Program-made: the position numbers and the translations under genes
DNA from: a bacterium
Lineage (GTDB): Bacteria; SZUA-182; DTGQ01
Reading direction: 5' to 3'
DNA length: 64,000 nt
Assembly (NCBI GenBank): GCA_040755755.1
Contig: JBFLZW010000017.1
Span: 49,497-113,496 of the forward strand
Shown here: positions 1 through 64,000 of the stretch, piece by piece
How the letters are laid out: each line of letters opens with the position of its first letter
Position numbering within the stretch: position 1 is the first letter of the stretch
Notes under the pieces: generated by a model
Told to the model about the DNA's origin: nothing
Database searches by the model: none
Seen by the model: the letters and a program-made list of their open reading frames with translations, nothing else

Positions 1-358
1 TCCACAATACTACAGAGCAAATTGAGTGCCAACATAAAAGCAATATTAATCAAATAGTTATCTTAAACGAAAGGAATAAGGACAGCATCTTGAGTTTCAA
101 AGTTGAAACATCGCTCCAAATACGAAACAATCAATGTTTAAGGGTTGAAATGCCAAATTAAAAAGTAAATATTAAGTATTGACTTATAGAATTTTAAATA
201 GATGTCATCCTCCTGGGGTGATGAGATAGCAGGAATTACAGGTTATGATCGGGCTTTCTTAAGGAAAAGAGCCGAGGCGTTGAAACCTGGAGAAGGAACT
301 ATCCTATGAATTATCCTGGCGGAAGGGGGAGTGATTAGGATTTATTGCTGCTGGTTTT
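1..358. other. AT-rich stretch without a recognisable gene
   Basis: No convincing coding frame, tRNA or repeat array is visible. The sequence is AT-rich up to about position 200 and more mixed afterwards. It ends at the long hairpin at 360-400. It may be the far side of an intergenic region cut by the window edge. Confidence 0.5.
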
Positions 359-359
359 A

Positions 360-400
360 TTGAAGGGGGGACCGGATTTAAAATCCGGTCCCCCCTTCAA
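360..400. terminator. 20-bp perfect inverted repeat, terminator-like
   Basis: Positions 360-379 are the exact reverse complement of 381-400, with one unpaired base between them. The stem contains a run of six G pairing with six C. It lies about 60 bp past the stop of the minus-strand secreted-protein gene that starts at 2702. On that strand the stem is followed by TAAAACC, so there is no good U-tract. It could be a terminator, an mRNA-stabilising hairpin or a REP-like element. Confidence 0.5.
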
Positions 401-458
401 CCGTGTCACCGCATTTCAACTAATGGCAAGAAGAGGTGTGAACCTGTCAGCCTGACAA

Positions 459-2702
459 CTAGTATGACCACCACGGCTGGACATCGATTGGAAATTCTGA
501 GGTTGTCCAACCGCCGCGCTGGTCAAACGCAGTGATTTGTACCCAATAGAAGCCGGGGAAATTCGTCTGGAATGTCCAGAACGCCCGTGGGAAACCGTCG
601 TCGTCTTTGTTAACAACAATAGATCCGATATTGCAGGAGTATTCGAGTGTATCTCCATCCGGATCATGAAAATCGAGCATGGGCGGACCAAGGATGAAAA
701 GCTGTCCCGCCTTGATCACTAACGGTGCTGCATCATTGAAATCTCCCATAATGTAGGGGCGATGGTTGAGCCAGGTGCCGGGTGATGTGGCAAGCATATC
801 TATATCACCGATAGCCACCAGGCCGCGGGAATCGGTTACCTGAACAACGATATGAAATACTCCTTCAAATGGAGGTGTAAAGGTCAGTTCTCCAGTCATG
901 GGATTGATAATAGACTCTGACCAGGGGCCATACTGAAAGGCTGGAAGTCCATCGATGGTTGCCTTCCAGGTAAGGTTTAATTGATCTGCGATGAACGATC
1001 CATTCCCAGGATCGAACCAGTCCTGGTCAGTTGCTACCATCTGATAGCGCCAGACTTGTCCTACTTCCACTCCCTGCTCATCCAGGTTTTCCATCTTTGG
1101 CGGATGATTGGTGACTGGATAGTTCACTACTGACAGGGCGAAGGTCTCTAAATCCGTCCGGCCGTTAGAATCCTGTACCCGCACGGTAATGAAAAGGTCT
1201 TCCAGCACCTGAGGAGTAAAGTAGATCCGGGCTATTTGCGGCCAGGTTCTGAAGCCTAACTTCAAAAGGTAATCGCCATAAGCAGCCACTGCTTTGGGAT
1301 CATAGATCCGAACCCCACCAGTTCCCTGGCGCAGGTGGGGTATGGTTTCGGGATCATATTCCGAAATACGTGCAGGGGCATCCGCAGGCTCATCGGGGTC
1401 ATAAGGAGGCTCCCAGGGAGTGGGAAGATCTACCATGCAGGGTTTGTATGGATCCATCCAGAGTTGTGGAATCCGTTTGATCACTTCGAGGTCACAAACA
1501 GGCGGGTTACTGCCGGGAACAACAGGAATTGGAACCTCGCTCAGCATAGTGGCGGCAGTACCGTTTGCACCCCATCCGCCCACGGTGCAAGTCCAGAACA
1601 GTCTATCCCGGTTAGGATTAATGGCATCGGGATCGGAAAGGTGACCGTTTTGGGTGGAGAATTTCTGGTCTGTGATAAACCTTCTGGTGAGTCTTTCCAC
1701 ATAATCAAAGTCGGGCTCTACGCCGGTCGCTTCGAATTCATTCTGCCATATATCCAGGAATACCCGGTAGGTCAAATCCGGGTCCTTGGCATAGCAGTAA
1801 TATTCAAAGGGCTGAAAAAGCTGGACGAATTGCTGGCCGATCTTGAAGAAGTAAGGAGGCTCTCCATTGATGAGGCTATCGTCTTTCAGCAGCCAGATAT
1901 TATCCAGGCGGTACTGATTTCCAAAAACTCTGATCCCGGTTATGATTAAAGGTTCTGCCGGGTTATTCAGACTGGAAATGGCATTCCCGTCATCTCTGGC
2001 TGCCTTTTTGATAACTTCCAAAAGGTTGGCACTTATTGTATGCCATGAACCATCCTGGTAGTTACGGCCGAGCGGCATATTAATCGTGTAAACCTTGGGG
2101 AGGGTATTCTCCGGACCCAAAAGGTCATACTGGTCAGGGGCCACCCCATCTATGTCCGTATTACAATTCATGCCAGCCGGGGTGAAGCGGATGGAAAAAG
2201 GTATTACCAGATTATCGCTTCTATTGATTACACCCATTACCTCAAATTTAAACATGGCAAACTGCTCAACTTCCAGCGGTGCCCTGATACTGGCCCAGAG
2301 CTGGTTAGCCGGGATACCGGGGGTAATAGATTTCTCGATCACCAGTTGCATGCCTTGAGCCGGTAAAAATATAGAATACGGCATGGAAACTTCCATGACC
2401 CGGCTTCCTTGATTGAAATCAAGCACCGTTTCCAAACTTCCGTAGCCGACTCCGTTGCCCCATACCGGATAGTCTGGCTCATAAGCCTTCCATCCATGAT
2501 TGCGAGGGCTATCCCAATACTCGAAGTTATCTACCAATACTCCCCGTTCGGTCGGGAACGGAAGCATCTGGGGAGACTGGGTGGCTAATACATTGCCATA
2601 CATCGGGTTCTGTGCCTGAGCCAGTCCCCTGATGCCAAAAACTGCTACTGCTTGTAATAATAATATTATCAGTAATATCTTTCCTAACCTTTCGACATTC
2701 AT
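459..2702 (-). CDS. Large secreted protein with Ig/cadherin-like C-terminal domains, function unknown
   Basis: About 747 residues. The start at 2702 has an AGGAG seven bases upstream and begins a clear signal peptide (charged MNVERLGK, then a Leu/Ile-rich stretch, then AQAQ), so the product is exported. The mature protein is acidic and aromatic-rich and has several Cys in the middle. From about residue 500 it contains two or three tandem beta-sandwich-like segments with proline-starting linkers (NHPPKMENL, NHRPYIMGD) and an acidic DPDGDTLEY motif, as in PKD or cadherin-like domains. No catalytic motif or PEP-CTERM tail is present. It is probably a surface or extracellular structural/adhesive protein; I do not recognise a family for residues 30-480. 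Confidence 0.75.
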   Translation of the reverse strand: MNVERLGKILLIILLLQAVAVFGIRGLAQAQNPMYGNVLATQSPQMLPFPTERGVLVDNFEYWDSPRNHGWKAYEPDYPVWGNGVGYGSLETVLDFNQGSRVMEVSMPYSIFLPAQGMQLVIEKSITPGIPANQLWASIRAPLEVEQFAMFKFEVMGVINRSDNLVIPFSIRFTPAGMNCNTDIDGVAPDQYDLLGPENTLPKVYTINMPLGRNYQDGSWHTISANLLEVIKKAARDDGNAISSLNNPAEPLIITGIRVFGNQYRLDNIWLLKDDSLINGEPPYFFKIGQQFVQLFQPFEYYCYAKDPDLTYRVFLDIWQNEFEATGVEPDFDYVERLTRRFITDQKFSTQNGHLSDPDAINPNRDRLFWTCTVGGWGANGTAATMLSEVPIPVVPGSNPPVCDLEVIKRIPQLWMDPYKPCMVDLPTPWEPPYDPDEPADAPARISEYDPETIPHLRQGTGGVRIYDPKAVAAYGDYLLKLGFRTWPQIARIYFTPQVLEDLFITVRVQDSNGRTDLETFALSVVNYPVTNHPPKMENLDEQGVEVGQVWRYQMVATDQDWFDPGNGSFIADQLNLTWKATIDGLPAFQYGPWSESIINPMTGELTFTPPFEGVFHIVVQVTDSRGLVAIGDIDMLATSPGTWLNHRPYIMGDFNDAAPLVIKAGQLFILGPPMLDFHDPDGDTLEYSCNIGSIVVNKDDDGFPRAFWTFQTNFPGFYWVQITAFDQRGGWTTSEFPIDVQPWWSY

Positions 2703-2901
2703 TATCATACTCCTGCTCCCATACTTGTCCAATTACTGCTTTCTCTGAGAACATCTAACAAAGATTTTGTCCAGGTGGATAATTAACAGTAACATAAAAC
2801 GAGAATATCTTCCCTTGCAGGAAGTCGATCTCTCTTCCAATTTTCAATTAAGTTGAGGCGAATACTCTCTTCGTGTCGGAGACACTTTCGAAATAATAAT
2901 C

Positions 2902-3474
2902 TCAAGACCTGATAATGGAGGTGGTTATGAATCGAAGGGTTTCTGAAGGTAGGCTATTTACCCCTGCGGGGTGAGCAATTCCTGCATTGGAAGGTTTTAT
3001 GAGCGTTGTATTGTCCACTCTCGGAGGAAGTAATAAGAATATTTTCTGAGCAGAGTTAATAAATCTTATAATGAAATGGGTATCTTTAACCGCGTCCGGC
3101 CAGGGAAAACTTCGAATGTCAGTCTCATTGCGATGGATCAGACTGTGAATCAAATCCTTCAAAGGTTGATTCACAGCCCTTAACGCTATCGATATTGCCA
3201 TCGATAGAGCAGTATTCTGGATGCCAATCTGATTCCGATGGATCAGACTATGAATCAAATCCTTCAACGGCTGATCCATAGCTGTTGATATCATCGATAC
3301 ATAGAAGAGGTAAGAATCGCCTAAATTACTGCCTAAATTCCCACACACTTCCAGGAATTCACAAATGCCAATATGCCCGCATCGTACATACTCCGGGGCA
3401 TCCAACGCACTAATGGAACAGAGCAGGATACTGAGAAGTATTACCAGACCCAGAGCGAACAGCTTTCCCTTCAT
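2902..3474 (-). CDS. Small secreted protein with a duplicated 35-residue segment, unknown
   Basis: About 190 residues starting at 3474 (MKGKLFALG), with GGAAG upstream; a longer GTG start at 3495 is possible. A strong N-terminal hydrophobic segment predicts export. The centre holds two copies of a roughly 35-residue unit containing QPLKDLIHSLIHRN, encoded by DNA repeats 105 bp apart. The C-terminal third has no recognisable motif and may be degenerate. No family is recognised. It is oriented like the larger secreted-protein gene downstream of it, but the roughly 200-bp gap suggests separate transcription. Confidence 0.45.
   Translation of the reverse strand: MKGKLFALGLVILLSILLCSISALDAPEYVRCGHIGICEFLEVCGNLGSNLGDSYLFYVSMISTAMDQPLKDLIHSLIHRNQIGIQNTALSMAISIALRAVNQPLKDLIHSLIHRNETDIRSFPWPDAVKDTHFIIRFINSAQKIFLLLPPRVDNTTLIKPSNAGIAHPAGVNSLPSETLRFITTSIIRS
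3119..3285. repeat. Two tandem 105-bp-period units inside the small secreted-protein gene
   Basis: The segments starting near 3119 and 3224 share about 50 nearly identical bases, including GATGGATCAGACT followed by TGAATCAAATCCTTCAA. The period is exactly 35 codons, so the reading frame is kept. This implies a coding-frame duplication rather than random noise. Confidence 0.75.
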
Positions 3475-4150
3475 AAGACAGTTATCTTCCTTCACCCAAA
3501 TTTACCCTTTTTCCCCCTTTTCCATCCTTTTGAGAACAGCATCACCTTTTCCGTGGTGTAGACAGGGAGGTGGCCCACACCTCCCTGTCTACGGTGGCCC
3601 TTCTTAACTTTTACAATGTCCAGTTGTTTGCGTCAGCGGAAAGGCTTCTTTTTTCTGCCACGGTTTGAATAGGTAGCCTAATTTTGGTGTATTAGGCACT
3701 TCCTCTTTATGCACATAGTATGCCATACAGGAAATGCCTTGAAAATAGCAGGACATGCCGTAATCCTGGCCTAGATTCCCTGAGAACTATTACCGTGATT
3801 TGTTTCAAGTTTGCATCGAAGCAAGGATTTTTATGTTCTCTCTCAGGCAAATATCAGCACCTTAGCGCTAATTTTAAAATGATGCACCCTCATGAGAGAT
3901 GCCGGACAATGAGGCGGGTTGCATTGCAAACGTGGAATATTTATTTCATTCATGAAACATTTTCATGCCGGCATATGCCGATATGAGTAATGAGTTTGCG
4001 TTTTTTTTTAAAATCCTGCTTTATTTATTGAAGTTCTAATGCTATCCTTACAAGAGAAAACACACAATAGTGAATAATACCAGAGTGAACAGTACGATAC
4101 ATACCAGGAACCGTATTATGATGTTCCAAAGATGGAGGTCATAGGAAGCA
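3475..4150. other. Intergenic region between divergent genes, with a 15-bp hairpin
   Basis: About 680 bp separate the minus-strand secreted-protein gene from the plus-strand cbiM-like gene. The only clear structure is a perfect 15-bp stem at 3558-3572/3578-3592 with loop GCCCA. I looked for a cobalamin riboswitch (B12 box) or a convincing metal-operator palindrome before the cbiM-like gene and saw none. The short palindromic GCCGGCATATGCCG around 3966 is weak. Confidence 0.5.
3558..3592. terminator. 15-bp perfect hairpin, intergenic
   Basis: GTAGACAGGGAGGTG pairs exactly with CACCTCCCTGTCTAC around a five-base loop. It is not followed by a T-run on either strand. Its role is uncertain; it lies upstream of the 3474 gene, so it does not terminate any obvious transcript. 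Confidence 0.4.
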
Positions 4151-5086
4151 GTGCATGCACCGGACGGATTTTACAGTAACAGCCTTTGCCTGATCATGGA
4201 CGTGGCCTGCACCGGAGTGCTGGCCTATAGTATAAAGAAAACCTGGAAGCGAATCAGCACCAGGGAAGTTTTCCTGGCCAGCTCCGTAGGGGCCTTCACC
4301 TTTGCTCTGCAATTGGCCAACTTTGACGTTGCGCGGGGGTCTTCCTGCCATTTTATGGGAGGGGTTTTTGCTTCTATCCTGTTGGGGCCACATGTAAGCA
4401 CGGTAGTCATAACCCTTGAGCATATCATCCAGGTTCTCCTGTTTCAGGATGGGGGCATCATGGCCTTTGGCCCTAATTTGCTGACCATTGCCTTGATCAG
4501 CACCTTTGGGAGTTACTATATCTACTCTTTACTGAAAAAATTTGCCATTGAGCCGTATGGCTGCTACATCAGTGCCTTTCTCTCAGCCTGGCTTACCCTG
4601 CTGATCACCAGTCTGGCAGTTTGCAGTATGCTCTCCGTATGCGGAATTCAGCGGTTCTTCGCTACCCTCGGTCCTATGGTCGGGCCACATGTCGAGGTCG
4701 GCATTGCCGAAGGAATGCTGACCGTGCTTCTTCTGGTTGGCTTCCGGTTTTGGGCTCCTGATTTATTCAGCCAGCAAAGGCTTCTTTCGGCATCAGCAAA
4801 AAAGATTTCCTCTACCCTGCTGGGACTTGCCCTGCTGATCAGCCTGGCCATATCTCCCTTTGCTTCAAGATCTGCCGAAGGACTGGAGAAATTGGTTCTG
4901 GACCGGGGGCATATTCATCCCCACCGCATTATTATCCATTATCAGGCACCAATTCCGGATTATCATGTACCGGGGATCAAAGATCAGGAGATAGCCAAAA
5001 TCCTTGGAGGAACACTGGGAACCGTTGCTACGTTCACAGCCTGTATGCTGCTCCTTTCCTTTATCAGGGCCAGGACTGAATCCTAG
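4151..5086 (+). CDS. CbiM/NikM-type ECF metal transporter S-component with PDGLE (NikN-like) tail
   Basis: 311 residues from a GTG start. The N-terminus MHAPDGF matches the CbiM/NikM signature in which the amino group and His2 bind Co2+ or Ni2+. Six or more membrane helices follow, with family-like segments FQDGGIMAFGPN and GPHVEVGIAEG. After about residue 230 comes a last membrane segment and SPFASRSAEGLEKL, resembling the PDGLE domain found fused to NikM. A His-containing loop (RGHIHPHRIIIHYQ) precedes the final helix. No cbiQ or cbiO partner is in the window, so the energising module must be elsewhere or shared. The sigma-54 activator gene begins 11 bp after its stop, suggesting co-transcription. 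The metal specificity cannot be told from sequence. Confidence 0.85.
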   Translation: MHAPDGFYSNSLCLIMDVACTGVLAYSIKKTWKRISTREVFLASSVGAFTFALQLANFDVARGSSCHFMGGVFASILLGPHVSTVVITLEHIIQVLLFQDGGIMAFGPNLLTIALISTFGSYYIYSLLKKFAIEPYGCYISAFLSAWLTLLITSLAVCSMLSVCGIQRFFATLGPMVGPHVEVGIAEGMLTVLLLVGFRFWAPDLFSQQRLLSASAKKISSTLLGLALLISLAISPFASRSAEGLEKLVLDRGHIHPHRIIIHYQAPIPDYHVPGIKDQEIAKILGGTLGTVATFTACMLLLSFIRARTES

Positions 5087-5097
5087 AAGAGACCACC

Positions 5098-7953
5098 ATG
5101 AGCAGGAAACCCAATACGATTCTCAAAAGCATCGTAGTACCGTTCTTACTGGTATTCATTACTCTTTTTCTGACCCACATCGGCATGCAGACCCAACTGA
5201 TGGACCGGGAACTGGACAGGTTTATCGCTCAAAGCGCTACCGGCATGATGAACATTATCTGGAATTACTTTGTTACTGAGGAAGTGAAGGAGCCGATGCG
5301 AAAACTGGCGTGCATGGCTGATTCCCTGCTGCCGGATTCCCTGGATACTGCCCTGAAAAACGACGTGGCTTTCTCCTGTCCCCTTCTTTCTTCTCAATGG
5401 GATACCCTCAAGCATGACCTTCTGCTGGATAATGTCCTGAATTATGTGGCCCTCTTCGACCGAAGCGGCAGGATGATCCTCCAGGAATCTTTCATGGCAG
5501 CACAGGAAAAGGAAAGCCATGACGAGTTCCGGAATCAGATCATGCAGCGGAAGGTGACGGCTGAAATTTTTGGCTTTGATAAGGCTCCTCATGCTTCTCA
5601 TTCCCTGGTTGCCAAAATGATCTTTCCCATCCGCAACCGCCGTGGAGGAATCCTCGGTTATATGGCAGCTATCCGTAACCTCGATAACCGGTTTTTTGAA
5701 AAGGTTCATCAACTGACCGGCCTTCACGTTCTGGTCTTCAGTGACGGGACGTCAGTTTTCAGTACCTTGCCGATTCACTCGGGAGAGCAGCTTGCGGTTC
5801 CTCCAAAGATCCGGGAAAAGGTCTACCACACCCATGGGCAGCCATCAGAGTCAGCACAGAGGGTGTTCATCCTCAATGACGAGTACCGGGCAGTTTCCTT
5901 TCCCATCGAGAACCTTCAGGGAGAAGCCATAGGGGCTCTCATGCTCCTGTGCAGTCTGGAGGGCAAAGAGCACAGCCTGAAAAAGATCGTCCTGAACCTG
6001 CTGTGGGCAAGCCTCATGGGAGGTATACTGCTCCTGTTTTTCGGATTTCTTATCAGCAGGGGAATCACTATTCCCATCAATCAACTGATTCAGGCTACCC
6101 GCTGTGTTTCAGCCGGAGATTTCGACACCAGGGCCGATGTCCAATCCCACAAGGAATTGATCACCCTCTCCCAGGCCTTCAATGGCATGACCGACAATTT
6201 AAAGCGAACATCGATTTCCCGGAACTATTTCCAGACTATCCTCGATACCATGAACGATCTGCTGATCATCGTTTCTCCCGACCGCAGCATCGAATTTGTC
6301 AATCAGACCACTGTGAACGTCCTGGGATATACCAGTGATGAGATGATCGGCAAATCGTTCGATCACCTTTTCCATCATGATTGCCCCTTCAAGGGGATGG
6401 ATTTTGAAAACATAGTTCAGAAGGAAGGAGGACAGGATAGCTCCTGCATCATGCTCACCAAAGCAGGAGAGACGATCCCGGTGAGCTTTTCCTGGTCAGT
6501 CATGCGGAATGAGAAAAACGATTTGACGCAAATTATCGGGATTGCCCGCGATATCCGGGAGAAGGCCGAAGCCGAGCAAAAGATCAGGGAGGAGCGTGAT
6601 AAGCTCAATACCCTGATTAATACTACCAACGACCTGATCTTTATCCGCACTCTCAAGGGGGAGATCACTTTTGTCAGCCATGCTGTTCATCGCATTCTCG
6701 GCTATTCCCCTGAGGAATTCAAAAGCCTTCCCCCTGAAAAAATCCTGAGCGCCAACCCCCTGAACCAGGCCTTCATTGAATCCCCATCCCGCTGGAGCAC
6801 CAGGAGTGAGAAGGCAGAGCCTTACTGGGTCGAATTTTTAACCAGTGATGGACGGCCAATTTTTCTGGAAATCAATGAGACCCCTCTCCAGGGCAAGGGA
6901 AATGAAATCACGCAGGTCATGGGAATCGGCAGGGACATTTCGGAGCGAAAGAGGCTGGAAGAACAGTTGCGGGAGTGGCATGAGAAACAGGCCAAAACAC
7001 AGCAGGGAATATGCCGGTTTGGCGACGTTATCGGCAAGAGCAGGAGAATGCAGGAAATTTATGATTTTATCCAGGTTGTTTCCCAGAACAACAGTACCGT
7101 CCTGCTCAAAGGAGAAAGCGGTACTGGTAAAGAGATGATTGCTCAATCCATTCATGACCATAGCCCACGGTGCAATTATCCTTTTGTCGAGGTGACCTGC
7201 TCGGTCCTGTCCGAGTATCTGCTCGAAAGCGAGCTTTTCGGGCATGTCAAAGGCGCATTTACCGGGGCCATCAAAGACAAGCAGGGGCGGTTCGAGCAGG
7301 CTAGCGGAGGCACCATCTTCCTCGATGAAATAGGCGATGTCAGCCTCAATGCCCAGATTAAATTGCTTCGGGTCCTCCAGGAGCGGGAGATTGTCCGGGT
7401 GGGGGGAGACGAGCGGATTAAGGTCGATGTCAGGATCATTGCCGCCACGAACAAAAACCTGGAAGAAGCTGTGGCCAGGGGAACTTTCCGCGAGGACCTC
7501 TACTATCGCCTCAACGTAGTGCCGATCGATGTTCCGGCCCTGCGGGAGAGAAAGGAGGACATTCCTCTGCTCGTGGAGCATTTTATCGCCAAGATAAACC
7601 AAAAGGTCGGGAAAAATATCATCGATATGTCTCAGAAGGCCGTGAATATACTCATGGAATATTACTGGCCGGGCAATATCCGCCAGTTGGAAAACGCTGT
7701 CGAATATGCCATCATCCGATGCCAGGGAGCACAAATCAAAGTCCAGGACCTCCCGGCGGAAATCCGAAACCAGAAAAAGGGGGAAAAAGCCTCAATGCAT
7801 GACCTGATCGCCAATACGGAAAAATCGGCCTTTCTTGAGGCACTCCAGGAATGTCAATGGGATTTGACCCAGACCGCCCAGCGGCTGAACATCAGCCGGA
7901 CCACGCTCTGGCGGAAAATTAAAAAGTACCGGATCGAAAGGCCGAGGGGGTGA
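5098..7953 (+). CDS. Membrane-bound sensor/sigma-54-dependent transcriptional activator (HAMP-PAS-PAS-AAA+-Fis)
   Basis: 951 residues. In order: a membrane helix (about 11-30), an extracytoplasmic sensor of roughly 260 residues, a second helix (about 300-320), HAMP, two PAS domains (about 375-500 and 505-620), a sigma-54 AAA+ domain with Walker A GESGTGKE, the ESELFGHVKGAFTGA loop that contacts sigma-54 and Walker B GGTIFLDEIG, and a C-terminal Fis-type helix-turn-helix (NISRTTLWRKIKKY). No histidine-kinase or receiver domain is present, so it likely couples an outside signal directly to sigma-54 RNA polymerase. It follows the metal transporter by 11 bp, suggesting a metal or envelope signal. 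Sigma-54-like promoters occur at 39288, 47414 and 50256 in this window; a link to them is inference. Confidence 0.9.
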   Translation: MSRKPNTILKSIVVPFLLVFITLFLTHIGMQTQLMDRELDRFIAQSATGMMNIIWNYFVTEEVKEPMRKLACMADSLLPDSLDTALKNDVAFSCPLLSSQWDTLKHDLLLDNVLNYVALFDRSGRMILQESFMAAQEKESHDEFRNQIMQRKVTAEIFGFDKAPHASHSLVAKMIFPIRNRRGGILGYMAAIRNLDNRFFEKVHQLTGLHVLVFSDGTSVFSTLPIHSGEQLAVPPKIREKVYHTHGQPSESAQRVFILNDEYRAVSFPIENLQGEAIGALMLLCSLEGKEHSLKKIVLNLLWASLMGGILLLFFGFLISRGITIPINQLIQATRCVSAGDFDTRADVQSHKELITLSQAFNGMTDNLKRTSISRNYFQTILDTMNDLLIIVSPDRSIEFVNQTTVNVLGYTSDEMIGKSFDHLFHHDCPFKGMDFENIVQKEGGQDSSCIMLTKAGETIPVSFSWSVMRNEKNDLTQIIGIARDIREKAEAEQKIREERDKLNTLINTTNDLIFIRTLKGEITFVSHAVHRILGYSPEEFKSLPPEKILSANPLNQAFIESPSRWSTRSEKAEPYWVEFLTSDGRPIFLEINETPLQGKGNEITQVMGIGRDISERKRLEEQLREWHEKQAKTQQGICRFGDVIGKSRRMQEIYDFIQVVSQNNSTVLLKGESGTGKEMIAQSIHDHSPRCNYPFVEVTCSVLSEYLLESELFGHVKGAFTGAIKDKQGRFEQASGGTIFLDEIGDVSLNAQIKLLRVLQEREIVRVGGDERIKVDVRIIAATNKNLEEAVARGTFREDLYYRLNVVPIDVPALRERKEDIPLLVEHFIAKINQKVGKNIIDMSQKAVNILMEYYWPGNIRQLENAVEYAIIRCQGAQIKVQDLPAEIRNQKKGEKASMHDLIANTEKSAFLEALQECQWDLTQTAQRLNISRTTLWRKIKKYRIERPRG

Positions 7954-8076
7954 AAAGGAATTTCCGGTTCACCCGGAAATGAATTTGGGTGAACTCTATG
8001 CTGGCAGAAGAGGTAACAATTTGGTAAAATTAAATAATAAAGATGAGAGTGGCGACCTTAGCATGAGGATTTGATT

Positions 8077-8373
8077 GTGCTGCTGCATGAAGTTATTTGG
8101 AAAGATAAGCTTATGGATAAGATCGAAAGCAAGCACAACGTTCTTGTCTATGAGGTCGAACAGGTCTTATTCTCTCAACCTTATGTCCGTCGAGTAGAGA
8201 AGGGAAAAATAAAGGGAGAAGATTTATACGTTGCTTATGGTCAAACGAAGGCAGGGAGATATCTGGTTGTTTTCTTTGTTCGCAAACGCCAGACAATGGC
8301 ACTGCCCATTTCGGCCAGAGATATGACCGTAGCTGAACGGAGGTATTATGAACAGCAAAAAAAAACAGATTGA
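8077..8373 (+). CDS. BrnT-family ribonuclease toxin
   Basis: About 98 residues from GTG 8077, which has AGGA at a good spacing; TTG 8071 is an alternative. BrnT toxins are RelE-fold ribonucleases that cleave mRNA. The N-terminal VIWKDKLMDKIESKHNV aligns with the usual FEWDxxKxxxNxxKHGV start, and the C-terminal ISARDMTVAERRYYEQ is the family signature (A-R-D-M-T-x-x-E-R-R-x-Y). The gene overlaps the following antitoxin gene by 26 bp, as expected for this module with the toxin first. The AT-rich leader just upstream probably holds the promoter, autorepressed by the complex in known systems. Confidence 0.85.
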   Translation: MLLHEVIWKDKLMDKIESKHNVLVYEVEQVLFSQPYVRRVEKGKIKGEDLYVAYGQTKAGRYLVVFFVRKRQTMALPISARDMTVAERRYYEQQKKTD

Positions 8374-8620
8374 TCCTATACCAGACGAATTTGCAAGCTA
8401 CGAGGAAGCGGCAGAATTCTGGGATACCCATGATACAACAGACTATCTGGAAATATTTCAGACTGTGGATGTTCAAGGTGAGCTAAAAAAAAGGCGTTAT
8501 GAGGTAGAAGTAGATGAAGATATCATTGACGAGCTTCATAAGCGAGCCCAGAAACTTGGTATCACTGTCAGTCAACTTGTAAGCGAGATGCTACGAAAGC
8601 AAATTTTACGCTCTGCATAA
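8348..8620 (+). CDS. CopG/BrnA-like antitoxin
   Basis: 90 residues. The start at 8348 is preceded by GGAGG inside the toxin gene, so translation is coupled. The N-terminal part SYEEAAEFWDTHDTTDY is the typical toxin-binding acidic segment of BrnT partners. The C-terminal part, with the beta strand RRYEVEVDEDIIDELHKRA followed by LGITVSQLVSEMLRKQI, is a ribbon-helix-helix DNA-binding domain. It should neutralise the upstream toxin and repress the operon. A decayed relative of this gene pair lies at 24434-24821. Confidence 0.88.
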   Translation: MNSKKKQIDPIPDEFASYEEAAEFWDTHDTTDYLEIFQTVDVQGELKKRRYEVEVDEDIIDELHKRAQKLGITVSQLVSEMLRKQILRSA

Positions 8621-8647
8621 CTGTGTGATAAAGGATTAAAAGTTTGG

Positions 8648-8761
8648 ATGAATGAGATTATCTTTTGGGTTGAGGTCTTCATTCCTGAAGCGGTCTTGCG
8701 AGAGCTTTCAGTCATCGGTTCAGAACGGCCAGAAGTCATGATGGTTCAAACACTTCCTTGA
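8648..8761 (+). pseudogene. Possible PIN-domain (DUF3368-like) fragment
   Basis: A 37-codon frame containing the segment VFIPEAVLRELSV, reminiscent of the PIN-fold toxin segment (V-I-P-x-A-V-x-x-E-L). Nothing before or after it supports a full PIN protein, and the catalytic acidic residues are missing. If real it is a remnant of another toxin gene next to the BrnT pair. The assignment is weak. Confidence 0.25.
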
Positions 8762-8781
8762 AAGGAAGCTGATGAATATAA

Positions 8782-10671
8782 ATGACCAGCATGCCTCAGC
8801 ATCGACACATGATCCAATATACAGCCATGAAAAGTACTGTGGCCAAAAACAAAAGCCTCATCCTCTCCTCCCTTCTATTCGTTCTGCTCCTTGGCCTGTT
8901 TTGCCTGGTGAATAAAAACCTTGAGGAGTATTCACCTTCCACGATTCAACTGGCCAACCGGATGACCGCAGGGATGGTTTCCGCCACTCTCAATCTGCTC
9001 AGGATTCGATCAGGGCTTTCAGAGAGCACGATCAGTATTTCTCAGGGAGGGGCCTTGGAGATCATCTATGAGTGCACGGGGATATATATCTTTCTCATTT
9101 TCACGGCCTTTGTTCTCTCCTACCCGGCTCTGATCCGTCAAAAACTTCTGGGTCTGGCCATTTTTATTCCCATCCTTGGTTTTTTCAACGTGCTTCGCAT
9201 TGTCTCTCTGGCCATGATCCAGCTCCATTGGCCTCAATATCTCGATCTGGTTCACCGGTATCTCTGGGAGGCCACCTTCATGGTGCTGGTTATGGTTATG
9301 GTTTACCTCTGGCTCCTGTGGATCGACGGACAGCTTGGCAGCAGACTCCGCCAGGGTAAAGGTATTCTCCCGGCGACGGTCAAATTTATTCTCTTCTCCG
9401 GTCTGAGTTATGGAATTCTGATGGCTGTTTTCCGGGTTTATCTTTTTCTTCTGCAGGGGCTGGTCAATGCCGCACTGTCCATTTCATGGAGATATTGGCT
9501 GGATTATTGGCCTCTGCGGCTGGCTGTTGAGCAGAATGACCTCTGGCTGATTTATGCCAGAGGGAAGATGCAGATTCAGGATATTCCCTTCATCATTCCC
9601 AATCTGATTCCTTTCATCTCCCTCATGCTGGTGAGCAAATTGCGGCCCAGGGTCAAGGTGCTGGGAATAATGGCTGGCAGTATGGTTCTTTTCGGCTATC
9701 ATGCCTTTACGCTGATCCTGGTGATTCAGAAGATGGCCCGAAGATGGCTGTATCTCTATACCTTTTTCCGCGTTTATCTTCTCTTTCTCCTGCCGGTTAT
9801 GCTATGGGCGGTCTTTTTCTTCCCCTTCCGGGAAAAAGAAAACCAGGAAGCAGCACTGCCCGGCCAGCAGACCAGTTCTACTCGCGTCAAAGGTCAGCAG
9901 AAACATCCTGCACAAGCCCACCCCCTGAGCAGGAAAGGTCTTCCCGGTGATACCGCGGGCTGGAAGGCTGTCTATGCTCTGCTTGGCGTGATCCTCCCGC
10001 TGGTCATCCTGCTTTTGGGTCAAGCTCCGGGGCCGGGATATTTTCTGGGATTTTTCCTGTGGCTGACCGGCCTGGTACTCGTCCTGCCGCAGTCTGCCTT
10101 TTTGTCGGAGGCACAGGGGAGAAAGCGGACCGCACGGTTAATTCTCCTGTATGTTCTTTTCTGGCAGGGGCCAATAACTGCCAATTCCCTTATCTATGTG
10201 CCGGAAGGACAGAGGGCCTTGTTCCTCACCAGTGACCGCCAGCCGGCATCATGCGGTGAACAGGGATTTTATCTGGGATTTTATCTGGCTCAAAAACCGG
10301 TTCTCTTTACCGTGCAGGACCGGAAAATCGTCGTCGAGATCAGGGCCGAACTGACCAAAGAGACCAGGCCTCTTATGGCTGTTGACCTGGAAGTTCTCTA
10401 CCGATTATCCCGGACTTCCGATCTGGCCAGGATTTATACCGACCTTGGTTGCAGTATGGAAACGGTCGATCAGGCTCTGGTAACCAGGATCAGGCAGCGG
10501 ATTCAAACCGATATTCAGGGATACCTGCCGCTCATTCTGGCCGGACGCCTGGGAGTCAGCCGGATTCGTTCCCTTCTCACGGAAGCTGTAGAAAAGAGCG
10601 TTCTCCCCTACAGGATCGAAATCAAAAATCTGAAAATAGTCAATCAGGGTAATCCCCGAATCAGCCTGTAG
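8782..10671 (+). CDS. Exosortase/archaeosortase-family protein fused to a C-terminal SPFH/band-7-like domain
   Basis: 629 residues. The N-terminal 190 residues form a multi-helix exosortase domain with the catalytic triad in its usual order: Cys98 in ECTGIY, Arg139 in NVLRIVS and His158 in VHRYLWE. A further run of membrane helices (about 195-345 and 395-465) follows. The last 160 residues (from YVPEGQRALF) are soluble and resemble a band-7/SPFH domain, with beta strands then a helix-rich segment ending NLKIVNQGNP. Exosortases cut C-terminal sorting signals such as PEP-CTERM at the inner membrane; one such substrate is at 50842. I cannot assign an Xrt subtype. The start is uncertain (8782, 8809 or 8827). 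A transposase remnant begins six bases after the stop. Confidence 0.82.
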   Translation: MTSMPQHRHMIQYTAMKSTVAKNKSLILSSLLFVLLLGLFCLVNKNLEEYSPSTIQLANRMTAGMVSATLNLLRIRSGLSESTISISQGGALEIIYECTGIYIFLIFTAFVLSYPALIRQKLLGLAIFIPILGFFNVLRIVSLAMIQLHWPQYLDLVHRYLWEATFMVLVMVMVYLWLLWIDGQLGSRLRQGKGILPATVKFILFSGLSYGILMAVFRVYLFLLQGLVNAALSISWRYWLDYWPLRLAVEQNDLWLIYARGKMQIQDIPFIIPNLIPFISLMLVSKLRPRVKVLGIMAGSMVLFGYHAFTLILVIQKMARRWLYLYTFFRVYLLFLLPVMLWAVFFFPFREKENQEAALPGQQTSSTRVKGQQKHPAQAHPLSRKGLPGDTAGWKAVYALLGVILPLVILLLGQAPGPGYFLGFFLWLTGLVLVLPQSAFLSEAQGRKRTARLILLYVLFWQGPITANSLIYVPEGQRALFLTSDRQPASCGEQGFYLGFYLAQKPVLFTVQDRKIVVEIRAELTKETRPLMAVDLEVLYRLSRTSDLARIYTDLGCSMETVDQALVTRIRQRIQTDIQGYLPLILAGRLGVSRIRSLLTEAVEKSVLPYRIEIKNLKIVNQGNPRISL

Positions 10672-10676
10672 GAGGT

Positions 10677-11325
10677 ATGGGCTCCTGGCTGATAGTCGTC
10701 ACTGGGCATTACAGCAAGATTACGGAACTTATGGCTGATAGAGGATTTTTAGATGGAGAAACCTTGTGGTGGCTTCATAAGACGATGAATATTCGCTTTG
10801 TGGTGCCGGTGAAAACAGGAAGGAATGCATATCAAAGAAGATGCCAGACAGATTGCTCAACTTGCTGGCAGTGAAGTCTGCTGTAAACGCAGAACGCAGA
10901 CTGTGACCAGGAGTTGGGGCAAAGAAGCTTATACGCAGCAAATAGTTACCGAACTCTATGGAATTTCCCAATTGAATACCTCTGCGGCCTACAGACCGCC
11001 AGGACATGCTGAGGATCAGAACAAGAAATCTTTTATCCCGAATCCAATCAATGCCATTGTGATTACTCAATGGGAAAATCATAACTGCGGATGGGATAAA
11101 TCCAGGGTCTTTGTCACGAACATGGACGTTTCCCAGGACCTCTTTTTGGCTTTCGATGCTTATGATGAAAGAAGTATTATTGAAAACAGCCTCTTTCGCC
11201 AGACCAAGCAAAGCCTTCACCACAAGTACCCAATCCAAAAAACCAAAGAGGGCATGCACCTCTTTTCCCCTTATATCGAAAACTCAGAATTTTCTCGGTT
11301 CAGGGTTGAAGATTCCAGGCATTAA
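10677..11325 (+). pseudogene. Decayed IS4-like DDE transposase
   Basis: Two frames read on from each other: 10677-10871 contains ADRGFLDGETLWWLH and FVVPVK; the other, from about 10825, contains MHIKEDARQIAQLA and ends with DERSIIENSLFRQTKQSLH. The first holds the second catalytic Asp region and the second the Glu region (Y-x-x-R-x-x-I-E-N) of DDE transposases. A frameshift near 10820 splits the gene, and the N-terminal third is missing. No terminal inverted repeats are recognised. It directly abuts the exosortase gene. Confidence 0.75.
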
Positions 11326-11473
11326 TGTTATGATTTAGGCTTGACTGGTTGTACTTTTGATTACCTGTATAGTTCATGGAGAAAGCAAAGCCCCAGCTCT
11401 CACATGGGTTTAAAAGCATGACCACCAGGAGTAAGCCACTAACAGACAGATACATGATCCTGAAGGGGAAGAG

Positions 11474-11659
11474 ATGGAGTTTTTTCTCTGTGTAGTTGGT
11501 ATGGTTTTTATTATTGAGGGTATTCCGAATTTTTTATTTCCAGTTGCCTGGAAGAAGATGCTGTTGCGAATCGATGATATTCCTGAATCCATGTTACGAT
11601 TCCTGGGATTGGCGAGTATTCTTATTGGCCTGGCTATGGTCTACTTGGGAAGAGGATAA
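11474..11659 (+). CDS. DUF2065 (YjeT-like) small membrane protein
   Basis: 61 residues, two predicted membrane helices (about 2-22 and 40-59). The pattern GMVFIIEGIPNFLFPxxWKKML and the final IGLAMVYLG are typical of DUF2065. The family is widespread in Gram-negative bacteria and its function is unknown. Start choice: ATG 11474 with GGGGAAGAG just upstream. The PP-loop gene follows after about 70 bp and may be co-transcribed. Confidence 0.85.
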   Translation: MEFFLCVVGMVFIIEGIPNFLFPVAWKKMLLRIDDIPESMLRFLGLASILIGLAMVYLGRG

Positions 11660-11727
11660 GGGGCCTGGTTTGGTGCGGTGTGAAAACCGCCAGTGAACAC
11701 CCGATTGGGTGATGGAGAGAAGATAAC

Positions 11728-12729
11728 ATGGAGAAGTTGGCTGTTGGCCTCTATTCGGGGGGACTGGACAGCATTCTGGCTGTAAAGCTGATCGTGGATC
11801 AGGGATTCCGGGTAATCCTGGTAAAGTTTACGGGTCCCATTTTCGAGGACCGTCAGCCTGAAACAGGAATCCTGGACGGCATTTTGCCTGCGGAATCGTT
11901 CAGTCTGCGCGAAGTAACACTTGGCGCTGATTTCCTTCAGGTGATCCAGTCGCCGGAATATGGGTATGGGAAGAATCTCAATCCTTGCCTGGATTGCAAG
12001 ATATTTATGGTTAAAAAGGCTGGAGAGATTCTGAAGGAGTGCGCAGGGGCTTTTGTATTCACCGGAGAAGTGCTGGGCCAGCGCCCAATGTCACAGCGAA
12101 GGGATGCCCTGCGTATCATCGAAAGGGATTCCGGGCTCACCCGGTATCTTTTACGTCCGCTTTCCGCCCGACTGCTGCCTCCGACTCAGGCTGAAGAGCA
12201 GGGATTGGTCAGGAGGGATGCCCTGCTGGACATTTCCGGCAGATCCAGAAAGCGGCAGATGGAGCTGGCCAGGGAGTTTGGCATCTTCAACTATCCGAGT
12301 CCCGCCGGCGGTTGTCTGCTCACGGATGAGAGCTTTTCCCGGCGGCTGAAGGCTACTCTGGCCCGGAAAGATGATCGGGTCAGGCTGGAAGATATGCCTC
12401 TGCTCAAGCTTGGAAGGCACTTTTTGATTCGACCGGGGGTGAGGCTGATCGTCGGGAGGAACCACGCTGAAAACCAGAAGATTCTCGCCCTGGCGAATGC
12501 CGACAACTGGCTTTTTCGGGTTATGAATGCACCCGGCCCAATATCCCTGGCCCTGGGGAATCTGGAAGAGGCAGACTTTCAACTTGCAGCTTCCATTACG
12601 GCCCGATACAGTGATGCAAAAGTCAGGGATGCTATTCAGGTAAGTTATGCACCGGGCGGCAATGACCGGCACAGCGTACTGACAGTCTCTCCGGTTGAAG
12701 ACCACCTGCTGGAGCACTATCGGATTTAA
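11728..12729 (+). CDS. PP-loop tRNA-thiouridylase-like protein (MnmA/ThiI-like) with NFACT-R-type C-terminus
   Basis: 333 residues. The N-terminal PP-loop YSGGLDSILAVKLI binds ATP for adenylation, as in tRNA thiolation enzymes. A CxxC (NPCLDCKIFMVKK) and the conserved FTGEVLGQRPMSQ follow. The C-terminal part (about 220-290, GRHFLIRPGVRLIVGRN) resembles the NFACT RNA-binding module. Such proteins are often annotated as tRNA (5-methylaminomethyl-2-thiouridylate) methyltransferase, but the exact substrate is unproved. The start is ATG 11728, with AGAGAAG upstream. It ends before a short terminator-like hairpin at 12810. Confidence 0.82.
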   Translation: MEKLAVGLYSGGLDSILAVKLIVDQGFRVILVKFTGPIFEDRQPETGILDGILPAESFSLREVTLGADFLQVIQSPEYGYGKNLNPCLDCKIFMVKKAGEILKECAGAFVFTGEVLGQRPMSQRRDALRIIERDSGLTRYLLRPLSARLLPPTQAEEQGLVRRDALLDISGRSRKRQMELAREFGIFNYPSPAGGCLLTDESFSRRLKATLARKDDRVRLEDMPLLKLGRHFLIRPGVRLIVGRNHAENQKILALANADNWLFRVMNAPGPISLALGNLEEADFQLAASITARYSDAKVRDAIQVSYAPGGNDRHSVLTVSPVEDHLLEHYRI

Positions 12730-12809
12730 TGGGATATGTTTTAACCCTTGATGTTTGTTTTTATTTGAATTTAAGCTTCAAAACCTTTGAGCAGCGGCTT
12801 GAGCTGCTT

Positions 12810-12826
12810 GCCCTTCGGGGCTTTTT
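12810..12826 (+). terminator. Short GCCC-TTCG-GGGC hairpin with T5
   Basis: A four-base-pair stem capped by a very stable TTCG tetraloop is followed by TTTTT. Just before it, a second small hairpin pairs AGCAGC with GCTGCT (12790-12808). The pair lies between the PP-loop gene and the first DUF507 gene, 20 bp before the latter's start. It could terminate the upstream transcript or attenuate entry into the DUF507 pair. Confidence 0.5.
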
Positions 12827-12846
12827 CGAGTCAAAAGGAAAGTTGC

Positions 12847-13125
12847 ATGAAACTGAGAAAACAGCACATAGAGGTTATTGCATCCAGGATCATCGATGAG
12901 CTTCAAGACAAGGGAGCCCTGGAAGTTGAGGATGACAGCAAGGCCAAGGCATTGGTAAGAAAAGTGATCATCGATGATCTTATGGTTGAAGACAAGTTGA
13001 ATGATGAAGTCAGAGAGTTGTTGGAGAAGGTTTCTTCCGAAGTGCGCCAGGGAAGTGTTGAATACCATAAGATGTTCCGGCTGGTAAAGGAGAAGCTGGT
13101 CAAAGAGAGGAATTTGATTCTCTAA
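12847..13125 (+). CDS. DUF507 family protein (first of a tandem pair)
   Basis: 92 residues. ATG 12847 is preceded by AAAGGAAAG; the longer reading from 12787 includes non-conserved residues. The sequence is charged and helical (MKLRKQHIEVIASRIIDELQ at the start, then IIDDLMVEDKLNDEVRELLE), the pattern of DUF507. This is a small helical family common in Deltaproteobacteria, Nitrospirota and Aquificota, usually in adjacent pairs, of unknown function. The second copy follows 32 bp later. Confidence 0.88.
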   Translation: MKLRKQHIEVIASRIIDELQDKGALEVEDDSKAKALVRKVIIDDLMVEDKLNDEVRELLEKVSSEVRQGSVEYHKMFRLVKEKLVKERNLIL

Positions 13126-13157
13126 TAAACTCTTATCCACTACGAGGTGATAAAATC

Positions 13158-13433
13158 ATGAGATTGAGCAGGGAGAAGGTTAATCATATTTCCCATATAC
13201 TGATGAAAGCCTTCATGCAGGATGAAAATATTGAGATCTTCAGAGATGAAAATGACATACGGCTTGAGATTGTCAGGATCATCACTGACGAGTTAAAAGT
13301 TGAAGAAGAACTGGACCAGGAAGTGCGACAACGCCTGGAGAGCTACAAGCGGAAAGTGATCGAAGGAAGTGCGGAATGGGAAATCCTCTATCAGAAACTG
13401 TATGAGGAGGAAGCGAATAAAAAGAAACGGTAA
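13158..13433 (+). CDS. DUF507 family protein (second of the pair)
   Basis: 91 residues with the same layout as its neighbour: MRLSREKVNHISHILMKAF, then RIITDELKVEEELDQEVRQR, then a Glu/Lys-rich tail. The ribosome-binding site GAGGTGA is upstream of ATG 13158. The 32-bp gap to the first copy implies one operon and probably a heteromeric complex, though this is inference. Confidence 0.88.
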   Translation: MRLSREKVNHISHILMKAFMQDENIEIFRDENDIRLEIVRIITDELKVEEELDQEVRQRLESYKRKVIEGSAEWEILYQKLYEEEANKKKR

Positions 13434-13451
13434 CGGTAACTTGCAGAAGGA

Positions 13452-13625
13452 TTATTCCAGAGCAATTACCGCAGGATTAACTCTTCTATTTCCTTGCAGC
13501 TCGATGCTGTCCTTCATGGCTTCTTTAATTTTTTCCAAACTCTCCCTGCTGCCGAATATCTTCTTGAAGGCAAAATCCGTCTTGGGATTGAGAAAGCGCG
13601 TACTCTCTTTGTTCTCCTGTGTCTT
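13452..13625 (-). pseudogene. Rpn-family (PD-(D/E)XK nuclease/transposase) remnant
   Basis: A minus-strand frame without a start codon contains RFLNPKTDFAFKKIFGS, the N-terminal signature of Rpn recombination-promoting nucleases, then EKIKEAMKDSIELQG and a stop. The nuclease core is missing, so it is an internally deleted remnant. An apparently intact C-terminal part of another Rpn gene lies at the right window edge (63687-64000). Confidence 0.65.
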
Positions 13626-13759
13626 TTACTCCTTATGTCTGGTGAATAACCTGAGAATGGCCGGTTCTTCTGTGCGGTCGTTGGGCCCCCCAGAACGAAT
13701 ATACGCATCAACAGTTTAAAAATTAGAACAAATTATCGTGTCCTGTCGAAAACTTACTC

Positions 13760-13789
13760 TTGACAGACCAAGACAGCAAGGATTATCAT
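13760..13789 (+). promoter_or_regulatory. Sigma-70-type promoter for the Kef-type antiporter gene
   Basis: TTGACA (13760-13765) is a perfect -35 box, followed after 17-18 bp by TTATCA/TATCAT as the -10. It lies about 60 bp before the start at 13847 and is the best sigma-70 match noticed in the window. Confidence 0.6.
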
Positions 13790-13846
13790 AAATATTTTTC
13801 CTACTCACATGATTGGAACATCCATAAGTAAAGGTCTGGTGCAGGT

Positions 13847-15055
13847 ATGGCATTCTATGTTCATTTAGCGATTATCCTCATTTTGGCCAAGATTTTTTCC
13901 GATATTTCTTCCCGCCTCAGGCAGCCTCCGGTTCTCGGTCTCCTGTTCATGGGTCTGCTCCTTGGCCCCTCGGCTACCGGCATGATCAGGTCAAATGAAA
14001 TCATCAAAGTGCTGGGGGAAATCGGGGCTTTTGTCCTGCTTTTCATGGCTGGCCTGGAAACTGATATTCACAAGATGATCAAGGAGGGGACCCTCAGCTT
14101 CACGGTTGCCTCCTGCGGGGTGAGCCTGCCCTTTCTGGCCGGTTTCGGTCTGACCATGCTTTTTGGCTTCGGCCTTCCCAGGGCGCTTTTACTCGGCACG
14201 ATCCTGACCGCCACCAGCATCAGTGTCACCGTCATGACTCTGTGGGACATGAGGCGGCTGGACACCCTGGAAGGGAGAACGATCCTGAGCGCAGCCATCA
14301 TCGATGATGTAATGGGGATCGTGGTACTGGCCCTGGTGTCAGCTTTCATCGGAACACAGGATACTCATATCCTGACTTCAATGGGCAAGCTTTGCCTGTT
14401 TTTCCTGGTCTCGATTATCGTGGGGAAATGGGTCATCCAGCCCTGTCTGCACTATATCAAGGGTCTGAAATCCGAACAGGCACCCCTGGCTGTAGCTATC
14501 GGACTGATGCTCATCTTTGCCGCACTGGCCAATCGGTGCGGGCTGGCTGCCATTACCGGCGCTTACACGGCGGGGCTTCTGGTGGGCAACACTTTACTGA
14601 AGAGAGAGATTCTTCAGGGGTTTAATGTGCTCGGCCAATCCTTTTTTATTGCCATCTTTTTTGTCAACATCGGCCTTGAAGCCAGCTTGCAGAGCATGCA
14701 CGGTAATGTCCTCTTCATTACTCTCTTCATTCTGGCGGCTGTCCTGACCAAGGTCATAGGCTGCACTCTGGCCGCCAGGGCATTCAAGCTGCCGACCAGG
14801 GAGAGCCTGCGGATCGGGATTGGTATGGTGCCAAGAGCTGAAGTGGCCCTGGCTGTAGCCTCCATCGGCCTGTCACAGAAAATTATCAATCAGACAGATT
14901 TTTCCATGACCGTTCTCCTGTGCCTGAGCACAGCCATTATTACCCCGATACTTTTACGCCTGGCGTTTAAGGAGCCTTCGCCAGTCAGGGAATTTCAAGA
15001 TGTTCCATACTACTCAGGCACAAAGGCACAGAGGGACAAAGGCACAAATGGGTAA
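13847..15055 (+). CDS. Kef/NhaP-type cation:proton antiporter (CPA family)
   Basis: 402 residues with about 12 membrane helices. Motifs typical of the Na+/H+ exchanger domain are visible: FMGLLLGPSATG, GAFVLLFMAGLETD, TATSISVTVMTL and FFVNIGLEAS, with the likely ion-binding region around SAAIIDDVMG. There is no cytoplasmic TrkA-N (RCK) domain, so it is the short form. The last 15 residues (SGTKAQRDKGTNG) are encoded by one arm of an inverted intergenic repeat, so the natural C-terminus has probably been replaced. A good promoter precedes it. Confidence 0.88.
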   Translation: MAFYVHLAIILILAKIFSDISSRLRQPPVLGLLFMGLLLGPSATGMIRSNEIIKVLGEIGAFVLLFMAGLETDIHKMIKEGTLSFTVASCGVSLPFLAGFGLTMLFGFGLPRALLLGTILTATSISVTVMTLWDMRRLDTLEGRTILSAAIIDDVMGIVVLALVSAFIGTQDTHILTSMGKLCLFFLVSIIVGKWVIQPCLHYIKGLKSEQAPLAVAIGLMLIFAALANRCGLAAITGAYTAGLLVGNTLLKREILQGFNVLGQSFFIAIFFVNIGLEASLQSMHGNVLFITLFILAAVLTKVIGCTLAARAFKLPTRESLRIGIGMVPRAEVALAVASIGLSQKIINQTDFSMTVLLCLSTAIITPILLRLAFKEPSPVREFQDVPYYSGTKAQRDKGTNG

Positions 15056-15160
15056 AGAAGATACAATGTGCATTTTGAGCATCGTAATCGGGCAGTTGAG
15101 CACAAAACAGCCAAAGGGAACTTTGTGCCTCTGTGCCTTTGCCCCTTTGTGCCTTGAGTA
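15010..15160. repeat. Inverted pair of GGCACAAAGGCACAGAGG-type repeats
   Basis: The left arm (15010-15050) and right arm (15120-15160) are imperfect reverse complements built from the short unit GGCACAAAG/GGCACAGAGG. Both start with TACTCA. They flank 70 bp of single-copy sequence. The left arm lies inside the antiporter gene's 3' end; the right arm ends just before the methyltransferase stop. Confidence 0.8.
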
Positions 15161-15166
15161 GTTCCA

Positions 15167-15940
15167 TTATTCTTCCCCCAGGGGGACCAGACGGGCCAGG
15201 TAGTGTCCGTCCCACTCATGATAAATAACCTGGCAGAACCAGCCCGATTTTACAGCCTGCTCGGTGAGGGTATCGGAATCCACAAACAGCCACCAGAAAG
15301 GAAGCCCTTTCTGGCCTTTGTATTCCAGTTGGAACCAGACCTCCCCGATATAGCGGCCTGACTCGCTGTCAATCATGGAGTCCGTATCCCGGTATTTTTT
15401 CGAGCCTCTTCTCACATCGGAAGAGTCAAGCAGAATCTGTCCATCAGGCTTGATCAGGCTATGAACAGCATCCAGAAAACGGCCAAGGTCGTTCAGGCTC
15501 TCAACCACCCCGATGCCATTCATCATCATAAGGATCGTATCGAATGGCCCTGCCTGGAAGTCAAAGATGTCGGCGCAGTAAACATCCTTTACTCCCCGCT
15601 TCTTCATAACTGTCACCGCATCCTGAGAGATGTCAATGGCACAGACTGAAAATCCCCGCTCCTGAAGGGCAAGGCTGTGACATCCGGCTCCGGCGCCGAT
15701 ATCGAGAACGCGGCCCCGGCAAAGGTTCAGTGCGGTCTGCTCGAGAGTCGGAAATTCGGCAGGCTTTCGGAAGAAAGTGCTCATGGCCATTTTCCTTGTT
15801 CTTCCCTCAGTCTCATGGACAATGACTTTGGCTGCAACCTTGCCCCTGGAAAAATCAAGGAGCGCACGCCCATAAGGGATCCATGATCTTGCGTCCACTA
15901 TTCCTGTCTCCTCAAAACCATCGAAGTTACCGGCTTGCAT
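15167..15940 (-). CDS. Class I SAM-dependent methyltransferase
   Basis: 257 residues. Motif I VLDIGAGAGCHSLALQERG binds S-adenosylmethionine, followed by VCAIDIS (acidic ribose-binding residue), DILMMMNGIG-like motif IV and LIKPDGQILLDSSDV (motif V/VI). The N-terminal segment (DARSWIPYGRALLDF) and the C-terminal WFCQVIYHEWDGHYLARLV are conserved in a subgroup acting on unknown small molecules. The stop lies just beyond the inverted repeat at 15010-15160. The substrate is not inferable. Confidence 0.82.
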   Translation of the reverse strand: MQAGNFDGFEETGIVDARSWIPYGRALLDFSRGKVAAKVIVHETEGRTRKMAMSTFFRKPAEFPTLEQTALNLCRGRVLDIGAGAGCHSLALQERGFSVCAIDISQDAVTVMKKRGVKDVYCADIFDFQAGPFDTILMMMNGIGVVESLNDLGRFLDAVHSLIKPDGQILLDSSDVRRGSKKYRDTDSMIDSESGRYIGEVWFQLEYKGQKGLPFWWLFVDSDTLTEQAVKSGWFCQVIYHEWDGHYLARLVPLGEE

Positions 15941-16033
15941 TCATGAGTGCCAAACGCATGATATTCTGCTTATCGGACATTCCCCCCCGATGCCCGGAGC
16001 GATTTGGCACTCCCTGGTAATCTGCTCTGAGAA

Positions 16034-16079
16034 CCGGCCACTGCCTTTACTGACCACTGGCCACTGATCACTGGCCACT
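16034..16079. repeat. Dispersed GGCCACTGATCACT-type repeat, copy 1
   Basis: The segment is built from CCACTGGCCACTGATCACTGG units. Its reverse complement contains the 19-mer CAGTGATCAGTGGCCAGTG, which recurs exactly at 18541. A related copy is at 47375. This copy supplies the last codons and stop of the copper ATPase gene. Confidence 0.75.
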
Positions 16080-18338
16080 CTCCCTCTCCATCCCCCTGGA
16101 GAGGAGCAGGCTGTTTGACACAACCGTAAGGCTGCTGGTAGCCATGGCCAGGGCAGCCAGAACGGGATGTAACTGCCGCAGGAATCCCGGCAGGAATCCT
16201 ATGGCGGAGAAGGCTCCTGCTGCTGCCGGGATAAGGGCGACATTATAAAAGAAAGCCCAGAAAAGGTTTTGCCGGATAGTTCTCATCGTGGCCCTGCTGA
16301 GCTGAATGGCCCTGGGCACACCGCTCAGGCTGCCGCTGACCAGGGTAATGTCTGCGGCCTCGATGGCGATATCCACTCCCGTTCCGATAGCCAAACCCAC
16401 ATCCGCCTGAGCCAGGGCCGGAGCATCGTTGATGCCGTCACCCACCATGCCGACAAGATGTCCCTTGTCCTGAAGATCCCTGATCCTGCTCAGCTTCTCC
16501 TCCGGTCTGACCTCGGCCAGAATGTCATCGATATGCATCCGGGAGGCGACAGTCCTGGCGGTCTGGAGGCTGTCTCCGGTCAGCATGACCACCTTCAGCC
16601 CCTGCCGATGAAGCTCTTCGATAGCCGCGGGTGATTCGGGTTTGATTGAATCAGCCACCCCGATCAGACCTGCCAGTCGGTTTTCAATCGCTGCCAGCAT
16701 GACTGTCTGCCCTTCTTCCTGCAAGGCGCGGATCAGGCTTTTCGCCCCTTCTTCGAGCTTCAGCCCAAGCTCCCCGAACCAGGCTTGCTTTCCCACCCGG
16801 ACCGGTTTGCCGTTTATCATGGCTGACACACCCGATCCTCCCAGGGCTTGAAAATTCTCCGGCTCAAAAAGCCCGATTCCCTCTCCTTCAGCCTTCCTGA
16901 CAATAGCCCGGCCCAAAGGGTGCTCAGACCCCCGCTCGGCGGAAGCGGCCAGTTGCAAAAGCTCATCCTCAGTCTGAATCATGGCCGGATCAAGGATCAT
17001 GACGCTGACCACGGATGGCTGGCCCAGGGTGATAGTGCCGGTCTTGTCAAGGACAAGAGTATCCAGCCTGCTGGCCGATTGCAGTGCCTCGCTGTTTCGA
17101 AACAGGATGCCGCGGTCTGCGGCCCTGCCCATCCCGGCCATAATGGCTGTCGGTGTTGCCAGGCCAAGTGCGCAGGGACAGGCGATGACCAGGACCGCTA
17201 TCATGCGGATCATGGCCGGGGCAAAGGCGCCGCCAATAGTCCACCAGAGGATGAAGGTAAGCCCGGCAATCCCGATGACTGCTGGCACAAAGACAGCCGA
17301 GGTCCGGTCAGCCAGATTCTGGATAGGGGCCCTGCTGCCCTGGGCCTGCTGCACCAGCCGGATGATCCGGGCCAGGGCAGTGTCCTGGCCAACCCGGGTG
17401 GCCTTGACCTTGAGCATCCCCACCTGATTTATGGTGGCCCCGATGACACTATCGCCCGGCCGCTTGTCGATCGGCAGTGGCTCTCCAGTCAGCATGGACT
17501 CATCGACCGCCGACTCTCCCGCCAGAATCAGCCCGTCAACCGGGATGCTCTCTCCGGGACGGACGATGACAGTATCATCGATTTTAACCTGAGCAAGAGG
17601 CACTTCCCTTTCCTTCCCGCTGATAACGATGGTGGCGGTTTTTGGCCGCAGCCCGATCAGCCTCCGGATGGCCTCACCCGTGCGGCCCTTGGCCCGCGCT
17701 TCCAGCATCTTGCCCAGCTTGATCAGGGTGATAATCATGGCCGAGGTTTCGAAATAGATATGCTGACCAGGCGCAGGATACAGGAGGACCACCGCTGAAT
17801 ACAGATACGCCACCGAGGAGCCCATAGCCACCAGGACATCCATATTGGCGCTGCGGTTTTTCAGGCTCTTCCATCCCCCCCGGTAGTAATCCCAGCCGGT
17901 ATAAAACTGGACCGGCGTAGCCAGGATCCCCAGCAGCCAGTTGAACCAGGAAGCATGGACCCATGCTCCCGAAAGGAGGCCAAGGTCTCTGCCCATGCTG
18001 AGGATGAATACGGGAATGGTCAGAATCAGACCAACGAGAAACTTCCGGGTCTGGTCTGCTATCTCGGCCCTGCGGGCAGCCTTCTCGGTCTCCCCCCCGG
18101 CCTCTTCTTCAGCCCCGGCTGGCATGAACAAGGGCCGGTAACCAGCCTCTGCTATAGCCTCCACTATCCCTTCTTCAGTGGCACGCTCCGTCAGGTACTC
18201 GACAGAAGCCTGTTCAGTGGCAAAATTGACCGAAGCCTCCACTATACCGGGAAGCTTCTTCAGCCTCTTTTCGACGTTCAGGGCGCAATTGACACAATGC
18301 ATTCCGGCAATCGGAATTATCACATTTCTGGTAGCCAT
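16068..18338 (-). CDS. copA: Copper-exporting P1B-type ATPase
   Basis: 756 residues. One N-terminal heavy-metal-associated domain ([15 protein letters not shown], Cys-x-x-Cys) is followed by eight membrane helices. The CPC motif ([11 protein letters not shown], near residue 388) indicates Cu+ specificity. The actuator motif LTGEP, phosphorylation site DKTGTIT (near 431), SEHPLG nucleotide-binding motif and [11 protein letters not shown] hinge are all intact. It pumps Cu+ from the cytoplasm for detoxification or cuproenzyme supply. No copper chaperone or CueR/CsoR-type regulator is adjacent. The last residues (SGQ and stop) come from a dispersed repeat that is also present, inverted, upstream of the gene. 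Confidence 0.95.
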
Positions 18339-18533
18339 ACAATTTGCCTCCCGGTTAGTTTACTGATGACAGGATATCCCAGAAGACAGCTTTTGTCAAT
18401 ATTTACAAACCATTATCTTGCAAACCAGGGGTCATGCGCGTACGGCCGCAAACACTGCACTCGTACTTTTTTTCCGGAAATGCCGAAGAAATACAGGGAA
18501 TCTGCCGATTAAATGATCTGGGGGGATTTTTTT

Positions 18534-18588
18534 CAGTAGTCAGTGATCAGTGGCCAGTGACCAGCAAAAAACTGATAACTGATAACTT
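18534..18588. repeat. Dispersed GATCAGTGGCCAGTG repeat, copy 2, with ACTGATA iterations
   Basis: It contains the 19-mer CAGTGATCAGTGGCCAGTG shared with the reverse complement of copy 1, then AACTGATAACTGATAACT. The two copies flank copA in opposite orientations about 2.5 kb apart. Confidence 0.75.
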
Positions 18589-18613
18589 CTCTTTTTAAGG
18601 AGGACGGTTAGGC

Positions 18614-18868
18614 ATGGTTGGAAAAGATTGTTCAAGGCCGGGAAGAAGGATGAAGGCTCCTGTTGGCAGGTTGTCAAAGGAAGAAAAGATCAAATTTCTG
18701 GCAGCTATCCAGGAATTCGGGATTGGCACTGCTACGTTGGATACCCCGGTTCAGGACCTGGACCAGCTCTTCCATCTGGCGAATAGATGGAAATCGGAGC
18801 TGGAGCAGGATATCTTCAGGCAGGAAGAAGGCAATGTAGTGTTCGTCAGCTTCGGACGGGAAGTGTAA
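18614..18868 (+). CDS. Small hypothetical protein
   Basis: 84 residues; ATG 18614 has AAGGAGGACGG upstream, a strong ribosome-binding site, which supports real translation. The sequence is charged with a helical centre (SKEEKIKFLAAIQEFGIGT) and ends VVFVSFGREV. No family, signal peptide or membrane segment is recognised. It is isolated between copA (divergent) and the SNF2 gene (convergent). Confidence 0.55.
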   Translation: MVGKDCSRPGRRMKAPVGRLSKEEKIKFLAAIQEFGIGTATLDTPVQDLDQLFHLANRWKSELEQDIFRQEEGNVVFVSFGREV

Positions 18869-18923
18869 GGGAAGCTTAAAGCGGCAGAAACCATCGTCAT
18901 CGCCGGGAGAATACTTTCCCCCT

Positions 18924-21900
18924 TCAGGAAAAGAGCGCGACGATATCCTCTCTGGTCAGGTGCTTGATAAAGCCTTCGTGGAAGTGAATGACATTTTTGA
19001 CCAGATCTTTTTTCTGCTCCTGCAGATCCTGGATTTTCTCCTCCACACTATCCCTGGTTATCAATCGGTAGGTAAAAACCCTTTTCTGCTGGCCAATCCG
19101 GTGGGTCCGGTCAACGGCCTGCCGTTCAACCGCAGGATTCCACCAGGGATCGTACAGGAACACGTAATCGGCGGCTGTCAGGTTCAGGCCGAATCCTCCA
19201 GCCTTCAGGCTGATGAGGAACAGCTTGCAGTCCTGATCTTCCTGAAACCGGCGGATGCACTGATCACGGTCCCGGACCCGGCCATCCAGGTACTGGTAGC
19301 TGATGCTGTTCTGATCGAGCCACCGGCGCATGATCCTGAGCATACTGGTAAATTGGGAGAAAACCAGGGCCTTATGCTCACCTCCAATTACTTCACTGAG
19401 CATCTCCTGAAAGGCAATGAACTTACCGGAAGAACACCCTTTTTCAACCGTCTGAATCCCGGCCAGGATCATGGGATGGCAGCATATCTGCCGCAATCGC
19501 AAAAGCCCCTCCAGGACCTTAAACCGGGAAGAGCCGAGCCCGGCCCGGTCAATGGTTTTCAGCAGCGTGTCCCGGTAGCGGTCCCGGAACCTGGCATAGA
19601 GAGCGCGCTGGCTCTCGGTCATGTCGCAGTAAAGAATCTGTTCGGTCTTGTCAGGCAGTTCCGGCTCCACATCATCTTTGGTCCGCCTGAGCAGAAACGG
19701 ATGGACCAGCCGTCTCAAGGGTTCTAGATCGGATTGCGCCTGGCCGGGCAATTCTTCCCTCTCCTGGCCAGCGGCATCATCTTTCCGCCGGGTTTGAATC
19801 TTTGCCTGGCTGCCAAACCGGTCGATAAATTCCCGGTAGCTGCCCAGAAGCGAGGGATTCAAAAACTCGAACTGGGACCAGAGCTCTCCCAGATGATTCT
19901 CCAGGGGGGTTCCGGTCAGAGACAGGCGATGCTTCGCCCTGATTACCGAGGACGCCTTGGCTACCTGGGTCTGATGGTTCTTGATAACCTGGGCTTCATC
20001 CAGAATCAGGTAGGTGAATTCAAATTCCCGCAGATGCAGGATATCCCGGCGCAGAATTCCATAGCTGGTGATGATCAGGTCATAATTTCCAAAATCACTC
20101 ACCATGCTCCTGCGCTGAGAGCCGGTGTAGGCAAGTACCCGCAGGAGCGGAGTAAACCGGCGGGCTTCTCTTTGCCAGTTGAAAACCAGCGAGGTCGGAA
20201 CGACGATGAGGGAAGGTGCCTGACATCCTCTTTCCCGGATATGCTCCAGCAAGGCTAAAACCTGGATAGTCTTGCCAAGGCCCATATCATCGGCCAGACA
20301 GCCGCCAAAGCCGAATTCGTTCAGGAAGAGCAGCCACTCGAGCCCCCGCTTCTGATACGGGCGCAGGATCCCCTGAAAGCCTTTCGGTGCAGCCACAGGC
20401 CGGATGCCCTGAAAATTGTTCAGACAATCCCGGATCTTTCGGTAATGCTCATCAAACGATACCCTCTCTCCCGAATTCAGCAGGAAGTCAAGCAGTCCTG
20501 CCTGTCCGAGAGAGAACCGCAGGCCCTGGCTGTCTTTTCCCTGACTCTTGCCCAGTTCCAGGGCAAAGCGATTACGATTCAGCCAGACCTCCGGCAGGAT
20601 ACCCAGGGCCCCGTCTCCCAGGGGGATGAACCGCTCTCCGTGTTTTTGCAGCTCCAATATCTTCTGCAAAGAGACAGTCTGGTCGCCGAACTCGACCTCT
20701 CCCCGCAGATCAAACCAATCGACACCGGAGGCAACCGTAAATTGAAACCTGGATGAAAGGCGGATTTTCTTCCGGTCCCGGCCCAGTACCTGCCATTTTT
20801 CATCCTCCACGAGATTCTGCAAAGCCTTGACCGACGCATCCCGGGAGATACTGAATTCGTAATCAGGATGGTTAAGCGGCTTAAATCCCAGACTTTGGAG
20901 TTTCCGGATGCACTCCTGCTCCCGGACAAGATCGCGCAGAACCTGAACCCGGCGGTTAAAGTCACTGATAACCGCAGAGGAGCTTCGTGAATCCACAAGG
21001 CAGTCATCACCATACCGAAAATCAAGATGTGCCCACAGCTCTCTGGTAAAGGTAATGGAGAGCTGTGGCCGCGGTACTAATCCCAGGATTTTCGTAAATT
21101 CCAGCTCCCTGGGGAGGATAAAGACATCGGAAAGCGAATGTCTCCCTTCCTGGTCAAGCGTGCGAAGGAAATCCGGAATCTCGGCCCGATCAACCACTAT
21201 CGGTCCGGGCTTGCGCAACTCGTGAATCCAGATGAAGGGTATCCGGCTGGCAATCCGGTGAATCTCCCCCTGATAGATAAACCAGTGGGGATCTCCGGAA
21301 AAGATAATATCCGGCTCAGTAAGGGGAATCGACCGGTCCTGAAGAGTGAGTACGGGGCACAGTTGATAACCATCCTCCTCCTCGTTCTCCTCAAAGAGAA
21401 TATTAAAACGCCAGGGCTGCACGTGAGCGAAATTCAGCTTCACCTCGCGGTATCGGGTCTGAAAGCAATTTGTCTTGTCGATCTCATTGATCCGGAAATA
21501 GAGCCGTCCGGTAGCTTCCAGGATGGACAGAAAGTCCCAGGCAATGGTCGTGGGAATAGGAATTTCATCGGCTGCCCTATCCCGGAGGCTTTCGTAGCTG
21601 TAGCGGTAAACCAGATGCTCACGCCCGCTTTTCAGAGACTGAATGAGCTCCATAGCCTTTTGATCAGCGGCACTTTCATATCGCTCAGCCCCGGCCTTGC
21701 CAAGGTCGAGCCTGACACTTCGGGACTTGCCCCAGGCCCCGTTTTTTTTCAGGAACCTTTCTTCAACCTTGAGAATTGCCTGTCCACGCTGAAGGCTCAA
21801 TTCCCGGTCAAGGATAAAAAAGGGGAAAAACTGCTGGGATGCTTCCCTGCTCCGCCGCTTATGCTTCGCGCCGGAGGCATCATCAGGTCCGGGCAACAGA

Positions 21901-22364
21901 ATCCGCCAATCCCGCCTGCGCTTCAGCTCAGAAAGGATGAAAGTCTCGTCATGGGCATCACAGGTGGATTTTAATTCGTGGCCATGAGTGGGTTTTGGTA
22001 ACTCCAGGCTCTCCTGAAGACCATCATTTGCAAGGTCGTCAGCTTCCGGAGCCTGAGCTTCGGTTTTCGAGCCCTTCCACTCGTCTGTCAGGTTCCACCG
22101 CTGGTCAGCTTCAATGAGGGTAGCCCACAGGTGCCTGCAATTTTCGCCCCAATCAAGGAAGGAGGGGCAAGTACAAGACATCTCGACCCGGGATCGATCC
22201 TGGAGATCAATCCCTACGGTGTACTTCCTTTTCTCTTTGACTGTGGCCTCAATCCTCCTGGGATTGAGTGTTCTGATATCTACCAGGCCCTGAGCAAAGC
22301 ACGTTTCGCCGCTTTGGCGAACTGCAGGTGAAAAACGCGGCCGCAATTGATCTAAAAAAGACAT
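18924..22364 (-). CDS. SWIM zinc-finger SNF2-family DEAD/DEAH helicase
   Basis: 1146 residues. A SWIM zinc finger lies near residues 62-80 (CTCPSF...CRHLWATL, Cys-x-Cys then Cys-x-His). A long central region without familiar motifs precedes the SNF2 ATPase: Walker A DDMGLGKTIQ (about 690), DEAQVIKN box (about 790), LTGTPLEN and a C-terminal helicase lobe with GGFGLNLT and DRTHRIGQ (about 1090). Bacterial proteins of this layout are RapA-like or chromatin-remodeller-like translocases of unclear role, sometimes defence-linked. No methylase or nuclease gene adjoins it, so a housekeeping role in nucleic-acid remodelling is as likely as defence. Confidence 0.92.
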   Translation of the reverse strand: MSFLDQLRPRFSPAVRQSGETCFAQGLVDIRTLNPRRIEATVKEKRKYTVGIDLQDRSRVEMSCTCPSFLDWGENCRHLWATLIEADQRWNLTDEWKGSKTEAQAPEADDLANDGLQESLELPKPTHGHELKSTCDAHDETFILSELKRRRDWRILLPGPDDASGAKHKRRSREASQQFFPFFILDRELSLQRGQAILKVEERFLKKNGAWGKSRSVRLDLGKAGAERYESAADQKAMELIQSLKSGREHLVYRYSYESLRDRAADEIPIPTTIAWDFLSILEATGRLYFRINEIDKTNCFQTRYREVKLNFAHVQPWRFNILFEENEEEDGYQLCPVLTLQDRSIPLTEPDIIFSGDPHWFIYQGEIHRIASRIPFIWIHELRKPGPIVVDRAEIPDFLRTLDQEGRHSLSDVFILPRELEFTKILGLVPRPQLSITFTRELWAHLDFRYGDDCLVDSRSSSAVISDFNRRVQVLRDLVREQECIRKLQSLGFKPLNHPDYEFSISRDASVKALQNLVEDEKWQVLGRDRKKIRLSSRFQFTVASGVDWFDLRGEVEFGDQTVSLQKILELQKHGERFIPLGDGALGILPEVWLNRNRFALELGKSQGKDSQGLRFSLGQAGLLDFLLNSGERVSFDEHYRKIRDCLNNFQGIRPVAAPKGFQGILRPYQKRGLEWLLFLNEFGFGGCLADDMGLGKTIQVLALLEHIRERGCQAPSLIVVPTSLVFNWQREARRFTPLLRVLAYTGSQRRSMVSDFGNYDLIITSYGILRRDILHLREFEFTYLILDEAQVIKNHQTQVAKASSVIRAKHRLSLTGTPLENHLGELWSQFEFLNPSLLGSYREFIDRFGSQAKIQTRRKDDAAGQEREELPGQAQSDLEPLRRLVHPFLLRRTKDDVEPELPDKTEQILYCDMTESQRALYARFRDRYRDTLLKTIDRAGLGSSRFKVLEGLLRLRQICCHPMILAGIQTVEKGCSSGKFIAFQEMLSEVIGGEHKALVFSQFTSMLRIMRRWLDQNSISYQYLDGRVRDRDQCIRRFQEDQDCKLFLISLKAGGFGLNLTAADYVFLYDPWWNPAVERQAVDRTHRIGQQKRVFTYRLITRDSVEEKIQDLQEQKKDLVKNVIHFHEGFIKHLTREDIVALFS

Positions 22365-22427
22365 GCTCTTCTTTTCTACTCTCCGGACATCGTAAGGCTA
22401 TCTATTCTCTCATAATTGTAACAAACT

Positions 22428-22592
22428 TCAGACGATTAGTAAAATTAAAATGGGACGTCCCGCAAATTTTGCTGGCTTTTCCAGCCGCGATCTTTGGCTG
22501 ATCTTTATCAAAACCGGTTCTTTGGTCCTGGCAAGCAGATCCAGGGTCTCTCCCAGATGGCTTCTAACCTGAAGTACAGTCACTGTCTTCAT
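22428..22592 (-). pseudogene. Phd/YefM-like antitoxin, truncated or frameshifted
   Basis: The frame starts MKTVTVLQVRSHLGETLDLL, the N-terminal beta-helix pattern of Phd/YefM antitoxins, and continues ARTKEPVLI. After this the usual T-x-x-G-x-P-x-A-V strand is lost. In an adjacent frame KDQPKIAAG continues plausibly, pointing to a single-base frameshift near 22500. No toxin partner is next to it. Confidence 0.5.
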
Positions 22593-22786
22593 AGCAATAT
22601 TCCTTGTGCTCCCGATAGGCAAAAGTTTCCAGCCCCGGCATAATGTGGACGATTATTGCAACGACCCCAATACTCACTGTATAATAGCTTGACAATGATA
22701 CATTACGCAATGGCTATTTAAGATTATGAATCTTACCTTTGAGGGAGAGTAACGCTTTCATCCCTCCTGGGAGCCGCAAAGCAGCC

Positions 22787-23086
22787 ATGTCAGACACAGA
22801 GAGCTCACAATACAATGAATTTGAGGCGGTAGAGGTCCCCATTGAGGATTCTCTGGATCTTCATACCTTCCTGCCCGGAGAGGTTCCTGATCTCCTTCAG
22901 GATTATCTTGAGGCCTGCCGGGAAAGGCATATCTATCAGGTCCGCATCATTCACGGCAAGGGAACCGGAATGCTGAGGGAGAGAGTCCACAGCATTCTGA
23001 GGACATCTCCCCTGGTGCAATCCTTTTCCCTGGCTCCTCCGCAGGCAGGCTCCTGGGGAGCAACCATCGTGGTCCTCAAGCGGTAG
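22787..23086 (+). CDS. Smr domain protein
   Basis: About 99 residues from ATG 22787 (GGGAG upstream); earlier in-frame TTG starts are less likely. The Smr fold is clear: DLHTFLPGEVPDLLQDYL with the conserved D-L-H, then VRIIHGKGTGMLRERVHSIL (H-G-x-G-x-G motif) and the closing GATIVVLKR. Stand-alone Smr proteins are nucleic-acid nickases or ribosome-rescue factors; the MutS2 part is absent here. Confidence 0.85.
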   Translation: MSDTESSQYNEFEAVEVPIEDSLDLHTFLPGEVPDLLQDYLEACRERHIYQVRIIHGKGTGMLRERVHSILRTSPLVQSFSLAPPQAGSWGATIVVLKR

Positions 23087-23139
23087 AGAGGGGGCTTGAG
23101 AATCCCCCCCTGCCAGTCTGAAAATAAACCAGCCCTTTG

Positions 23140-24210
23140 TTATACCGGAATAAAGGAAGTGTCGCCCGATAAATTCCGGACAAAAGCAGCCAGCAGCCGG
23201 GCAGAGCTTTCCATATCCTGGAGGGACACCACCTCGACCGAAGTATGCATATACCGGCAGGGAACACTGACCAGCCCGGCTGCCACCCCGCCCCTGGACA
23301 GTTGCAGGACATTGGCATCAGTGCCGGTGGACCGGGGGGCCGCCTCTATCTGACAGGGGATATCCGCTTCTTTGGCTGACCGGACCAGAAGGTCGAAGAC
23401 TACCGGATTGATGTTAGCTCCACGGGAAATGATCGGGCCTTTGCCAAGGGAAAAATCGCCCACCTTTTTCTTCTCGATGCCCGGCTGATCAGTGGCAAAC
23501 CCGACATCAACCGCAATTCCCACATCCGGCTTATGCTGATAGGCACTGGTCGTGGCACCGCGAAGGCCGACCTCTTCCTGGACCGTAGCCACGGAAATCA
23601 CCTGGCCGCAAAAAGGCTTGCCCTCTTCCCTGAGCAGACGCAGAGTTTCCGCAACAACAAAGGCGCCTGCCTTGTCGTCAAGCCCCCTGGAGCAGACAAG
23701 ATCGTTCTTTAACCGCTCCAGTCCCACATCTATGGTAATAGGGTCTCCGATGAGGACCGCCTCTTCAGCCTCCTTCTTATCCTTAGCCCCGATATCGATA
23801 TACAGATCAGTAATCTTGGCCACCTTTTTCCGGTCCTCATCCTCCATCAGATGGATCGGTTTCTTCCCGATGACTCCAAGGACCGACCCTCCTGAAGTAT
23901 GGATGCGGACCCGGTGGCCCGGAACCAGATGGATATCGATTCCGCCGATGGCAGAAAAGAATATGAACCCCTGATCATCGATATACTGCACCATAAAGCC
24001 GATCTCATCGCAATGCCCGCACAGCATGATGCGGGGGCCGGGAGTTTTCCCTGACAGCGTTGCCGAGGCATTGCCCATAACATCAACAGTTACCGTATCA
24101 GCATGGGGTTGAATATATTCCCGGTATACCCGCACCGCCGGTGCCTCAAACCCCGACGGGCTTGGAGCATCGACCAGCCTTTTCAAAAAATCAAACGATT
24201 CCTGACGCAT
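23140..24210 (-). CDS. M42-family metallo-aminopeptidase
   Basis: 356 residues, the usual family length. The di-metal site residues are visible in order: CGHCDEIGFMV (His-x-Asp), GLDDKAGAF (bridging Asp), VQEEVGLRGA (catalytic Glu-Glu), AVDVGFATD (Asp) and the late His of RYMHTSVEVV. M42 enzymes form large dodecameric tetrahedral particles that degrade peptides in the cytoplasm. The gene converges on the Smr gene. Confidence 0.93.
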   Translation of the reverse strand: MRQESFDFLKRLVDAPSPSGFEAPAVRVYREYIQPHADTVTVDVMGNASATLSGKTPGPRIMLCGHCDEIGFMVQYIDDQGFIFFSAIGGIDIHLVPGHRVRIHTSGGSVLGVIGKKPIHLMEDEDRKKVAKITDLYIDIGAKDKKEAEEAVLIGDPITIDVGLERLKNDLVCSRGLDDKAGAFVVAETLRLLREEGKPFCGQVISVATVQEEVGLRGATTSAYQHKPDVGIAVDVGFATDQPGIEKKKVGDFSLGKGPIISRGANINPVVFDLLVRSAKEADIPCQIEAAPRSTGTDANVLQLSRGGVAAGLVSVPCRYMHTSVEVVSLQDMESSARLLAAFVRNLSGDTSFIPV

Positions 24211-24433
24211 TGAGCAGTTCCTCCTTTTCGTGAGGTTATAGGTGTTTTTCCCTGTCTTTCGTGTTTTTCGCGATTATGGTTTATCAGTACCCTATAGGTG
24301 CTTTTCAGGTAAGAGAATTATGGTAACATTCTTCCGGTAATTCAGCAAGCCGGAATATCCTTCTCCACCAAGCTTTCTTGCAGCAGGCTGTGACGAGTGG
24401 GCAGAGAAGAATACTTGAGAATGTTTTTGGTAG

Positions 24434-24562
24434 AATTATGATACAAGTACACTTCCCAAAATTCCCGGATTGAGGTATATTGTAATCAAAGGGTATCCGG
24501 TAACAGCCAGAGATATGACACAAAAAGAAAAAGATCGATATAAAAAATGGAGGTACAAATGA
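24434..24562 (+). pseudogene. BrnT toxin C-terminal remnant
   Basis: A 42-codon frame bounded upstream by a stop contains YIVIKGYPVTARDMTQKEKDRY, where A-R-D-M-T-x-x-E-K-x-x-Y is the BrnT signature seen at 8323. The N-terminal half of the toxin is lost. Its TGA overlaps the ATG of the following antitoxin frame (ATGA), as in an intact operon. Confidence 0.7.
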
Positions 24563-24821
24563 GGAAGCAAGAATTACCAAAAATTCAATAAGTGAGCTTG
24601 CTCATTTTTGGGATAAACACGATATTACTGACTTTGAGGATTTACGTGAAGAAGTTACCGAGCCAGTTTTCAGCAAGGGGAAGGACATTCAATTACATCT
24701 TGAAGAGGATGAAATACAATCCCTGGAAAGATCAGCACGCCGAAGGGGGTTGAAAAATACTGAATTAATACGTGAATGGATTCTTGAAAAATTGCATGCT
24801 GCAGAGTACACGTGGCGATAA
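24559..24821 (+). pseudogene. Frameshifted CopG-type antitoxin
   Basis: The ATG at 24559 has GGAGGT at correct spacing, but the frame stops after ten codons (MRKQELPKIQ). Continuing in the -1 frame from about 24580 gives SISELAHFWDKHDITDFEDL and a ribbon-helix-helix end (QLHLEEDEIQSLERSARRRG...ELIREWILEKLH), a close relative of the intact antitoxin at 8348. One base is missing relative to an intact gene. Decay is simplest; recoding is possible but no canonical slippery heptamer is seen. Confidence 0.7.
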
Positions 24822-25042
24822 ATCCGCAGCTCTACTCCCTCGCACCTCTTTGGAGGGAGAGGTCCATCCTGGAGATTGAACCCTTAACATGAGGCAAATC
24901 ATATGTGGAATATGAACGAAGTTGTCAAAATCGAGTACAAGGGTGGTTACGTCTACCATGAGGAGTGGAGGGGATGTTCCCATCAAAGATGGGGAACATC
25001 TGGACAACCAGGAAAAACTGTAACCGGGAAAAGACTGCCTCC

Positions 25043-26038
25043 ATGACTAAACTGCACAAGAACCTGTTAACGGCCTTCAAGGTCGCCTTTGCGGCCGGAT
25101 TGATCGTTTATCTGATTTCAAGTGGCGGCCTGAACCTGCATTCGATGGGTAAAGTCATGGCGCATCCGGGGTGGTTTTCGCTGGTTACGCTTCTGTGGGG
25201 CCTTCTGACGGTCATCACTTCCATTCGATGGTATCTGCTTCTGCTCGCCCAGGGGGTAATGATTACTTTCTGGAAAACACTGAGCCTGAATTTCATCGGC
25301 ATGTTTTTCAATCTGTGCCTGCCGGGAGCTACCGGAGGCGATCTGGTCAAATGCTACTACCTGGCTTCCATCTATCCGGGCAAGAAAATGGAAACCATCA
25401 CCACGGTCCTCATCGATCGGGTTCTGGGAGTGGCCGGGCTGGTGCTGGTGGGGGGAATATCGGTGCTTGCCCATCCGGCTATCAGTCTGGGCGGAAACCG
25501 GATGGTCAGGACCTTCAGTTGTTCTATTCTCGCAGTCTGCATCACCACCCTTCTGGGACTGATTCTGCTGCTGAATCTGCCGGTTTCTTTTCTCGATGCC
25601 CATCTGGAAAGACATTCCCACGGACTCTTGGGGAATATGCTCATGAGGGGCTACCGGGCGATGCGGGTCTATCGGGACAAACAATTTACCATTTACTTCT
25701 CACTCTTCCTTTCCTCTCTGGTTCATACGACCATCATTATCACCAGCCTTATCATTGGCAGGGTTATCGGTTCCCCGATGAGCTGGCGCTTCTACGGGGT
25801 TATCACGCCACTTGGTCTCATTGCCAGTGCTCTGCCCATTGCTCCGGCCGGCCTGGGAGTGGGAGAGGCAGCCTTTGAATACCTGTATAAACTGGTAGGC
25901 TCATCCCTGGGAGGTGAAATCATCGCCGTGATTCACCTGATAGCGATCTTCTGGGGCCTGGTTGGGCTTCCTTTTTACCTGCTGGTCAGGAAAAGTCCTC
26001 AACCTGCTTCGGCTGAGGGAACCTTTGTGGCTGAATGA
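25043..26038 (+). CDS. AglD-like / lysylphosphatidylglycerol-synthase transmembrane family protein (UPF0104)
   Basis: About 331 residues with seven to eight membrane helices. Family markers are FNLCLPGATGGDLVKCYYL, TTVLIDRVLGVAGLVL and the C-terminal IAPAGLGVGEAAFEYLY. Members are often found with glycosyltransferases or lipid-modifying enzymes and are thought to move or modify lipid-linked substrates. The start is uncertain: in-frame GTG 24965, ATG 24974 and ATG 24989 also exist; 25043 fits the family best. The HNH gene overlaps its stop (ATGA), so the two are translationally coupled. Confidence 0.8.
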   Translation: MTKLHKNLLTAFKVAFAAGLIVYLISSGGLNLHSMGKVMAHPGWFSLVTLLWGLLTVITSIRWYLLLLAQGVMITFWKTLSLNFIGMFFNLCLPGATGGDLVKCYYLASIYPGKKMETITTVLIDRVLGVAGLVLVGGISVLAHPAISLGGNRMVRTFSCSILAVCITTLLGLILLLNLPVSFLDAHLERHSHGLLGNMLMRGYRAMRVYRDKQFTIYFSLFLSSLVHTTIIITSLIIGRVIGSPMSWRFYGVITPLGLIASALPIAPAGLGVGEAAFEYLYKLVGSSLGGEIIAVIHLIAIFWGLVGLPFYLLVRKSPQPASAEGTFVAE

Positions 26039-26400
26039 AAAGCTTTGGAGAAAAAGAGACTTATTTTATTATGGAGAACGACTGGATTCATATTGAAAAA
26101 GACCCACGGCATATAGCCAGGGAGAAAGAAAAGGCCAGAGAGCTTCGAAAATCCCAATGGTGGAAAAACAGGATAGGGGCAGGAATCTGCTACTATTGTC
26201 AAAAGCAATTTTCACCGCAGGAGCTGACCATGGATCATATTGTACCCCTGTCCCGTGGCGGCAGCAGTACCAAAGGCAATGTTGTCCCCTGCTGTAAGAA
26301 GTGCAATGCTGAGAAAAAATATTATACCCGTGCCGAGGTAGTCATGGACAGACTCCGTGACACTTCCGGTGAACCACCTGATCGTTCTTCTGACAGATAA
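26035..26400 (+). CDS. HNH endonuclease
   Basis: 121 residues starting at the ATGA overlap; an internal start at 26071 is possible. The zinc-bearing HNH core is complete: CYYCQKQFSPQELTMDHIVP then RGGSSTKGNVVPCCKKCN (two Cys-x-x-Cys pairs around D-H-I-V-P and the Asn). The N-terminus is a charged helix. Such small HNH proteins occur as stand-alone nucleases, sometimes phage- or intron-derived. The coupling to a membrane protein gene is unusual. Confidence 0.88.
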   Translation: MKSFGEKETYFIMENDWIHIEKDPRHIAREKEKARELRKSQWWKNRIGAGICYYCQKQFSPQELTMDHIVPLSRGGSSTKGNVVPCCKKCNAEKKYYTRAEVVMDRLRDTSGEPPDRSSDR

Positions 26401-26440
26401 TCCGCTTCACTTCACTTCACTTCACATCTCGTATGCTGAT

Positions 26441-27157
26441 TCACTTCCGGTTTGCTGCTGCCATGGTGCATTCTTGCGGTTTTCCAATATCCTGAAAGCC
26501 CAAGATTGCGTTCCCTCCATTTTTTTTCACCTGATACAGGGCCCTGTCGGCAAAATCTATGAGCTGGCCGGGGGTGAGAACCTGATCATCCGGAAATGAT
26601 GCCAGACCGAGGCTGGCGGTAATATTGGTACAGGTGCCATTATACCGGAAAGAGTAGCTGGTGATCCGTTCATAGATCTTCTGGGCAATTATGAACGCTC
26701 CCTGGTAACCGGTGTTGGGAACGAGGATGCCGAATTCGTCTCCACCATACCGGGCCACGATATCCGTCTCCCGCAAAGGATGCCGCAGCATATAACCCAG
26801 TTTCTTGAGTACAAAATCACCAAACCGGTGGCCATAGGTATCGTTAATTGATTTAAAATGGTCTACATCGAGCATGATGCAGGTCAAGGGCTCCTGATAC
26901 CTTCTGGCCCGTTTAAATTCCATATTCAATCGCTGACGAAGATGCCGATAGTTATACAAACCGGTTTGACCATCCTGGGAGCATTGTCTTTTCAATTTTT
27001 TGATAAGGGTATTCAGCTCGTTATTGACCTTCATCAATTCATTATTCAAGACAACGTAATTCAGGTACTTGATCAGCAATTGCTGATAATCGAAAACCCG
27101 AAGGGGGAAAGTATTTTCGCCCTTTTGCTTGGTTAGCTCTATTTCCACACTACTCAT
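26441..27157 (-). CDS. GGDEF diguanylate cyclase
   Basis: 238 residues. A helical N-terminus (about 1-65, NELNTLIKKLKRQ) leads into the GGDEF domain: DGQTGLYNYRHL, MLDVDHFKSINDTYGH and the active-site RYGGDEFGIL. An RxxD inhibitory site (RETD) sits five residues before GGDEF, so product inhibition is expected. It makes cyclic di-GMP from two GTP. No sensory domain is recognised, so control may lie in the N-terminal coil or in expression. Confidence 0.92.
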   Translation of the reverse strand: MSSVEIELTKQKGENTFPLRVFDYQQLLIKYLNYVVLNNELMKVNNELNTLIKKLKRQCSQDGQTGLYNYRHLRQRLNMEFKRARRYQEPLTCIMLDVDHFKSINDTYGHRFGDFVLKKLGYMLRHPLRETDIVARYGGDEFGILVPNTGYQGAFIIAQKIYERITSYSFRYNGTCTNITASLGLASFPDDQVLTPGQLIDFADRALYQVKKNGGNAILGFQDIGKPQECTMAAANRK

Positions 27158-27193
27158 TCATGAGTCTCCATACCATCGATATATCTTCGTCAA

Positions 27194-27604
27194 TTACTGC
27201 TTAACACGTCTCTTTTTTGGATGACATTCGTCGCACCGGGTTGGGCCCGACGGCTTTCCCTCGATCTTTAAATTGCTATGGCATCCTCTGCATATATTCA
27301 TATAAGCATCCCGCAGGAGAATTCCCTCTGCCTCTTTTCCCGCATGGCAACCAATGCACTTGCCCGGCACCCTGGTTTCGTTCTGTTTCCACTCATGATG
27401 GCAGACCTTACAGGCAATGGAGAGATTCACAGCATGGCCGCTATGATCAAACTGAACCCCCTGGTAAATATCGGTAGTATACACTTCATTATTGATAATC
27501 ATCTTGTCCGGTATACTTTGACCACTGGCTCTGTTCACCACTCCCAGGCAAATAACCACTAACCACAATATCGTCCATAACCAATTACTTCCCCTACTAC
27601 CCAT
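27194..27604 (-). CDS. Periplasmic tetraheme cytochrome c (cytochrome c3-like)
   Basis: 136 residues with an N-terminal signal segment (WLWTILWLVVICLG). Four CxxCH heme-attachment motifs are present: CKVCHH, CIGCH, CRGCH and CDECH; the HH after the first supplies an extra axial ligand. The spacing is like class III / cytochrome c7-c3 proteins used in anaerobic periplasmic electron transfer. The C-terminus is basic (PKKRRVKQ). It is separated by 36 bp from the diguanylate cyclase on the same strand and may be co-transcribed. Confidence 0.88.
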   Translation of the reverse strand: MGSRGSNWLWTILWLVVICLGVVNRASGQSIPDKMIINNEVYTTDIYQGVQFDHSGHAVNLSIACKVCHHEWKQNETRVPGKCIGCHAGKEAEGILLRDAYMNICRGCHSNLKIEGKPSGPTRCDECHPKKRRVKQ

Positions 27605-28085
27605 CTTTCGCTCCTCACTTCACTCTAACCCCTTTTGACCCACACAATCACAACCATAACCACCACAAACAGCTACTGCCCTTATCACTCACCCAACCTC
27701 AACCTGTCACGTGCGGCTGGCCTAAAAGTGCACGACCCTGATTTTGCTTGCTTCTCATACAAGCAAGATCAATACCAGAGAGGGTAATATCCGGTAAAGG
27801 AAGAGAATCAGGCAGATAACAACTGACTAAAGATGCAGACGATCAAAAAATGAGCCATCTGAAACCGCAGGGAGACCTGAGAGGGGTATAAAAAATATTT
27901 CTCAAGGCATAAATTTTTTCTCTGCCGATAGGATTCAGACCGTCAGGAATTTTTACCTGTTTTCCCGCTCTGCATGCTGAAGATTACGAGAAAATCGTTT
28001 TCAGTCTCGGTGAAGATCGGGTATAATAGGAATTTCGATTCGATCACTTTCTGGATCCCTGTGAGAAGATATAAGGAGAAATTCA
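27605..28085. other. Divergent intergenic region with one candidate promoter
   Basis: About 480 bp between the cytochrome gene (minus) and the DUF445 gene (plus). Apart from the -10 element at 28022 I see a C-rich stretch (27610-27720) and AT-rich sequence, but no coding frame, hairpin or riboswitch that I can support. Confidence 0.45.
27998..28027 (+). promoter_or_regulatory. Sigma-70-type promoter for the DUF445 gene
   Basis: A perfect TATAAT (28022-28027) stands 18 bp downstream of TTTTCA, a 4/6 match to the -35 box. It is 58 bp before the GTG start at 28086. Confidence 0.5.
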
Positions 28086-28691
28086 GTGTACACGACGCTC
28101 AAGATAACTTCCATTCCTTTTATCAGTGCCCTTATCGGCTGGTTTACCAACTACCTGGCTGTGCGGATGATCTTTCACCCGTATCAGCCTGTTGGTTTTG
28201 GACCTCTGAAAATACAGGGACTGGTGCCGAAACGAAGGGAGGAACTGGCCGCAAGTATTGGGAAAACGGTTTCAAACCACCTCATATCCCATGCGGATAT
28301 TGCCGAAAGCCTGAAATCGGTCCAGGTTATTGAATCCTTCAGGCAACTCATCGACCAAAAGGTGCAGGAATTGATCGACCGAAAGATCCTTTCTCTGAAC
28401 CCTATGATTTCAGCCTTTATCGGCACGGAGACCAAAGCCAAAATCAGGACAGCTATCGTTTCCGAAATGATCCTCATGCTGCCGGACCTGGCCGAAAGAT
28501 TTGCCGCAGGCCTGGAGGCACATCTCGACATGCAGGCGCTGGTGACAGATCGTATCAGGTCATTCGAACTGGAAAAATTAGAGCAGATTATTCTGGAAAT
28601 ATCTTCAAGGGAACTCAAAGCCATCGAAATCTATGGAGGAGTCCTCGGATTCATGATCGGCCTCATCCAGGTCGGCCTGATTCTCTTGTAG
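28086..28691 (+). CDS. DUF445 family membrane protein
   Basis: 201 residues from a GTG start with AGGAGA upstream. The N-terminal helix contains the conserved GWFTNYLAVRMIFHP followed by GLVPKRREELAASIG, and the C-terminus has a membrane segment (GGVLGFMIGLIQVGLILL). This is DUF445 (YheB/UPF0754-like), an inner-membrane protein of unknown function with a helical cytoplasmic or periplasmic centre. Confidence 0.85.
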   Translation: MYTTLKITSIPFISALIGWFTNYLAVRMIFHPYQPVGFGPLKIQGLVPKRREELAASIGKTVSNHLISHADIAESLKSVQVIESFRQLIDQKVQELIDRKILSLNPMISAFIGTETKAKIRTAIVSEMILMLPDLAERFAAGLEAHLDMQALVTDRIRSFELEKLEQIILEISSRELKAIEIYGGVLGFMIGLIQVGLILL

Positions 28692-28718
28692 AACGAAAGA
28701 TACACCTTCCGGATCAGG

Positions 28719-29954
28719 TCACAGGTTTTGCAGATGATGAAAATTTCGATTGATATTCTTGACTGCTACCCGTTTCTTTTGAGATAAAACATCCTGATAG
28801 AGATTGATGAGTATCTGATAGTTCTTCTCTCCACTGTATTTCTCCTCATATTCAGTCCTGGCCCCCTCCCTCATCGAGGTTAGTATATTCCGGTTTTTCC
28901 AGAGCCAGGAGACTTTTTCCCCCAGTTCCTTTGCATCACCGGGAGGGAACAGGCAGCCGCTGATTCCGTTAATTACAAAGTGCTTCATTCCTCCCAAATC
29001 GCTGGCAATTACCGGAATTCCATATGCATAAGCCCTGATGATGGTGGATGGAAAGGTCTCATGGGATTCTTTGGGAAAAATGAGCATTAAAGCACGCGCC
29101 AGATGATAGGTACATTCAGCCTTTGACTGCCAGCCTAAAAATTCGAGATTTTTGGAACCGGAACAGGCATCCTCCACTTCCTGCTTGAGAGGACCATCGC
29201 CTAAGATTTTTAACGGGATATCGGGAACAGATGACCATGCATTCAGCAGGGTCCGGATTCCATTCTCTTCAGATAGCTTTCCAAGAAACAGGGCATAATC
29301 TTCAACCTCCTGGGCGGGGGCGGACTCGACTTCGTCGCCGGCATGAGGTTTCACAACTACCTTCTGATTGGGAAAGCCGTATTCAATCAGCTTTTCCTTG
29401 AAGAATTCAGTTGGAACAAGGTAACAATCAACACTTCCATGACAGGCTTTTTGGTTCCAATAGTCCCGGATCATTTTTACTACATCCGTTACCTGATTTT
29501 GATTATCCCTGCAACATTTTTGTAGACCATCACCTTTCAATAAAGATTGTTTCATACATGAAATGCACAGTTTATTTGAGTAAAAAAGGCTGGATTTAGG
29601 ACACAGCACTTCGTACCGATACAAACTCTGGATAACAGGGATACCCAACTTCTGACAGGTATTGGAGAACTGAGGAAGGCCCGTTAATGCCATATTATAG
29701 ACATGTACCACATTGGGTCGATGCTTTTGGATCATCTGGATAATCGGAGAAGACTGATCTCTCCAGTGGGGTGAACCATGATGATGGACAGTGTGCGAAG
29801 CCGTATATCTACTGGCGTTAATAGCCTTTTTATTCTCCTGCCCAAGGTAAATTATCCGGTGGCCATTCTTTTTGAGCAGCCGCTTATCTGCTTCAGCAAC
29901 CCAATCCTTTCCGCCCTGGGATTGAACATCATGACAAACTTGCAAGATCTTCAT
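28719..29954 (-). CDS. Glycosyltransferase family 4
   Basis: About 411 residues from ATG 29954, chosen because GGAGAG precedes it and MKILQVCHD is the usual start. The GT-B fold is shown by QGGKDW near the N-terminus, GKLSEENGIRTLLNAW (donor-domain start) and the EX7E-like region SHETFPSTIIRAYAYGIPVIASDLGG. A Cys-rich insertion (CPKSSLFYSNKLCISCMKQ...CC) is typical of a subgroup acting on cell-surface polysaccharides. It acts in the cytoplasm on a sugar-nucleotide donor; the acceptor is unknown. It is isolated from the other glycosyltransferases at 47500. Confidence 0.88.
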   Translation of the reverse strand: MKILQVCHDVQSQGGKDWVAEADKRLLKKNGHRIIYLGQENKKAINASRYTASHTVHHHGSPHWRDQSSPIIQMIQKHRPNVVHVYNMALTGLPQFSNTCQKLGIPVIQSLYRYEVLCPKSSLFYSNKLCISCMKQSLLKGDGLQKCCRDNQNQVTDVVKMIRDYWNQKACHGSVDCYLVPTEFFKEKLIEYGFPNQKVVVKPHAGDEVESAPAQEVEDYALFLGKLSEENGIRTLLNAWSSVPDIPLKILGDGPLKQEVEDACSGSKNLEFLGWQSKAECTYHLARALMLIFPKESHETFPSTIIRAYAYGIPVIASDLGGMKHFVINGISGCLFPPGDAKELGEKVSWLWKNRNILTSMREGARTEYEEKYSGEKNYQILINLYQDVLSQKKRVAVKNINRNFHHLQNL

Positions 29955-30367
29955 AATTTTAGACTCTCCGGTAATATTTTCCACATTACAACCAAGTCAA
30001 AAGCACTGGCAGCCAATCACTGAATCTGTGGAAACTTTCTGGTTTCTGGTTGCGTGTAGGCATCTATAGCTAATATAAAAGTTAGATACATAATTTATGT
30101 AGATACATCGGTGGGATAACTTAAAATAAGCTACGAAAAATTTCCGGCTTTGGCGGATTTTATGGTGGACCTGGTAAGGCAATGTCCTGGAGAATATTAC
30201 CAGACTACCGGTGAAGGATTTGTGGGAAGGGAATATACTGCTGCGGCCGATTCTGAGCCTGGCATTGAAGAGTAGCGCATAAACTGCAAATCCCTCTCCG
30301 CTTTCCCGTGGTGGAGAGGGATTTGCCCTGACGTTTGAATTCTAACCAGTGAAAACGTCACTTCCTA
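29955..30367. other. Intergenic region with a terminator-like hairpin
   Basis: The first 300 bp are AT-rich and show no supported gene. The only structure is the 14-bp stem at 30286-30326 after the PY-rich protein gene. Confidence 0.45.
30286..30326 (-). terminator. 14-bp stem after the isolated PY-rich protein gene
   Basis: GCAAATCCCTCTCC (30286-30299) pairs perfectly with 30313-30326. It lies 42 bp past the stop at 30368 on the minus strand. There is no strong T-run, so the efficiency is uncertain, but its position fits the end of the transcript. Confidence 0.55.
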
Positions 30368-30907
30368 TTAAATAAATGGCAGCAAGACACTTAACCCTGG
30401 AATAGTTGCAGTTGCGGCTGGAAGAGTAGGCACAATGGCAGTTGTGGATATCGTTTGGGTCTGAGTCCAGGGAGGGCCGGTCGGAACCGACAAAAGTGCA
30501 GGCAGAAGCGTGGCAATAGCAGTAGGAGTTGTAGTCGGAGCAGGGACCACCGCCGTTGGTACTGTTGGTACTACCGGAACCGCTGTGGCGATAGGCACGG
30601 CGCTCACATTAACCACTGACAGAGCAGGATTAAAGATGATGGTAATCGTCGCCGCTGCATTTCTCACCGGCTGCGGGATACCCATTGGAGCAAGGAGAGG
30701 CCGCGGGGCAGCAGTGAGCAGAGGCGGCATCCCTAACGGCAGGGTTGCAAAAGGTGCAGGTGCATACAGGGGACTAATCGGCGGAACGTAGAAAAAAGGA
30801 GCCCGAGACCCAAGAGCCCCTGGATATGCCAGCATTTGAGCCGATCCGGGACTAAACGAGAATGCTACGATTATTGCTATGAAGAGTAATGAGACCCACT
30901 TTCTCAT
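30368..30907 (-). CDS. PY/PA-rich secreted protein, outlying member of the array family
   Basis: 179 residues. The signal peptide (MRKWVSLLFIAIIVAFSFSPGSAQ) is followed by a Pro/Tyr/Phe-rich region (YVPPISPLYAPAPF), the junction PVRNAAATITII and a long Ala/Val/Thr/Pro-rich tail ending LSVLLPFI. The organisation matches the cluster at 34260-39035, from which the phosphatase-superfamily/TPR gene separates it. GGAGGG upstream is a good ribosome-binding site. No Cys and very few charges: likely a secreted or envelope structural protein. The function is unknown. Confidence 0.7.
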   Translation of the reverse strand: MRKWVSLLFIAIIVAFSFSPGSAQMLAYPGALGSRAPFFYVPPISPLYAPAPFATLPLGMPPLLTAAPRPLLAPMGIPQPVRNAAATITIIFNPALSVVNVSAVPIATAVPVVPTVPTAVVPAPTTTPTAIATLLPALLSVPTGPPWTQTQTISTTAIVPTLPAATATIPGLSVLLPFI

Positions 30908-31103
30908 CGTTTTTCCCTCCTTTGGTGTATTATGATGTATTCCTGGGTTGTCACTAATCCTGTTTTCATAACTGGATGGTACCGGCTATTCGAGTAGATA
31001 AAATACAATTTTTCGGGGATATGCTCTTGCTTATGGTTAAAACTAATTTACTTCTTAATATTCACCTCCTGTTGCAAAAAGTAACATGTATAACCAGAGA
31101 ATC

Positions 31104-34100
31104 TTAGTAACTCTCCTGCTGTCTGGCTGTCTCCATGAGCATTCGTGCCTGGGTGTTGTCCGGCTCAAGTCGAAGGACTTCTTCCAGTTCTTCCAGGGAT
31201 TCCCGGTAGTTTCTCCGATACATGAGGGCCAGAGCCAGGTTATAATGAATTTTCGGATCCTCCGGAGCGACGTCCTCCGCCTTTCGCCATACTTCTACGG
31301 CCTTTTCAAAGTCTCCTTTCCGATAAAAGGCGGTGCCAAGGTTGATCAGTGCTTCCGTATGCGAAGGTGCCCGGTCAAGGATTTTCTGCCATGACCGAAT
31401 CGCCTCTTCGATATTGTTCTGCTTAAGATAGGCTGTTCCCAGGTGGAGACAGGCGTCATTCGAATCAGGATCAATTTCAAGCGCTTTCTTCCAGAGCATA
31501 ATGGCCTCCGGATATCTCTCGGCCTGAAAGCTGACAGCGGCCAGGTTCATCAGCGGAACAGGGTCGGAAGGATCAAGACGGCGGGCTTCCTCCCATTCCA
31601 CTACCGCCTCCTGGGCCCTGCCGAGCTCATCAAATAGAACATGTCCCATGATCAGATGCGCCTCCTTGTTATGGGGATCGACTTCCACCGCTTTTTTCAA
31701 AGCGGCAAGCGATTTGTCAAAGGAGCGCAGACTCAGGTAGGTTTTCCCGATCGAGATGTAAACATCCGCTCTGGCCGGGCCTGTCTTGAGAGCGGTTTCA
31801 AAGTGATCAATCGCACCCTGATAGTCCTTGCGGGTGAAATGGGTCAGCCCCAGGCAATTCCAGGCATCCTGGTTGTTCGGAAAAAGCCTGGTAGCCTGGA
31901 GGTAGATATCCTGAGCCTTTTCGAGGTTACCTTCCTTGAACCATGCGGTTCCCAGATTAACCAGGGCTTCTGAATAGCCCGGCTTTATCTTCATGGCTTT
32001 CTGAAAGGCGTCTTTGGCTTTGTCATACGATCCCTGTGCCAGAAAAAGACTGCCAAGGTTATTATGGGCCTCGGCACTGTTTGGATCTATGGCCGCAGCC
32101 TGAGAAAACTCCCGAAGAGCATCTTCCATCTTCGAGCGGTGAAAATAAATCACTCCCAGATTATTGTGTGCTTCCAGGTGGTTTGGTTCAAGCTTCAGGA
32201 CCTGGGTGAAGTATTGATATGCCTCTTCCAGATATTTATTCGCTTCTTCCAGCCTTCCCCTCTCAAGGGCCATTTCACCCAGCAGGTTTATGGCATCGCC
32301 ATAATCCGGATCAAGCTCGATGGCAGATTTGGCCGCTGAAATGGCCTCATCTTTTAATCCCATCTCCTTATAGACCACACCCAGGTTATAATACACATCT
32401 GCATACTTGGCTTCCTCCAGGGCCAGTTTAAACTCCTTGAGCGCCTGATCAAGCTGGCCAAGCTGATGGTAAACGATGCCAAGGTGGTTACGGGCCTCCA
32501 GATAGCCTGGCTGCAAGGCCAAAAGATGGAGGAATCTGTCCCGTGCCTGTTCATATTTACCCATTCTTTCCTCTACACAGGCAAGGTAAAAGGTGGCCGA
32601 GACATTTTCCGGGTTCGCATCGATTACTTTTTTAAATTCATTGTAGGCCAGTTCATAAGAGTCAAGATAATAATAGGAAAGTCCCCGGTCTATTCCGTCG
32701 ATCAATTGGATCATATCTTTGGGATCGGGCCGTTTTTGAGAGTCTTGTGCCGGATCTTTTTTTGTGGACCGAAAGTAGCCCAATCCTTCAAGCCGGCGCA
32801 GGGCAGCATCGTTCTGGACGATCTGGGGCTGTCTTTTTTCCTTCCGGAGCTGTTCCTTGAGTGCTCCAAGCTTTTTTTCCCAGTCAATGGCAAGCTCAGG
32901 CTCTCCGGTCAGGAGATTGGAATTTTCTGCCGGATCTTTCAGCAGATGGTACAGTTCAGAGCGGGGAGCCTTGATATATTTCCAGTCCCCTGTTCTTATC
33001 CCTTCGATCCGGCTCCAGCCAAAATTAAGCTCCGGATACAATGTTTCACAGAATACTTCCTGATGAAGGGCCTGACACCCTCCCGATACCAGGGGAAGCA
33101 GGCTTTTTCCCGGTAAACCGCTCAAGGAGACTCCGTCAGGCTGGATTGAAAAAAGATCCATGATGGTCGGGAAGATGTCCAGGGTAGTAACCATCTGAGG
33201 TACTTTCTTTATCATTTTTTTTGCTGCCGGCATAAGCCCGGCGGGAGCCTTGATGATCAGGGGGACCCGAAGAGTTGCATCGTAGATAAAAATCGTGTGG
33301 GTAGATTCACCGTGCTCACCCAGCCCTTCCCCATGATCCGCGGTCAAAACGACGACCGTCTTATCGGTCGCTCCCATTCTCTTGAGGCCGTCGAGCAAAT
33401 CACCCAGACACTTGTCCGTATAGGCAATTTCTCCATCGTAGAGACGGTGCTTATAATTTTCCCTGAATGGAGGGGGCGGAAAATAAATCGCATGCGGGTC
33501 GAAGTAGTGAACCCAGAGGAAAAAGGGCTGGCTATGATTTTTCTCCAGCCACTCCAGGGCTGATTTGGTTACCTCCTCTGCTCTGCGCTCACTATCCATT
33601 GGGCTGGCCGATGACCTCTTCTTGCCCGGAAGAGAATCATTATAGGTGTCAAAGCCTTGATCCAGGCCGAACATGGAGTTCAGCACAAATGCTCCGACGC
33701 AGGCCCCGGTACGGTATCCATTTGATTTCATGACTTCAGCCAAAGTGACGACATCCTGCTGCAGAACAAAATTTCCATTGTTCCAGATACCATGCTGAAC
33801 TGGATAGAGCCCGGTCATGATCGAAACATGGGACGGCAGAGTGATGGGAACAGGAGTAAGAGCCTGGGTAAAGAGAATGCCCTCCGATGCCAGAGAATCG
33901 ATCGCCGGTGTATTCACATCCTGATAGCCGTAACAGCCCAGGTGGTCTGCCCGCAGGGTATCGATGGTGATGAGAAGAAGATTATAGGCCGGTTTTCCCG
34001 GTTGAGGGGCTGCAGCCTCGCTCAAAGAAACGGGGCTGAGGAAAGAACACAGCAGAAAGAATAGATAAAATATGAATACTGGTTTTTTCATGGAGATCGT

Positions 34101-34127
34101 TCGCTTTTCCATAGTCTTAAAGGACAC
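31104..34127 (-). CDS. Secreted/membrane-anchored alkaline-phosphatase-superfamily (sulfatase-like) protein with C-terminal TPR array
   Basis: Up to 1007 residues; the start is uncertain (GTG 34127, ATG 34112 or ATG 34091). A signal segment (FIFYLFFLLCSFL) leads into a sulfatase-like domain: LLITIDTLRADHLGCYGY (metal-binding Asp), TLPSHVSIMTGLYP at the nucleophile site, WVHYFDPHAIY and VLTADHGEGLGEHGE (metal Asp-His). The site reads Thr-Leu-Pro-Ser-His instead of Cys/Ser-x-Pro-x-Arg, so formylglycine sulfatase activity is unlikely; a phosphohydrolase or phosphotransferase is more probable. About 14 tetratricopeptide repeats fill residues 500-1000 and suggest a scaffold. It lies between array genes, on the same strand. 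Confidence 0.88.
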   Translation of the reverse strand: MSFKTMEKRTISMKKPVFIFYLFFLLCSFLSPVSLSEAAAPQPGKPAYNLLLITIDTLRADHLGCYGYQDVNTPAIDSLASEGILFTQALTPVPITLPSHVSIMTGLYPVQHGIWNNGNFVLQQDVVTLAEVMKSNGYRTGACVGAFVLNSMFGLDQGFDTYNDSLPGKKRSSASPMDSERRAEEVTKSALEWLEKNHSQPFFLWVHYFDPHAIYFPPPPFRENYKHRLYDGEIAYTDKCLGDLLDGLKRMGATDKTVVVLTADHGEGLGEHGESTHTIFIYDATLRVPLIIKAPAGLMPAAKKMIKKVPQMVTTLDIFPTIMDLFSIQPDGVSLSGLPGKSLLPLVSGGCQALHQEVFCETLYPELNFGWSRIEGIRTGDWKYIKAPRSELYHLLKDPAENSNLLTGEPELAIDWEKKLGALKEQLRKEKRQPQIVQNDAALRRLEGLGYFRSTKKDPAQDSQKRPDPKDMIQLIDGIDRGLSYYYLDSYELAYNEFKKVIDANPENVSATFYLACVEERMGKYEQARDRFLHLLALQPGYLEARNHLGIVYHQLGQLDQALKEFKLALEEAKYADVYYNLGVVYKEMGLKDEAISAAKSAIELDPDYGDAINLLGEMALERGRLEEANKYLEEAYQYFTQVLKLEPNHLEAHNNLGVIYFHRSKMEDALREFSQAAAIDPNSAEAHNNLGSLFLAQGSYDKAKDAFQKAMKIKPGYSEALVNLGTAWFKEGNLEKAQDIYLQATRLFPNNQDAWNCLGLTHFTRKDYQGAIDHFETALKTGPARADVYISIGKTYLSLRSFDKSLAALKKAVEVDPHNKEAHLIMGHVLFDELGRAQEAVVEWEEARRLDPSDPVPLMNLAAVSFQAERYPEAIMLWKKALEIDPDSNDACLHLGTAYLKQNNIEEAIRSWQKILDRAPSHTEALINLGTAFYRKGDFEKAVEVWRKAEDVAPEDPKIHYNLALALMYRRNYRESLEELEEVLRLEPDNTQARMLMETARQQESY

Positions 34128-34155
34128 CTTTTATTTTCTCACCCTGCCCGGTTGA

Positions 34156-34183
34156 GCAGGCGGGACATGAACGTCCCGCCTGC
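34156..34183. terminator. 11-bp GC-rich hairpin downstream of the array
   Basis: GCAGGCGGGAC pairs perfectly with GTCCCGCCTGC around loop ATGAAC. It separates the last clustered array gene (stop at 34260) from the TPR-protein gene. No T-run follows on the minus strand, so it may be a stabilising or partial-termination element. Confidence 0.5.
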
Positions 34184-34259
34184 TGCCTGGACATTATACC
34201 GGAGCCTGGCCGCCGGAAACGGAAGACCGCTCCGAAAAATGAAAACTTCTGCCTCCGAT

Positions 34260-34997
34260 TTACAGAAGCACCAAACTAAATACTCCCTCATCCAGTACCG
34301 GGATATTGGTACCGGTTACTGTATAATAGCCTGTCAGGGTAGTCGGGGAGGTAAGAACGCCATTTATGAGAAGGTCATATCCAGTACCCAGAAATCCGCT
34401 TAAGGTAATGACGCTGTTGGCTTCTACCCCACTCACATTCACCAGAAAGTTCGCATACTTGCTCCCCGTGAGAATACAGGTGCCAACCGCGGTTCCCGTA
34501 AGTGGATCTACGGCTATATTCAGGGTCATCGGACCAGTGTGCCACAGGACAATATAGGCAATGTAAGTACTGGTCCACGTACCCGTCCAGGTCCCTGTCT
34601 GGGCGGCTCTGCGCATGGGCAGGCCGGCAGATGAAGAAAGAGCGGGAGCAAGCGAGCTTGCTGCTGGAATTATGGAGGTCAAATACGGCACCTGGATTAC
34701 CGGCCACGGGGAAACAGCCGATAGTGAATTCAAAGGCAAAAGGAAATTGAGAGGGTCGTAAAGTACAGGAAAGCTCAAAGGATCGAAACTGAAAAAGGAA
34801 GAACCTTCAGCAAAAGGAGTATACGGCAGGGGAGGAAGGAGAGCAGGAATCATTTGAGTAAAGGCATCCGACCTCAATCCGGTTAAGGGAGACAGGGTAA
34901 CGCCGGAAAGCTGGGCATCGCCGGAAGATACACAGACCATCAGGGCGCAGACAAGAATAACGACAGATAATATGATGCACCTTTTTCCTCTGATCAT
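34260..34997 (-). CDS. Array protein, GTW-domain type (member 1)
   Basis: 245 residues. The signal peptide is MIRGKRCIILSVVILVCALMV. A Pro/Leu/Tyr-rich region (PALLPPLPYTPFAEG) leads to the junction MRRAAQTGTWTGTW. The C-terminal 120 residues are beta-rich (IVLWHTGPMTLNI, GTAVGTCILTGSKYANF, TTLTGYYTVTG, LDEGVFSLVLL), a pattern like a small beta-barrel. It is closely similar to the proteins at 35039 and 35660. It lies 40 bp after its neighbour on the same strand, so it is in the same operon. It is presumably exported; function unknown. Confidence 0.8.
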   Translation of the reverse strand: MIRGKRCIILSVVILVCALMVCVSSGDAQLSGVTLSPLTGLRSDAFTQMIPALLPPLPYTPFAEGSSFFSFDPLSFPVLYDPLNFLLPLNSLSAVSPWPVIQVPYLTSIIPAASSLAPALSSSAGLPMRRAAQTGTWTGTWTSTYIAYIVLWHTGPMTLNIAVDPLTGTAVGTCILTGSKYANFLVNVSGVEANSVITLSGFLGTGYDLLINGVLTSPTTLTGYYTVTGTNIPVLDEGVFSLVLL

Positions 34998-35038
34998 AGC
35001 TGAATATCCTTAAACTTTGATGGAGTACATTAAGTGAC

Positions 35039-35590
35039 CTATAGTAAAACCGGAGACAGCAATGACAAATTGAATACTCCTTCATCCAGTACCGGGATAT
35101 GGGTGCCTTCTACTACATAAAAGCCAGTCATCGTAGTCGGTGAGGTAAGAAGACAGGTCAAAACCATATTGTATCCGGTAGACAGAAGTCCGCTGACCGA
35201 AATAATGTCATTTACTTTCACCCCACTCACGTCAAAAGGAATATTTGCATACCGGCTCCCCGGGAGAACACAGGTACCGACAACGGTTCCGAGCAATGGA
35301 TCAACAACGATATTCAAAGTCATTGGCCCTGTATTCCAGAGGACGATAAAGGCGATATAGGTACTGGTCCAGGTGCCTACCCATGTCCCTGACTGAGCAG
35401 CCGTACGGGTTGGAGCAGTCGCCACAGGTACTGGTGGAATAACAGGATAGCTGAAGGGAGCATACAGCAGAGCGGCAAAGGGGTCAAAAACGGGATAAAC
35501 GGGATATTGAGCTTCACACAGAGGCAAACACATTATTGAGAAACAGGTAAAGATCAAAACAGATAACAAATACTTTTTCCCTCTAATCAT
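35039..35590 (-). CDS. Array protein, GTW-domain type (member 2)
   Basis: About 183 residues from ATG 35590, chosen because MIRGKKYLLSV matches its neighbour's start and AGGATG precedes it. After the signal peptide comes a short PY-rich linker (YPVYPVFDPFAALLYAP), the junction TRTAAQSGTWVGTW and the same beta-rich domain as members 1 and 3 (IVLWNTGPMTLNIVVDPLLG, GSRYANIPFDVSGV, FYVVEGTHIPVLDEG). It is shorter than member 1 because the linker is reduced. Function unknown. Confidence 0.82.
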   Translation of the reverse strand: MIRGKKYLLSVLIFTCFSIMCLPLCEAQYPVYPVFDPFAALLYAPFSYPVIPPVPVATAPTRTAAQSGTWVGTWTSTYIAFIVLWNTGPMTLNIVVDPLLGTVVGTCVLPGSRYANIPFDVSGVKVNDIISVSGLLSTGYNMVLTCLLTSPTTMTGFYVVEGTHIPVLDEGVFNLSLLSPVLL

Positions 35591-35659
35591 AATTGGATCA
35601 TCCTTAAACGTTAAAAAATTCATGCTTCTCATAACCTGCCGGCTAACTATATGGCACAG

Positions 35660-36370
35660 CTATATAAGAACCGGAGCAAGCAGGCTGAGATCGAATATTC
35701 CCTCATCCACAAGATCGCCGGCAGCGGTTACCGCATAAAAACCGTTCATGGTGGTCGGTGAGGTGAGAACACAGGTTACATCAATAAGAAATCCCAGCTT
35801 TGGAATCCCTTCCAGACTGATGATGTTATTCACCCTTACCCCGCTTACATCAAACGGAATATTGGTATATCTGCTTCCTGCGAGAAGAGCGGTACCGTAA
35901 ACGGTTCCTAACAATGGATCTACAACAATATTCAAGGTCATTGGACCGGAGTGCCAGAGAACGATATAGGCAATCCAGGTACTCGTCCAGGTGCCTACCC
36001 AGGTTCCTGTCTGGGCTGCTGTACGCGTCGGAGTAACAGCCGTAGTTGCAGGCAATATTGCCGGGGCAGGGAGTGGAGCAAACGGCAGCGTGGGGAGAGC
36101 CGGGTAGTAACTTGCACTGAGCAGAGGATCAAAAGGAGCGTAGAGCAGTGAGGCAAAAGGATCAAAAACAGGATAATAACTGGCCGCTGTCCGGTATAAT
36201 CCGGGAGAAAAAACATATGGATTAAAGAATCCCCCGTATCCAACGGCTGTACTGAGGGGAGGCAAAGTAGTGCCGGTATACTGCGCATTACTCAAAGGTA
36301 CACAAACCACAGACAGGGAAATTATAATCATAAAGACGGCTAGCACAATACCTCTTTTACCTTTGACCAT
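35660..36370 (-). CDS. Array protein, GTW-domain type (member 3)
   Basis: 236 residues; AGGAGG lies just before ATG 36370. Signal peptide (MVKGKRGIVLAVFMIIISLSV), a long PY/F-rich linker (FNPYVFSPGLYRTAASYYPV, then DPFASLLYAPFDPLL), the junction TRTAAQTGTWVGTW, and the shared beta-rich domain ending IFDLSLLAPVLI. The three GTW-type members are consecutive, indicating recent tandem duplication. A perfect 17-bp hairpin precedes this gene. Confidence 0.82.
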   Translation of the reverse strand: MVKGKRGIVLAVFMIIISLSVVCVPLSNAQYTGTTLPPLSTAVGYGGFFNPYVFSPGLYRTAASYYPVFDPFASLLYAPFDPLLSASYYPALPTLPFAPLPAPAILPATTAVTPTRTAAQTGTWVGTWTSTWIAYIVLWHSGPMTLNIVVDPLLGTVYGTALLAGSRYTNIPFDVSGVRVNNIISLEGIPKLGFLIDVTCVLTSPTTMNGFYAVTAAGDLVDEGIFDLSLLAPVLI

Positions 36371-36480
36371 GATAAACCTCCTTTCTTACCAGGTATCTCT
36401 ATACTCTCTCAAGAGCTCTTTTCATCAAATCTCTCATCTCTCTCAAAAACCCGTTCTGCCAAGCTAATTATGCATTGCGA

Positions 36481-36518
36481 AATTCCTCAAGATTCACCAC
36501 AGTGAATCTTGAGGAATT
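36481..36518. other. Perfect 17-bp hairpin between array genes
   Basis: Positions 36481-36497 pair exactly with 36502-36518 around loop CACA. It sits between the stop at 36534 and the start at 36370 on the minus strand, exactly where the array changes from ATII-type to GTW-type genes. No T-run follows it on the minus strand, so an mRNA-processing or stability element is more likely than a full terminator. Confidence 0.6.
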
Positions 36519-36533
36519 CAAGACACCTCCTGA

Positions 36534-36980
36534 TCAGATAAACAGATTCGATAATACCGCAAAAAGAAGCGGATTGGCTGTACTTAAAGCTGCCGGTGAA
36601 TAAAGTGCCTGCGCATAGAGTGAGACAAGGCCTGAAACAATTGGACTTACTGAGGCAGTAGTTGTAGCCGCGGGTGGAGCTACCGTAGTAACGGAAACTA
36701 CACCTGTTGTCGGATTGGTAATAATAATAGTAGCCGCAGGTGCCCTGGTTACCGGGATCGGCAGAGAGGCTGCCAGAACTGGATCAATATAGGGAGGAAC
36801 GAATAAAGGTGGAGGAACGGGAGCATAGACCGGTGGAACCGGGGAAAAATATGGATAGGGGTAGAAAACAGGTACCTGGGACATACATTTTGAGGAAAGA
36901 GAAAGAATACAAATAAAACAGAGACTAGCGATAGCTAATCTTAAAAGTAATTTAAGGCCTCTTACTTCTTGTTGTGACAT
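36534..36980 (-). CDS. Array protein, ATII-type (member 4)
   Basis: 148 residues. N-terminal signal segment (LLRLAIASLCFICILSLSS), then a PY-rich part (FYPYPYFSPVPPVYAPVPP), the junction VTRAPAATIIIT, a Thr/Val/Ala-rich stretch and the ending YSPAALSTANPLLFAVLSNLFI, nearly identical to member 5's ending. No Cys in the mature part. The gap to the next gene is 16 bp. The C-terminal hydrophobic end could be a membrane or assembly segment, though without a basic tail. Confidence 0.78.
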   Translation of the reverse strand: MSQQEVRGLKLLLRLAIASLCFICILSLSSKCMSQVPVFYPYPYFSPVPPVYAPVPPPLFVPPYIDPVLAASLPIPVTRAPAATIIITNPTTGVVSVTTVAPPAATTTASVSPIVSGLVSLYAQALYSPAALSTANPLLFAVLSNLFI

Positions 36981-36996
36981 TGCTTAAACCCTCTCT

Positions 36997-37485
36997 CTAA
37001 ATAAACAGCGATGATAAGTAGGCAAAAAGCAGCGGATTAGCGGTAGAAAGGGGAGCCGGTGCGTAGAGTGCGCCCGAATAAAGTACAGCCAGAATACTAA
37101 ATAACGGTGAAGGAGCTGCCGTAGTAACTGTAGGTGTGGTAGTAGAAACAATTGTTGGTGCTGTAGTTGGAGTAACTACCGTTGGTGCTCCAATGACCAC
37201 CGCCCCTGCCGTGGGACTTACCGCCGTGATTCCAGTGGAGAGAATAATCGTAGCCTGAGGTGCCCGTATATACGGCACCGGCGCGATCGGTACAGGAGGA
37301 AGCAGCGGATAGGGACTGTAACTCACGGGAGCAAATGGCGTAACTGGAAGAAATGGATCAAAATACGGGTTATAATATTGCCCCAGACCTTCCTGAAGAG
37401 CGATTCCCAAGATAAATATGCACACCAAGAAAAAGACTGCAAGCGATTTCTGAGCAAGGCTCATACAATAACCCTTCTTCTGCAT
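36997..37485 (-). CDS. Array protein, ATII-type (member 5)
   Basis: 162 residues, AAGGAGA before ATG 37485. Signal peptide ending LQEGLGQ, PY-rich region (YYNPYFDPFLPVTPF), junction YIRAPQATIILS, Thr/Val/Pro tandem-like region (VVTPTTAPTIVSTTTPTV) and hydrophobic end STANPLLFAYLSSLFI. About 75 percent similar by eye to member 6 over the last 90 residues. Confidence 0.8.
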   Translation of the reverse strand: MQKKGYCMSLAQKSLAVFFLVCIFILGIALQEGLGQYYNPYFDPFLPVTPFAPVSYSPYPLLPPVPIAPVPYIRAPQATIILSTGITAVSPTAGAVVIGAPTVVTPTTAPTIVSTTTPTVTTAAPSPLFSILAVLYSGALYAPAPLSTANPLLFAYLSSLFI

Positions 37486-37541
37486 AAACTTGATCTCCTT
37501 AGATTACGCACTTAGCAGGAATATAAGCTCTCTTTTGTCTG

Positions 37542-38027
37542 CTAAATGGTGAGCGATGATAAATAAGCAAAAAGCAGTGGGTTAGCCACAGAAAGAGGGC
37601 TTTCATAGAGAGCGCTTGCGTATAATATGCCCAGGATACTGATTAAAGGTGCAGGCGCTGCTGTGGTAACTGTCGGGACAGCAGTACTGACAACTGTCGG
37701 TACTGTAGTCGGCGTAACTACTGTCGGTGCACCAATGACCAGAGTTCCGGTAGTCGGACTTACCGCCGTAATTCCGGTTGAAAGGATAATGGTGGCATGA
37801 GGTGCTCTCATACCGGGCAGCGTTGGATATGGCACAGGGCAAAACTGGATCGAGGGGAAGAGAAGCGGTGGCGGCGGCGGAAGAAAAGGAGCATAGGTCA
37901 AGGGCATATAAGGAAGATATTGACAGGACCCCTTCTGAAGGCTGACTGCTAAGGTAAGAACACAAGATAACATAACAATTAGGAAAGATTTTCCAATGAT
38001 ACTCATAAAACAGCTCTTGTTGCGCAT
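37542..38027 (-). CDS. Array protein, ATII-type (member 6)
   Basis: About 161 residues. ATG 38027 is chosen because GAGGAG precedes it and the start MRNKSCFMSIIGKS matches member 5; the frame is open further upstream to 38078. Signal peptide ending LQKGSCQ, PY-rich linker (YLPYMPLTYAPFLPPPPP), junction GMRAPHATIILS and the same Thr/Val-rich tail ending LLFAYLSSLTI. The Cys at the cleavage site could allow lipidation, but the lipobox is poor. Confidence 0.8.
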   Translation of the reverse strand: MRNKSCFMSIIGKSFLIVMLSCVLTLAVSLQKGSCQYLPYMPLTYAPFLPPPPPLLFPSIQFCPVPYPTLPGMRAPHATIILSTGITAVSPTTGTLVIGAPTVVTPTTVPTVVSTAVPTVTTAAPAPLISILGILYASALYESPLSVANPLLFAYLSSLTI

Positions 38028-38186
38028 AAATCTGTACTCCTCTACTTTTCGGAAAGTTATCTGAAGTGATACTTTCATTCAAACGTTTTCCAGCATCGGC
38101 AGTGTCCCTGTACTAATTTTGGACGACTAATGACCTGTCCCCAATTGTAGAGGGACACCACCTCAATTCTTCAGCCGATACCGAAC

Positions 38187-38543
38187 TTATTCCGCAAGCG
38201 ACAGGAACAGTATCAAAAATACCAGGGTGCTTGGTGTAAGAGACAATGTGCCAAGTGGTGCAGCCGCGGTGACGACCGGAGTTGTGGGAGCCAGAATAAT
38301 AGTTGCCGCTGCAGTCCTGCTTGCTGCAGTTGGCAGTGCCAGGTATGGATCGAACAGCGGAGGAGCAAATACCGGAGCAGCCGGGAAATAAGGCACGGGA
38401 GGTACAAAGGCAAAGTATGGATCATAATACGGAGCAGGATAGGGAATAAATTGAGCGGAAACCTGTGTTGAAGTTAAAAAAATGACTGTTATGAGAAATA
38501 TAATAAGGCAACTCATAAACCTTACTAAGCTAAACTGCTTCAT
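38187..38543 (-). CDS. Array protein, short ATII-type (member 7)
   Basis: 118 residues. Signal peptide ending STQVSAQ, PY-rich region (PYPAPYYDPYFAFVPPVPYF), junction SRTAAATIILAP and a short tail (VVTAAAPLGTLSLTPSTLVF) ending LFLSLAE. Closely related to member 8. ATG 38543 has AAGGAGAAT upstream. Confidence 0.8.
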   Translation of the reverse strand: MKQFSLVRFMSCLIIFLITVIFLTSTQVSAQFIPYPAPYYDPYFAFVPPVPYFPAAPVFAPPLFDPYLALPTAASRTAAATIILAPTTPVVTAAAPLGTLSLTPSTLVFLILFLSLAE

Positions 38544-38663
38544 GTAAAAGATTCTCCTTAATCAAAGATTTTGTTAAAAGGAATAATCCTTTTATCAAGA
38601 GCCTGAGTAGTTACATTAAAAGTTAAACATAAACAGGGTAAAACATACGATACTTTCCATGTC

Positions 38664-39035
38664 CTATTCTTCCAGGGACAGATAGAGTATTAAAAACACA
38701 AGGGTGGTTGGTGTCAGAGCCAGCGTTCCAAGAGGTGCAGCAGCAGTGACTACCGGTGCTGCGGGTGTTAGAATTATCGTTGCTGCCGCAGCACGGCTGA
38801 TAGGAGTTGGCAGAGCCGCCAGATATGGATCGAACAGGGGAACTGTAGGATAGAGAAGAGGAGGTGTAGGATACAATGAAATCGGAGGCAATGGAAGTGG
38901 ACTATAACCATAAAACGGGTCATAGTATGGCGATGGAAGAATCTGAGCAGAAACCTGGGTTGAAACAAGTAAAGCAGTAACCATGAAGAAAATAATAAGA
39001 CACGTTACATTTTTTCGTGAGCTAAATTTCCTCAT
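38664..39035 (-). CDS. Array protein, short ATII-type (member 8, first in the operon)
   Basis: 123 residues. MRKFSSRKN start with GGGAG upstream, signal peptide ending STQVSAQ, PY-rich region (PYYDPFYGYSPLPLPPISLY), junction SRAAAATIILTP and end FLILYLSLEE. It is the most upstream gene of the minus-strand array. No convincing sigma-54 element is seen on the minus strand before it; the nearby perfect one (39288) points away. Confidence 0.8.
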   Translation of the reverse strand: MRKFSSRKNVTCLIIFFMVTALLVSTQVSAQILPSPYYDPFYGYSPLPLPPISLYPTPPLLYPTVPLFDPYLAALPTPISRAAAATIILTPAAPVVTAAAPLGTLALTPTTLVFLILYLSLEE

Positions 39036-39287
39036 AGTATGAATCTCCCTTCCAGCTCAAGGTATGTGCCTGCCAAGGAATCACATCCAAGTAGGCAAAA
39101 CTTGAACACTGAAACATACCTTTGATTATTAATGGGACTGGAGCCAGAGGAACGATTATGCTTCCCCTCACTTTTCGTTTCTCAAGTTCTTCCTACTATG
39201 ACGGGAAAACATAAGTAATCCAACATCTTGCTAAGAGCAAAGAATGACTTCTCATTCAATCTTTGCTACCTCGGGGAAGCCATCCCC

Positions 39288-39303
39288 TGGCACATCTTTT
39301 GCA
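39288..39303 (+). promoter_or_regulatory. Perfect sigma-54 (-24/-12) promoter
   Basis: TGGCAC-ATCTT-TTGCA matches the consensus TGGCAC-N5-TTGCW at every defined position, with correct GG-to-GC spacing of 10 bp. It points to the plus strand, away from the PY-rich array. A transcription start is expected near 39314, exactly where a two-hairpin element with a T-run begins. Confidence 0.85.
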
Positions 39304-39313
39304 AAAATATGAA

Positions 39314-39408
39314 TTGCATACAAAAAGTTCCAGACTTTCTGTATGTAGCCTTAGGGGTCATCGGTATTGATAAGTTCGCGCCTTGAAAGTACCGGTGACC
39401 TTTTTTTT
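39314..39408 (+). ncRNA. Candidate sigma-54-dependent small RNA (about 95 nt)
   Basis: Starting about 12 bases after the -12 GC, the sequence folds into a first hairpin (CATACA-AAAG with CTTT-TGTATG, 39317-39345, loop TTCCAGA), a short single-stranded linker (TAGCCTTAGG), then an 11-bp terminator stem and eight T. Promoter, fold and terminator fit together and leave no room for a protein. It lies at the upstream end of the PY-rich secreted-protein array on the opposite strand, with about 250 bp between them. The targets are unknown. It matches no RNA family I recognise. Confidence 0.65.
39356..39408 (+). terminator. Rho-independent terminator
   Basis: GGTCATCGGTA (39356-39366) pairs with TACCGGTGACC (39390-39400) with one G-T wobble, followed immediately by TTTTTTTT. 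It is the strongest intrinsic terminator in the window. There is no plus-strand gene upstream other than the proposed RNA. Confidence 0.85.
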
Positions 39409-40862
39409 CGAACTCTTCTCTCAGAAACACCTCCTTGCTGAATGCTTGCCCTGAGATTCTACTATCCAGGAGTTAAATTGCAGGCAAGACAAGTGGGAAG
39501 TAATTTACTTGGATGAATATACATGCCGACCACTAATAAGAAGTATTCCTTAATCAACCTCCTTTCTCTGAAAATCTTTCCGGGCTGGTTTCTTAACTTC
39601 TCACCCCCTTTCGTTATTTTCATAACTGTCCATTTTTGAGCACCAATAAATACCCTAACAATATCACCTCTGTCTCTATCGTCCCGGGATCTTTCTGAGA
39701 TCCCGGATAACCTTACAGCAGATGGCTCTGCAAGTTCTCCAGCAACAGGTATCTTACTTAAATCGATACGAGGAGCGAACTATCTGTTTTAATTTCCTAT
39801 TGTCGAGGTATCTGGCAGAAAAAAAATGGAGCACTTGGATAAATATGAAATTGGTCAAGTTTTTTAAAAAGTTAAGAAATGTGATCATATCTCGTCACCG
39901 CTTAAATGTTAATGGGTACAATAAGAGATCCTCCAAGCCGAAACTATAAAAACCCGCAATGAGAAACCTGGAAATAGTATAGAAAAATACCGCTTCAGAG
40001 TTTCCCATTCTCTGGTTGAATAGGCTCTTTCGTCACTGAATAACAGTAAATTAACTTAACCTTTTGAATAGCTGGGGTGTAAAGCTGGGGTATCTGTTAT
40101 CAACAGATAATTCTCTATATACTACTAAATATACGAGAAATAATGATGGAAATTATCGCTCTCATACCCCGGTAACCTTGCCAATACCGGGAATTCTTAT
40201 GCAATATTCCCTCCTTGCCTCTGCCTTTGTAGGAAATGCAAATTCCATGCTCAAGTACAAAAGTTACGGAGAGTCCCGGTCTTTCCCTGGATAGTTCGTG
40301 CTGGTGTAACCTTAACCTATTGATTCAATATGCGTAATTTCCATCATCGAAGTCCGCTATATTTTTATCCTGGAGAGAGACTGCTGTCTCAAGTTCAAGC
40401 CAAGAACTGGTCCTTATAGTGCAGGTATGTAATTTTATGTACTTTCTTACACAGAGCATTAGATAACCAGAGAAACATTTATCGATTAACCATATGTTTA
40501 TAAATCGAAAACCTTTCCCCTCCCAGCTATGCATATTTTTGCATATATCATTCATCTTATGAATAGTATATGCAAACCGGGAACATGAGGAGAGCTCAAC
40601 CTTGAAAGTCCTTGGTGTTTCAATAGAAAATCTCCCAGTAAGGGGAATGCCCTGATTCATAGAACCTATGATCCTTCAGAAAAAGTAAGGAGGGACTTTT
40701 CAACTGATTGGGAAGGCAGATTCTGCCAAGCCTGCATAAAGGCGAAGATTCAGGAGGGAGAAATAAGGGAGAAATCAAGATGGTATGGGCAAAAAGCGAG
40801 GAACTTCCTGCCCATACCAGCGGTAAAACTTTGAGCCGCACAAAATCTTTTCACTAATACCG
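39409..40862. other. Gene-poor AT-rich region
   Basis: About 1.45 kb between the sRNA terminator and the DUF4412-like gene. Several frames of 75-110 codons exist on either strand (for example 39722-39949 plus, 40325-40660 minus), but none has a ribosome-binding site, domain pattern or neighbour that would support it. A 9-bp hairpin is at 39684-39706 (CCGGGATCT/AGATCCCGG). I see no repeats or tRNA. Confidence 0.45.
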
Positions 40863-41663
40863 CTACTTGTGAGCGCCTTTTCCCTGCTCAGGGGTATCTT
40901 TTTCCGGTACACCGGCTCCGCCGGGTTGGGCGGGACCGCTGCCCTTCTGCTCATCAGGCTGCGGGGATGCTTTCACCGCGTCCTTTGCCGCCAGATTCTC
41001 CCTCTTATACTCCGCCGGAATCTCAAACAGTTTCCTGTCGATTTCCTTTTCCTCCACCTTGACAAGCTTGGTGACCATATCGAGTTTCTTGTTCTGGGCA
41101 TCCATATGAACAGCAATCTCTACCGGATATCCGGGGTATTTGTTCAATTCACCAATGATTTTCTTTTGTCCAAAATAAACGGCCATTCTGGACCTTACTT
41201 CTGCGGGCATCTTGACCGCATCGCTGAGCCAGTACTCCACATCCGTGGTTACCCCCTTGGTGGTACTGGTCAGGATAACCTGATAGGCATCCCATTGGCC
41301 AATCTTTTTGGTTTTCCCCGTTTTTTTTGAGGATACCTGGATCTCTTTCTCAATGGCCGCAAATTGCGCTTTCAAATCAACCTCTTTTGCAATCTTCTCT
41401 TTTTCGTTGAGCTGATAGGCCTTGTCCTGGTCCATATAAATGAGCAAGACCGTATTCTTATCGCTTTCATTGAAATACCTTATCTTGTCCTGTTTTACCC
41501 ACATCTTCAGCGTGGAAGCAGGGGGGCCCGCTGGTTTGCCATCAATCAGGGTCTCGGTCTGCTTCTCAATGTAATAATCCCCTGCCCAAAGAGAACCTGC
41601 CAGAAAACCGGATATCATGCATCCTGCCATCAGACTCAAGACTAATATCCTCTTCAATTTCAT
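40863..41663 (-). CDS. Secreted DUF4412-like protein
   Basis: 266 residues. Signal peptide MKLKRILVLSLMAGCMISGFLAG. The mature part begins DYYIEKQTETLIDGKP and has the DUF4412 pattern of alternating strands: LKMWVKQDKIRYF then VLLIYMDQDKAYQLNEKEK, which in the family follows the modified outer-membrane lipoprotein-carrier (LolA-like) fold. The tail after residue 235 is Pro/Gly/Lys-rich and disordered. It probably works in the periplasm; no partner is known. It is isolated, on the same strand as the PY-rich array. Confidence 0.75.
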   Translation of the reverse strand: MKLKRILVLSLMAGCMISGFLAGSLWAGDYYIEKQTETLIDGKPAGPPASTLKMWVKQDKIRYFNESDKNTVLLIYMDQDKAYQLNEKEKIAKEVDLKAQFAAIEKEIQVSSKKTGKTKKIGQWDAYQVILTSTTKGVTTDVEYWLSDAVKMPAEVRSRMAVYFGQKKIIGELNKYPGYPVEIAVHMDAQNKKLDMVTKLVKVEEKEIDRKLFEIPAEYKRENLAAKDAVKASPQPDEQKGSGPAQPGGAGVPEKDTPEQGKGAHK

Positions 41664-42248
41664 GCCGTTATCCTTTCATCTCGGAAAAAGGGTTTACAAT
41701 TGCCTGCCAAAAGGCTGGAGTGCTCACTATGGTTCTCATCCTTGTTTTCATCCTCTGTGACTGTTACCTGGTCAGTTTATACAATTTCCAGGACTAAATC
41801 AATGGTTAAGCGCACCATCGTGGTTAAGCGCACCATCGTGCATTTAACCTGTTTGAAAATGACAGGATTATCGATTAAGCTCTCGTAATATTAACAACCT
41901 ATAAGCTGCTATCTTTTTCCAGCGTAAGTCCAGCGTAAATCTGTCGAAAGCCATAAAAATTTTTGGAAAGGGAGAAATGGGCATGAAATTTATGCTGATG
42001 ATTGTGGAATACTGCTACCCACTGTTATAGTGTCTCACTATTGAGACAATCCAACTGCTTATAAATTATAGCCTTAAGCAGTTCACGAGAAATTCGATGG
42101 AGCATGGTCGGTTATACGGGGATACTTTCTGCTGCAATTTTGCGACAGTCAATTTATTATGTCCACGACGTTAACTTGGCTAATATTTTAAAGTATCGGA
42201 ACTTTCTGCTCTTCCAATCAAGGGAATCCAAGCGTTCCTTACCTTCTC
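41664..42248. other. Intergenic region with an 18-bp tandem duplication
   Basis: No gene is supported. TGGTTAAGCGCACCATCG occurs twice in direct succession (41803-41820 and 41821-41838). The rest is AT-rich with no strong hairpin. Confidence 0.5.
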
Positions 42249-43811
42249 TCAGGGAAAAGAAACACTCGGATACCTGTTTCGGTAAAAATGCCCTTTATAC
42301 CGGCGAAGCAGATAATCCAGATAATATTCATGCTGAAGTCTGTCCATATAGAATACTGATGCTATGGACTCATCGCCATACTTCTCAACCATTTTTTTTA
42401 CAAATCCCGGACTGATTGAATCAGAGCGCATAAACCCGATGATGCCTTCTTCCTCATCCTCACTCAGGTCAATTCCCTTTTTCTCAAAGCCGCTGACAAT
42501 ATCGTCGAATCCCGTCATAATCTCCTCGCCCTCATCCGGGTTAAAATAAACACCTATCCCGTCTGTGCATTGTTCAAGCTCAGGAGAAAGAGGTATCTCA
42601 GGCATTTTTATCTTTTCCAATTCTCTGGCCGGAAGATCAGGGCTGTATATTAACGGGAATTTCTTTTTCCAGTCAGCAGACAGGGAAGCACCGTCAGGAT
42701 AGATTACCAGATCATCACCATTGTATTTAACGAACTTGCGGTAATAAGCACTTACCATCTCCCTGGCTCTTTGAGCCCGATCCTCACAATAGCGGTAAGA
42801 CACTGCTGAGAGCTCTCTGAAAAACTGATCCTTTGCTTCCTGAATGAGTTTTTCCGGCATCTCGGGAAAGGCTTTTTGTTCACCGGACCAGTACCATTCC
42901 TTATCCCAGGGAACCAGGCTGCCGAAGATAAACTGCCCGGCCTTAAACGGATTAGGCTCTCCCACCATAACCGTATATGGTTTATCGTTAATCAGATTCA
43001 TCACTTCTGCACCAGGGCCTTTGACAGTTAACACCCTGTAATACGCCAGATGCCTCTCATACCAGCTTCTTACCTGTGATTTTTGCTTTTGGGTGATATC
43101 CAGTGTCGCCGCCAGGATATCGATAACACCCAGCCCGGACCAAATGGTGTTTTCCTGACAGACAAAATCATCAATAATAGGAATGCTCACTTGCCCGGCG
43201 TATTCTTCAAGAGCATAATTCTGAAAGCTGTGCCGGAACAGGTATGAATGCTGGCCTAACCAGATCAGTTTTTTCTTCACATCCCAGCCGTATTCATTCG
43301 GCCGGGAAAGGAATTCTTTTACCCCCGAACTCCGGGGTATCGTCGTAAACCGCTCTTCCAGGAAATCATCCGCCATTCCCGCCAGGAGAGTTAAATCCTT
43401 GTGTTCCGGCTCAAAGATAAACCCTGTCCATAGTATTGAATACCATACCCATATCAGATGATGAATACGGTGCTTCAACAGCTCCTTCTCCTCTAATTTC
43501 ACCCCTGGTCGGAGAGTAATGGGCAGCGGAGTATGAAAAAATTCCCGGTTATAGTGCTCATAGCCTTTCCAGATACCAATATCATTATGGATATCTTCAG
43601 CAAATTCAACCAGAACACCTGCCAGTTCTCTAATCTGACTGTCTCGCAAGTACAGATTATCATAAGCAAAAGAACTTTGTGCCTTTTTCAGCACACGCTT
43701 CAGCTCCTTTACTGTTTCTGGAAGATCCCTGTCTCCCTCTCTTTTATATCCCTTCGGCCTGTGTAACTGAAAACTCATCACCAATCCCGCCATTTCCGTT
43801 TTCATTTCCAT
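42249..43811 (-). CDS. Uncharacterised 520-residue protein
   Basis: Soluble, with no signal peptide or membrane segment. Notable segments are HHLIWVWYSILWTGF, KKLIWLGQHSYLFRHSF and FKAGQFIFGSLVPWDKEWYWSG, which has the look of a conserved enzyme or nucleic-acid-related core; the C-terminus has two acidic, EF-like stretches (FNPDEGEEIMTGFDD, IDLSEDEEEGIIGF). I recall a similar FGSLVPWxxEWYWSG motif in DUF3843-type proteins but cannot confirm this. Its start overlaps the end of the truncated cas6 frame by 10 bp, implying a deletion joined them or that they are translationally coupled. Confidence 0.75.
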   Translation of the reverse strand: MEMKTEMAGLVMSFQLHRPKGYKREGDRDLPETVKELKRVLKKAQSSFAYDNLYLRDSQIRELAGVLVEFAEDIHNDIGIWKGYEHYNREFFHTPLPITLRPGVKLEEKELLKHRIHHLIWVWYSILWTGFIFEPEHKDLTLLAGMADDFLEERFTTIPRSSGVKEFLSRPNEYGWDVKKKLIWLGQHSYLFRHSFQNYALEEYAGQVSIPIIDDFVCQENTIWSGLGVIDILAATLDITQKQKSQVRSWYERHLAYYRVLTVKGPGAEVMNLINDKPYTVMVGEPNPFKAGQFIFGSLVPWDKEWYWSGEQKAFPEMPEKLIQEAKDQFFRELSAVSYRYCEDRAQRAREMVSAYYRKFVKYNGDDLVIYPDGASLSADWKKKFPLIYSPDLPARELEKIKMPEIPLSPELEQCTDGIGVYFNPDEGEEIMTGFDDIVSGFEKKGIDLSEDEEEGIIGFMRSDSISPGFVKKMVEKYGDESIASVFYMDRLQHEYYLDYLLRRYKGHFYRNRYPSVSFP

Positions 43812-44281
43812 TTCCCCAGCCAGGTTATAGCTGGCTGGGGTAATCCCTTTGTTTTGATTGGGCTTAATCCTGCCCTTTTTCCGTTTATATATCTTCCAAT
43901 GCCGATCTGTCCCATTTGATCAAAGGCATAGATACAATAAGGGAGACAGTCATTTGCCCGACCAAAAAGGAGAAGATTGAAGTCAAAGCTATCACCTGGC
44001 TTGAAATGCTCCTGGAGAGTCAGCGGTGGCTCGATGACAAAGGGGTGAGGCGGGGATGGAAGATTCACGCCACTTTTTGTGCAACTTTCTTTCTTCTCGA
44101 AAAAGAAAGAATATACACAACGGCTGTTCAACAGGCAACTCTGGCAATCCTGCCTCTCAAGGGCACAGACCACCCGCTTTAAAGCAGTACCAAAGGCCCC
44201 GCGGAAAGTTGATCCCTTGAACGGAGGGAGAATGGCCTCGGCATGTAACTCACTGGTAAAGGTAAGGCGACTATAGAGCAT
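43802..44281 (-). pseudogene. Truncated Cas6-like CRISPR RNA endoribonuclease (N-terminal half)
   Basis: 159 residues. The N-terminal half closely follows the RAMP-type Cas6 pattern: LPPFKGSTFRGAFGTALKRVVCALE, a Cys cluster (CQSCLLNSRCVY), PHPFVIEPPL and DCLPYCIYAFDQMGQIGIGR. The C-terminal ferredoxin-like half, with its Gly-rich RNA-binding loop, is absent; after about residue 135 the sequence is unrelated and stops. Full proteins are about 280-330 residues. No CRISPR repeats or other cas genes are in the window. It is most likely a remnant. Confidence 0.8.
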
Positions 44282-44695
44282 TCCATTGCCCTTTCCATAT
44301 ATTCTGGTATTCTGGGTGCTTATTTTGTTATCCTGTGTTGCAGTATAATTAACGCCTAACGCCTGATATGGAGCCTGTGCAGGTAAGGAGAAATCTTTGC
44401 ATTGCCCGCTTCTCCTGTTATAAGAGCAGAAAATGGATAAAATTACATAATTAGCAAAATATTAATACAAAGTTGATTCACAAGCAAGGAATATGTTTCA
44501 AGAAGAGAATATATCCTTATACCCAAAGGCTGGATCATTACATGCTGACGGACTGCTGAATCTGACCGATCAGATGGTCGATGAATATGCGTTGAGAATA
44601 ACAGGATAAGCCAGAATATCCTGTACAAAAAAGAAAAATCAAGGTAAACTGAGAGAGATACTTTACAAAAAATCTTATAACTCAAACATGGGAAT
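44282..44695. other. Intergenic region without recognised features
   Basis: About 410 bp between the cas6 remnant (minus) and the CDF exporter (plus). I searched specifically for CRISPR-like direct repeats and found none. The sequence is AT-rich. Confidence 0.5.
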
Positions 44696-45604
44696 ATGAG
44701 CCATAATCACCCACCATCTGAGTGTTACCACCAGAATATTTATCGGCTGATCATATCGCTTATTTTAAATCTGGTCATTGTGGCGGTAGAATTAGTGGCC
44801 GGGATTTACTCTCACAGCCTGGCACTGATTTCCGATTCAATGCACAACCTCAGCGATGTCAGTTCAATTCTCATTACCCTGGGCGCAAACAAACTCAGCT
44901 TAAAGAAAGCAACCTATACCAAGAGTTTCGGTTTTAAGAGGGCGGAAACCATAGCTGCCATTCTGAACGTGCTGCTGCTGCTCCTGACCGCCGCTTTTCT
45001 GTTCTGGAAAGGGGTTGAGCGGATTCAGCACCCTGAGCCTGTTATGGGCCGCATGGTAATTTTGGTCTCTCTTGTGGCTCTTGCAGCTAATTTGATATCA
45101 GTATTTATCCTCAGAAAAGGTGCCTCCTGCGATCTTGGCATTAAAAGCACTCTGGTGCATCTTATGACTGATGCAATTTCCTCCCTGGGGGTTCTGGCTG
45201 TGGGCATTACGGTATATTTCACCCGAAGCTATATTCTGGACCCTGTCCTCTCGATGGCTATTGCTCTCTTCATTCTCGCTAACTGCTGGGGGATATTGAA
45301 GGAGGCCCTCAACATTCTGCTCGAAGGAGTGCCGAAAAACATTGACCTTGAAAAAATCAAAGCCCGCTTGAATGCCATTGAAGAAATTCACAATGTTCAC
45401 CATATCCACGTCTGGGGCATATCCAGCCGGCATATCAATGCTTCTCTTCATATCCTTCTTGACAATTGCTCCCTGGTGGAAGCTGAAAAAGTCATGGTCA
45501 GGGTGTGCATGATTCTTCGAGAAGAATTTGGAATCAATCATGTCACCATTCAGCCGGAAACTCAAAAATACCATAAGGTTGAGACCCTTTGTCAGATATG
45601 CTGA
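44696..45604 (+). CDS. Cation diffusion facilitator (Zn2+/Co2+/Cd2+ exporter)
   Basis: 302 residues, six membrane helices. His-rich start (MSHNHPP), helix-II metal site SDSMHNLSDVSS (Asp-x-x-x-His/Asp pattern), helix V HLMTDAISSLGVL (His-x-x-x-Asp) and the C-terminal cytoplasmic domain with VHHIHVWGISSRHINASLHI, the CzcD-like fold. It exports divalent metal in exchange for protons. The family is named czcD/zitB in characterised species. It is alone in its transcription unit. Confidence 0.93.
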   Translation: MSHNHPPSECYHQNIYRLIISLILNLVIVAVELVAGIYSHSLALISDSMHNLSDVSSILITLGANKLSLKKATYTKSFGFKRAETIAAILNVLLLLLTAAFLFWKGVERIQHPEPVMGRMVILVSLVALAANLISVFILRKGASCDLGIKSTLVHLMTDAISSLGVLAVGITVYFTRSYILDPVLSMAIALFILANCWGILKEALNILLEGVPKNIDLEKIKARLNAIEEIHNVHHIHVWGISSRHINASLHILLDNCSLVEAEKVMVRVCMILREEFGINHVTIQPETQKYHKVETLCQIC

Positions 45605-45773
45605 ATGTGCTGGCTGACCTTGAACCAGAAGTACCCTTTGACTGACATTGCCGAAGCCATTTTACTATCTGGATGCAGCACGAACAGCACAATCCCTGAC
45701 TTCAGTGGATATTACAAAGCACGCGCGGCCAATACCCGCTATTGATCCTATCCGGTCAATTTCTGACCGGGCT

Positions 45774-46730
45774 TCAACCATGCTTCAGGGCTGTGGAGCC
45801 TTCCGGCCGGGCCACGATTCTCATCCGGTTGGCCACATGGCGGGGGCCGAAAATCGTCGCTCCCAGCCAGGCCAGGGCAATCGATCCCATCAGGAGAAGC
45901 TGCACCAGGTTTTCACTCAGGCCCTTCGCTTTGGCCAATTCCGCTTTTCTCTTTCTCAAGGCAACCTTCGGCGAGGAAAGGACCGGCTGAATGCTGATAA
46001 CCTCAAAGCCCTGGCTGGCCAGCAGCATGCGTATTGTCCTTTGAGAAAAGCCGAAATGGTGGCCGCCGCAATGGTATAACTGCCTGGTCAGATGGTCGCA
46101 TTTTCCTCCGCTCAGCCGGTAGAGGAGGTGGGCGGTCCGGCGGATGAGGCTGTCTTCGGTGGGGGTTTCAATGACCACGATCCCATTGTCTTGTAAGATT
46201 TTTCTGACGACAGACAGTGCGCGTGCAGGATAGACCAGGTGCTCCAGGATATTGAACAGCGTAATGCAGTCAAAATTTTCCGCCGGATGCTTTTGGGCAA
46301 ATTCCTCCACCGTACAGCAAAAAACCCTTTCTCCGCGTTTTCCGGCCAGATTCACGATGTCCTGACTGACATCGAGACCCACGGCCTCCCATCCATACTG
46401 CCTGGCCACCGTGAGAAAATATCCCGGACCACAGCCGATATCGAGCAACTTTCCGGGTGAATGGTTAAACATGGTTATTTCTTCGAGAGCCTGACGGAAT
46501 TCCTCGGAGAAAGACCCTTCCAGTTCCTGATAGACATCTATTCCCCAGTAGGCGAAATATTCATCGCCCTGACCATCATGGAGGGGAGGAAGGTCGTTGA
46601 CATAGATCAGGTCACAGCGGCTGCACCGGATGACCTCGCCCCGTGACAGCGGATACAATACCTCATAGCCATCAGGGTCGGTATTTTCACAGATGCAGCA
46701 TGCAAGCCGCAACTTCTTGACTTTTGGCAT
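45774..46730 (-). CDS. SAM-dependent methyltransferase with N-terminal zinc-ribbon-like motif
   Basis: 318 residues. Two Cys pairs (CCIC and CSRC) at the start form a probable zinc ribbon. Then LLDIGCGPGYFLTVARQYGWEAVGLDVSQ (SAM-binding motif I), FDCITLFNILEHL and LQDNGIVVIETPTEDSLI follow the Methyltransf_23 pattern. A hydrophobic C-terminal segment (LVQLLLMGSIALAWLGATIF) suggests membrane association. Such proteins often methylate sugars or lipids in cell-surface pathways, which would fit the nearby glycosyltransferases, but the orientation is opposite. Confidence 0.85.
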   Translation of the reverse strand: MPKVKKLRLACCICENTDPDGYEVLYPLSRGEVIRCSRCDLIYVNDLPPLHDGQGDEYFAYWGIDVYQELEGSFSEEFRQALEEITMFNHSPGKLLDIGCGPGYFLTVARQYGWEAVGLDVSQDIVNLAGKRGERVFCCTVEEFAQKHPAENFDCITLFNILEHLVYPARALSVVRKILQDNGIVVIETPTEDSLIRRTAHLLYRLSGGKCDHLTRQLYHCGGHHFGFSQRTIRMLLASQGFEVISIQPVLSSPKVALRKRKAELAKAKGLSENLVQLLLMGSIALAWLGATIFGPRHVANRMRIVARPEGSTALKHG

Positions 46731-46912
46731 GTTCTTGTCCTGCTTGTGTGCTTGCTCAATGAAAATTAGGATCGTATGTTTAATTCTGTTATCAGTCTGT
46801 CAATGAGGGTTGTACTAAAAGTAAACTTGGCCGTAAAGTTCCCTCAGCAGATGAAGCTGGTTTAATTTCGATACCACGATCAATGGACCGGCATTAGAAA
46901 TAACAATATCTT

Positions 46913-47180
46913 TCACGAACCAAGTTCCTCAAGAACTGTTTCTTCCGAAAACTCCGGTTCTATTCCGCTTCTTCGTGCCTCTTGAATCAAATCTCTCTTT
47001 GACAGATGGTATAACTCAGCCACATATCCGATGGACCCCCATCATTTTTATAGAGTTTCAGAGCCTGATCATTTTATATTGCCTGATCCCTAAAGAAATA
47101 ATTTGCCGCATTATGGCAGGCTCGTCAGGTATCCCCATCGAGCCATTTTTTGGTATTTTCATGGAAACGGTTTCTGCCAT
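46913..47180 (-). pseudogene. Frameshifted small antitoxin-like gene
   Basis: ATG 47180 has GGGAGGAG upstream. The frame MAETVSMKIPKNGSMGIPDE continues through IMRQIISLGIRQYKM and then stops. Two further frames restore KLYKNDGG and GYVAELYHLSKRDLIQEARR...GIEPEFSEETVLEELGS. Read together they form an 87-residue protein with a helix-turn-helix-like ELYHLSKRDLIQEA segment, resembling small DNA-binding antitoxins of UPF0175 type. Two single-base deletions (near 47085 and in a run of five G near 47045) explain the breaks. Confidence 0.6.
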
Positions 47181-47374
47181 CTTAGCTTCTCCTCCCGTAA
47201 AAAGCTCCGATCTGATTATTTGTCCAACCTTAGTACACGACGCCTTAATTCAGTGTACTTAGTCTACTACTTCTTAAGATATCACATTTTCATTATAAAT
47301 GGTAAGCTTCTGTTGTGACCCCCGTTAAATAATGTGATGAGGATAATCAGGTACGATGCAGGATAGCGCCTTGC

Positions 47375-47406
47375 GCCACTGGCCACTGACCACTGATAAC
47401 TTAACT
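47375..47406. repeat. Dispersed GCCACTGGCCACTGACCACTGATAAC repeat, copy 3
   Basis: It shares CCACTGGCCACTGA with copy 1 (16034-16079) in the same orientation and ACTGATAACT with copy 2 (18534-18588). All three copies lie at gene boundaries. Confidence 0.7.
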
Positions 47407-47413
47407 TGCCCAT

Positions 47414-47429
47414 CGGCATTCTGGTTGCT
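47414..47429 (+). promoter_or_regulatory. Sigma-54-like promoter before the glycosyltransferase pair
   Basis: CGGCAT-TCTGG-TTGCT has the invariant GG and GC with exact 10-bp spacing and matches the consensus except at the first and sixth positions. It lies 70 bp before the start at 47500, a normal leader length. Confidence 0.6.
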
Positions 47430-47499
47430 TTTTATGATAAAACAGGTATGATTAAAGTTCCAGGAGAGATGCTTAAGAGATGCTTATGAGAGGAATGCT

Positions 47500-48717
47500 A
47501 TGAATCTGGCCATGTTTCATGATTGGATCATCTGGAGGGACAGCCAGGGGTATTTTCTGGACGATGCTTTCATCCGGTTTGTCACTGCCTTTGACCGGGA
47601 TTTCGACCGGATCACCTTCTGGGGAAGGGTAGCTGACTCCGGGGACGAAAGGAGCGGGAGAGGACAAAGGGAAATTGCCTATCCTTTGGATTCCCGCAAG
47701 CACCAGGTCTGCCCTTTTCCCTACTACTCGGATATCTACAGCCTGTATACCAGGGGACCGGTCATTTTGCCGCAAATATGGCGATCGCTCAAACAAAACC
47801 TCGATCAATGGGACCTGGTCTGGCTGCCCGCTCCCCACCCCATCGGGGTTATGGCTGCCTGTCTGTGCCGCCGGAAAAACAAACCCTTCTTTTTTCTGGT
47901 CCGCCAAAATCTGACAGAGCAGGTCCGGCACCGGTGCCGGGGTGCCCGGCGCACGATTTCCATCTTTCTGGTTCACCTGCTGGAATGGCTTTCTCAAAGG
48001 ATTTCCCGGCAGGCGTTGATTTTTACCGTAGGTCAGGAGATGTTGAGCCGGTATCGGGAAAACCATCCGCTTTCCTTTCCGGTCATCATTTCCCTGGTTT
48101 CCGGGCAGGACCTGCAAAACCTTGAAGCTGAATATCGTCCCGGTCCTCCCCTGCTCCATGAGCCGATCAGACTGCTGAGCGCTGGCCGTCTTGATCCGGA
48201 AAAGGGATTGCCATATCTTATTCAGGCCGTGGACAGGCTGCTGAAGGAGGAAAAGCGGCAAATCTCTCTGACCATTATCGGAAGGGGGAAGGAAGAGCCC
48301 CTGTTACGGCAGGAGGCCGAAAAACGAGGGCTCGCTGCAGCCGTGAAATTTGCCGGGTATGTCAAACATGGCCCGGAGCTGCTCAGCCGTTTCCGGGAGC
48401 ATGATGTCTTTGTCCTTCCCTCGCTGACCGGAGAGGGCCTGCCCCAGACCATCCTGGAAGCGATGGCCTGCAAACTTCCGGTCATCGCCACTTCGGTTGC
48501 GGGGATCCCCTGCTTCATCCGTGACAAAATCAACGGTCTGCTCATACCTCCTGCCGATTCGCATGCTCTCTGCCGGGCAATCCTGACCCTGGCGGATGAT
48601 GCTGTCCTGCGAAGCAGGATTATCGATGGAGGACGACAAACCATAGCCTCCCACACCCTTGAGGCTGAAAAGGAAAAAATGATGATCCAGATCCGAAAAT
48701 ACCTCCTGCGGCCATGA
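47500..48717 (+). CDS. Glycosyltransferase family 4 (group 1)
   Basis: 405 residues. The donor-binding half begins PIRLLSAGRLDPEKGLPYLI and contains LTIIGRGKEEPLL and the EX7E motif region PSLTGEGLPQTILEAMACKLPVIATS, typical of GT-B enzymes. The N-terminal part (NLAMFHDWIIWRDSQGYFLDD) recognises the acceptor. It acts in the cytoplasm on a lipid-linked glycan. It overlaps the following family-9 gene by 4 bp (ATGA), so the two are co-translated, probably for lipopolysaccharide or exopolysaccharide synthesis. Confidence 0.9.
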   Translation: MNLAMFHDWIIWRDSQGYFLDDAFIRFVTAFDRDFDRITFWGRVADSGDERSGRGQREIAYPLDSRKHQVCPFPYYSDIYSLYTRGPVILPQIWRSLKQNLDQWDLVWLPAPHPIGVMAACLCRRKNKPFFFLVRQNLTEQVRHRCRGARRTISIFLVHLLEWLSQRISRQALIFTVGQEMLSRYRENHPLSFPVIISLVSGQDLQNLEAEYRPGPPLLHEPIRLLSAGRLDPEKGLPYLIQAVDRLLKEEKRQISLTIIGRGKEEPLLRQEAEKRGLAAAVKFAGYVKHGPELLSRFREHDVFVLPSLTGEGLPQTILEAMACKLPVIATSVAGIPCFIRDKINGLLIPPADSHALCRAILTLADDAVLRSRIIDGGRQTIASHTLEAEKEKMMIQIRKYLLRP

Positions 48718-49889
48718 GAGGTCTGCCCCAGGTTAAAAAACACATCAACATCCTGAGCAGGGTATTGGACCTGTGCGGCCGGGTCTGCGGCCGGACACTC
48801 CCGGCTGGGACGCAAAGCCCCCCGCCGGTTATTCCCCCGGGCCAGGTCCGGCGAATCCTGCTCATCCAACTGTTTGCTCTGGGAGATGTTCTCCTCTCCC
48901 TCCCTCTGGTCAAGGGCCTGCGCTCCCGGTATCCGCACGGGGAAATCGATCTATGGGTAGGAAAAAACTGGCAGGAGCTTCGCTCCCTCCTCCCCTACGT
49001 CGATCAGGTTATCAGTGCAGACTCCCGAAGCATCGGCAAAACTTTCACCACCCTGAAAAGATTGCGAAAAAAGCGGTATGATGCCGCGCTGGTGCTGTAT
49101 CCTGTAGTCATTGGAAGCTGGCTCGCTCTCCTGTCAGGTGCCAGGTACCGGATCGGCTACCCGCACGACTTCGATTACCGGGAGTCACTCGCTGCCGGAG
49201 CTGATCATTTTCTGCTCACCCATCCGGTTGAGCTTGGCAGCACTATAGTTCACGATACGCAAAGGTATCTGGCCCTTGGCAGTGAGCTTGGGCTGTCCCT
49301 CCCCCCGGAGCCTCCCTTCCTCTACCCTCCATTGCCGATAATTTCCTCCATGCAGAGCTTCCTCCGCCAGGCAGGTTTTCAGGGAGACAAGCCCCTTGTC
49401 GGCATGAATCCCAATGCCAGTTGGCAGGGAAAGCAATGGCCCTCTTCGCACTTTGCCCAACTGGCAGATCGATTGATTGAAAACCAGAACGTGCAGGTAC
49501 TCTTTTTCGGGTCACGCACTGAAACGGCATACATAGAAAGTATGACAGCCCTCATGAAAAATAAACCCCTGTCTGCTGCAGGCAAGACTTCCCTTGTTGA
49601 GGCAGCGGCCCTGATTCAGCACTGCCGCCTGTTTATCTCCAATGACAGCGGCCCCATGCATATGGCCTGCGCCCTGGATGTACCGGTCCTGGCTATCATG
49701 GGGCCGACCAAAATCGGGATGTTTCGCCCCTGGTCAAGCATTTCCCGGATCGTGCAAAGCTCCCTGCCCTGTGCTCCCTGCAAACAGGAAAACACCGATC
49801 TGTGCGGCCATTTTTCCTGTATCCGCTCCATTTCCGTCGATTCGGTGTACGAGGCCGCGGTCGAGATGCTGCGGAATGAACACCGATAA
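48714..49889 (+). CDS. Glycosyltransferase family 9 (heptosyltransferase-like)
   Basis: 391 residues. Core motifs of ADP-heptose:LPS heptosyltransferases are present: RRILLIQLFALGDVLLSLPLV, GMNPNASWQGKQWPSSHFA and the donor site FISNDSGPMHMACALDVPVLAIMGPT. A Cys-rich C-terminal stretch (CAPCKQENTDLCGHFSC) is common in this family. The first 35 residues are an unusual extension before the GT9 start. It is coupled to the upstream glycosyltransferase and supports a Gram-negative outer membrane. Confidence 0.9.
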   Translation: MRGLPQVKKHINILSRVLDLCGRVCGRTLPAGTQSPPPVIPPGQVRRILLIQLFALGDVLLSLPLVKGLRSRYPHGEIDLWVGKNWQELRSLLPYVDQVISADSRSIGKTFTTLKRLRKKRYDAALVLYPVVIGSWLALLSGARYRIGYPHDFDYRESLAAGADHFLLTHPVELGSTIVHDTQRYLALGSELGLSLPPEPPFLYPPLPIISSMQSFLRQAGFQGDKPLVGMNPNASWQGKQWPSSHFAQLADRLIENQNVQVLFFGSRTETAYIESMTALMKNKPLSAAGKTSLVEAAALIQHCRLFISNDSGPMHMACALDVPVLAIMGPTKIGMFRPWSSISRIVQSSLPCAPCKQENTDLCGHFSCIRSISVDSVYEAAVEMLRNEHR

Positions 49890-50255
49890 TTAGCTTGACA
49901 ATCTCAAATTAAAAATTTAATATTTTAATATATATCTGCCTGGGGGCAAGAGAGTAGGAATATTCAGCGTTTCCCTTGGTTGAGAGAATCACGATACCCC
50001 AATAATTCACTTTCCCTTATATATCCTACCTGTTGCTAAAGATTGTGGAACAGTAAATGTGTTGAGATACCTTTGCCAAAGTAACCTGTGGTAAAAAATT
50101 ATACATACCTCCAGAAAAAATTATGATGTCTATTGCCATATATACGCATTTTTTCCCAGTTCTTTCTCTAAAAGTAAGGTAATAATCCTGTATAAGCATG
50201 ACCCAAGGCTGTAAGCATCTGTTTCGTAATATCAGAATTGGTAATGCTGATATTT

Positions 50256-50271
50256 TGGCATTTTTTTTGCA
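50256..50271 (+). promoter_or_regulatory. Sigma-54 promoter upstream of the PEP-CTERM gene
   Basis: TGGCAT-TTTTT-TTGCA matches TGGCAC-N5-TTGCW at all positions but one, with correct spacing. The next gene downstream on this strand is the PEP-CTERM gene at 50842, leaving a leader of about 560 nt. In Zoogloea, PEP-CTERM genes are known to depend on RpoN and the PrsK/PrsR system, which fits. Confidence 0.75.
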
Positions 50272-50284
50272 AATATTTTCAGAA

Positions 50285-50841
50285 AAAAGGACATCGTCAT
50301 AAATACTATTAACAGCATCAAGCTCTTATAGTGCGCGGTGACTGCGGTGTTACCGCTCGAGTATCCCTGTCATGCTATCTTCTCTCTAACCGGAGAATGA
50401 GGGATAGATGAAGGAGGGGTTGTCAGATCGCCTGGGAAGCCTGATAAATACAGGCAAATTATTCAGGGGTCAAGCTATTACATTGGGAGGTGGTAAAAAG
50501 AATATATAAAACGTTTGTCAGGAGAATGGAAACCTGGCGTGAAGATCGCCACGTGCGGCTAAATGCCGATTCTGGATTTCCCTGTTACCAGGGGTTCCAT
50601 GATTGTTCGACAGGCTGCTCAACAAAAAGTGATCCACAGTAAGTTTGAAACAGTAAGTTTGAAAGACAGAATTGCTGTTTCATGAGAAGTACCAAGGGCA
50701 GGTAATTGTGCATCACTTTCTCATTATAAGCTGAATTGAGCTGCTGTTACCATCCACCTGCGACTATCGTTCTGGAAGGTAGTGCACAAGAGGTAATATT
50801 ATTGGATTTTTTATCTAGCATACCTATAAGGAGAACCTCAA
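50285..50841 (+). other. Long 5' leader before the PEP-CTERM gene
   Basis: About 560 nt without a gene. It contains several imperfect hairpins (for example around 50336-50365 and 50575-50600) but no terminator T-run and no known riboswitch that I recognise. A GGGAGGTGG (50485) could be an unused ribosome-binding site. The region 49890-50255 before the promoter is AT-rich and shows nothing I can support, though an activator-binding site would be expected there. Confidence 0.4.
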
Positions 50842-51444
50842 ATGAAGAAAAATCTAACTGCGATTTTCTGTATGACCTTCCTCTTTTGCCTCATGATCAT
50901 TGCTACCACCGCCAAGGCTACCAAGATAGAATATGTGCCGACGAATAATGGAGGCGGTAATTATACCCTCGATTATACCGTTACCAATGATACCCTGTCC
51001 GATCCCATTGAATGGATATCAATCTATTTTGGTCAAACCAGCGATGGATTGAATTTTGCTAATACGGGATTGTTCAGTAATTTTGTGCCTGATGATGCGG
51101 GAGTTTCTCAACCTGCAGGGTGGTCGTCATACTCTTTTGAACCTTCTGCAGTAGACATCCCCGGTCAGTTCAATTCGGATATCGATACTTCACCGGGTAT
51201 CGCACCTGGCAGTTGGCTTTCAGGATTCCAAGTTACCTTTGATATGGATGCTTCGGGGTCCTATGATCAGTTATATTTTGAAGTCGGGAATTTTGACGCC
51301 AGTCATAATTATCAGATCCTGGGTAATGGATACACTCAACTCGCCGGGCCTGCACCTATCCCCGAACCATCGACCATAATTCTGGTAGTGCTTGGTCTTG
51401 CGACTTTGGGATTAGCGATGAAAAGAACATCAGTAAGTAATTGA
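50842..51444 (+). CDS. PEP-CTERM sorting-domain protein
   Basis: 200 residues; AAGGAG precedes ATG 50842. Signal peptide (KKNLTAIFCMTFLFCLMII), a beta-rich secreted domain (YTLDYTVTNDTLSDPIEWI, SWLSGFQVTFDMD) and at the C-terminus the full exosortase signal: PEP motif in PIPEPST, a membrane helix (IILVVLGLATLGLAM) and basic end KR. It should be processed by an exosortase at the inner membrane and attached or released outside. A matching enzyme family member is encoded at 8782. The central domain resembles discoidin-like or CSLREA-free PEP-CTERM proteins of unknown function. Confidence 0.93.
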   Translation: MKKNLTAIFCMTFLFCLMIIATTAKATKIEYVPTNNGGGNYTLDYTVTNDTLSDPIEWISIYFGQTSDGLNFANTGLFSNFVPDDAGVSQPAGWSSYSFEPSAVDIPGQFNSDIDTSPGIAPGSWLSGFQVTFDMDASGSYDQLYFEVGNFDASHNYQILGNGYTQLAGPAPIPEPSTIILVVLGLATLGLAMKRTSVSN

Positions 51445-51503
51445 TTCTTCTTTCTCATAGTTTATCTTATCAATTTACAACGAGGGCCGCTTGGCAACCC
51501 CCG

Positions 51504-51535
51504 GGAGGCCATTGGCTTATAAGCCAATGGCCTCC
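51504..51535. terminator. 32-bp perfect palindrome after the PEP-CTERM gene
   Basis: GGAGGCCATTGGCT-TATA-AGCCAATGGCCTCC forms a 14-bp stem with a four-base loop, followed by GTTCTTG. It lies 60 bp after the stop and 44 bp before the next start. It is a terminator or a differential-expression hairpin between the two genes. Confidence 0.65.
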
Positions 51536-51578
51536 GTTCTTGCACGGTAACCAGGGTCCACAGGAGGAAAGGAAACTT

Positions 51579-54056
51579 ATGAACCATAGGGAAGGACTTT
51601 TTGCACTCAAGGTTAACCTGTTAGTTTTCTTTTTTGTATTGATGCTGTCTTCATTAGCGACAGCATCTCTCGTCCCGCCAGAGGTAAATGTTATGCCGGA
51701 TGGAGATACAGATACCTCGGCATATACCTGGGTAGGAAATGCTTTGACTATCTGGGGAAATGTAGTTTGGGGCAGTTCCACTTCCGGCACTTATGCATGG
51801 GATATTAATAATGACGGCACGGCTGACTATACCGGTACCGTTACCAATGCCAAGGATATAGCCTGTACCCATACTTATGCTACCTCCGGGCTTTATGAAG
51901 CCAAGCTGACCGTCACCGACGGCAATGGAGAATCTGACAGCGCCGTTGTAAGAATCAGGGTTTTACCCTCCGAGACTAAAGAAGCCAAGATCAATCTGGC
52001 CATTGAAAAGGGGTTGAAATGGCTGTACCTGAAACAGGGAAGTAATGGCTCCATTTACGATCTGAATTCCTACAGTTCATCGGGAGCTGAAACAGCCGCG
52101 GCTGTTTTGGCCTTTGAAAACAAGGGCCATAAGCCCTGCACTCAGGACCAGGACCTTGACGGCGATGTAGATGCAGCCGACCGGGCAATCTGGGAAAAAG
52201 ACCGTATCTATGCCAAAACGGTGCATGCAGGGCTTGACTATATCATTTCCACCCTGACGGCAGTAGGTGTAGGTGCTCCTTATGATAATAACGGCAATGG
52301 GGTATGGATCGCTGACAATTATTATCCCTCTTCGGGATACAGGGGACCATACAAAATCGGTATGTACATGATGGCTCTAGTCGGGGCTGGCAGTGTAGCC
52401 AGCGGGGCACCGAATCTGGTAGCCACCACCGGACCGAGTGGTGTTATTGGCAAGACCTACCGCACGATCGTCGAGGATATGGTCGATTACTGCGATTATT
52501 CACAGTATCACTCTACCTATGGTGGATGGAGATATGGTCCTGGTTATGGGCCTGACAACTCGGCCTGCCAATGGCCGGCCATTGGCATGGAGGCGGCTGA
52601 ATTTGGCTGGGGAGTTCCTATCCGCCAGGCAATTAAAGACCTCAATCAAAACTGGACGAATTATAGCCAGAATGCTTCTAACGGGCGTTTTGGATATACC
52701 TCGGAAAGTGCTCAGGGAACAGGTGGATATGGTGCCTGTACCGGGTCCGGCATTTGTCAGTTATCCTTCCAGGGAAAAGTCAAGGATGATCCCAGGATCA
52801 TTCTTGCCGGGAATTTCTTGAAGAATAATCCTGGTCTCTACAATCAAGGCTTCAGTGACGATAGGGCTTTCCTGTACTACATGTATGCCGTAGCCAAGGG
52901 TGCCCGGATCGCTAAAATCGATACCAACGGCGATGGCAAGGGTGATACCTATTCCGAGATTCAATTCCTGGGATCAGCTCCGGGCTGGGACTGGTACGAT
53001 GCCTACAGCACCTGGCTCATTACTTACCAGAATCCAGGCGGATTTTGGGATGATAGTTTCGACCATACTTACCGTGTGTTGGAGACCTCCTGGGCAGTGG
53101 AAATCCTGACCAAAAACGTTTTCACTCTGCGGCCAATAGCCAAATTGACTGCTACCCCCAATCCCACCCCTGCTAATTCAGCCATTACCTTTGACCTGAG
53201 CGGTTCATTCCATCAGGATAGTTCCAAGAACCTGGTTGACTGGTGGATCGATGTCGATAATAATGGAACGTTTGATCTCAGCGGCCATTTCCCGGTAACA
53301 ACCGCCAGTTTTGCCGCCGGATATCCTGATACCGGCTCGAATTACGCAGTTACCGCAAGACTCAGAGTAAGCGACAATTCCACGCCGGTTGAATTTGGCG
53401 AGGATGCCCTGACTATCAATATCACTACCGGCAATGTCCCGCCGGTTGCAGATCCGGGCGGGCCATATAATGGAGTTATCGGACAGCCGATCACCTTTGA
53501 CGGTTCCAACTCCTATGATGCCAATGAAGGCGCCCCGCTCAATGATTCAATCGTAAGCTGGGAATGGGACCTGGATGGCGATGGTCAATATGATGATGCT
53601 TCCGGTGAAATTGTGACCAAGACCTGGAACACACCCTATTCTGGAAATATTGGTCTGAAAGTCAAAGATTCATTCGGCCTGTCCAGTACAGCCGTAGCCT
53701 ACACCAAGGTTGTGGTAGTCGATCTCTGGCCGGAAAATTATACTATCGTAAGCACCAGGAGAATAAACCGGTATGTTTATGAGTATGAATATAAGTTCGA
53801 CATGAGAAACCGGGGGACAGGAGATGCTTTCAATGTCCAGTGCAGCATTGACCAAAAACCGCCTCAGATGACCGTTGTCGATGGTCAGGTGAGTTTTGGT
53901 AACGTGACGGCCGGAGCGGTTGTAACCTCTGTTGACTCTTTCAAATATCAACACGATCGCCGTTATCCGATGGCTGATATTCAAATTCGATGGAAACTCG
54001 AATATGATGATGCTGCTGGAAGTCATATAGTCTTCCTGGATTTTCCATTGCGCTGA
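51579..54056 (+). CDS. Secreted PKD-domain protein with prenyltransferase/squalene-cyclase-like repeats
   Basis: About 825 residues. ATG 51579 follows AGGAGGAAAGG; the upstream frame includes the palindrome and is not coding. Signal peptide (VNLLVFFFVLMLSSLATA), a PKD domain (about 30-130, YAWDINNDGTADYTG), an alpha-barrel terpene-cyclase-like region (about 135-490, KGLKWLYLKQGSNGSIYD), two PKD domains (PIAKLTATPNPTPANSAITF; PVADPGGPYNGVIGQPITF) and a beta-rich end. The repeats lack the DxDD acid of true cyclases, so they probably bind carbohydrate or protein. There is no PEP-CTERM tail. Likely an extracellular adhesin or matrix protein. Confidence 0.88.
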   Translation: MNHREGLFALKVNLLVFFFVLMLSSLATASLVPPEVNVMPDGDTDTSAYTWVGNALTIWGNVVWGSSTSGTYAWDINNDGTADYTGTVTNAKDIACTHTYATSGLYEAKLTVTDGNGESDSAVVRIRVLPSETKEAKINLAIEKGLKWLYLKQGSNGSIYDLNSYSSSGAETAAAVLAFENKGHKPCTQDQDLDGDVDAADRAIWEKDRIYAKTVHAGLDYIISTLTAVGVGAPYDNNGNGVWIADNYYPSSGYRGPYKIGMYMMALVGAGSVASGAPNLVATTGPSGVIGKTYRTIVEDMVDYCDYSQYHSTYGGWRYGPGYGPDNSACQWPAIGMEAAEFGWGVPIRQAIKDLNQNWTNYSQNASNGRFGYTSESAQGTGGYGACTGSGICQLSFQGKVKDDPRIILAGNFLKNNPGLYNQGFSDDRAFLYYMYAVAKGARIAKIDTNGDGKGDTYSEIQFLGSAPGWDWYDAYSTWLITYQNPGGFWDDSFDHTYRVLETSWAVEILTKNVFTLRPIAKLTATPNPTPANSAITFDLSGSFHQDSSKNLVDWWIDVDNNGTFDLSGHFPVTTASFAAGYPDTGSNYAVTARLRVSDNSTPVEFGEDALTINITTGNVPPVADPGGPYNGVIGQPITFDGSNSYDANEGAPLNDSIVSWEWDLDGDGQYDDASGEIVTKTWNTPYSGNIGLKVKDSFGLSSTAVAYTKVVVVDLWPENYTIVSTRRINRYVYEYEYKFDMRNRGTGDAFNVQCSIDQKPPQMTVVDGQVSFGNVTAGAVVTSVDSFKYQHDRRYPMADIQIRWKLEYDDAAGSHIVFLDFPLR

Positions 54057-54125
54057 TTTTGTACTTGATGTACCTGATTGGTTTAATAACTCTGGTAACA
54101 TGAGTTAGAACCGAATAAGAGGATA

Positions 54126-54165
54126 AACGGGGTATTATCTTGCGGGATATACCCCGTTTTCTTTT
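54126..54165 (+). terminator. Rho-independent terminator after the PKD protein gene
   Basis: AACGGGGTAT (54126-54135) pairs with ATACCCCGTT (54149-54158) followed by TTTTCTTTT. It is placed 70 bp after the stop at 54056. Confidence 0.85.
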
Positions 54166-54221
54166 ACTCCAGCTCTGTACCGGCTATAGTGCCGAGTGAA
54201 TTTGGGGAGGAACAAAGTTAC

Positions 54222-55256
54222 ATGGTTCACAGAAAAATCCTGATTCTGTTTTTGGGATCAATGGTTGCAGCGGCCCTTTTATTCCTGGTTTTCAGCCCCC
54301 TGAGTATAAAAAGTGTAACCCGGCCTGTTTCCTGCCGGAATGAACCACAGCAGAGTTTGAAACCAGGTATCCTCCAGAATGAGAGTTCACCTGGTAACCA
54401 TGACAATCCCCATGAGAAAAGGTGGGAGGGTACAGTATCATTACGCCAGGATTTTATCCTTACAGCACCTCAGGGTGGAGAAGTGGTATCTCTTGCCAAA
54501 GCAGGGGATAGGGTGACGGCAGGGGTAATCCTTGCTGAAATAGCGAACGAACAGAGTCGGAAAGCCGCTCATGAACAGCAAGGCGCACTGGACCGGGAAA
54601 TATCCATGGCTGATCAGAGTATAGAAATTGCCCGACAGGATATCACCAATCTTAATCGGGAAATTGACCAGCTCAAAGATACTGTCAAAGATAAGGAATA
54701 TTCTTTCGCCGATGCGGAAAGGGAATACCGGCAGGAGCTGATGGGTGAGGCGGCCTTCATTGAAAAAAAAGATGAGCTTGACCGTCTGAAAAGAAATCTC
54801 GAATCACGGGAATCCATGCTCAGGTGCAAGTACGAAAATATTGCTTCTCTTCAAAAAGAGATAATCAAACTCCAGTCATCTGCCAAACAAATATCTCAAA
54901 ACCTTATCATCAAGGCACCCTGTGACGGGGTGGTAGGAGAGGTTCTTGCCAGGGTTGGGGAAAAGGTGAACGAGCAGGCTATGCTGATGAAACTGACCCC
55001 CTGCAATGTAGTTTCCCTCAAGTTACAAGGGGAATCCCTCCTTGGCCTTGACGGGAAAAAGATACTTCTAACCATGCATAACGCCCCTGATAAAAAATTT
55101 TCAGGCATCATGAAAATAGCAGACTTCTCCTTCCTGCCTGGACAGAGGGGAGAGAGGGCAGATGCAGAGGTAATTCTGGATCAGGGGCAGGCCGACCTTT
55201 CCAGGGGATTCAGGGGAAAGGTTGTGGTATCGCTGCAGGGTTCGGGAAATTTATAA
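54222..55256 (+). CDS. HlyD-type membrane-fusion (periplasmic adaptor) protein
   Basis: About 344 residues from ATG 54222 with GGAGG upstream. One N-terminal membrane helix (ILILFLGSMVAAALLFLVF) anchors it in the inner membrane; a lipoyl-like half (FILTAPQGGEVVSLAKAGDRV) leads into a coiled coil (about 115-235, DREISMADQSIEIARQDI) and the second lipoyl half (IIKAPCDGVVGEVLARVGEKV), then a beta-barrel end. Such adaptors link an inner-membrane pump to an outer-membrane channel. No ABC, RND or MFS partner and no TolC is adjacent, so the partner is elsewhere. Its 3' part is duplicated downstream. Confidence 0.85.
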   Translation: MVHRKILILFLGSMVAAALLFLVFSPLSIKSVTRPVSCRNEPQQSLKPGILQNESSPGNHDNPHEKRWEGTVSLRQDFILTAPQGGEVVSLAKAGDRVTAGVILAEIANEQSRKAAHEQQGALDREISMADQSIEIARQDITNLNREIDQLKDTVKDKEYSFADAEREYRQELMGEAAFIEKKDELDRLKRNLESRESMLRCKYENIASLQKEIIKLQSSAKQISQNLIIKAPCDGVVGEVLARVGEKVNEQAMLMKLTPCNVVSLKLQGESLLGLDGKKILLTMHNAPDKKFSGIMKIADFSFLPGQRGERADAEVILDQGQADLSRGFRGKVVVSLQGSGNL

Positions 55257-55303
55257 AATTACGGTCGCTCAGTCACCATGTTAAGTTAAGCAACGGACAA
55301 TTA

Positions 55304-55330
55304 AAATCCCCCTTTTCTCAAGGGGGATTT
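55304..55330. terminator. 11-bp hairpin AAATCCCCCTT/AAGGGGGATTT
   Basis: The stem has loop TTCTC and is followed by AGGGGGGCG. This is a widely seen intergenic hairpin type in deltaproteobacterial genomes. It lies 48 bp after the adaptor gene and before the decayed copy of its tail. Confidence 0.6.
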
Positions 55331-55373
55331 AGGGGGGCGAGCTACTACCCGAATCCCCACGCAATATCCCTGA

Positions 55374-55830
55374 TCAATTGCAGGTACAAAACATTGCCTC
55401 TCTTCAAAAAAAGATGAAGAAGCTCCATTCATCTGCCGAACAAATAGGTAAGGATCTTTTTTACGGTACTCTGCGACGGGATAGTTGGAAGAGGTTCTTG
55501 CCAAGGTTGGAGAAAAGGTGAATGAGCAGGCCATTCTGATGAAACCGACCCCCTGCAATGCAGATTCCCTCCAATTGTCAGGAACATCCCTCCCTTGGCC
55601 TTGATGGAAAAAGAGATACTTCTAACCATGTACAACTCTTCAGCCAATAACTTTTCAGGCACTATTAAAATAAGAGATTTCCCCTTCGATCTGGTCAGAC
55701 GGAGGAGGGCAGAGAGGGAGGTTCCCGGACCGGGGGCAATCTGATCTTTTTTATGGATTCAGAAGAGAGATTATGGTATTGTTGACCTGATTAAGGAAAA
55801 TTTATTGTAAATTATAATTGGTCAGTCATT
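55374..55830 (+). pseudogene. Decayed tandem copy of the adaptor gene's 3' part
   Basis: From about 55374 the sequence follows 54824-55277 base for base with many changes: TACAAAACATTGCCTCTCTT against TACGAAAATATTGCTTCTCTT, GGTTGGAGAAAAGGTGAA against GGTTGGGGAAAAGGTGAA, then CCCCCTGCAATG. The similarity runs past the stop into the 3' flank (GGTCAGTCA). Frame breaks and stops are frequent, so no protein is made. Confidence 0.85.
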
Positions 55831-55942
55831 GTCATTCCCTGACTCCTGAAGGGAGCGAGGGGGACCGTACAGCTTTCTTACAAAAGGTTGAGCAGTTGTT
55901 ACCAAAATTTATTAAACTACGAACAGGGAGATATCGCCAGCC

Positions 55943-56773
55943 ATGAAACCAAACTATGCTCCATTACGCCACAAGATAGTGTATTTTGCACTCACCGGCC
56001 TTTCTCTCAGCATTCTTTTACTTTTGCCGCCACAAGGGTATGGAGAATCTCAGGATACGAAAGGTCCAAATTCTCCGGATAGTTTCTCAAAACCTTCATC
56101 AGTGCCTTCTTCAGGAGAACCTGCCCCGGCACCTTCTTTGCCTCCTTCGGGGAATACTCCCATTGAGCAAACTGGCCCGGATGAATACCGGATTGGCAAG
56201 CTGATGTTAAATAAGAAAACCCGGGAAATTGCTATCACCGGGCAGGTCAATATGCAAAGCGGCCTGGTTGAATATCTGGCCTGCTGCTCGGCGGAAGCTG
56301 GAAAACTCCACGAGAGTGTTCTGAAACTCGATACAAAACCTTCCGATGTTCAGGTAGCTCTTCTTCTGCTCGGTGCTAAAGCGGAGAACAACTTGAAGTT
56401 TCAGGGTGATCCGAATCCTCCCAAGGGAGACCCCCTGGAGATTTGGGTAGAGTGGGAATTGCAGGATAAAACGAAAAAAAAGGTTCGCGGGGAGGAACTG
56501 GTGTACAATCAGGCGGAAAAAAAGCCAATGGGAAAAACCACCTGGGCTTTTACCGGATCATTTATCCGGGAGGGCAGGTTCGTTGCAGACATGGAGGGAT
56601 CGATCATCGCTACCTTCCGGGACCCGGCGGCTCTTATCAATAATTCTTTACCGGTTGGAGCGGACGATACTCAGATTTTCAGCAATGAGAATCTTCTCCC
56701 CCCGGTGGGAACAAAGGTGACCTTGTTCATCAAACCTGTCCCGAATCACTCGCCGGAAAAGCATAGCCTGTAA
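55943..56773 (+). CDS. Secreted YdjY-domain protein
   Basis: 276 residues, with GGGAG before ATG 55943. A signal segment (FALTGLSLSILLLLP) is followed by a Pro/Ser-rich linker and the YdjY-like domain (about 95-260): LVEYLACCSAEAGKLHESVLKLDTKPSDVQVALLLLG, then VEWELQDKTKKKVRGEELV. YdjY domains are secreted, of unknown function, often next to terpene-cyclase-fold proteins. The next gene, of that fold, begins 44 bp later, so they probably work together. A Cys pair (ACCS) replaces part of the usual Gly-rich motif. Confidence 0.78.
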   Translation: MKPNYAPLRHKIVYFALTGLSLSILLLLPPQGYGESQDTKGPNSPDSFSKPSSVPSSGEPAPAPSLPPSGNTPIEQTGPDEYRIGKLMLNKKTREIAITGQVNMQSGLVEYLACCSAEAGKLHESVLKLDTKPSDVQVALLLLGAKAENNLKFQGDPNPPKGDPLEIWVEWELQDKTKKKVRGEELVYNQAEKKPMGKTTWAFTGSFIREGRFVADMEGSIIATFRDPAALINNSLPVGADDTQIFSNENLLPPVGTKVTLFIKPVPNHSPEKHSL

Positions 56774-56817
56774 GGAGAGGAACTTGAAAAAATAATCCAC
56801 AAGAGGAGGATATAATC

Positions 56818-58101
56818 ATGGTAAATTATCTCAGGAAACACAATGCTTGGCTTTGCCTTCAATCTTTCGTAATGGCCGCTTTTCTTATCTGCATTGCTCA
56901 TCCTCTGCCTGGCTGGGGAGCACCGGACAAATTGAACAAGGGGGAAAAGCCGCAGGAGGCTGTTGTCTCTCAAAATCTGATCAAGGCTGACCAGCCGACT
57001 AATCTTTCCTTGAGGAAAGAAGCCCAGCACTCAATCGACATGGGACTTGCCTGGTTAAAGAACAAGCAGAATCCTGATGGTTCATGGTCCAATCCGGATT
57101 ACCCGGCCATAACAGCTCTGGTAGCTCTCTCTTTCGTGCGCGATCCTTCCGCTTCCCTGAGCTACCAGCAATATCCGGCCTTTCTCCAGAATGCCTTTAA
57201 ATTTATCCTGAGCAAGGTACAGCCGGACGGGGGAATCTACACCCCATCAAAAGGGCTTGCCAATTACAATACTGCAATTTGCATTTCGGCTCTTACAGCT
57301 ACGGGAAATCCGGCTTTTGTTCCAGTCATTCAGAAGGCCAGGAATTACCTGATTTCCCTCCAGATGGACGAGGGGGAAAAGGGAGTTGCCGACCAGACCT
57401 ATGATGGAGGAATCGGCTACGGAGGGAAGGAAAAACACTCTGATTTATCCAATATGCACCTTGCCCTTGAAGCCCTGTATGTGAGCAGACAGCTTGAGAT
57501 CGATAAGGCGAAAACCCTTGGCTCTGCAAAGGTTGAATCGAAGGAACTGGACTATCAGGCAGCCCTGCGGTTTATCGAACGATGCCAGAACAATCCCAAA
57601 ACCAATGATCAATCCTGGGCAAGCGGTGATCCGGATAACCTCGGAGGGTTTATTTATTTTCCCGGAAGCAGCAAGGCTGATGAGCAAAAACTTCCCGATG
57701 GGAAAACCGCTCTGCGGTCATATGGCAGCATGACCTATGCAGGTCTTTTGAGTTTCATCTATGTCAACCTTGAAAAGGATGACCCACGGGTGCAGGCAGC
57801 CTATGACTGGATCAGAAAGCACTATACTGTGGATGAGAATCCGGGCATGGGCCAGCAGGGATTGTTTTATAACTACCATACCATGGCCAAGGCACTGGCT
57901 GTTTACGGAGCTCAGGAAATTCAGGTGGAAGGGAGAAAGGAAAAAGTCAACTGGCGGAAAGAGCTTATCGGCAAGATTATCGGGCTGCAAAAGGGTGAAG
58001 GATATTGGGTCAATGCGGAAGGCAGATGGTGGGAAAACGATCCTGTCCTGGCGACATCATACGCACTGCTATCCATGGAGATCGCCCAGGCAGGGCTTTA
58101 A
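56818..58101 (+). CDS. Secreted prenyltransferase/squalene-oxidase-repeat protein
   Basis: 427 residues with GAGGAGG before ATG 56818 and a signal peptide (LQSFVMAAFLICIAHPLPGWG). The chain is an alpha-alpha barrel with repeats such as GLAWLKNKQNPDGSWSNPDY, FILSKVQPDGGIY, YLISLQMDEG and IIGLQKGEGYW, matching the prenyltransferase/squalene oxidase repeat. The DxDD catalytic motif of squalene-hopene cyclases is not seen. It lies 24 bp before the ebo genes and is transcribed with them, so it may be part of that pathway. Confidence 0.85.
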   Translation: MVNYLRKHNAWLCLQSFVMAAFLICIAHPLPGWGAPDKLNKGEKPQEAVVSQNLIKADQPTNLSLRKEAQHSIDMGLAWLKNKQNPDGSWSNPDYPAITALVALSFVRDPSASLSYQQYPAFLQNAFKFILSKVQPDGGIYTPSKGLANYNTAICISALTATGNPAFVPVIQKARNYLISLQMDEGEKGVADQTYDGGIGYGGKEKHSDLSNMHLALEALYVSRQLEIDKAKTLGSAKVESKELDYQAALRFIERCQNNPKTNDQSWASGDPDNLGGFIYFPGSSKADEQKLPDGKTALRSYGSMTYAGLLSFIYVNLEKDDPRVQAAYDWIRKHYTVDENPGMGQQGLFYNYHTMAKALAVYGAQEIQVEGRKEKVNWRKELIGKIIGLQKGEGYWVNAEGRWWENDPVLATSYALLSMEIAQAGL

Positions 58102-58125
58102 ACGGAATATGGAGTTAATTTATCT

Positions 58126-58983
58126 ATGAGCATGCTTATGAACACTCTTATCGAACCTCATATCCACATGTATTCCCGGACCACGGATGACTATCAGGCC
58201 ATGCATGCAGCGGGCATCCGGGTCGTGGTCGAACCCTCCTTCTGGCTGGGATGCGACCGCCGGTACGCCGGCACGTTTTTCGATTATTTCCGGCTGATCC
58301 TTGAGTTTGAAACTCTCAGGGCAGCCCGCTACGGGATTGATCACTATGCATGCATATCGGTAAACCCCAAAGAGGCGGAAAACAGGGGCCTGGTCGATGA
58401 GGTTCTGGCCGGTATCGGTGAGTATTTCGATCATCCCCGCTGTGTCGGTATCGGGGAAATCGGGCTCAACAACCTTACCGAAAATGAAATCTATGCCTTT
58501 CGCCGGCAACTGCTGATGGCCGAGGAGCGAAAACTTCCGGTGGTCATTCATTTGCCCCACTTTCGAAAACCTGAAGGGGCCCGGATTATTGTCGATATAA
58601 TCCGGGCCGAAGGTGTTGATCAAAAGCGTATTGAGATTGACCACAATACCGAAGAAACCATGCCCATCACCCGGAAGACCGAATGCTTTACCGGCTTGAC
58701 CGTATATCCGTATTCCAAGCTGAATCCTGAACGGGTATCCGGAATCGTCAGGGAGTATGGAGCCGAGCGGATGATAATCGACGGCAGCGCAGACTGGGGT
58801 GTCTCAGATCCTTTGGCTCTGCCAAAAACGATAGAATATCTGCGCCGGGATGGCCATGCCGAGGAATCTCTCCGGCTTCTGTTCCATGACAATGCAGACC
58901 AGTTCTATGGACAGACCCCGCGATGGAAGCCTGATTACCATATTGAACCAGTACCCGTTTCAGAATACCAGCGGCAGCCCTGA
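58126..58983 (+). CDS. eboB: TatD-like metal-dependent hydrolase, EboB-like
   Basis: 285 residues. TIM-barrel amidohydrolase ligands are in order: EPHIHMYSRTTDD (His-x-His), GIGEIGLN (Glu), VVIHLPHF (His), EIDHNTEET (His) and IIDGSADWG (Asp). The start EPHIHMxSRTTDDYxAM is characteristic of EboB. In cyanobacteria the ebo cluster is required to move a scytonemin precursor to the periplasm, and related clusters occur in other bacteria and algal plastids. Here it is first of five consecutive ebo-type genes; no EboA-like gene precedes it. Confidence 0.85.
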   Translation: MSMLMNTLIEPHIHMYSRTTDDYQAMHAAGIRVVVEPSFWLGCDRRYAGTFFDYFRLILEFETLRAARYGIDHYACISVNPKEAENRGLVDEVLAGIGEYFDHPRCVGIGEIGLNNLTENEIYAFRRQLLMAEERKLPVVIHLPHFRKPEGARIIVDIIRAEGVDQKRIEIDHNTEETMPITRKTECFTGLTVYPYSKLNPERVSGIVREYGAERMIIDGSADWGVSDPLALPKTIEYLRRDGHAEESLRLLFHDNADQFYGQTPRWKPDYHIEPVPVSEYQRQP

Positions 58984-59076
58984 CCCTGTGACTCAAGAGA
59001 CCAGAACAATGAGGATGAATCTCACGTTTTCCTCATGTATCTTGAGTGTCTCTGTGATTGCCTTTATTTTTTCTCC

Positions 59077-60069
59077 ATGCGAATGAGCAGCAACAATGGA
59101 ATACTGCAGGATAAACCCGCAAACCGAAGAGAGGTTTTTCACGGCTTTTTGGAGCTGATACGTCTGCCTAATCTGCTTACCGTGCCTGGAGACATCCTGG
59201 CAGGATTTACCCTGGCCGGTGTTTCTCCCGGCAATCTCCCGTGCATTGTGCCTGTCCTCCTGATCTCTCTCTTTCTGTATACCTGCGGGTTGATTCTCAA
59301 TGACTATGTTGATCGGGAAACCGACCGGGCAGAGCGTCCCGGTCGGCCAATACCGTCAGGGAGAGTCCAGCCGGGGACGGCACTGACCATTGCTCTGGTC
59401 CTGCTTGTTCTGGCCATCTTCCTGAGCTTGATCACTGGCCGGGAGAATGTGCCGCTGATTGGTTGTGCAGCCTCCTCTTTCCATCCCGGATTCTCTCTTA
59501 TCGGGATTACCGGAGGGCTGGCTGCCCTTATCCTCCTGTACAACTGCTGTGTGCGCACTATCCCCCTTGCAGGTTTTGGGGTCATGGGACTGTGCCGGGG
59601 AGCAAACCTCCTTCTGGGTGCCAGCATTGGGGCCAGGCCCTTTACGGCTGCCGTATTCATCGGTGCCGGTCTTGAGGCTTCCTATATTGCAGCGGTATCT
59701 GCAATTGCACATCAGGAAACCAGGGGAGGAACCGTTCACGGAGCAAGGCGCTTTTTGCCCCTGGCTCCTGTTATCGCTCTGGCAAGCCTGGGGATGTTTT
59801 CCCGGTTTTCCTTTCTCAAGATGGGAGTAATCCTCTTTACCGCTGGCTGGACATGGCATACCCTGTGGTTCGGAAGCTGGAATGGACGCTCTATTCCGAC
59901 AAAGGTTGGCCAGTTGATTCGCAATATCATTCTGATCCAGAGCGGACTTCTCGTGCTTACGATGGACAGGAGCCCGGAACAGAGCCATTTTATTCTCATT
60001 GCCCTGCCCTTCCTGATGCTTTTCTTTATCTTTTCCCTGTGGGCAGGTCAGCGGTTTTACGGGAGTTAA
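59077..60069 (+). CDS. eboC: UbiA-type prenyltransferase, EboC-like
   Basis: About 330 residues; the start is probably ATG 59077, since the frame upstream adds a non-conserved Cys-rich segment. About eight membrane helices. The first Asp-rich motif NDYVDRETDRAERPGRPIPSG binds prenyl diphosphate through Mg2+. The second motif is unclear and the loop AIAHQETRGGTVHGA may take its place, as in EboC proteins. The gene is followed by the EboF-like gene after 4 bp. The predicted product is a prenylated intermediate of unknown structure. Confidence 0.82.
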   Translation: MRMSSNNGILQDKPANRREVFHGFLELIRLPNLLTVPGDILAGFTLAGVSPGNLPCIVPVLLISLFLYTCGLILNDYVDRETDRAERPGRPIPSGRVQPGTALTIALVLLVLAIFLSLITGRENVPLIGCAASSFHPGFSLIGITGGLAALILLYNCCVRTIPLAGFGVMGLCRGANLLLGASIGARPFTAAVFIGAGLEASYIAAVSAIAHQETRGGTVHGARRFLPLAPVIALASLGMFSRFSFLKMGVILFTAGWTWHTLWFGSWNGRSIPTKVGQLIRNIILIQSGLLVLTMDRSPEQSHFILIALPFLMLFFIFSLWAGQRFYGS

Positions 60070-60073
60070 TATC

Positions 60074-61369
60074 ATGCCGGAAAAGATACTGCTTGTACAG
60101 GTTGCAGCCTGTGGGTATAACTTCCTCATGCACAATACCGGAGGGAGAGAACTCTATCACCATCTTGCCGTCAAGCCCATTCAGGCCCTTTTTCCCGCCT
60201 TGACCTGTGTGGTGCAGGCCAGCTTGCGCACAGCCGCCCTGCCTCGCTCTCATGGGATTGTCGGCAACGGATTTTTCTTCCGGGAAGAGTGGAAGCCGCT
60301 CTTCTGGGAACAAAGCAGCCGGTTGATCCAGGGACCCAGAATCTGGGAGGGTTTCCGTTCACGGGGGGGAAAAGTGGCCCTGATGTTCATCCAGCAATCC
60401 CTTGGGCCAGACAGTGACCTTTTTCTCTCCCCTGCCCCTGTTCATAAACATCACGGGGGAATGATCCTTGACTGTATTTCAGAGCCGCCGGAATTAAACC
60501 ACAGGCTGCGGCAGGCGCTTGGCCGCGTCTTTCCTCTCCACCACTACTGGGGGCCTCTGGCCTCGAAGAAATCCAGCCAGTGGATCACCCGTGCGCTTAT
60601 GGCGGTTATGGAAGGGGAATCGCCTGACTTTCTCTATGCTTATCTGCCGCACCTTGATTATGCCCTGCAAAAATATGGACCCACGGCCCAGGAAAGCAGG
60701 AAAGCCTTTCATGAGCTCGACTCACTGCTTGGCAGCCTTCTTCCCGCAGCCCGGAAGGGAAAATACCGGGTCATTCTGTTTGGAGATTATCCTATTCTCG
60801 AAGCCCGGGGAGTCGTTTTTCCCAATAAGGCCCTGCGGAAGGCCGGTTTCTTCAAAACCCGCGATATCGGAGGAAGGCTGTATCCGAATTACCATACCAG
60901 TGCAGCCTTCGGGATCGCGGACCATCAGATAGCCCATATCCAGCTCTTTGAGCCGGGAAAACTTCAAGAGGTCAGAGACGTGCTGGAGAAGCTCCCCGGA
61001 GTGGACAAGGTCCTCGACCGGACAGCCATGGCCGAGGTCGGTCTGGACCATCCACGGAGCGGAGAACTGGTCCTTGTGGCCAGCCCAGGATACTGGTTTG
61101 ATTATCGATGGTGGGATGAACGCAAAGAAGCCCCTGACTTTGCGGGCCATGTGGATATCCATAATAAACCTGGGTATGACCCCTGCGAGCTGTTCTGGGG
61201 CTGGCCCCCTCCTTCGATATCTCAGAATCCTTCCCGGATCAAGGGAACTCATGGCCGTGTGGATCACCACGAACCGGTTTTTTACGCAACGGACCTGGAG
61301 CTGCCGCACGAGCCTGGAAGCATCATCGAACTGGCTGAAAGCATCAGGGAATTACTTGACAGCAGATAA
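60074..61369 (+). CDS. eboF: Alkaline-phosphatase/nucleotide-pyrophosphatase family protein, EboF-like
   Basis: 431 residues, no signal peptide. The catalytic region FPALTCVVQASLRTAALPRSHG matches the nucleotide pyrophosphatase/phosphodiesterase pattern with Thr as nucleophile. Later metal ligands are seen in LPHLDYALQKYGP and GDYPILEAR, and in HVDIHNKPGYDPCELF. Proteins of this kind are part of ebo clusters (EboF). The cluster position between the eboC- and eboD-like genes is unusual, as eboF is often last. It may hydrolyse a phosphodiester in the transported metabolite. Confidence 0.82.
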   Translation: MPEKILLVQVAACGYNFLMHNTGGRELYHHLAVKPIQALFPALTCVVQASLRTAALPRSHGIVGNGFFFREEWKPLFWEQSSRLIQGPRIWEGFRSRGGKVALMFIQQSLGPDSDLFLSPAPVHKHHGGMILDCISEPPELNHRLRQALGRVFPLHHYWGPLASKKSSQWITRALMAVMEGESPDFLYAYLPHLDYALQKYGPTAQESRKAFHELDSLLGSLLPAARKGKYRVILFGDYPILEARGVVFPNKALRKAGFFKTRDIGGRLYPNYHTSAAFGIADHQIAHIQLFEPGKLQEVRDVLEKLPGVDKVLDRTAMAEVGLDHPRSGELVLVASPGYWFDYRWWDERKEAPDFAGHVDIHNKPGYDPCELFWGWPPPSISQNPSRIKGTHGRVDHHEPVFYATDLELPHEPGSIIELAESIRELLDSR

Positions 61370-61383
61370 GTAAGGTTGAAAAA

Positions 61384-62595
61384 ATGACGAAGAAAATCAA
61401 ACAAAAAATAACCGTCGAGTTTAACTACGACATCTGCTTTACCCGCAATCTGTTTGCTCCGGAGAACCAGGTGCTTGAGGAAATGCTGGGGCAAGCTCAG
61501 GCCAGGATACTGGTTTTCCTGGACTCCGGGGTATCATCTGCCTGGCCGGGGCTGGAGCATCGCATCGGAGAATGGTTTGACGCTCATCCTCAGTGCGGGA
61601 CACTGGCCGCGCCAGTTCTCCTTGTCCCTGGCGGTGAGCAGTGCAAGAACGATTTTGAATACCATAAGGTAATAGCACGAAATATGCGTATTACCAAACT
61701 GGACCGGCATTCCTTTGTGATCATCATCGGTGGAGGTGCGGTCCTGGATGCCGCAGGATTTGTCGCTTCGATTACCCACCGCGGTATCCGGCATATCCGG
61801 ATACCGACAACCGTGTTATCCCAGAATGACTCTGGGGTTGGAATCAAAAATGGTATCAATCTCTATGGGGCAAAAAATTATTTTGGCACCTTCACGCCTC
61901 CGTACGGAGTGATCAATGATTTCGATTTCCTGAAAACCCTTACCCTGCGCGATTGGCTTGCCGGCATAGCCGAGGCCTTCAAGGTGGCCATTATCAAGGA
62001 TCGCTCTTTTCTTCTCGATCTGGTCAAATCAGCCCCCAGATTACGCTCCCGCGATGAACAGGCCATGGAAAAGCTCATTTTCCGCTGTGCCCGATTGCAC
62101 GCCGGGCATATTGCCGAAGGCGGCGATCCTTTCGAGTATGGATCGGCCCGTCCGCTGGATTTTGGTCACTGGAGCGGACATTACCTCGAAGTCCTGACCG
62201 ATTACTCCCTGCGGCATGGTGAGGCGATCGCCATAGGAATAGCCCTTGACCTGATCATTGCCCGAAACCGAGGGCTCATCAGCCGGGAAGAGTTCGATCT
62301 GGTCATCAAGGGCCTTGCAGATTGCGGGCTTACCCTCTGGCATCCGCTGCTTGAGAAAAGGGAGGGGCCTGAAAATTCTCTGTGTATTTTCAAGGGCCTG
62401 GAGGAATTCCGCCAGCACCTTGGAGGGAAACTCACCGTAGCCATGCCAGACCATCTTGGGAGTCTGAATCTGGTTACCAGCATTTCATATGAGGAAGTTG
62501 AGCAGGCGGTCAGGGAGATGAAAGAAACCCTGGCAACAGGAATTGAGAGGGAGCCGGGAGGTTCACGGGAGAATGAAACTCGCACAATATCATAA
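61384..62595 (+). CDS. eboD: 3-dehydroquinate-synthase-like sugar cyclase, EboD-like
   Basis: 403 residues. Dehydroquinate-synthase fold: NAD-binding GGGAVLDAAGFVA, RIPTTVLSQNDSGVGIKNGIN, zinc ligands in GIAEAFKVAI (Glu) and RHGEAIAIG (His), and a later His. The substitutions QNDSGVGIK and the missing C-terminal DHQS-specific Arg/Lys set suggest an ebo enzyme rather than shikimate-pathway AroB. It likely cyclises a sugar phosphate. Its 3' end overlaps the eboE-like gene by about 23 bp. Confidence 0.87.
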   Translation: MTKKIKQKITVEFNYDICFTRNLFAPENQVLEEMLGQAQARILVFLDSGVSSAWPGLEHRIGEWFDAHPQCGTLAAPVLLVPGGEQCKNDFEYHKVIARNMRITKLDRHSFVIIIGGGAVLDAAGFVASITHRGIRHIRIPTTVLSQNDSGVGIKNGINLYGAKNYFGTFTPPYGVINDFDFLKTLTLRDWLAGIAEAFKVAIIKDRSFLLDLVKSAPRLRSRDEQAMEKLIFRCARLHAGHIAEGGDPFEYGSARPLDFGHWSGHYLEVLTDYSLRHGEAIAIGIALDLIIARNRGLISREEFDLVIKGLADCGLTLWHPLLEKREGPENSLCIFKGLEEFRQHLGGKLTVAMPDHLGSLNLVTSISYEEVEQAVREMKETLATGIEREPGGSRENETRTIS

Positions 62596-63676
62596 CCATA
62601 TCATGTACTGTCTCAACATCCATCCTGGTGAATGCTGGTCTGAAAACCTTGAGGCCATCTGCCGGTATAGCCTGAAGGTTAAGGAGAAAGTCTGCCCCAC
62701 GGCACCCTTTGCCCTGGGATTGCGGCTCTCTGCCTGCGCCTGTCAGGAACTTGGGCCGGAGCTTGAGAGATTCAGGGCTTTTCTCAATGAAAACAGCCTT
62801 TATGTAGTATCTCTCAACGGCTTTCCCTATGGCCGGTTTCATGGCCGGAGAATCAAAGAGGAAGTTTACCTGCCGGATTGGTCCTCTCCATTGAGAGTAG
62901 CCTATACTCGCAATCTGATAAAAATACTTGCCGCTCTTTTGCCTGAAGGTGAGACGGGAACCATTTCCACCGTACCGGCCAGCTACGGAAAAGAACAAAA
63001 AGACACGGTCATACCTCATCTTCTCGAAGTGGCGGAATTTCTGGCACAGCTTGAGGAAATGACGGGAAAGCATATCGTGCTTGCTCTTGAGCCGGAGCCT
63101 GACTGTTTTTTGGATCATCTGGATTCAGTCAGGAAATTTTTCCAGCGGCTCTTTGCTGCCGGTGCCTTTGCCCAAAAGTACCTGGGAGTGTGCCTCGATA
63201 CCTGCCATGCTGCTGTTGAGTTTGAATCACCGCTTGCCTGGCTCGGAAAGCTTGATGAAGATGGCATACAGGTGCCCAAGATCCAGATTTCGGCAGCCTT
63301 GAGAGCGAAAGACTCCGGGAATCCACGGCAGATTTTCCTTCCATTCGCGGATGAAGTCTACTTGCATCAGACACGGATTATGGTGAATGGGAGCATCCTG
63401 CGGTTCCGGGACCTGCCTGAAGCACTGGCAGGTAATTTACCAGGAGAGTGGCGGGTCCATTTCCATGTCCCCCTCACCTGGTCCGGAAATGGGCTTTCCT
63501 CGACAGCGCAGCTCATCGAGGATGAGTTTTTCAAGCGGGCAGTACGGGCAGGAGGAAAGCATTTTGAGGTTGAGACATACTCTTTTGGTGTTCTCCCCGG
63601 TCCCAAACCGCCGGTAGTCGATTCACTTTGTGGGGAGCTTGAGTGGCTTATCAGGAAGTTGATGGGCAACCGGTAA
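62573..63676 (+). CDS. eboE: TIM-barrel sugar-phosphate isomerase-like protein, EboE-like
   Basis: About 367 residues. ATG 62573 (MKLAQYHNHIMYCLNIHPGE) is preferred over 62543 because the conserved sequence begins there and GGGAGG lies upstream. The fold follows xylose-isomerase-like TIM barrels: YVVSLNGFPYG, LLEVAEFLAQLEE, IVLALEPEPDCFLD, LGVCLDTCHAA (metal-binding Asp-x-x-His), and VHFHVPLTW. EboE proteins are annotated as metabolite-traffic proteins of the ebo cluster. Overlap with eboD implies translational coupling. It is the last gene of the cluster. Confidence 0.87.
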   Translation: MKLAQYHNHIMYCLNIHPGECWSENLEAICRYSLKVKEKVCPTAPFALGLRLSACACQELGPELERFRAFLNENSLYVVSLNGFPYGRFHGRRIKEEVYLPDWSSPLRVAYTRNLIKILAALLPEGETGTISTVPASYGKEQKDTVIPHLLEVAEFLAQLEEMTGKHIVLALEPEPDCFLDHLDSVRKFFQRLFAAGAFAQKYLGVCLDTCHAAVEFESPLAWLGKLDEDGIQVPKIQISAALRAKDSGNPRQIFLPFADEVYLHQTRIMVNGSILRFRDLPEALAGNLPGEWRVHFHVPLTWSGNGLSSTAQLIEDEFFKRAVRAGGKHFEVETYSFGVLPGPKPPVVDSLCGELEWLIRKLMGNR

Positions 63677-63686
63677 TGGTTTTGCC

Positions 63687-64000
63687 TCAGTGCTCGTTTT
63701 CGAACTCTTCTTCGGATATGCCGGTAGAATCCCTGATAATCTTTGGATCAATCCCTGCCTGGAAAAGCTTCCTGGCAGCCTCCAGTCGTCCCATCCGCTC
63801 ACCCTTTTCCATGCCGATCTTCTCACCCTGAGCTAAACCCTTCTCCAGACCAATCTTCTCACCCTGAGCCAATCCCTTTTCCATGCCGATCCGCTCACCC
63901 TGAGCAAGGCCCTTTTCCAGTGCGGCTTCGGCTGCTCCCCGCTGGTCCTGGATAAAGACCATGCTCTGGTCGTACAGCTCCCATTCATCCCGGCTCAGGT
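63687..64000 (-). CDS. Rpn-family PD-(D/E)XK nuclease/transposase, C-terminal part (cut by window edge)
   Basis: At least 104 residues; the frame continues past 64000, so the N-terminal nuclease part is outside. The visible part begins LSRDEWELYDQSMVFIQDQRG and then has three 12-residue repeats of EKGLAQGEKIG(L/M), followed by the tail AARKLFQAGIDPKIIRDSTGIS, typical of Rpn (recombination-promoting nuclease) proteins. The 36-nt repeats may slip and vary the length. It is convergent with the eboE-like gene, 10 bp apart. Confidence 0.8.
   Translation of the reverse strand, partial: LSRDEWELYDQSMVFIQDQRGAAEAALEKGLAQGERIGMEKGLAQGEKIGLEKGLAQGEKIGMEKGERMGRLEAARKLFQAGIDPKIIRDSTGISEEEFENEH

Follow-up and report, generated by a model that had tools for sequence, protein, structure and literature searches.

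A conserved small RNA gene with a sigma-54 promoter beside a secreted-protein array, and its possible relatives in remote bacterial lineages

Small RNAs (sRNAs) driven by sigma-54 form an established, small class. GlmY of Escherichia coli is a stand-alone, envelope-linked sRNA with a sigma-54 promoter, and an overlapping sigma-70 promoter is also usable (PMC7073468). Qrr1 of Vibrio fischeri is a sigma-54-dependent sRNA under enhancer-binding proteins, SypG being also active in aggregation (PMC10162802). Pxr of Myxococcus xanthus is a stem-loop sRNA of ~108 nt with a predicted sigma-54 promoter (PMC5684412, PMC5568312), and CrcZ and NrsZ of Pseudomonas aeruginosa are RpoN-dependent sRNAs (PMC8395346). 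An earlier, sequence-only reading of the locus described here had named GlmY as the known example of a short RNA of this type, a statement that is too narrow in view of Qrr1, CrcZ, NrsZ, and Pxr. The locus lies in a stretch of bacterial DNA of 64,000 nucleotides (the window), and its RNA appears to resemble the sigma-54-driven class at the promoter, with no curated family matching it.

The small RNA gene and its conservation in the genus

The features of the locus are as follows, with G001 denoting the other genome of the genus that was compared.

39288-39303, plus strand: sigma-54 promoter of the -24/-12 type, TGGCACATCTTTTGCA, exact match with 0 mismatches
39314-39408, plus strand: predicted small RNA of ~95 nt, identified by its fold z-score and covariance-model matches
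39315-39347, plus strand: hairpin 1, UGCAUACAAAAAGU-UCCAG-ACUUUCUGUAUGUA, where conservation of the RNA is highest
39353-39403, plus strand: hairpin 2, the terminator stem, GGTCATCGGTA/TACCGGTGACC
39401-39408, plus strand: run of eight T, the intrinsic terminator tail
38187-38543 and 38664-39035, minus strand: the secreted-protein array genes closest to the RNA and divergent from it; open reading frames (ORFs) with signal-peptide-like starts; array at the same place in G001
40863-41663, minus strand: DUF4412 gene (PF14371) on the far side, transcribed towards the RNA; G001 orthologue 76% identical and at the same place

The promoter had been called consensus-perfect, and its match at 39288-39303 is indeed exact. 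The bare pattern (ten fixed bases plus W) occurs twice in the 64 kb, both strands included, versus ~0.06 expected by our own estimate. The predicted start is at ~39313-39314, 12 bases past the GC of the -12 element, and the two-hairpin segment begins at ~39314, at the distance that had been anticipated. The fold of 39310-39412 has a free energy of -36.5 kcal/mol (z = -5.0), and none of 200 shuffles was equally stable. Hairpin 1 is long and AU-rich with a small CCA-containing loop, and hairpin 2 is the terminator, whose stem has 13-16 pairs and is followed by eight T; the two hairpins and the T run proposed earlier were borne out, and the proposed 11-bp stem proved too short. The length of 95 nt and the finding that small ORFs are not conserved as coding agree with the transcript of about 95 nt without coding capacity that had been read from the letters. 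Rfam 15, with GlmY/GlmZ, Qrr, and the other curated sRNA families, gave nothing in the window that reached the gathering score; a relaxed search of the surroundings of the RNA (E up to 5) yielded chance-level matches only. A DNA similarity search of plasmids and phages gave no match.

Our comparison within the genus rests on one other genome, G001, in which a copy of the RNA gene that is 78% identical is present at the same place, with promoter, both hairpins, and terminator all kept. The G001 promoter (TGGCACTTACTTTGCA) retains every consensus position and differs in spacer bases only. Identity is high from the promoter to just past the T run and is at a background of ~50% on both flanks. The G001 copy folds with z = -5.8, and across the stems of the two sequences 59 of 59 cells pair; five pairs are changed on one side, all of them still standard pairs, and 13 paired positions of hairpin 1 are kept in both species. 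Gene order is also kept, with the secreted-protein array to the left and the DUF4412 gene to the right. The sequence-only reading had staked its case on conservation of the hairpins and promoter in relatives, and both are retained in G001; the covariance search that it proposed gave a match there and then in remote lineages. Conservation, structure, spacing, and the absent coding signal all back the call of a sigma-54-driven small RNA gene. By sequence comparison, we conclude that 39314-39408 is a real, conserved gene for a predicted ~95-nt RNA with promoter, two hairpins, and terminator.

The sigma-54 version of the gene was found in only two genomes. In two further genomes, G002 and G003, the array family was searched for and not found, and the contig of G004 breaks off 120 bp beyond the head of the array. 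A degenerate promoter-plus-hairpin pattern, run over 84,980 genomes, met only the same-genus contig and ten other matches, which were taken for chance, the covariance model R2 having scored none of the ten.

Remote matches and the extent of a proposed family

A first covariance model, built from the two copies (window and G001), was searched against 290 genomes and gave one further match, in G282, with 36.1 bits and E 2.5e-4 for that genome. The kinship of G282 to the window genome is at domain level only. We considered that the RNA could be a genus-specific sigma-54 sRNA and the remote matches in G282, G145, and G354 unrelated look-alikes, given that a stem and a GC-rich terminator are common among sRNAs. 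This explanation is plausible, although we rate it clearly below an even chance. It would agree with the presence of the RNA in just two of nine genomes from the class and with the first remote E-value, which is marginal over 290 genomes (expected count ~0.07). However, the likeness of the G282 RNA to that of the window argues against it. The G282 RNA begins GGGUGCAUACAAAAAGGCCCAUCCUUUUUGUGUGC and passes directly into the GGGCUAUCGGC terminator stem; the 5' arm of its hairpin 1 equals the window in 12 of 13 bases, with TGCATACAAAAAG and the loop CCA kept, as is ATCGG of hairpin 2.

A second covariance model of three sequences, from which the promoter was left out, was run on 386 genomes around G282. 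It matched G145, a genus-mate of G282, twice (9e-7 and 1.5e-5), and these two additional copies speak against chance look-alikes; G354, from another family, was matched at 6.2e-6, and two weak matches were also returned. In 0.56 Mb of sequence, chance matches reached 15.8 bits at most, versus 38-43 bits for the G145 and G354 matches. Among the weak matches, G374 (0.02) was dismissed for a score at chance level, and G053 (0.015), also with a chance-level score, was kept as doubtful. The remote loci had no match in Rfam at E up to 1.

All four remote RNAs (G282, two in G145, and G354) have a sigma-70-like promoter, TTGNCN-N17-TANATT, 7-12 bp before hairpin 1; the individual elements are TTGACT/TATATT, TTGCCT/TATATT, TTGCCA/TATATT, and TTGACT/TAAATT, each with a 17-bp spacer. 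The different promoter class of the remote copies favors a genus-specific sRNA, as does the lack of a common sequence in the loops of hairpin 2. These promoters were absent from the second model and therefore provide independent support for genuine sRNA genes with the same start. The RNA is preceded directly at hairpin 1 by a promoter of its own in every case, of the sigma-54 type in two genomes and the sigma-70 type in four loci. The remote matches retain the stem motif YAYCRGY of hairpin 2, and the sequence around this motif shows compensatory changes. In a seven-row alignment, 16 of 29 pairs were changed on both sides and pairing was kept in 97.4% of cells, with controls far lower; this alignment was fitted to the structure and therefore supports the fold more than kinship. 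The 5'-arm bases equal to the window number 17-22 of 29, above nearly all pair-shuffled controls, in matches that were preselected for likeness; even with this selection bias, the shared bases count against unrelated look-alikes.

The proposed family (window, G001, G282, G145, and G354) has in common the two-hairpin layout, the arm of hairpin 1, and covariation, in an alignment that leans towards structure. Taken one by one, the G282 and G145 RNAs are somewhat more likely than not to be true relatives of the window RNA; for G354 the balance tips slightly the other way, and a true relationship of the G053 match is unlikely. Homology of the RNA across lineages is likely from these comparisons, and what we describe is likely a sparse, so far undescribed sRNA family with a sigma-54 promoter in the window genus and a sigma-70 promoter elsewhere.

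Sigma-54 promoters and the secreted-protein neighbors

The strict sigma-54 pattern TGGCAYNNNNNTTGCW occurs 75 times in the genome versus 6 times in a reversed control, an excess that is similar across the class, and the genome encodes ~34 full enhancer-binding domains. Among the 75 sites, only the RNA promoter is followed, at ~115 bp, by a strong terminator and by no gene. Folding of six further sites poor in genes gave nothing that resembles a second compact sRNA of the same build. Many of the other sites lie in front of pilins, enhancer-binding proteins, PEP-CTERM proteins, and secreted proteins rich in Tyr, Gly, and Pro. PEP-CTERM surface proteins are known to be under sigma-54 control elsewhere (PMC9850573), which fits the setting of this genome.

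A palindrome, TATGAA-N6-TTCATA, is common to ~20 of the 75 promoters, mostly 150-190 bp upstream. Its sites lie upstream of L021, L103, L109, L119, L126, L141, and ~14 other loci, many of them before secreted Tyr/Gly/Pro-rich proteins, and this distribution makes it a likely enhancer site through which a single master activator would control surface proteins. We rejected the RNA promoter as a member of this set, the palindrome being absent there in both species, and its activator is therefore probably a different one. Comparison of the window with G001 upstream of the RNA promoter showed no conserved dyad that could serve as an activator site. The window also encodes a membrane sensor (5098-7953, plus strand) in which dCache, HAMP, and PAS domains are fused to a sigma-54 activator and a Fis-type DNA-binding domain; it is a possible activator of local sigma-54 promoters. 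Elsewhere in the genome, locus L144 (C87:14863-18162) has two strict sigma-54 promoters in tandem, 284 bp apart, the first of which is followed at 231 bp by a strong hairpin with a T run, and possibly represents a second, longer sigma-54 RNA.

Synteny between the RNA and the array is present in both species of the genus, and the remote RNAs have comparable surroundings. The gene from which the G282 RNA is directed away encodes a protein of 1532 aa with a C-terminal signal for type IX secretion (T9SS). In G145, one copy is directed away from a protein of 1144 aa whose C-terminus is similar to that of the G282 neighbor, and the second from one of 477 aa that has a PepSY domain and a start resembling a signal peptide; T9SS-signal proteins adjoin both G145 copies on the other side too. 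A secreted-protein gene is thus behind three of the four remote RNAs (G282 and both in G145), as with the window RNA, and the neighbor in G354 is a bifunctional-nuclease-domain gene. The doubtful G053 match is directed away from an alkaline phosphatase that has a T9SS signal. These positions are suggestive of an RNA family placed beside secreted-protein genes.

Pairing of the RNA with the translation starts of the array genes in both species gave p-values as expected by chance over 48 tests. The best array pairing, of loop UUCCAG with the ribosome site of the first array gene (p 0.06), is not conserved, and a duplex scan with the whole RNA was dropped, the long interactions being meaningless. 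The window array has no sigma-54 promoter of its own. A paralogous secreted-protein array elsewhere in both species has a conserved sigma-54 promoter, TGGTATRAAGGTTGCA, pointing inward (L156:11663 minus, L157:9741 minus). The regulatory link to extracellular-protein production that had been suggested is a positional argument (synteny and the probable remote relatives); the lack of significant or conserved pairing, of a sigma-54 promoter on the array, and of the palindrome speaks against it.

The divergent position of the RNA at the array head could also mean that it acts in cis, antisense to an array-mRNA leader starting upstream of 39410. We consider this improbable, as no minus-strand sigma-70 or sigma-54 promoter was found in window positions 39000-39700, and the remote matches show the same layout with different sequences. 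Still less probable is that the RNA is part of a longer transcript, either as a leader or attenuator for a downstream gene or through read-through: the 1.4 kb of intergenic DNA downstream does contain further conserved blocks, but no downstream plus-strand gene is conserved in both species, the terminator is strong, and the next gene is on the opposite strand. Conserved blocks of non-coding sequence lie at 40050-40110 and 40530-40565, on the way from the RNA to the DUF4412 gene (e.g., GAATNGCTGGGGTGTAAANCTGGGGTATCT and TATGCATNTTTTTGCATAT), and were not matched by Rfam. Three plus-strand boxes resembling CCTCCTTT (39427-39436, 39554-39565, and 39600-39610), ribosome-site-like on the minus strand, have similar counterparts in G001 and no convincing start codons behind them. 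A small protein gene, as a peptide in the transcript or as the antisense ORF at 39266-39430 (minus strand; 52-54 codons, open in both species behind AAGGAGGTG), is highly improbable, since the substitutions in that ORF at codon positions 1, 2, and 3 (3, 10, and 11) show no third-position bias and several indels break the frame, so that it is not coding, its GTG start sits inside ribosome-site-like sequence, and the hairpin arms are the best conserved parts; this substitution pattern and the indels led us to exclude coding in either sense or antisense.

Proposed action and comparison with known systems

We favor, with moderate confidence, a free-standing sigma-54 sRNA gene, probably of a wider family, that most likely acts in trans on mRNAs of secreted or surface proteins. 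As the promoter and terminator sequences suggest, one of the ~34 enhancer-binding proteins would activate sigma-54 RNA polymerase, which would start at ~39314 and stop at the intrinsic terminator at 39408. The RNA would then act in trans, its exposed loop and linker pairing with mRNA or a protein being bound, and the genomic position points to mRNAs of secreted or surface proteins as targets, whose production the sigma-54 signal would adjust after transcription. First contact with the target would most naturally be made by the small loop of hairpin 1 (UUCCAG in the window, UCCCAA in G001, and CCCAU in G282); bases resembling an anti-Shine-Dalgarno sequence are not shared by every copy. Hfq (PF17209) was not found in the 97.6% complete genome, by a search whose control was positive in 5 of 14 known genomes, and a different chaperone, or none, would therefore be involved. 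We conjecture that the RNA may relay to the window array, which lacks a sigma-54 promoter, the same sigma-54 signal as the paralogous array would receive through its own promoter. The fullest version of this proposal, an undescribed sRNA family across lineages that lies beside and regulates secreted- or surface-protein genes and whose promoter class was switched between sigma-70 and sigma-54, is put forward tentatively and may well not hold in full.

Bacterial sRNA families have mostly been described in a small number of culturable groups and seldom extend across phyla. If the wider family is true, an sRNA across unrelated uncultured lineages, always with a promoter of its own and in most cases next to secreted-protein genes, would offer a handle on post-transcriptional surface control without a recognizable Hfq, and this undescribed RNA family may tune what cells display on their surface. 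If a conserved sRNA has indeed changed promoter class, this would make a clear example of regulatory rewiring, in which the same RNA responds, in one genus, to a different signaling system. Even an RNA confined to the genus would extend sigma-54-driven sRNAs beyond the groups in which they are known.

Compared with the window RNA, CrcZ (407 nt) and NrsZ (226 nt) are much longer and differently built. Pxr has three stem-loops and adjoins its own sigma-54 response regulator, whereas the window RNA has two hairpins and no sigma-54 activator gene beside it. Qrr RNAs work with Hfq; Qrr1 and the window RNA are both of the sigma-54 type, but here no Hfq gene and no Rfam match were found. Like GlmY, the window RNA is stand-alone with a sigma-54 promoter, without a sequence or structure match between the two in the Rfam searches. 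In GlmY the sigma-70 and sigma-54 promoters overlap, whereas here the two classes would be found in different lineages.
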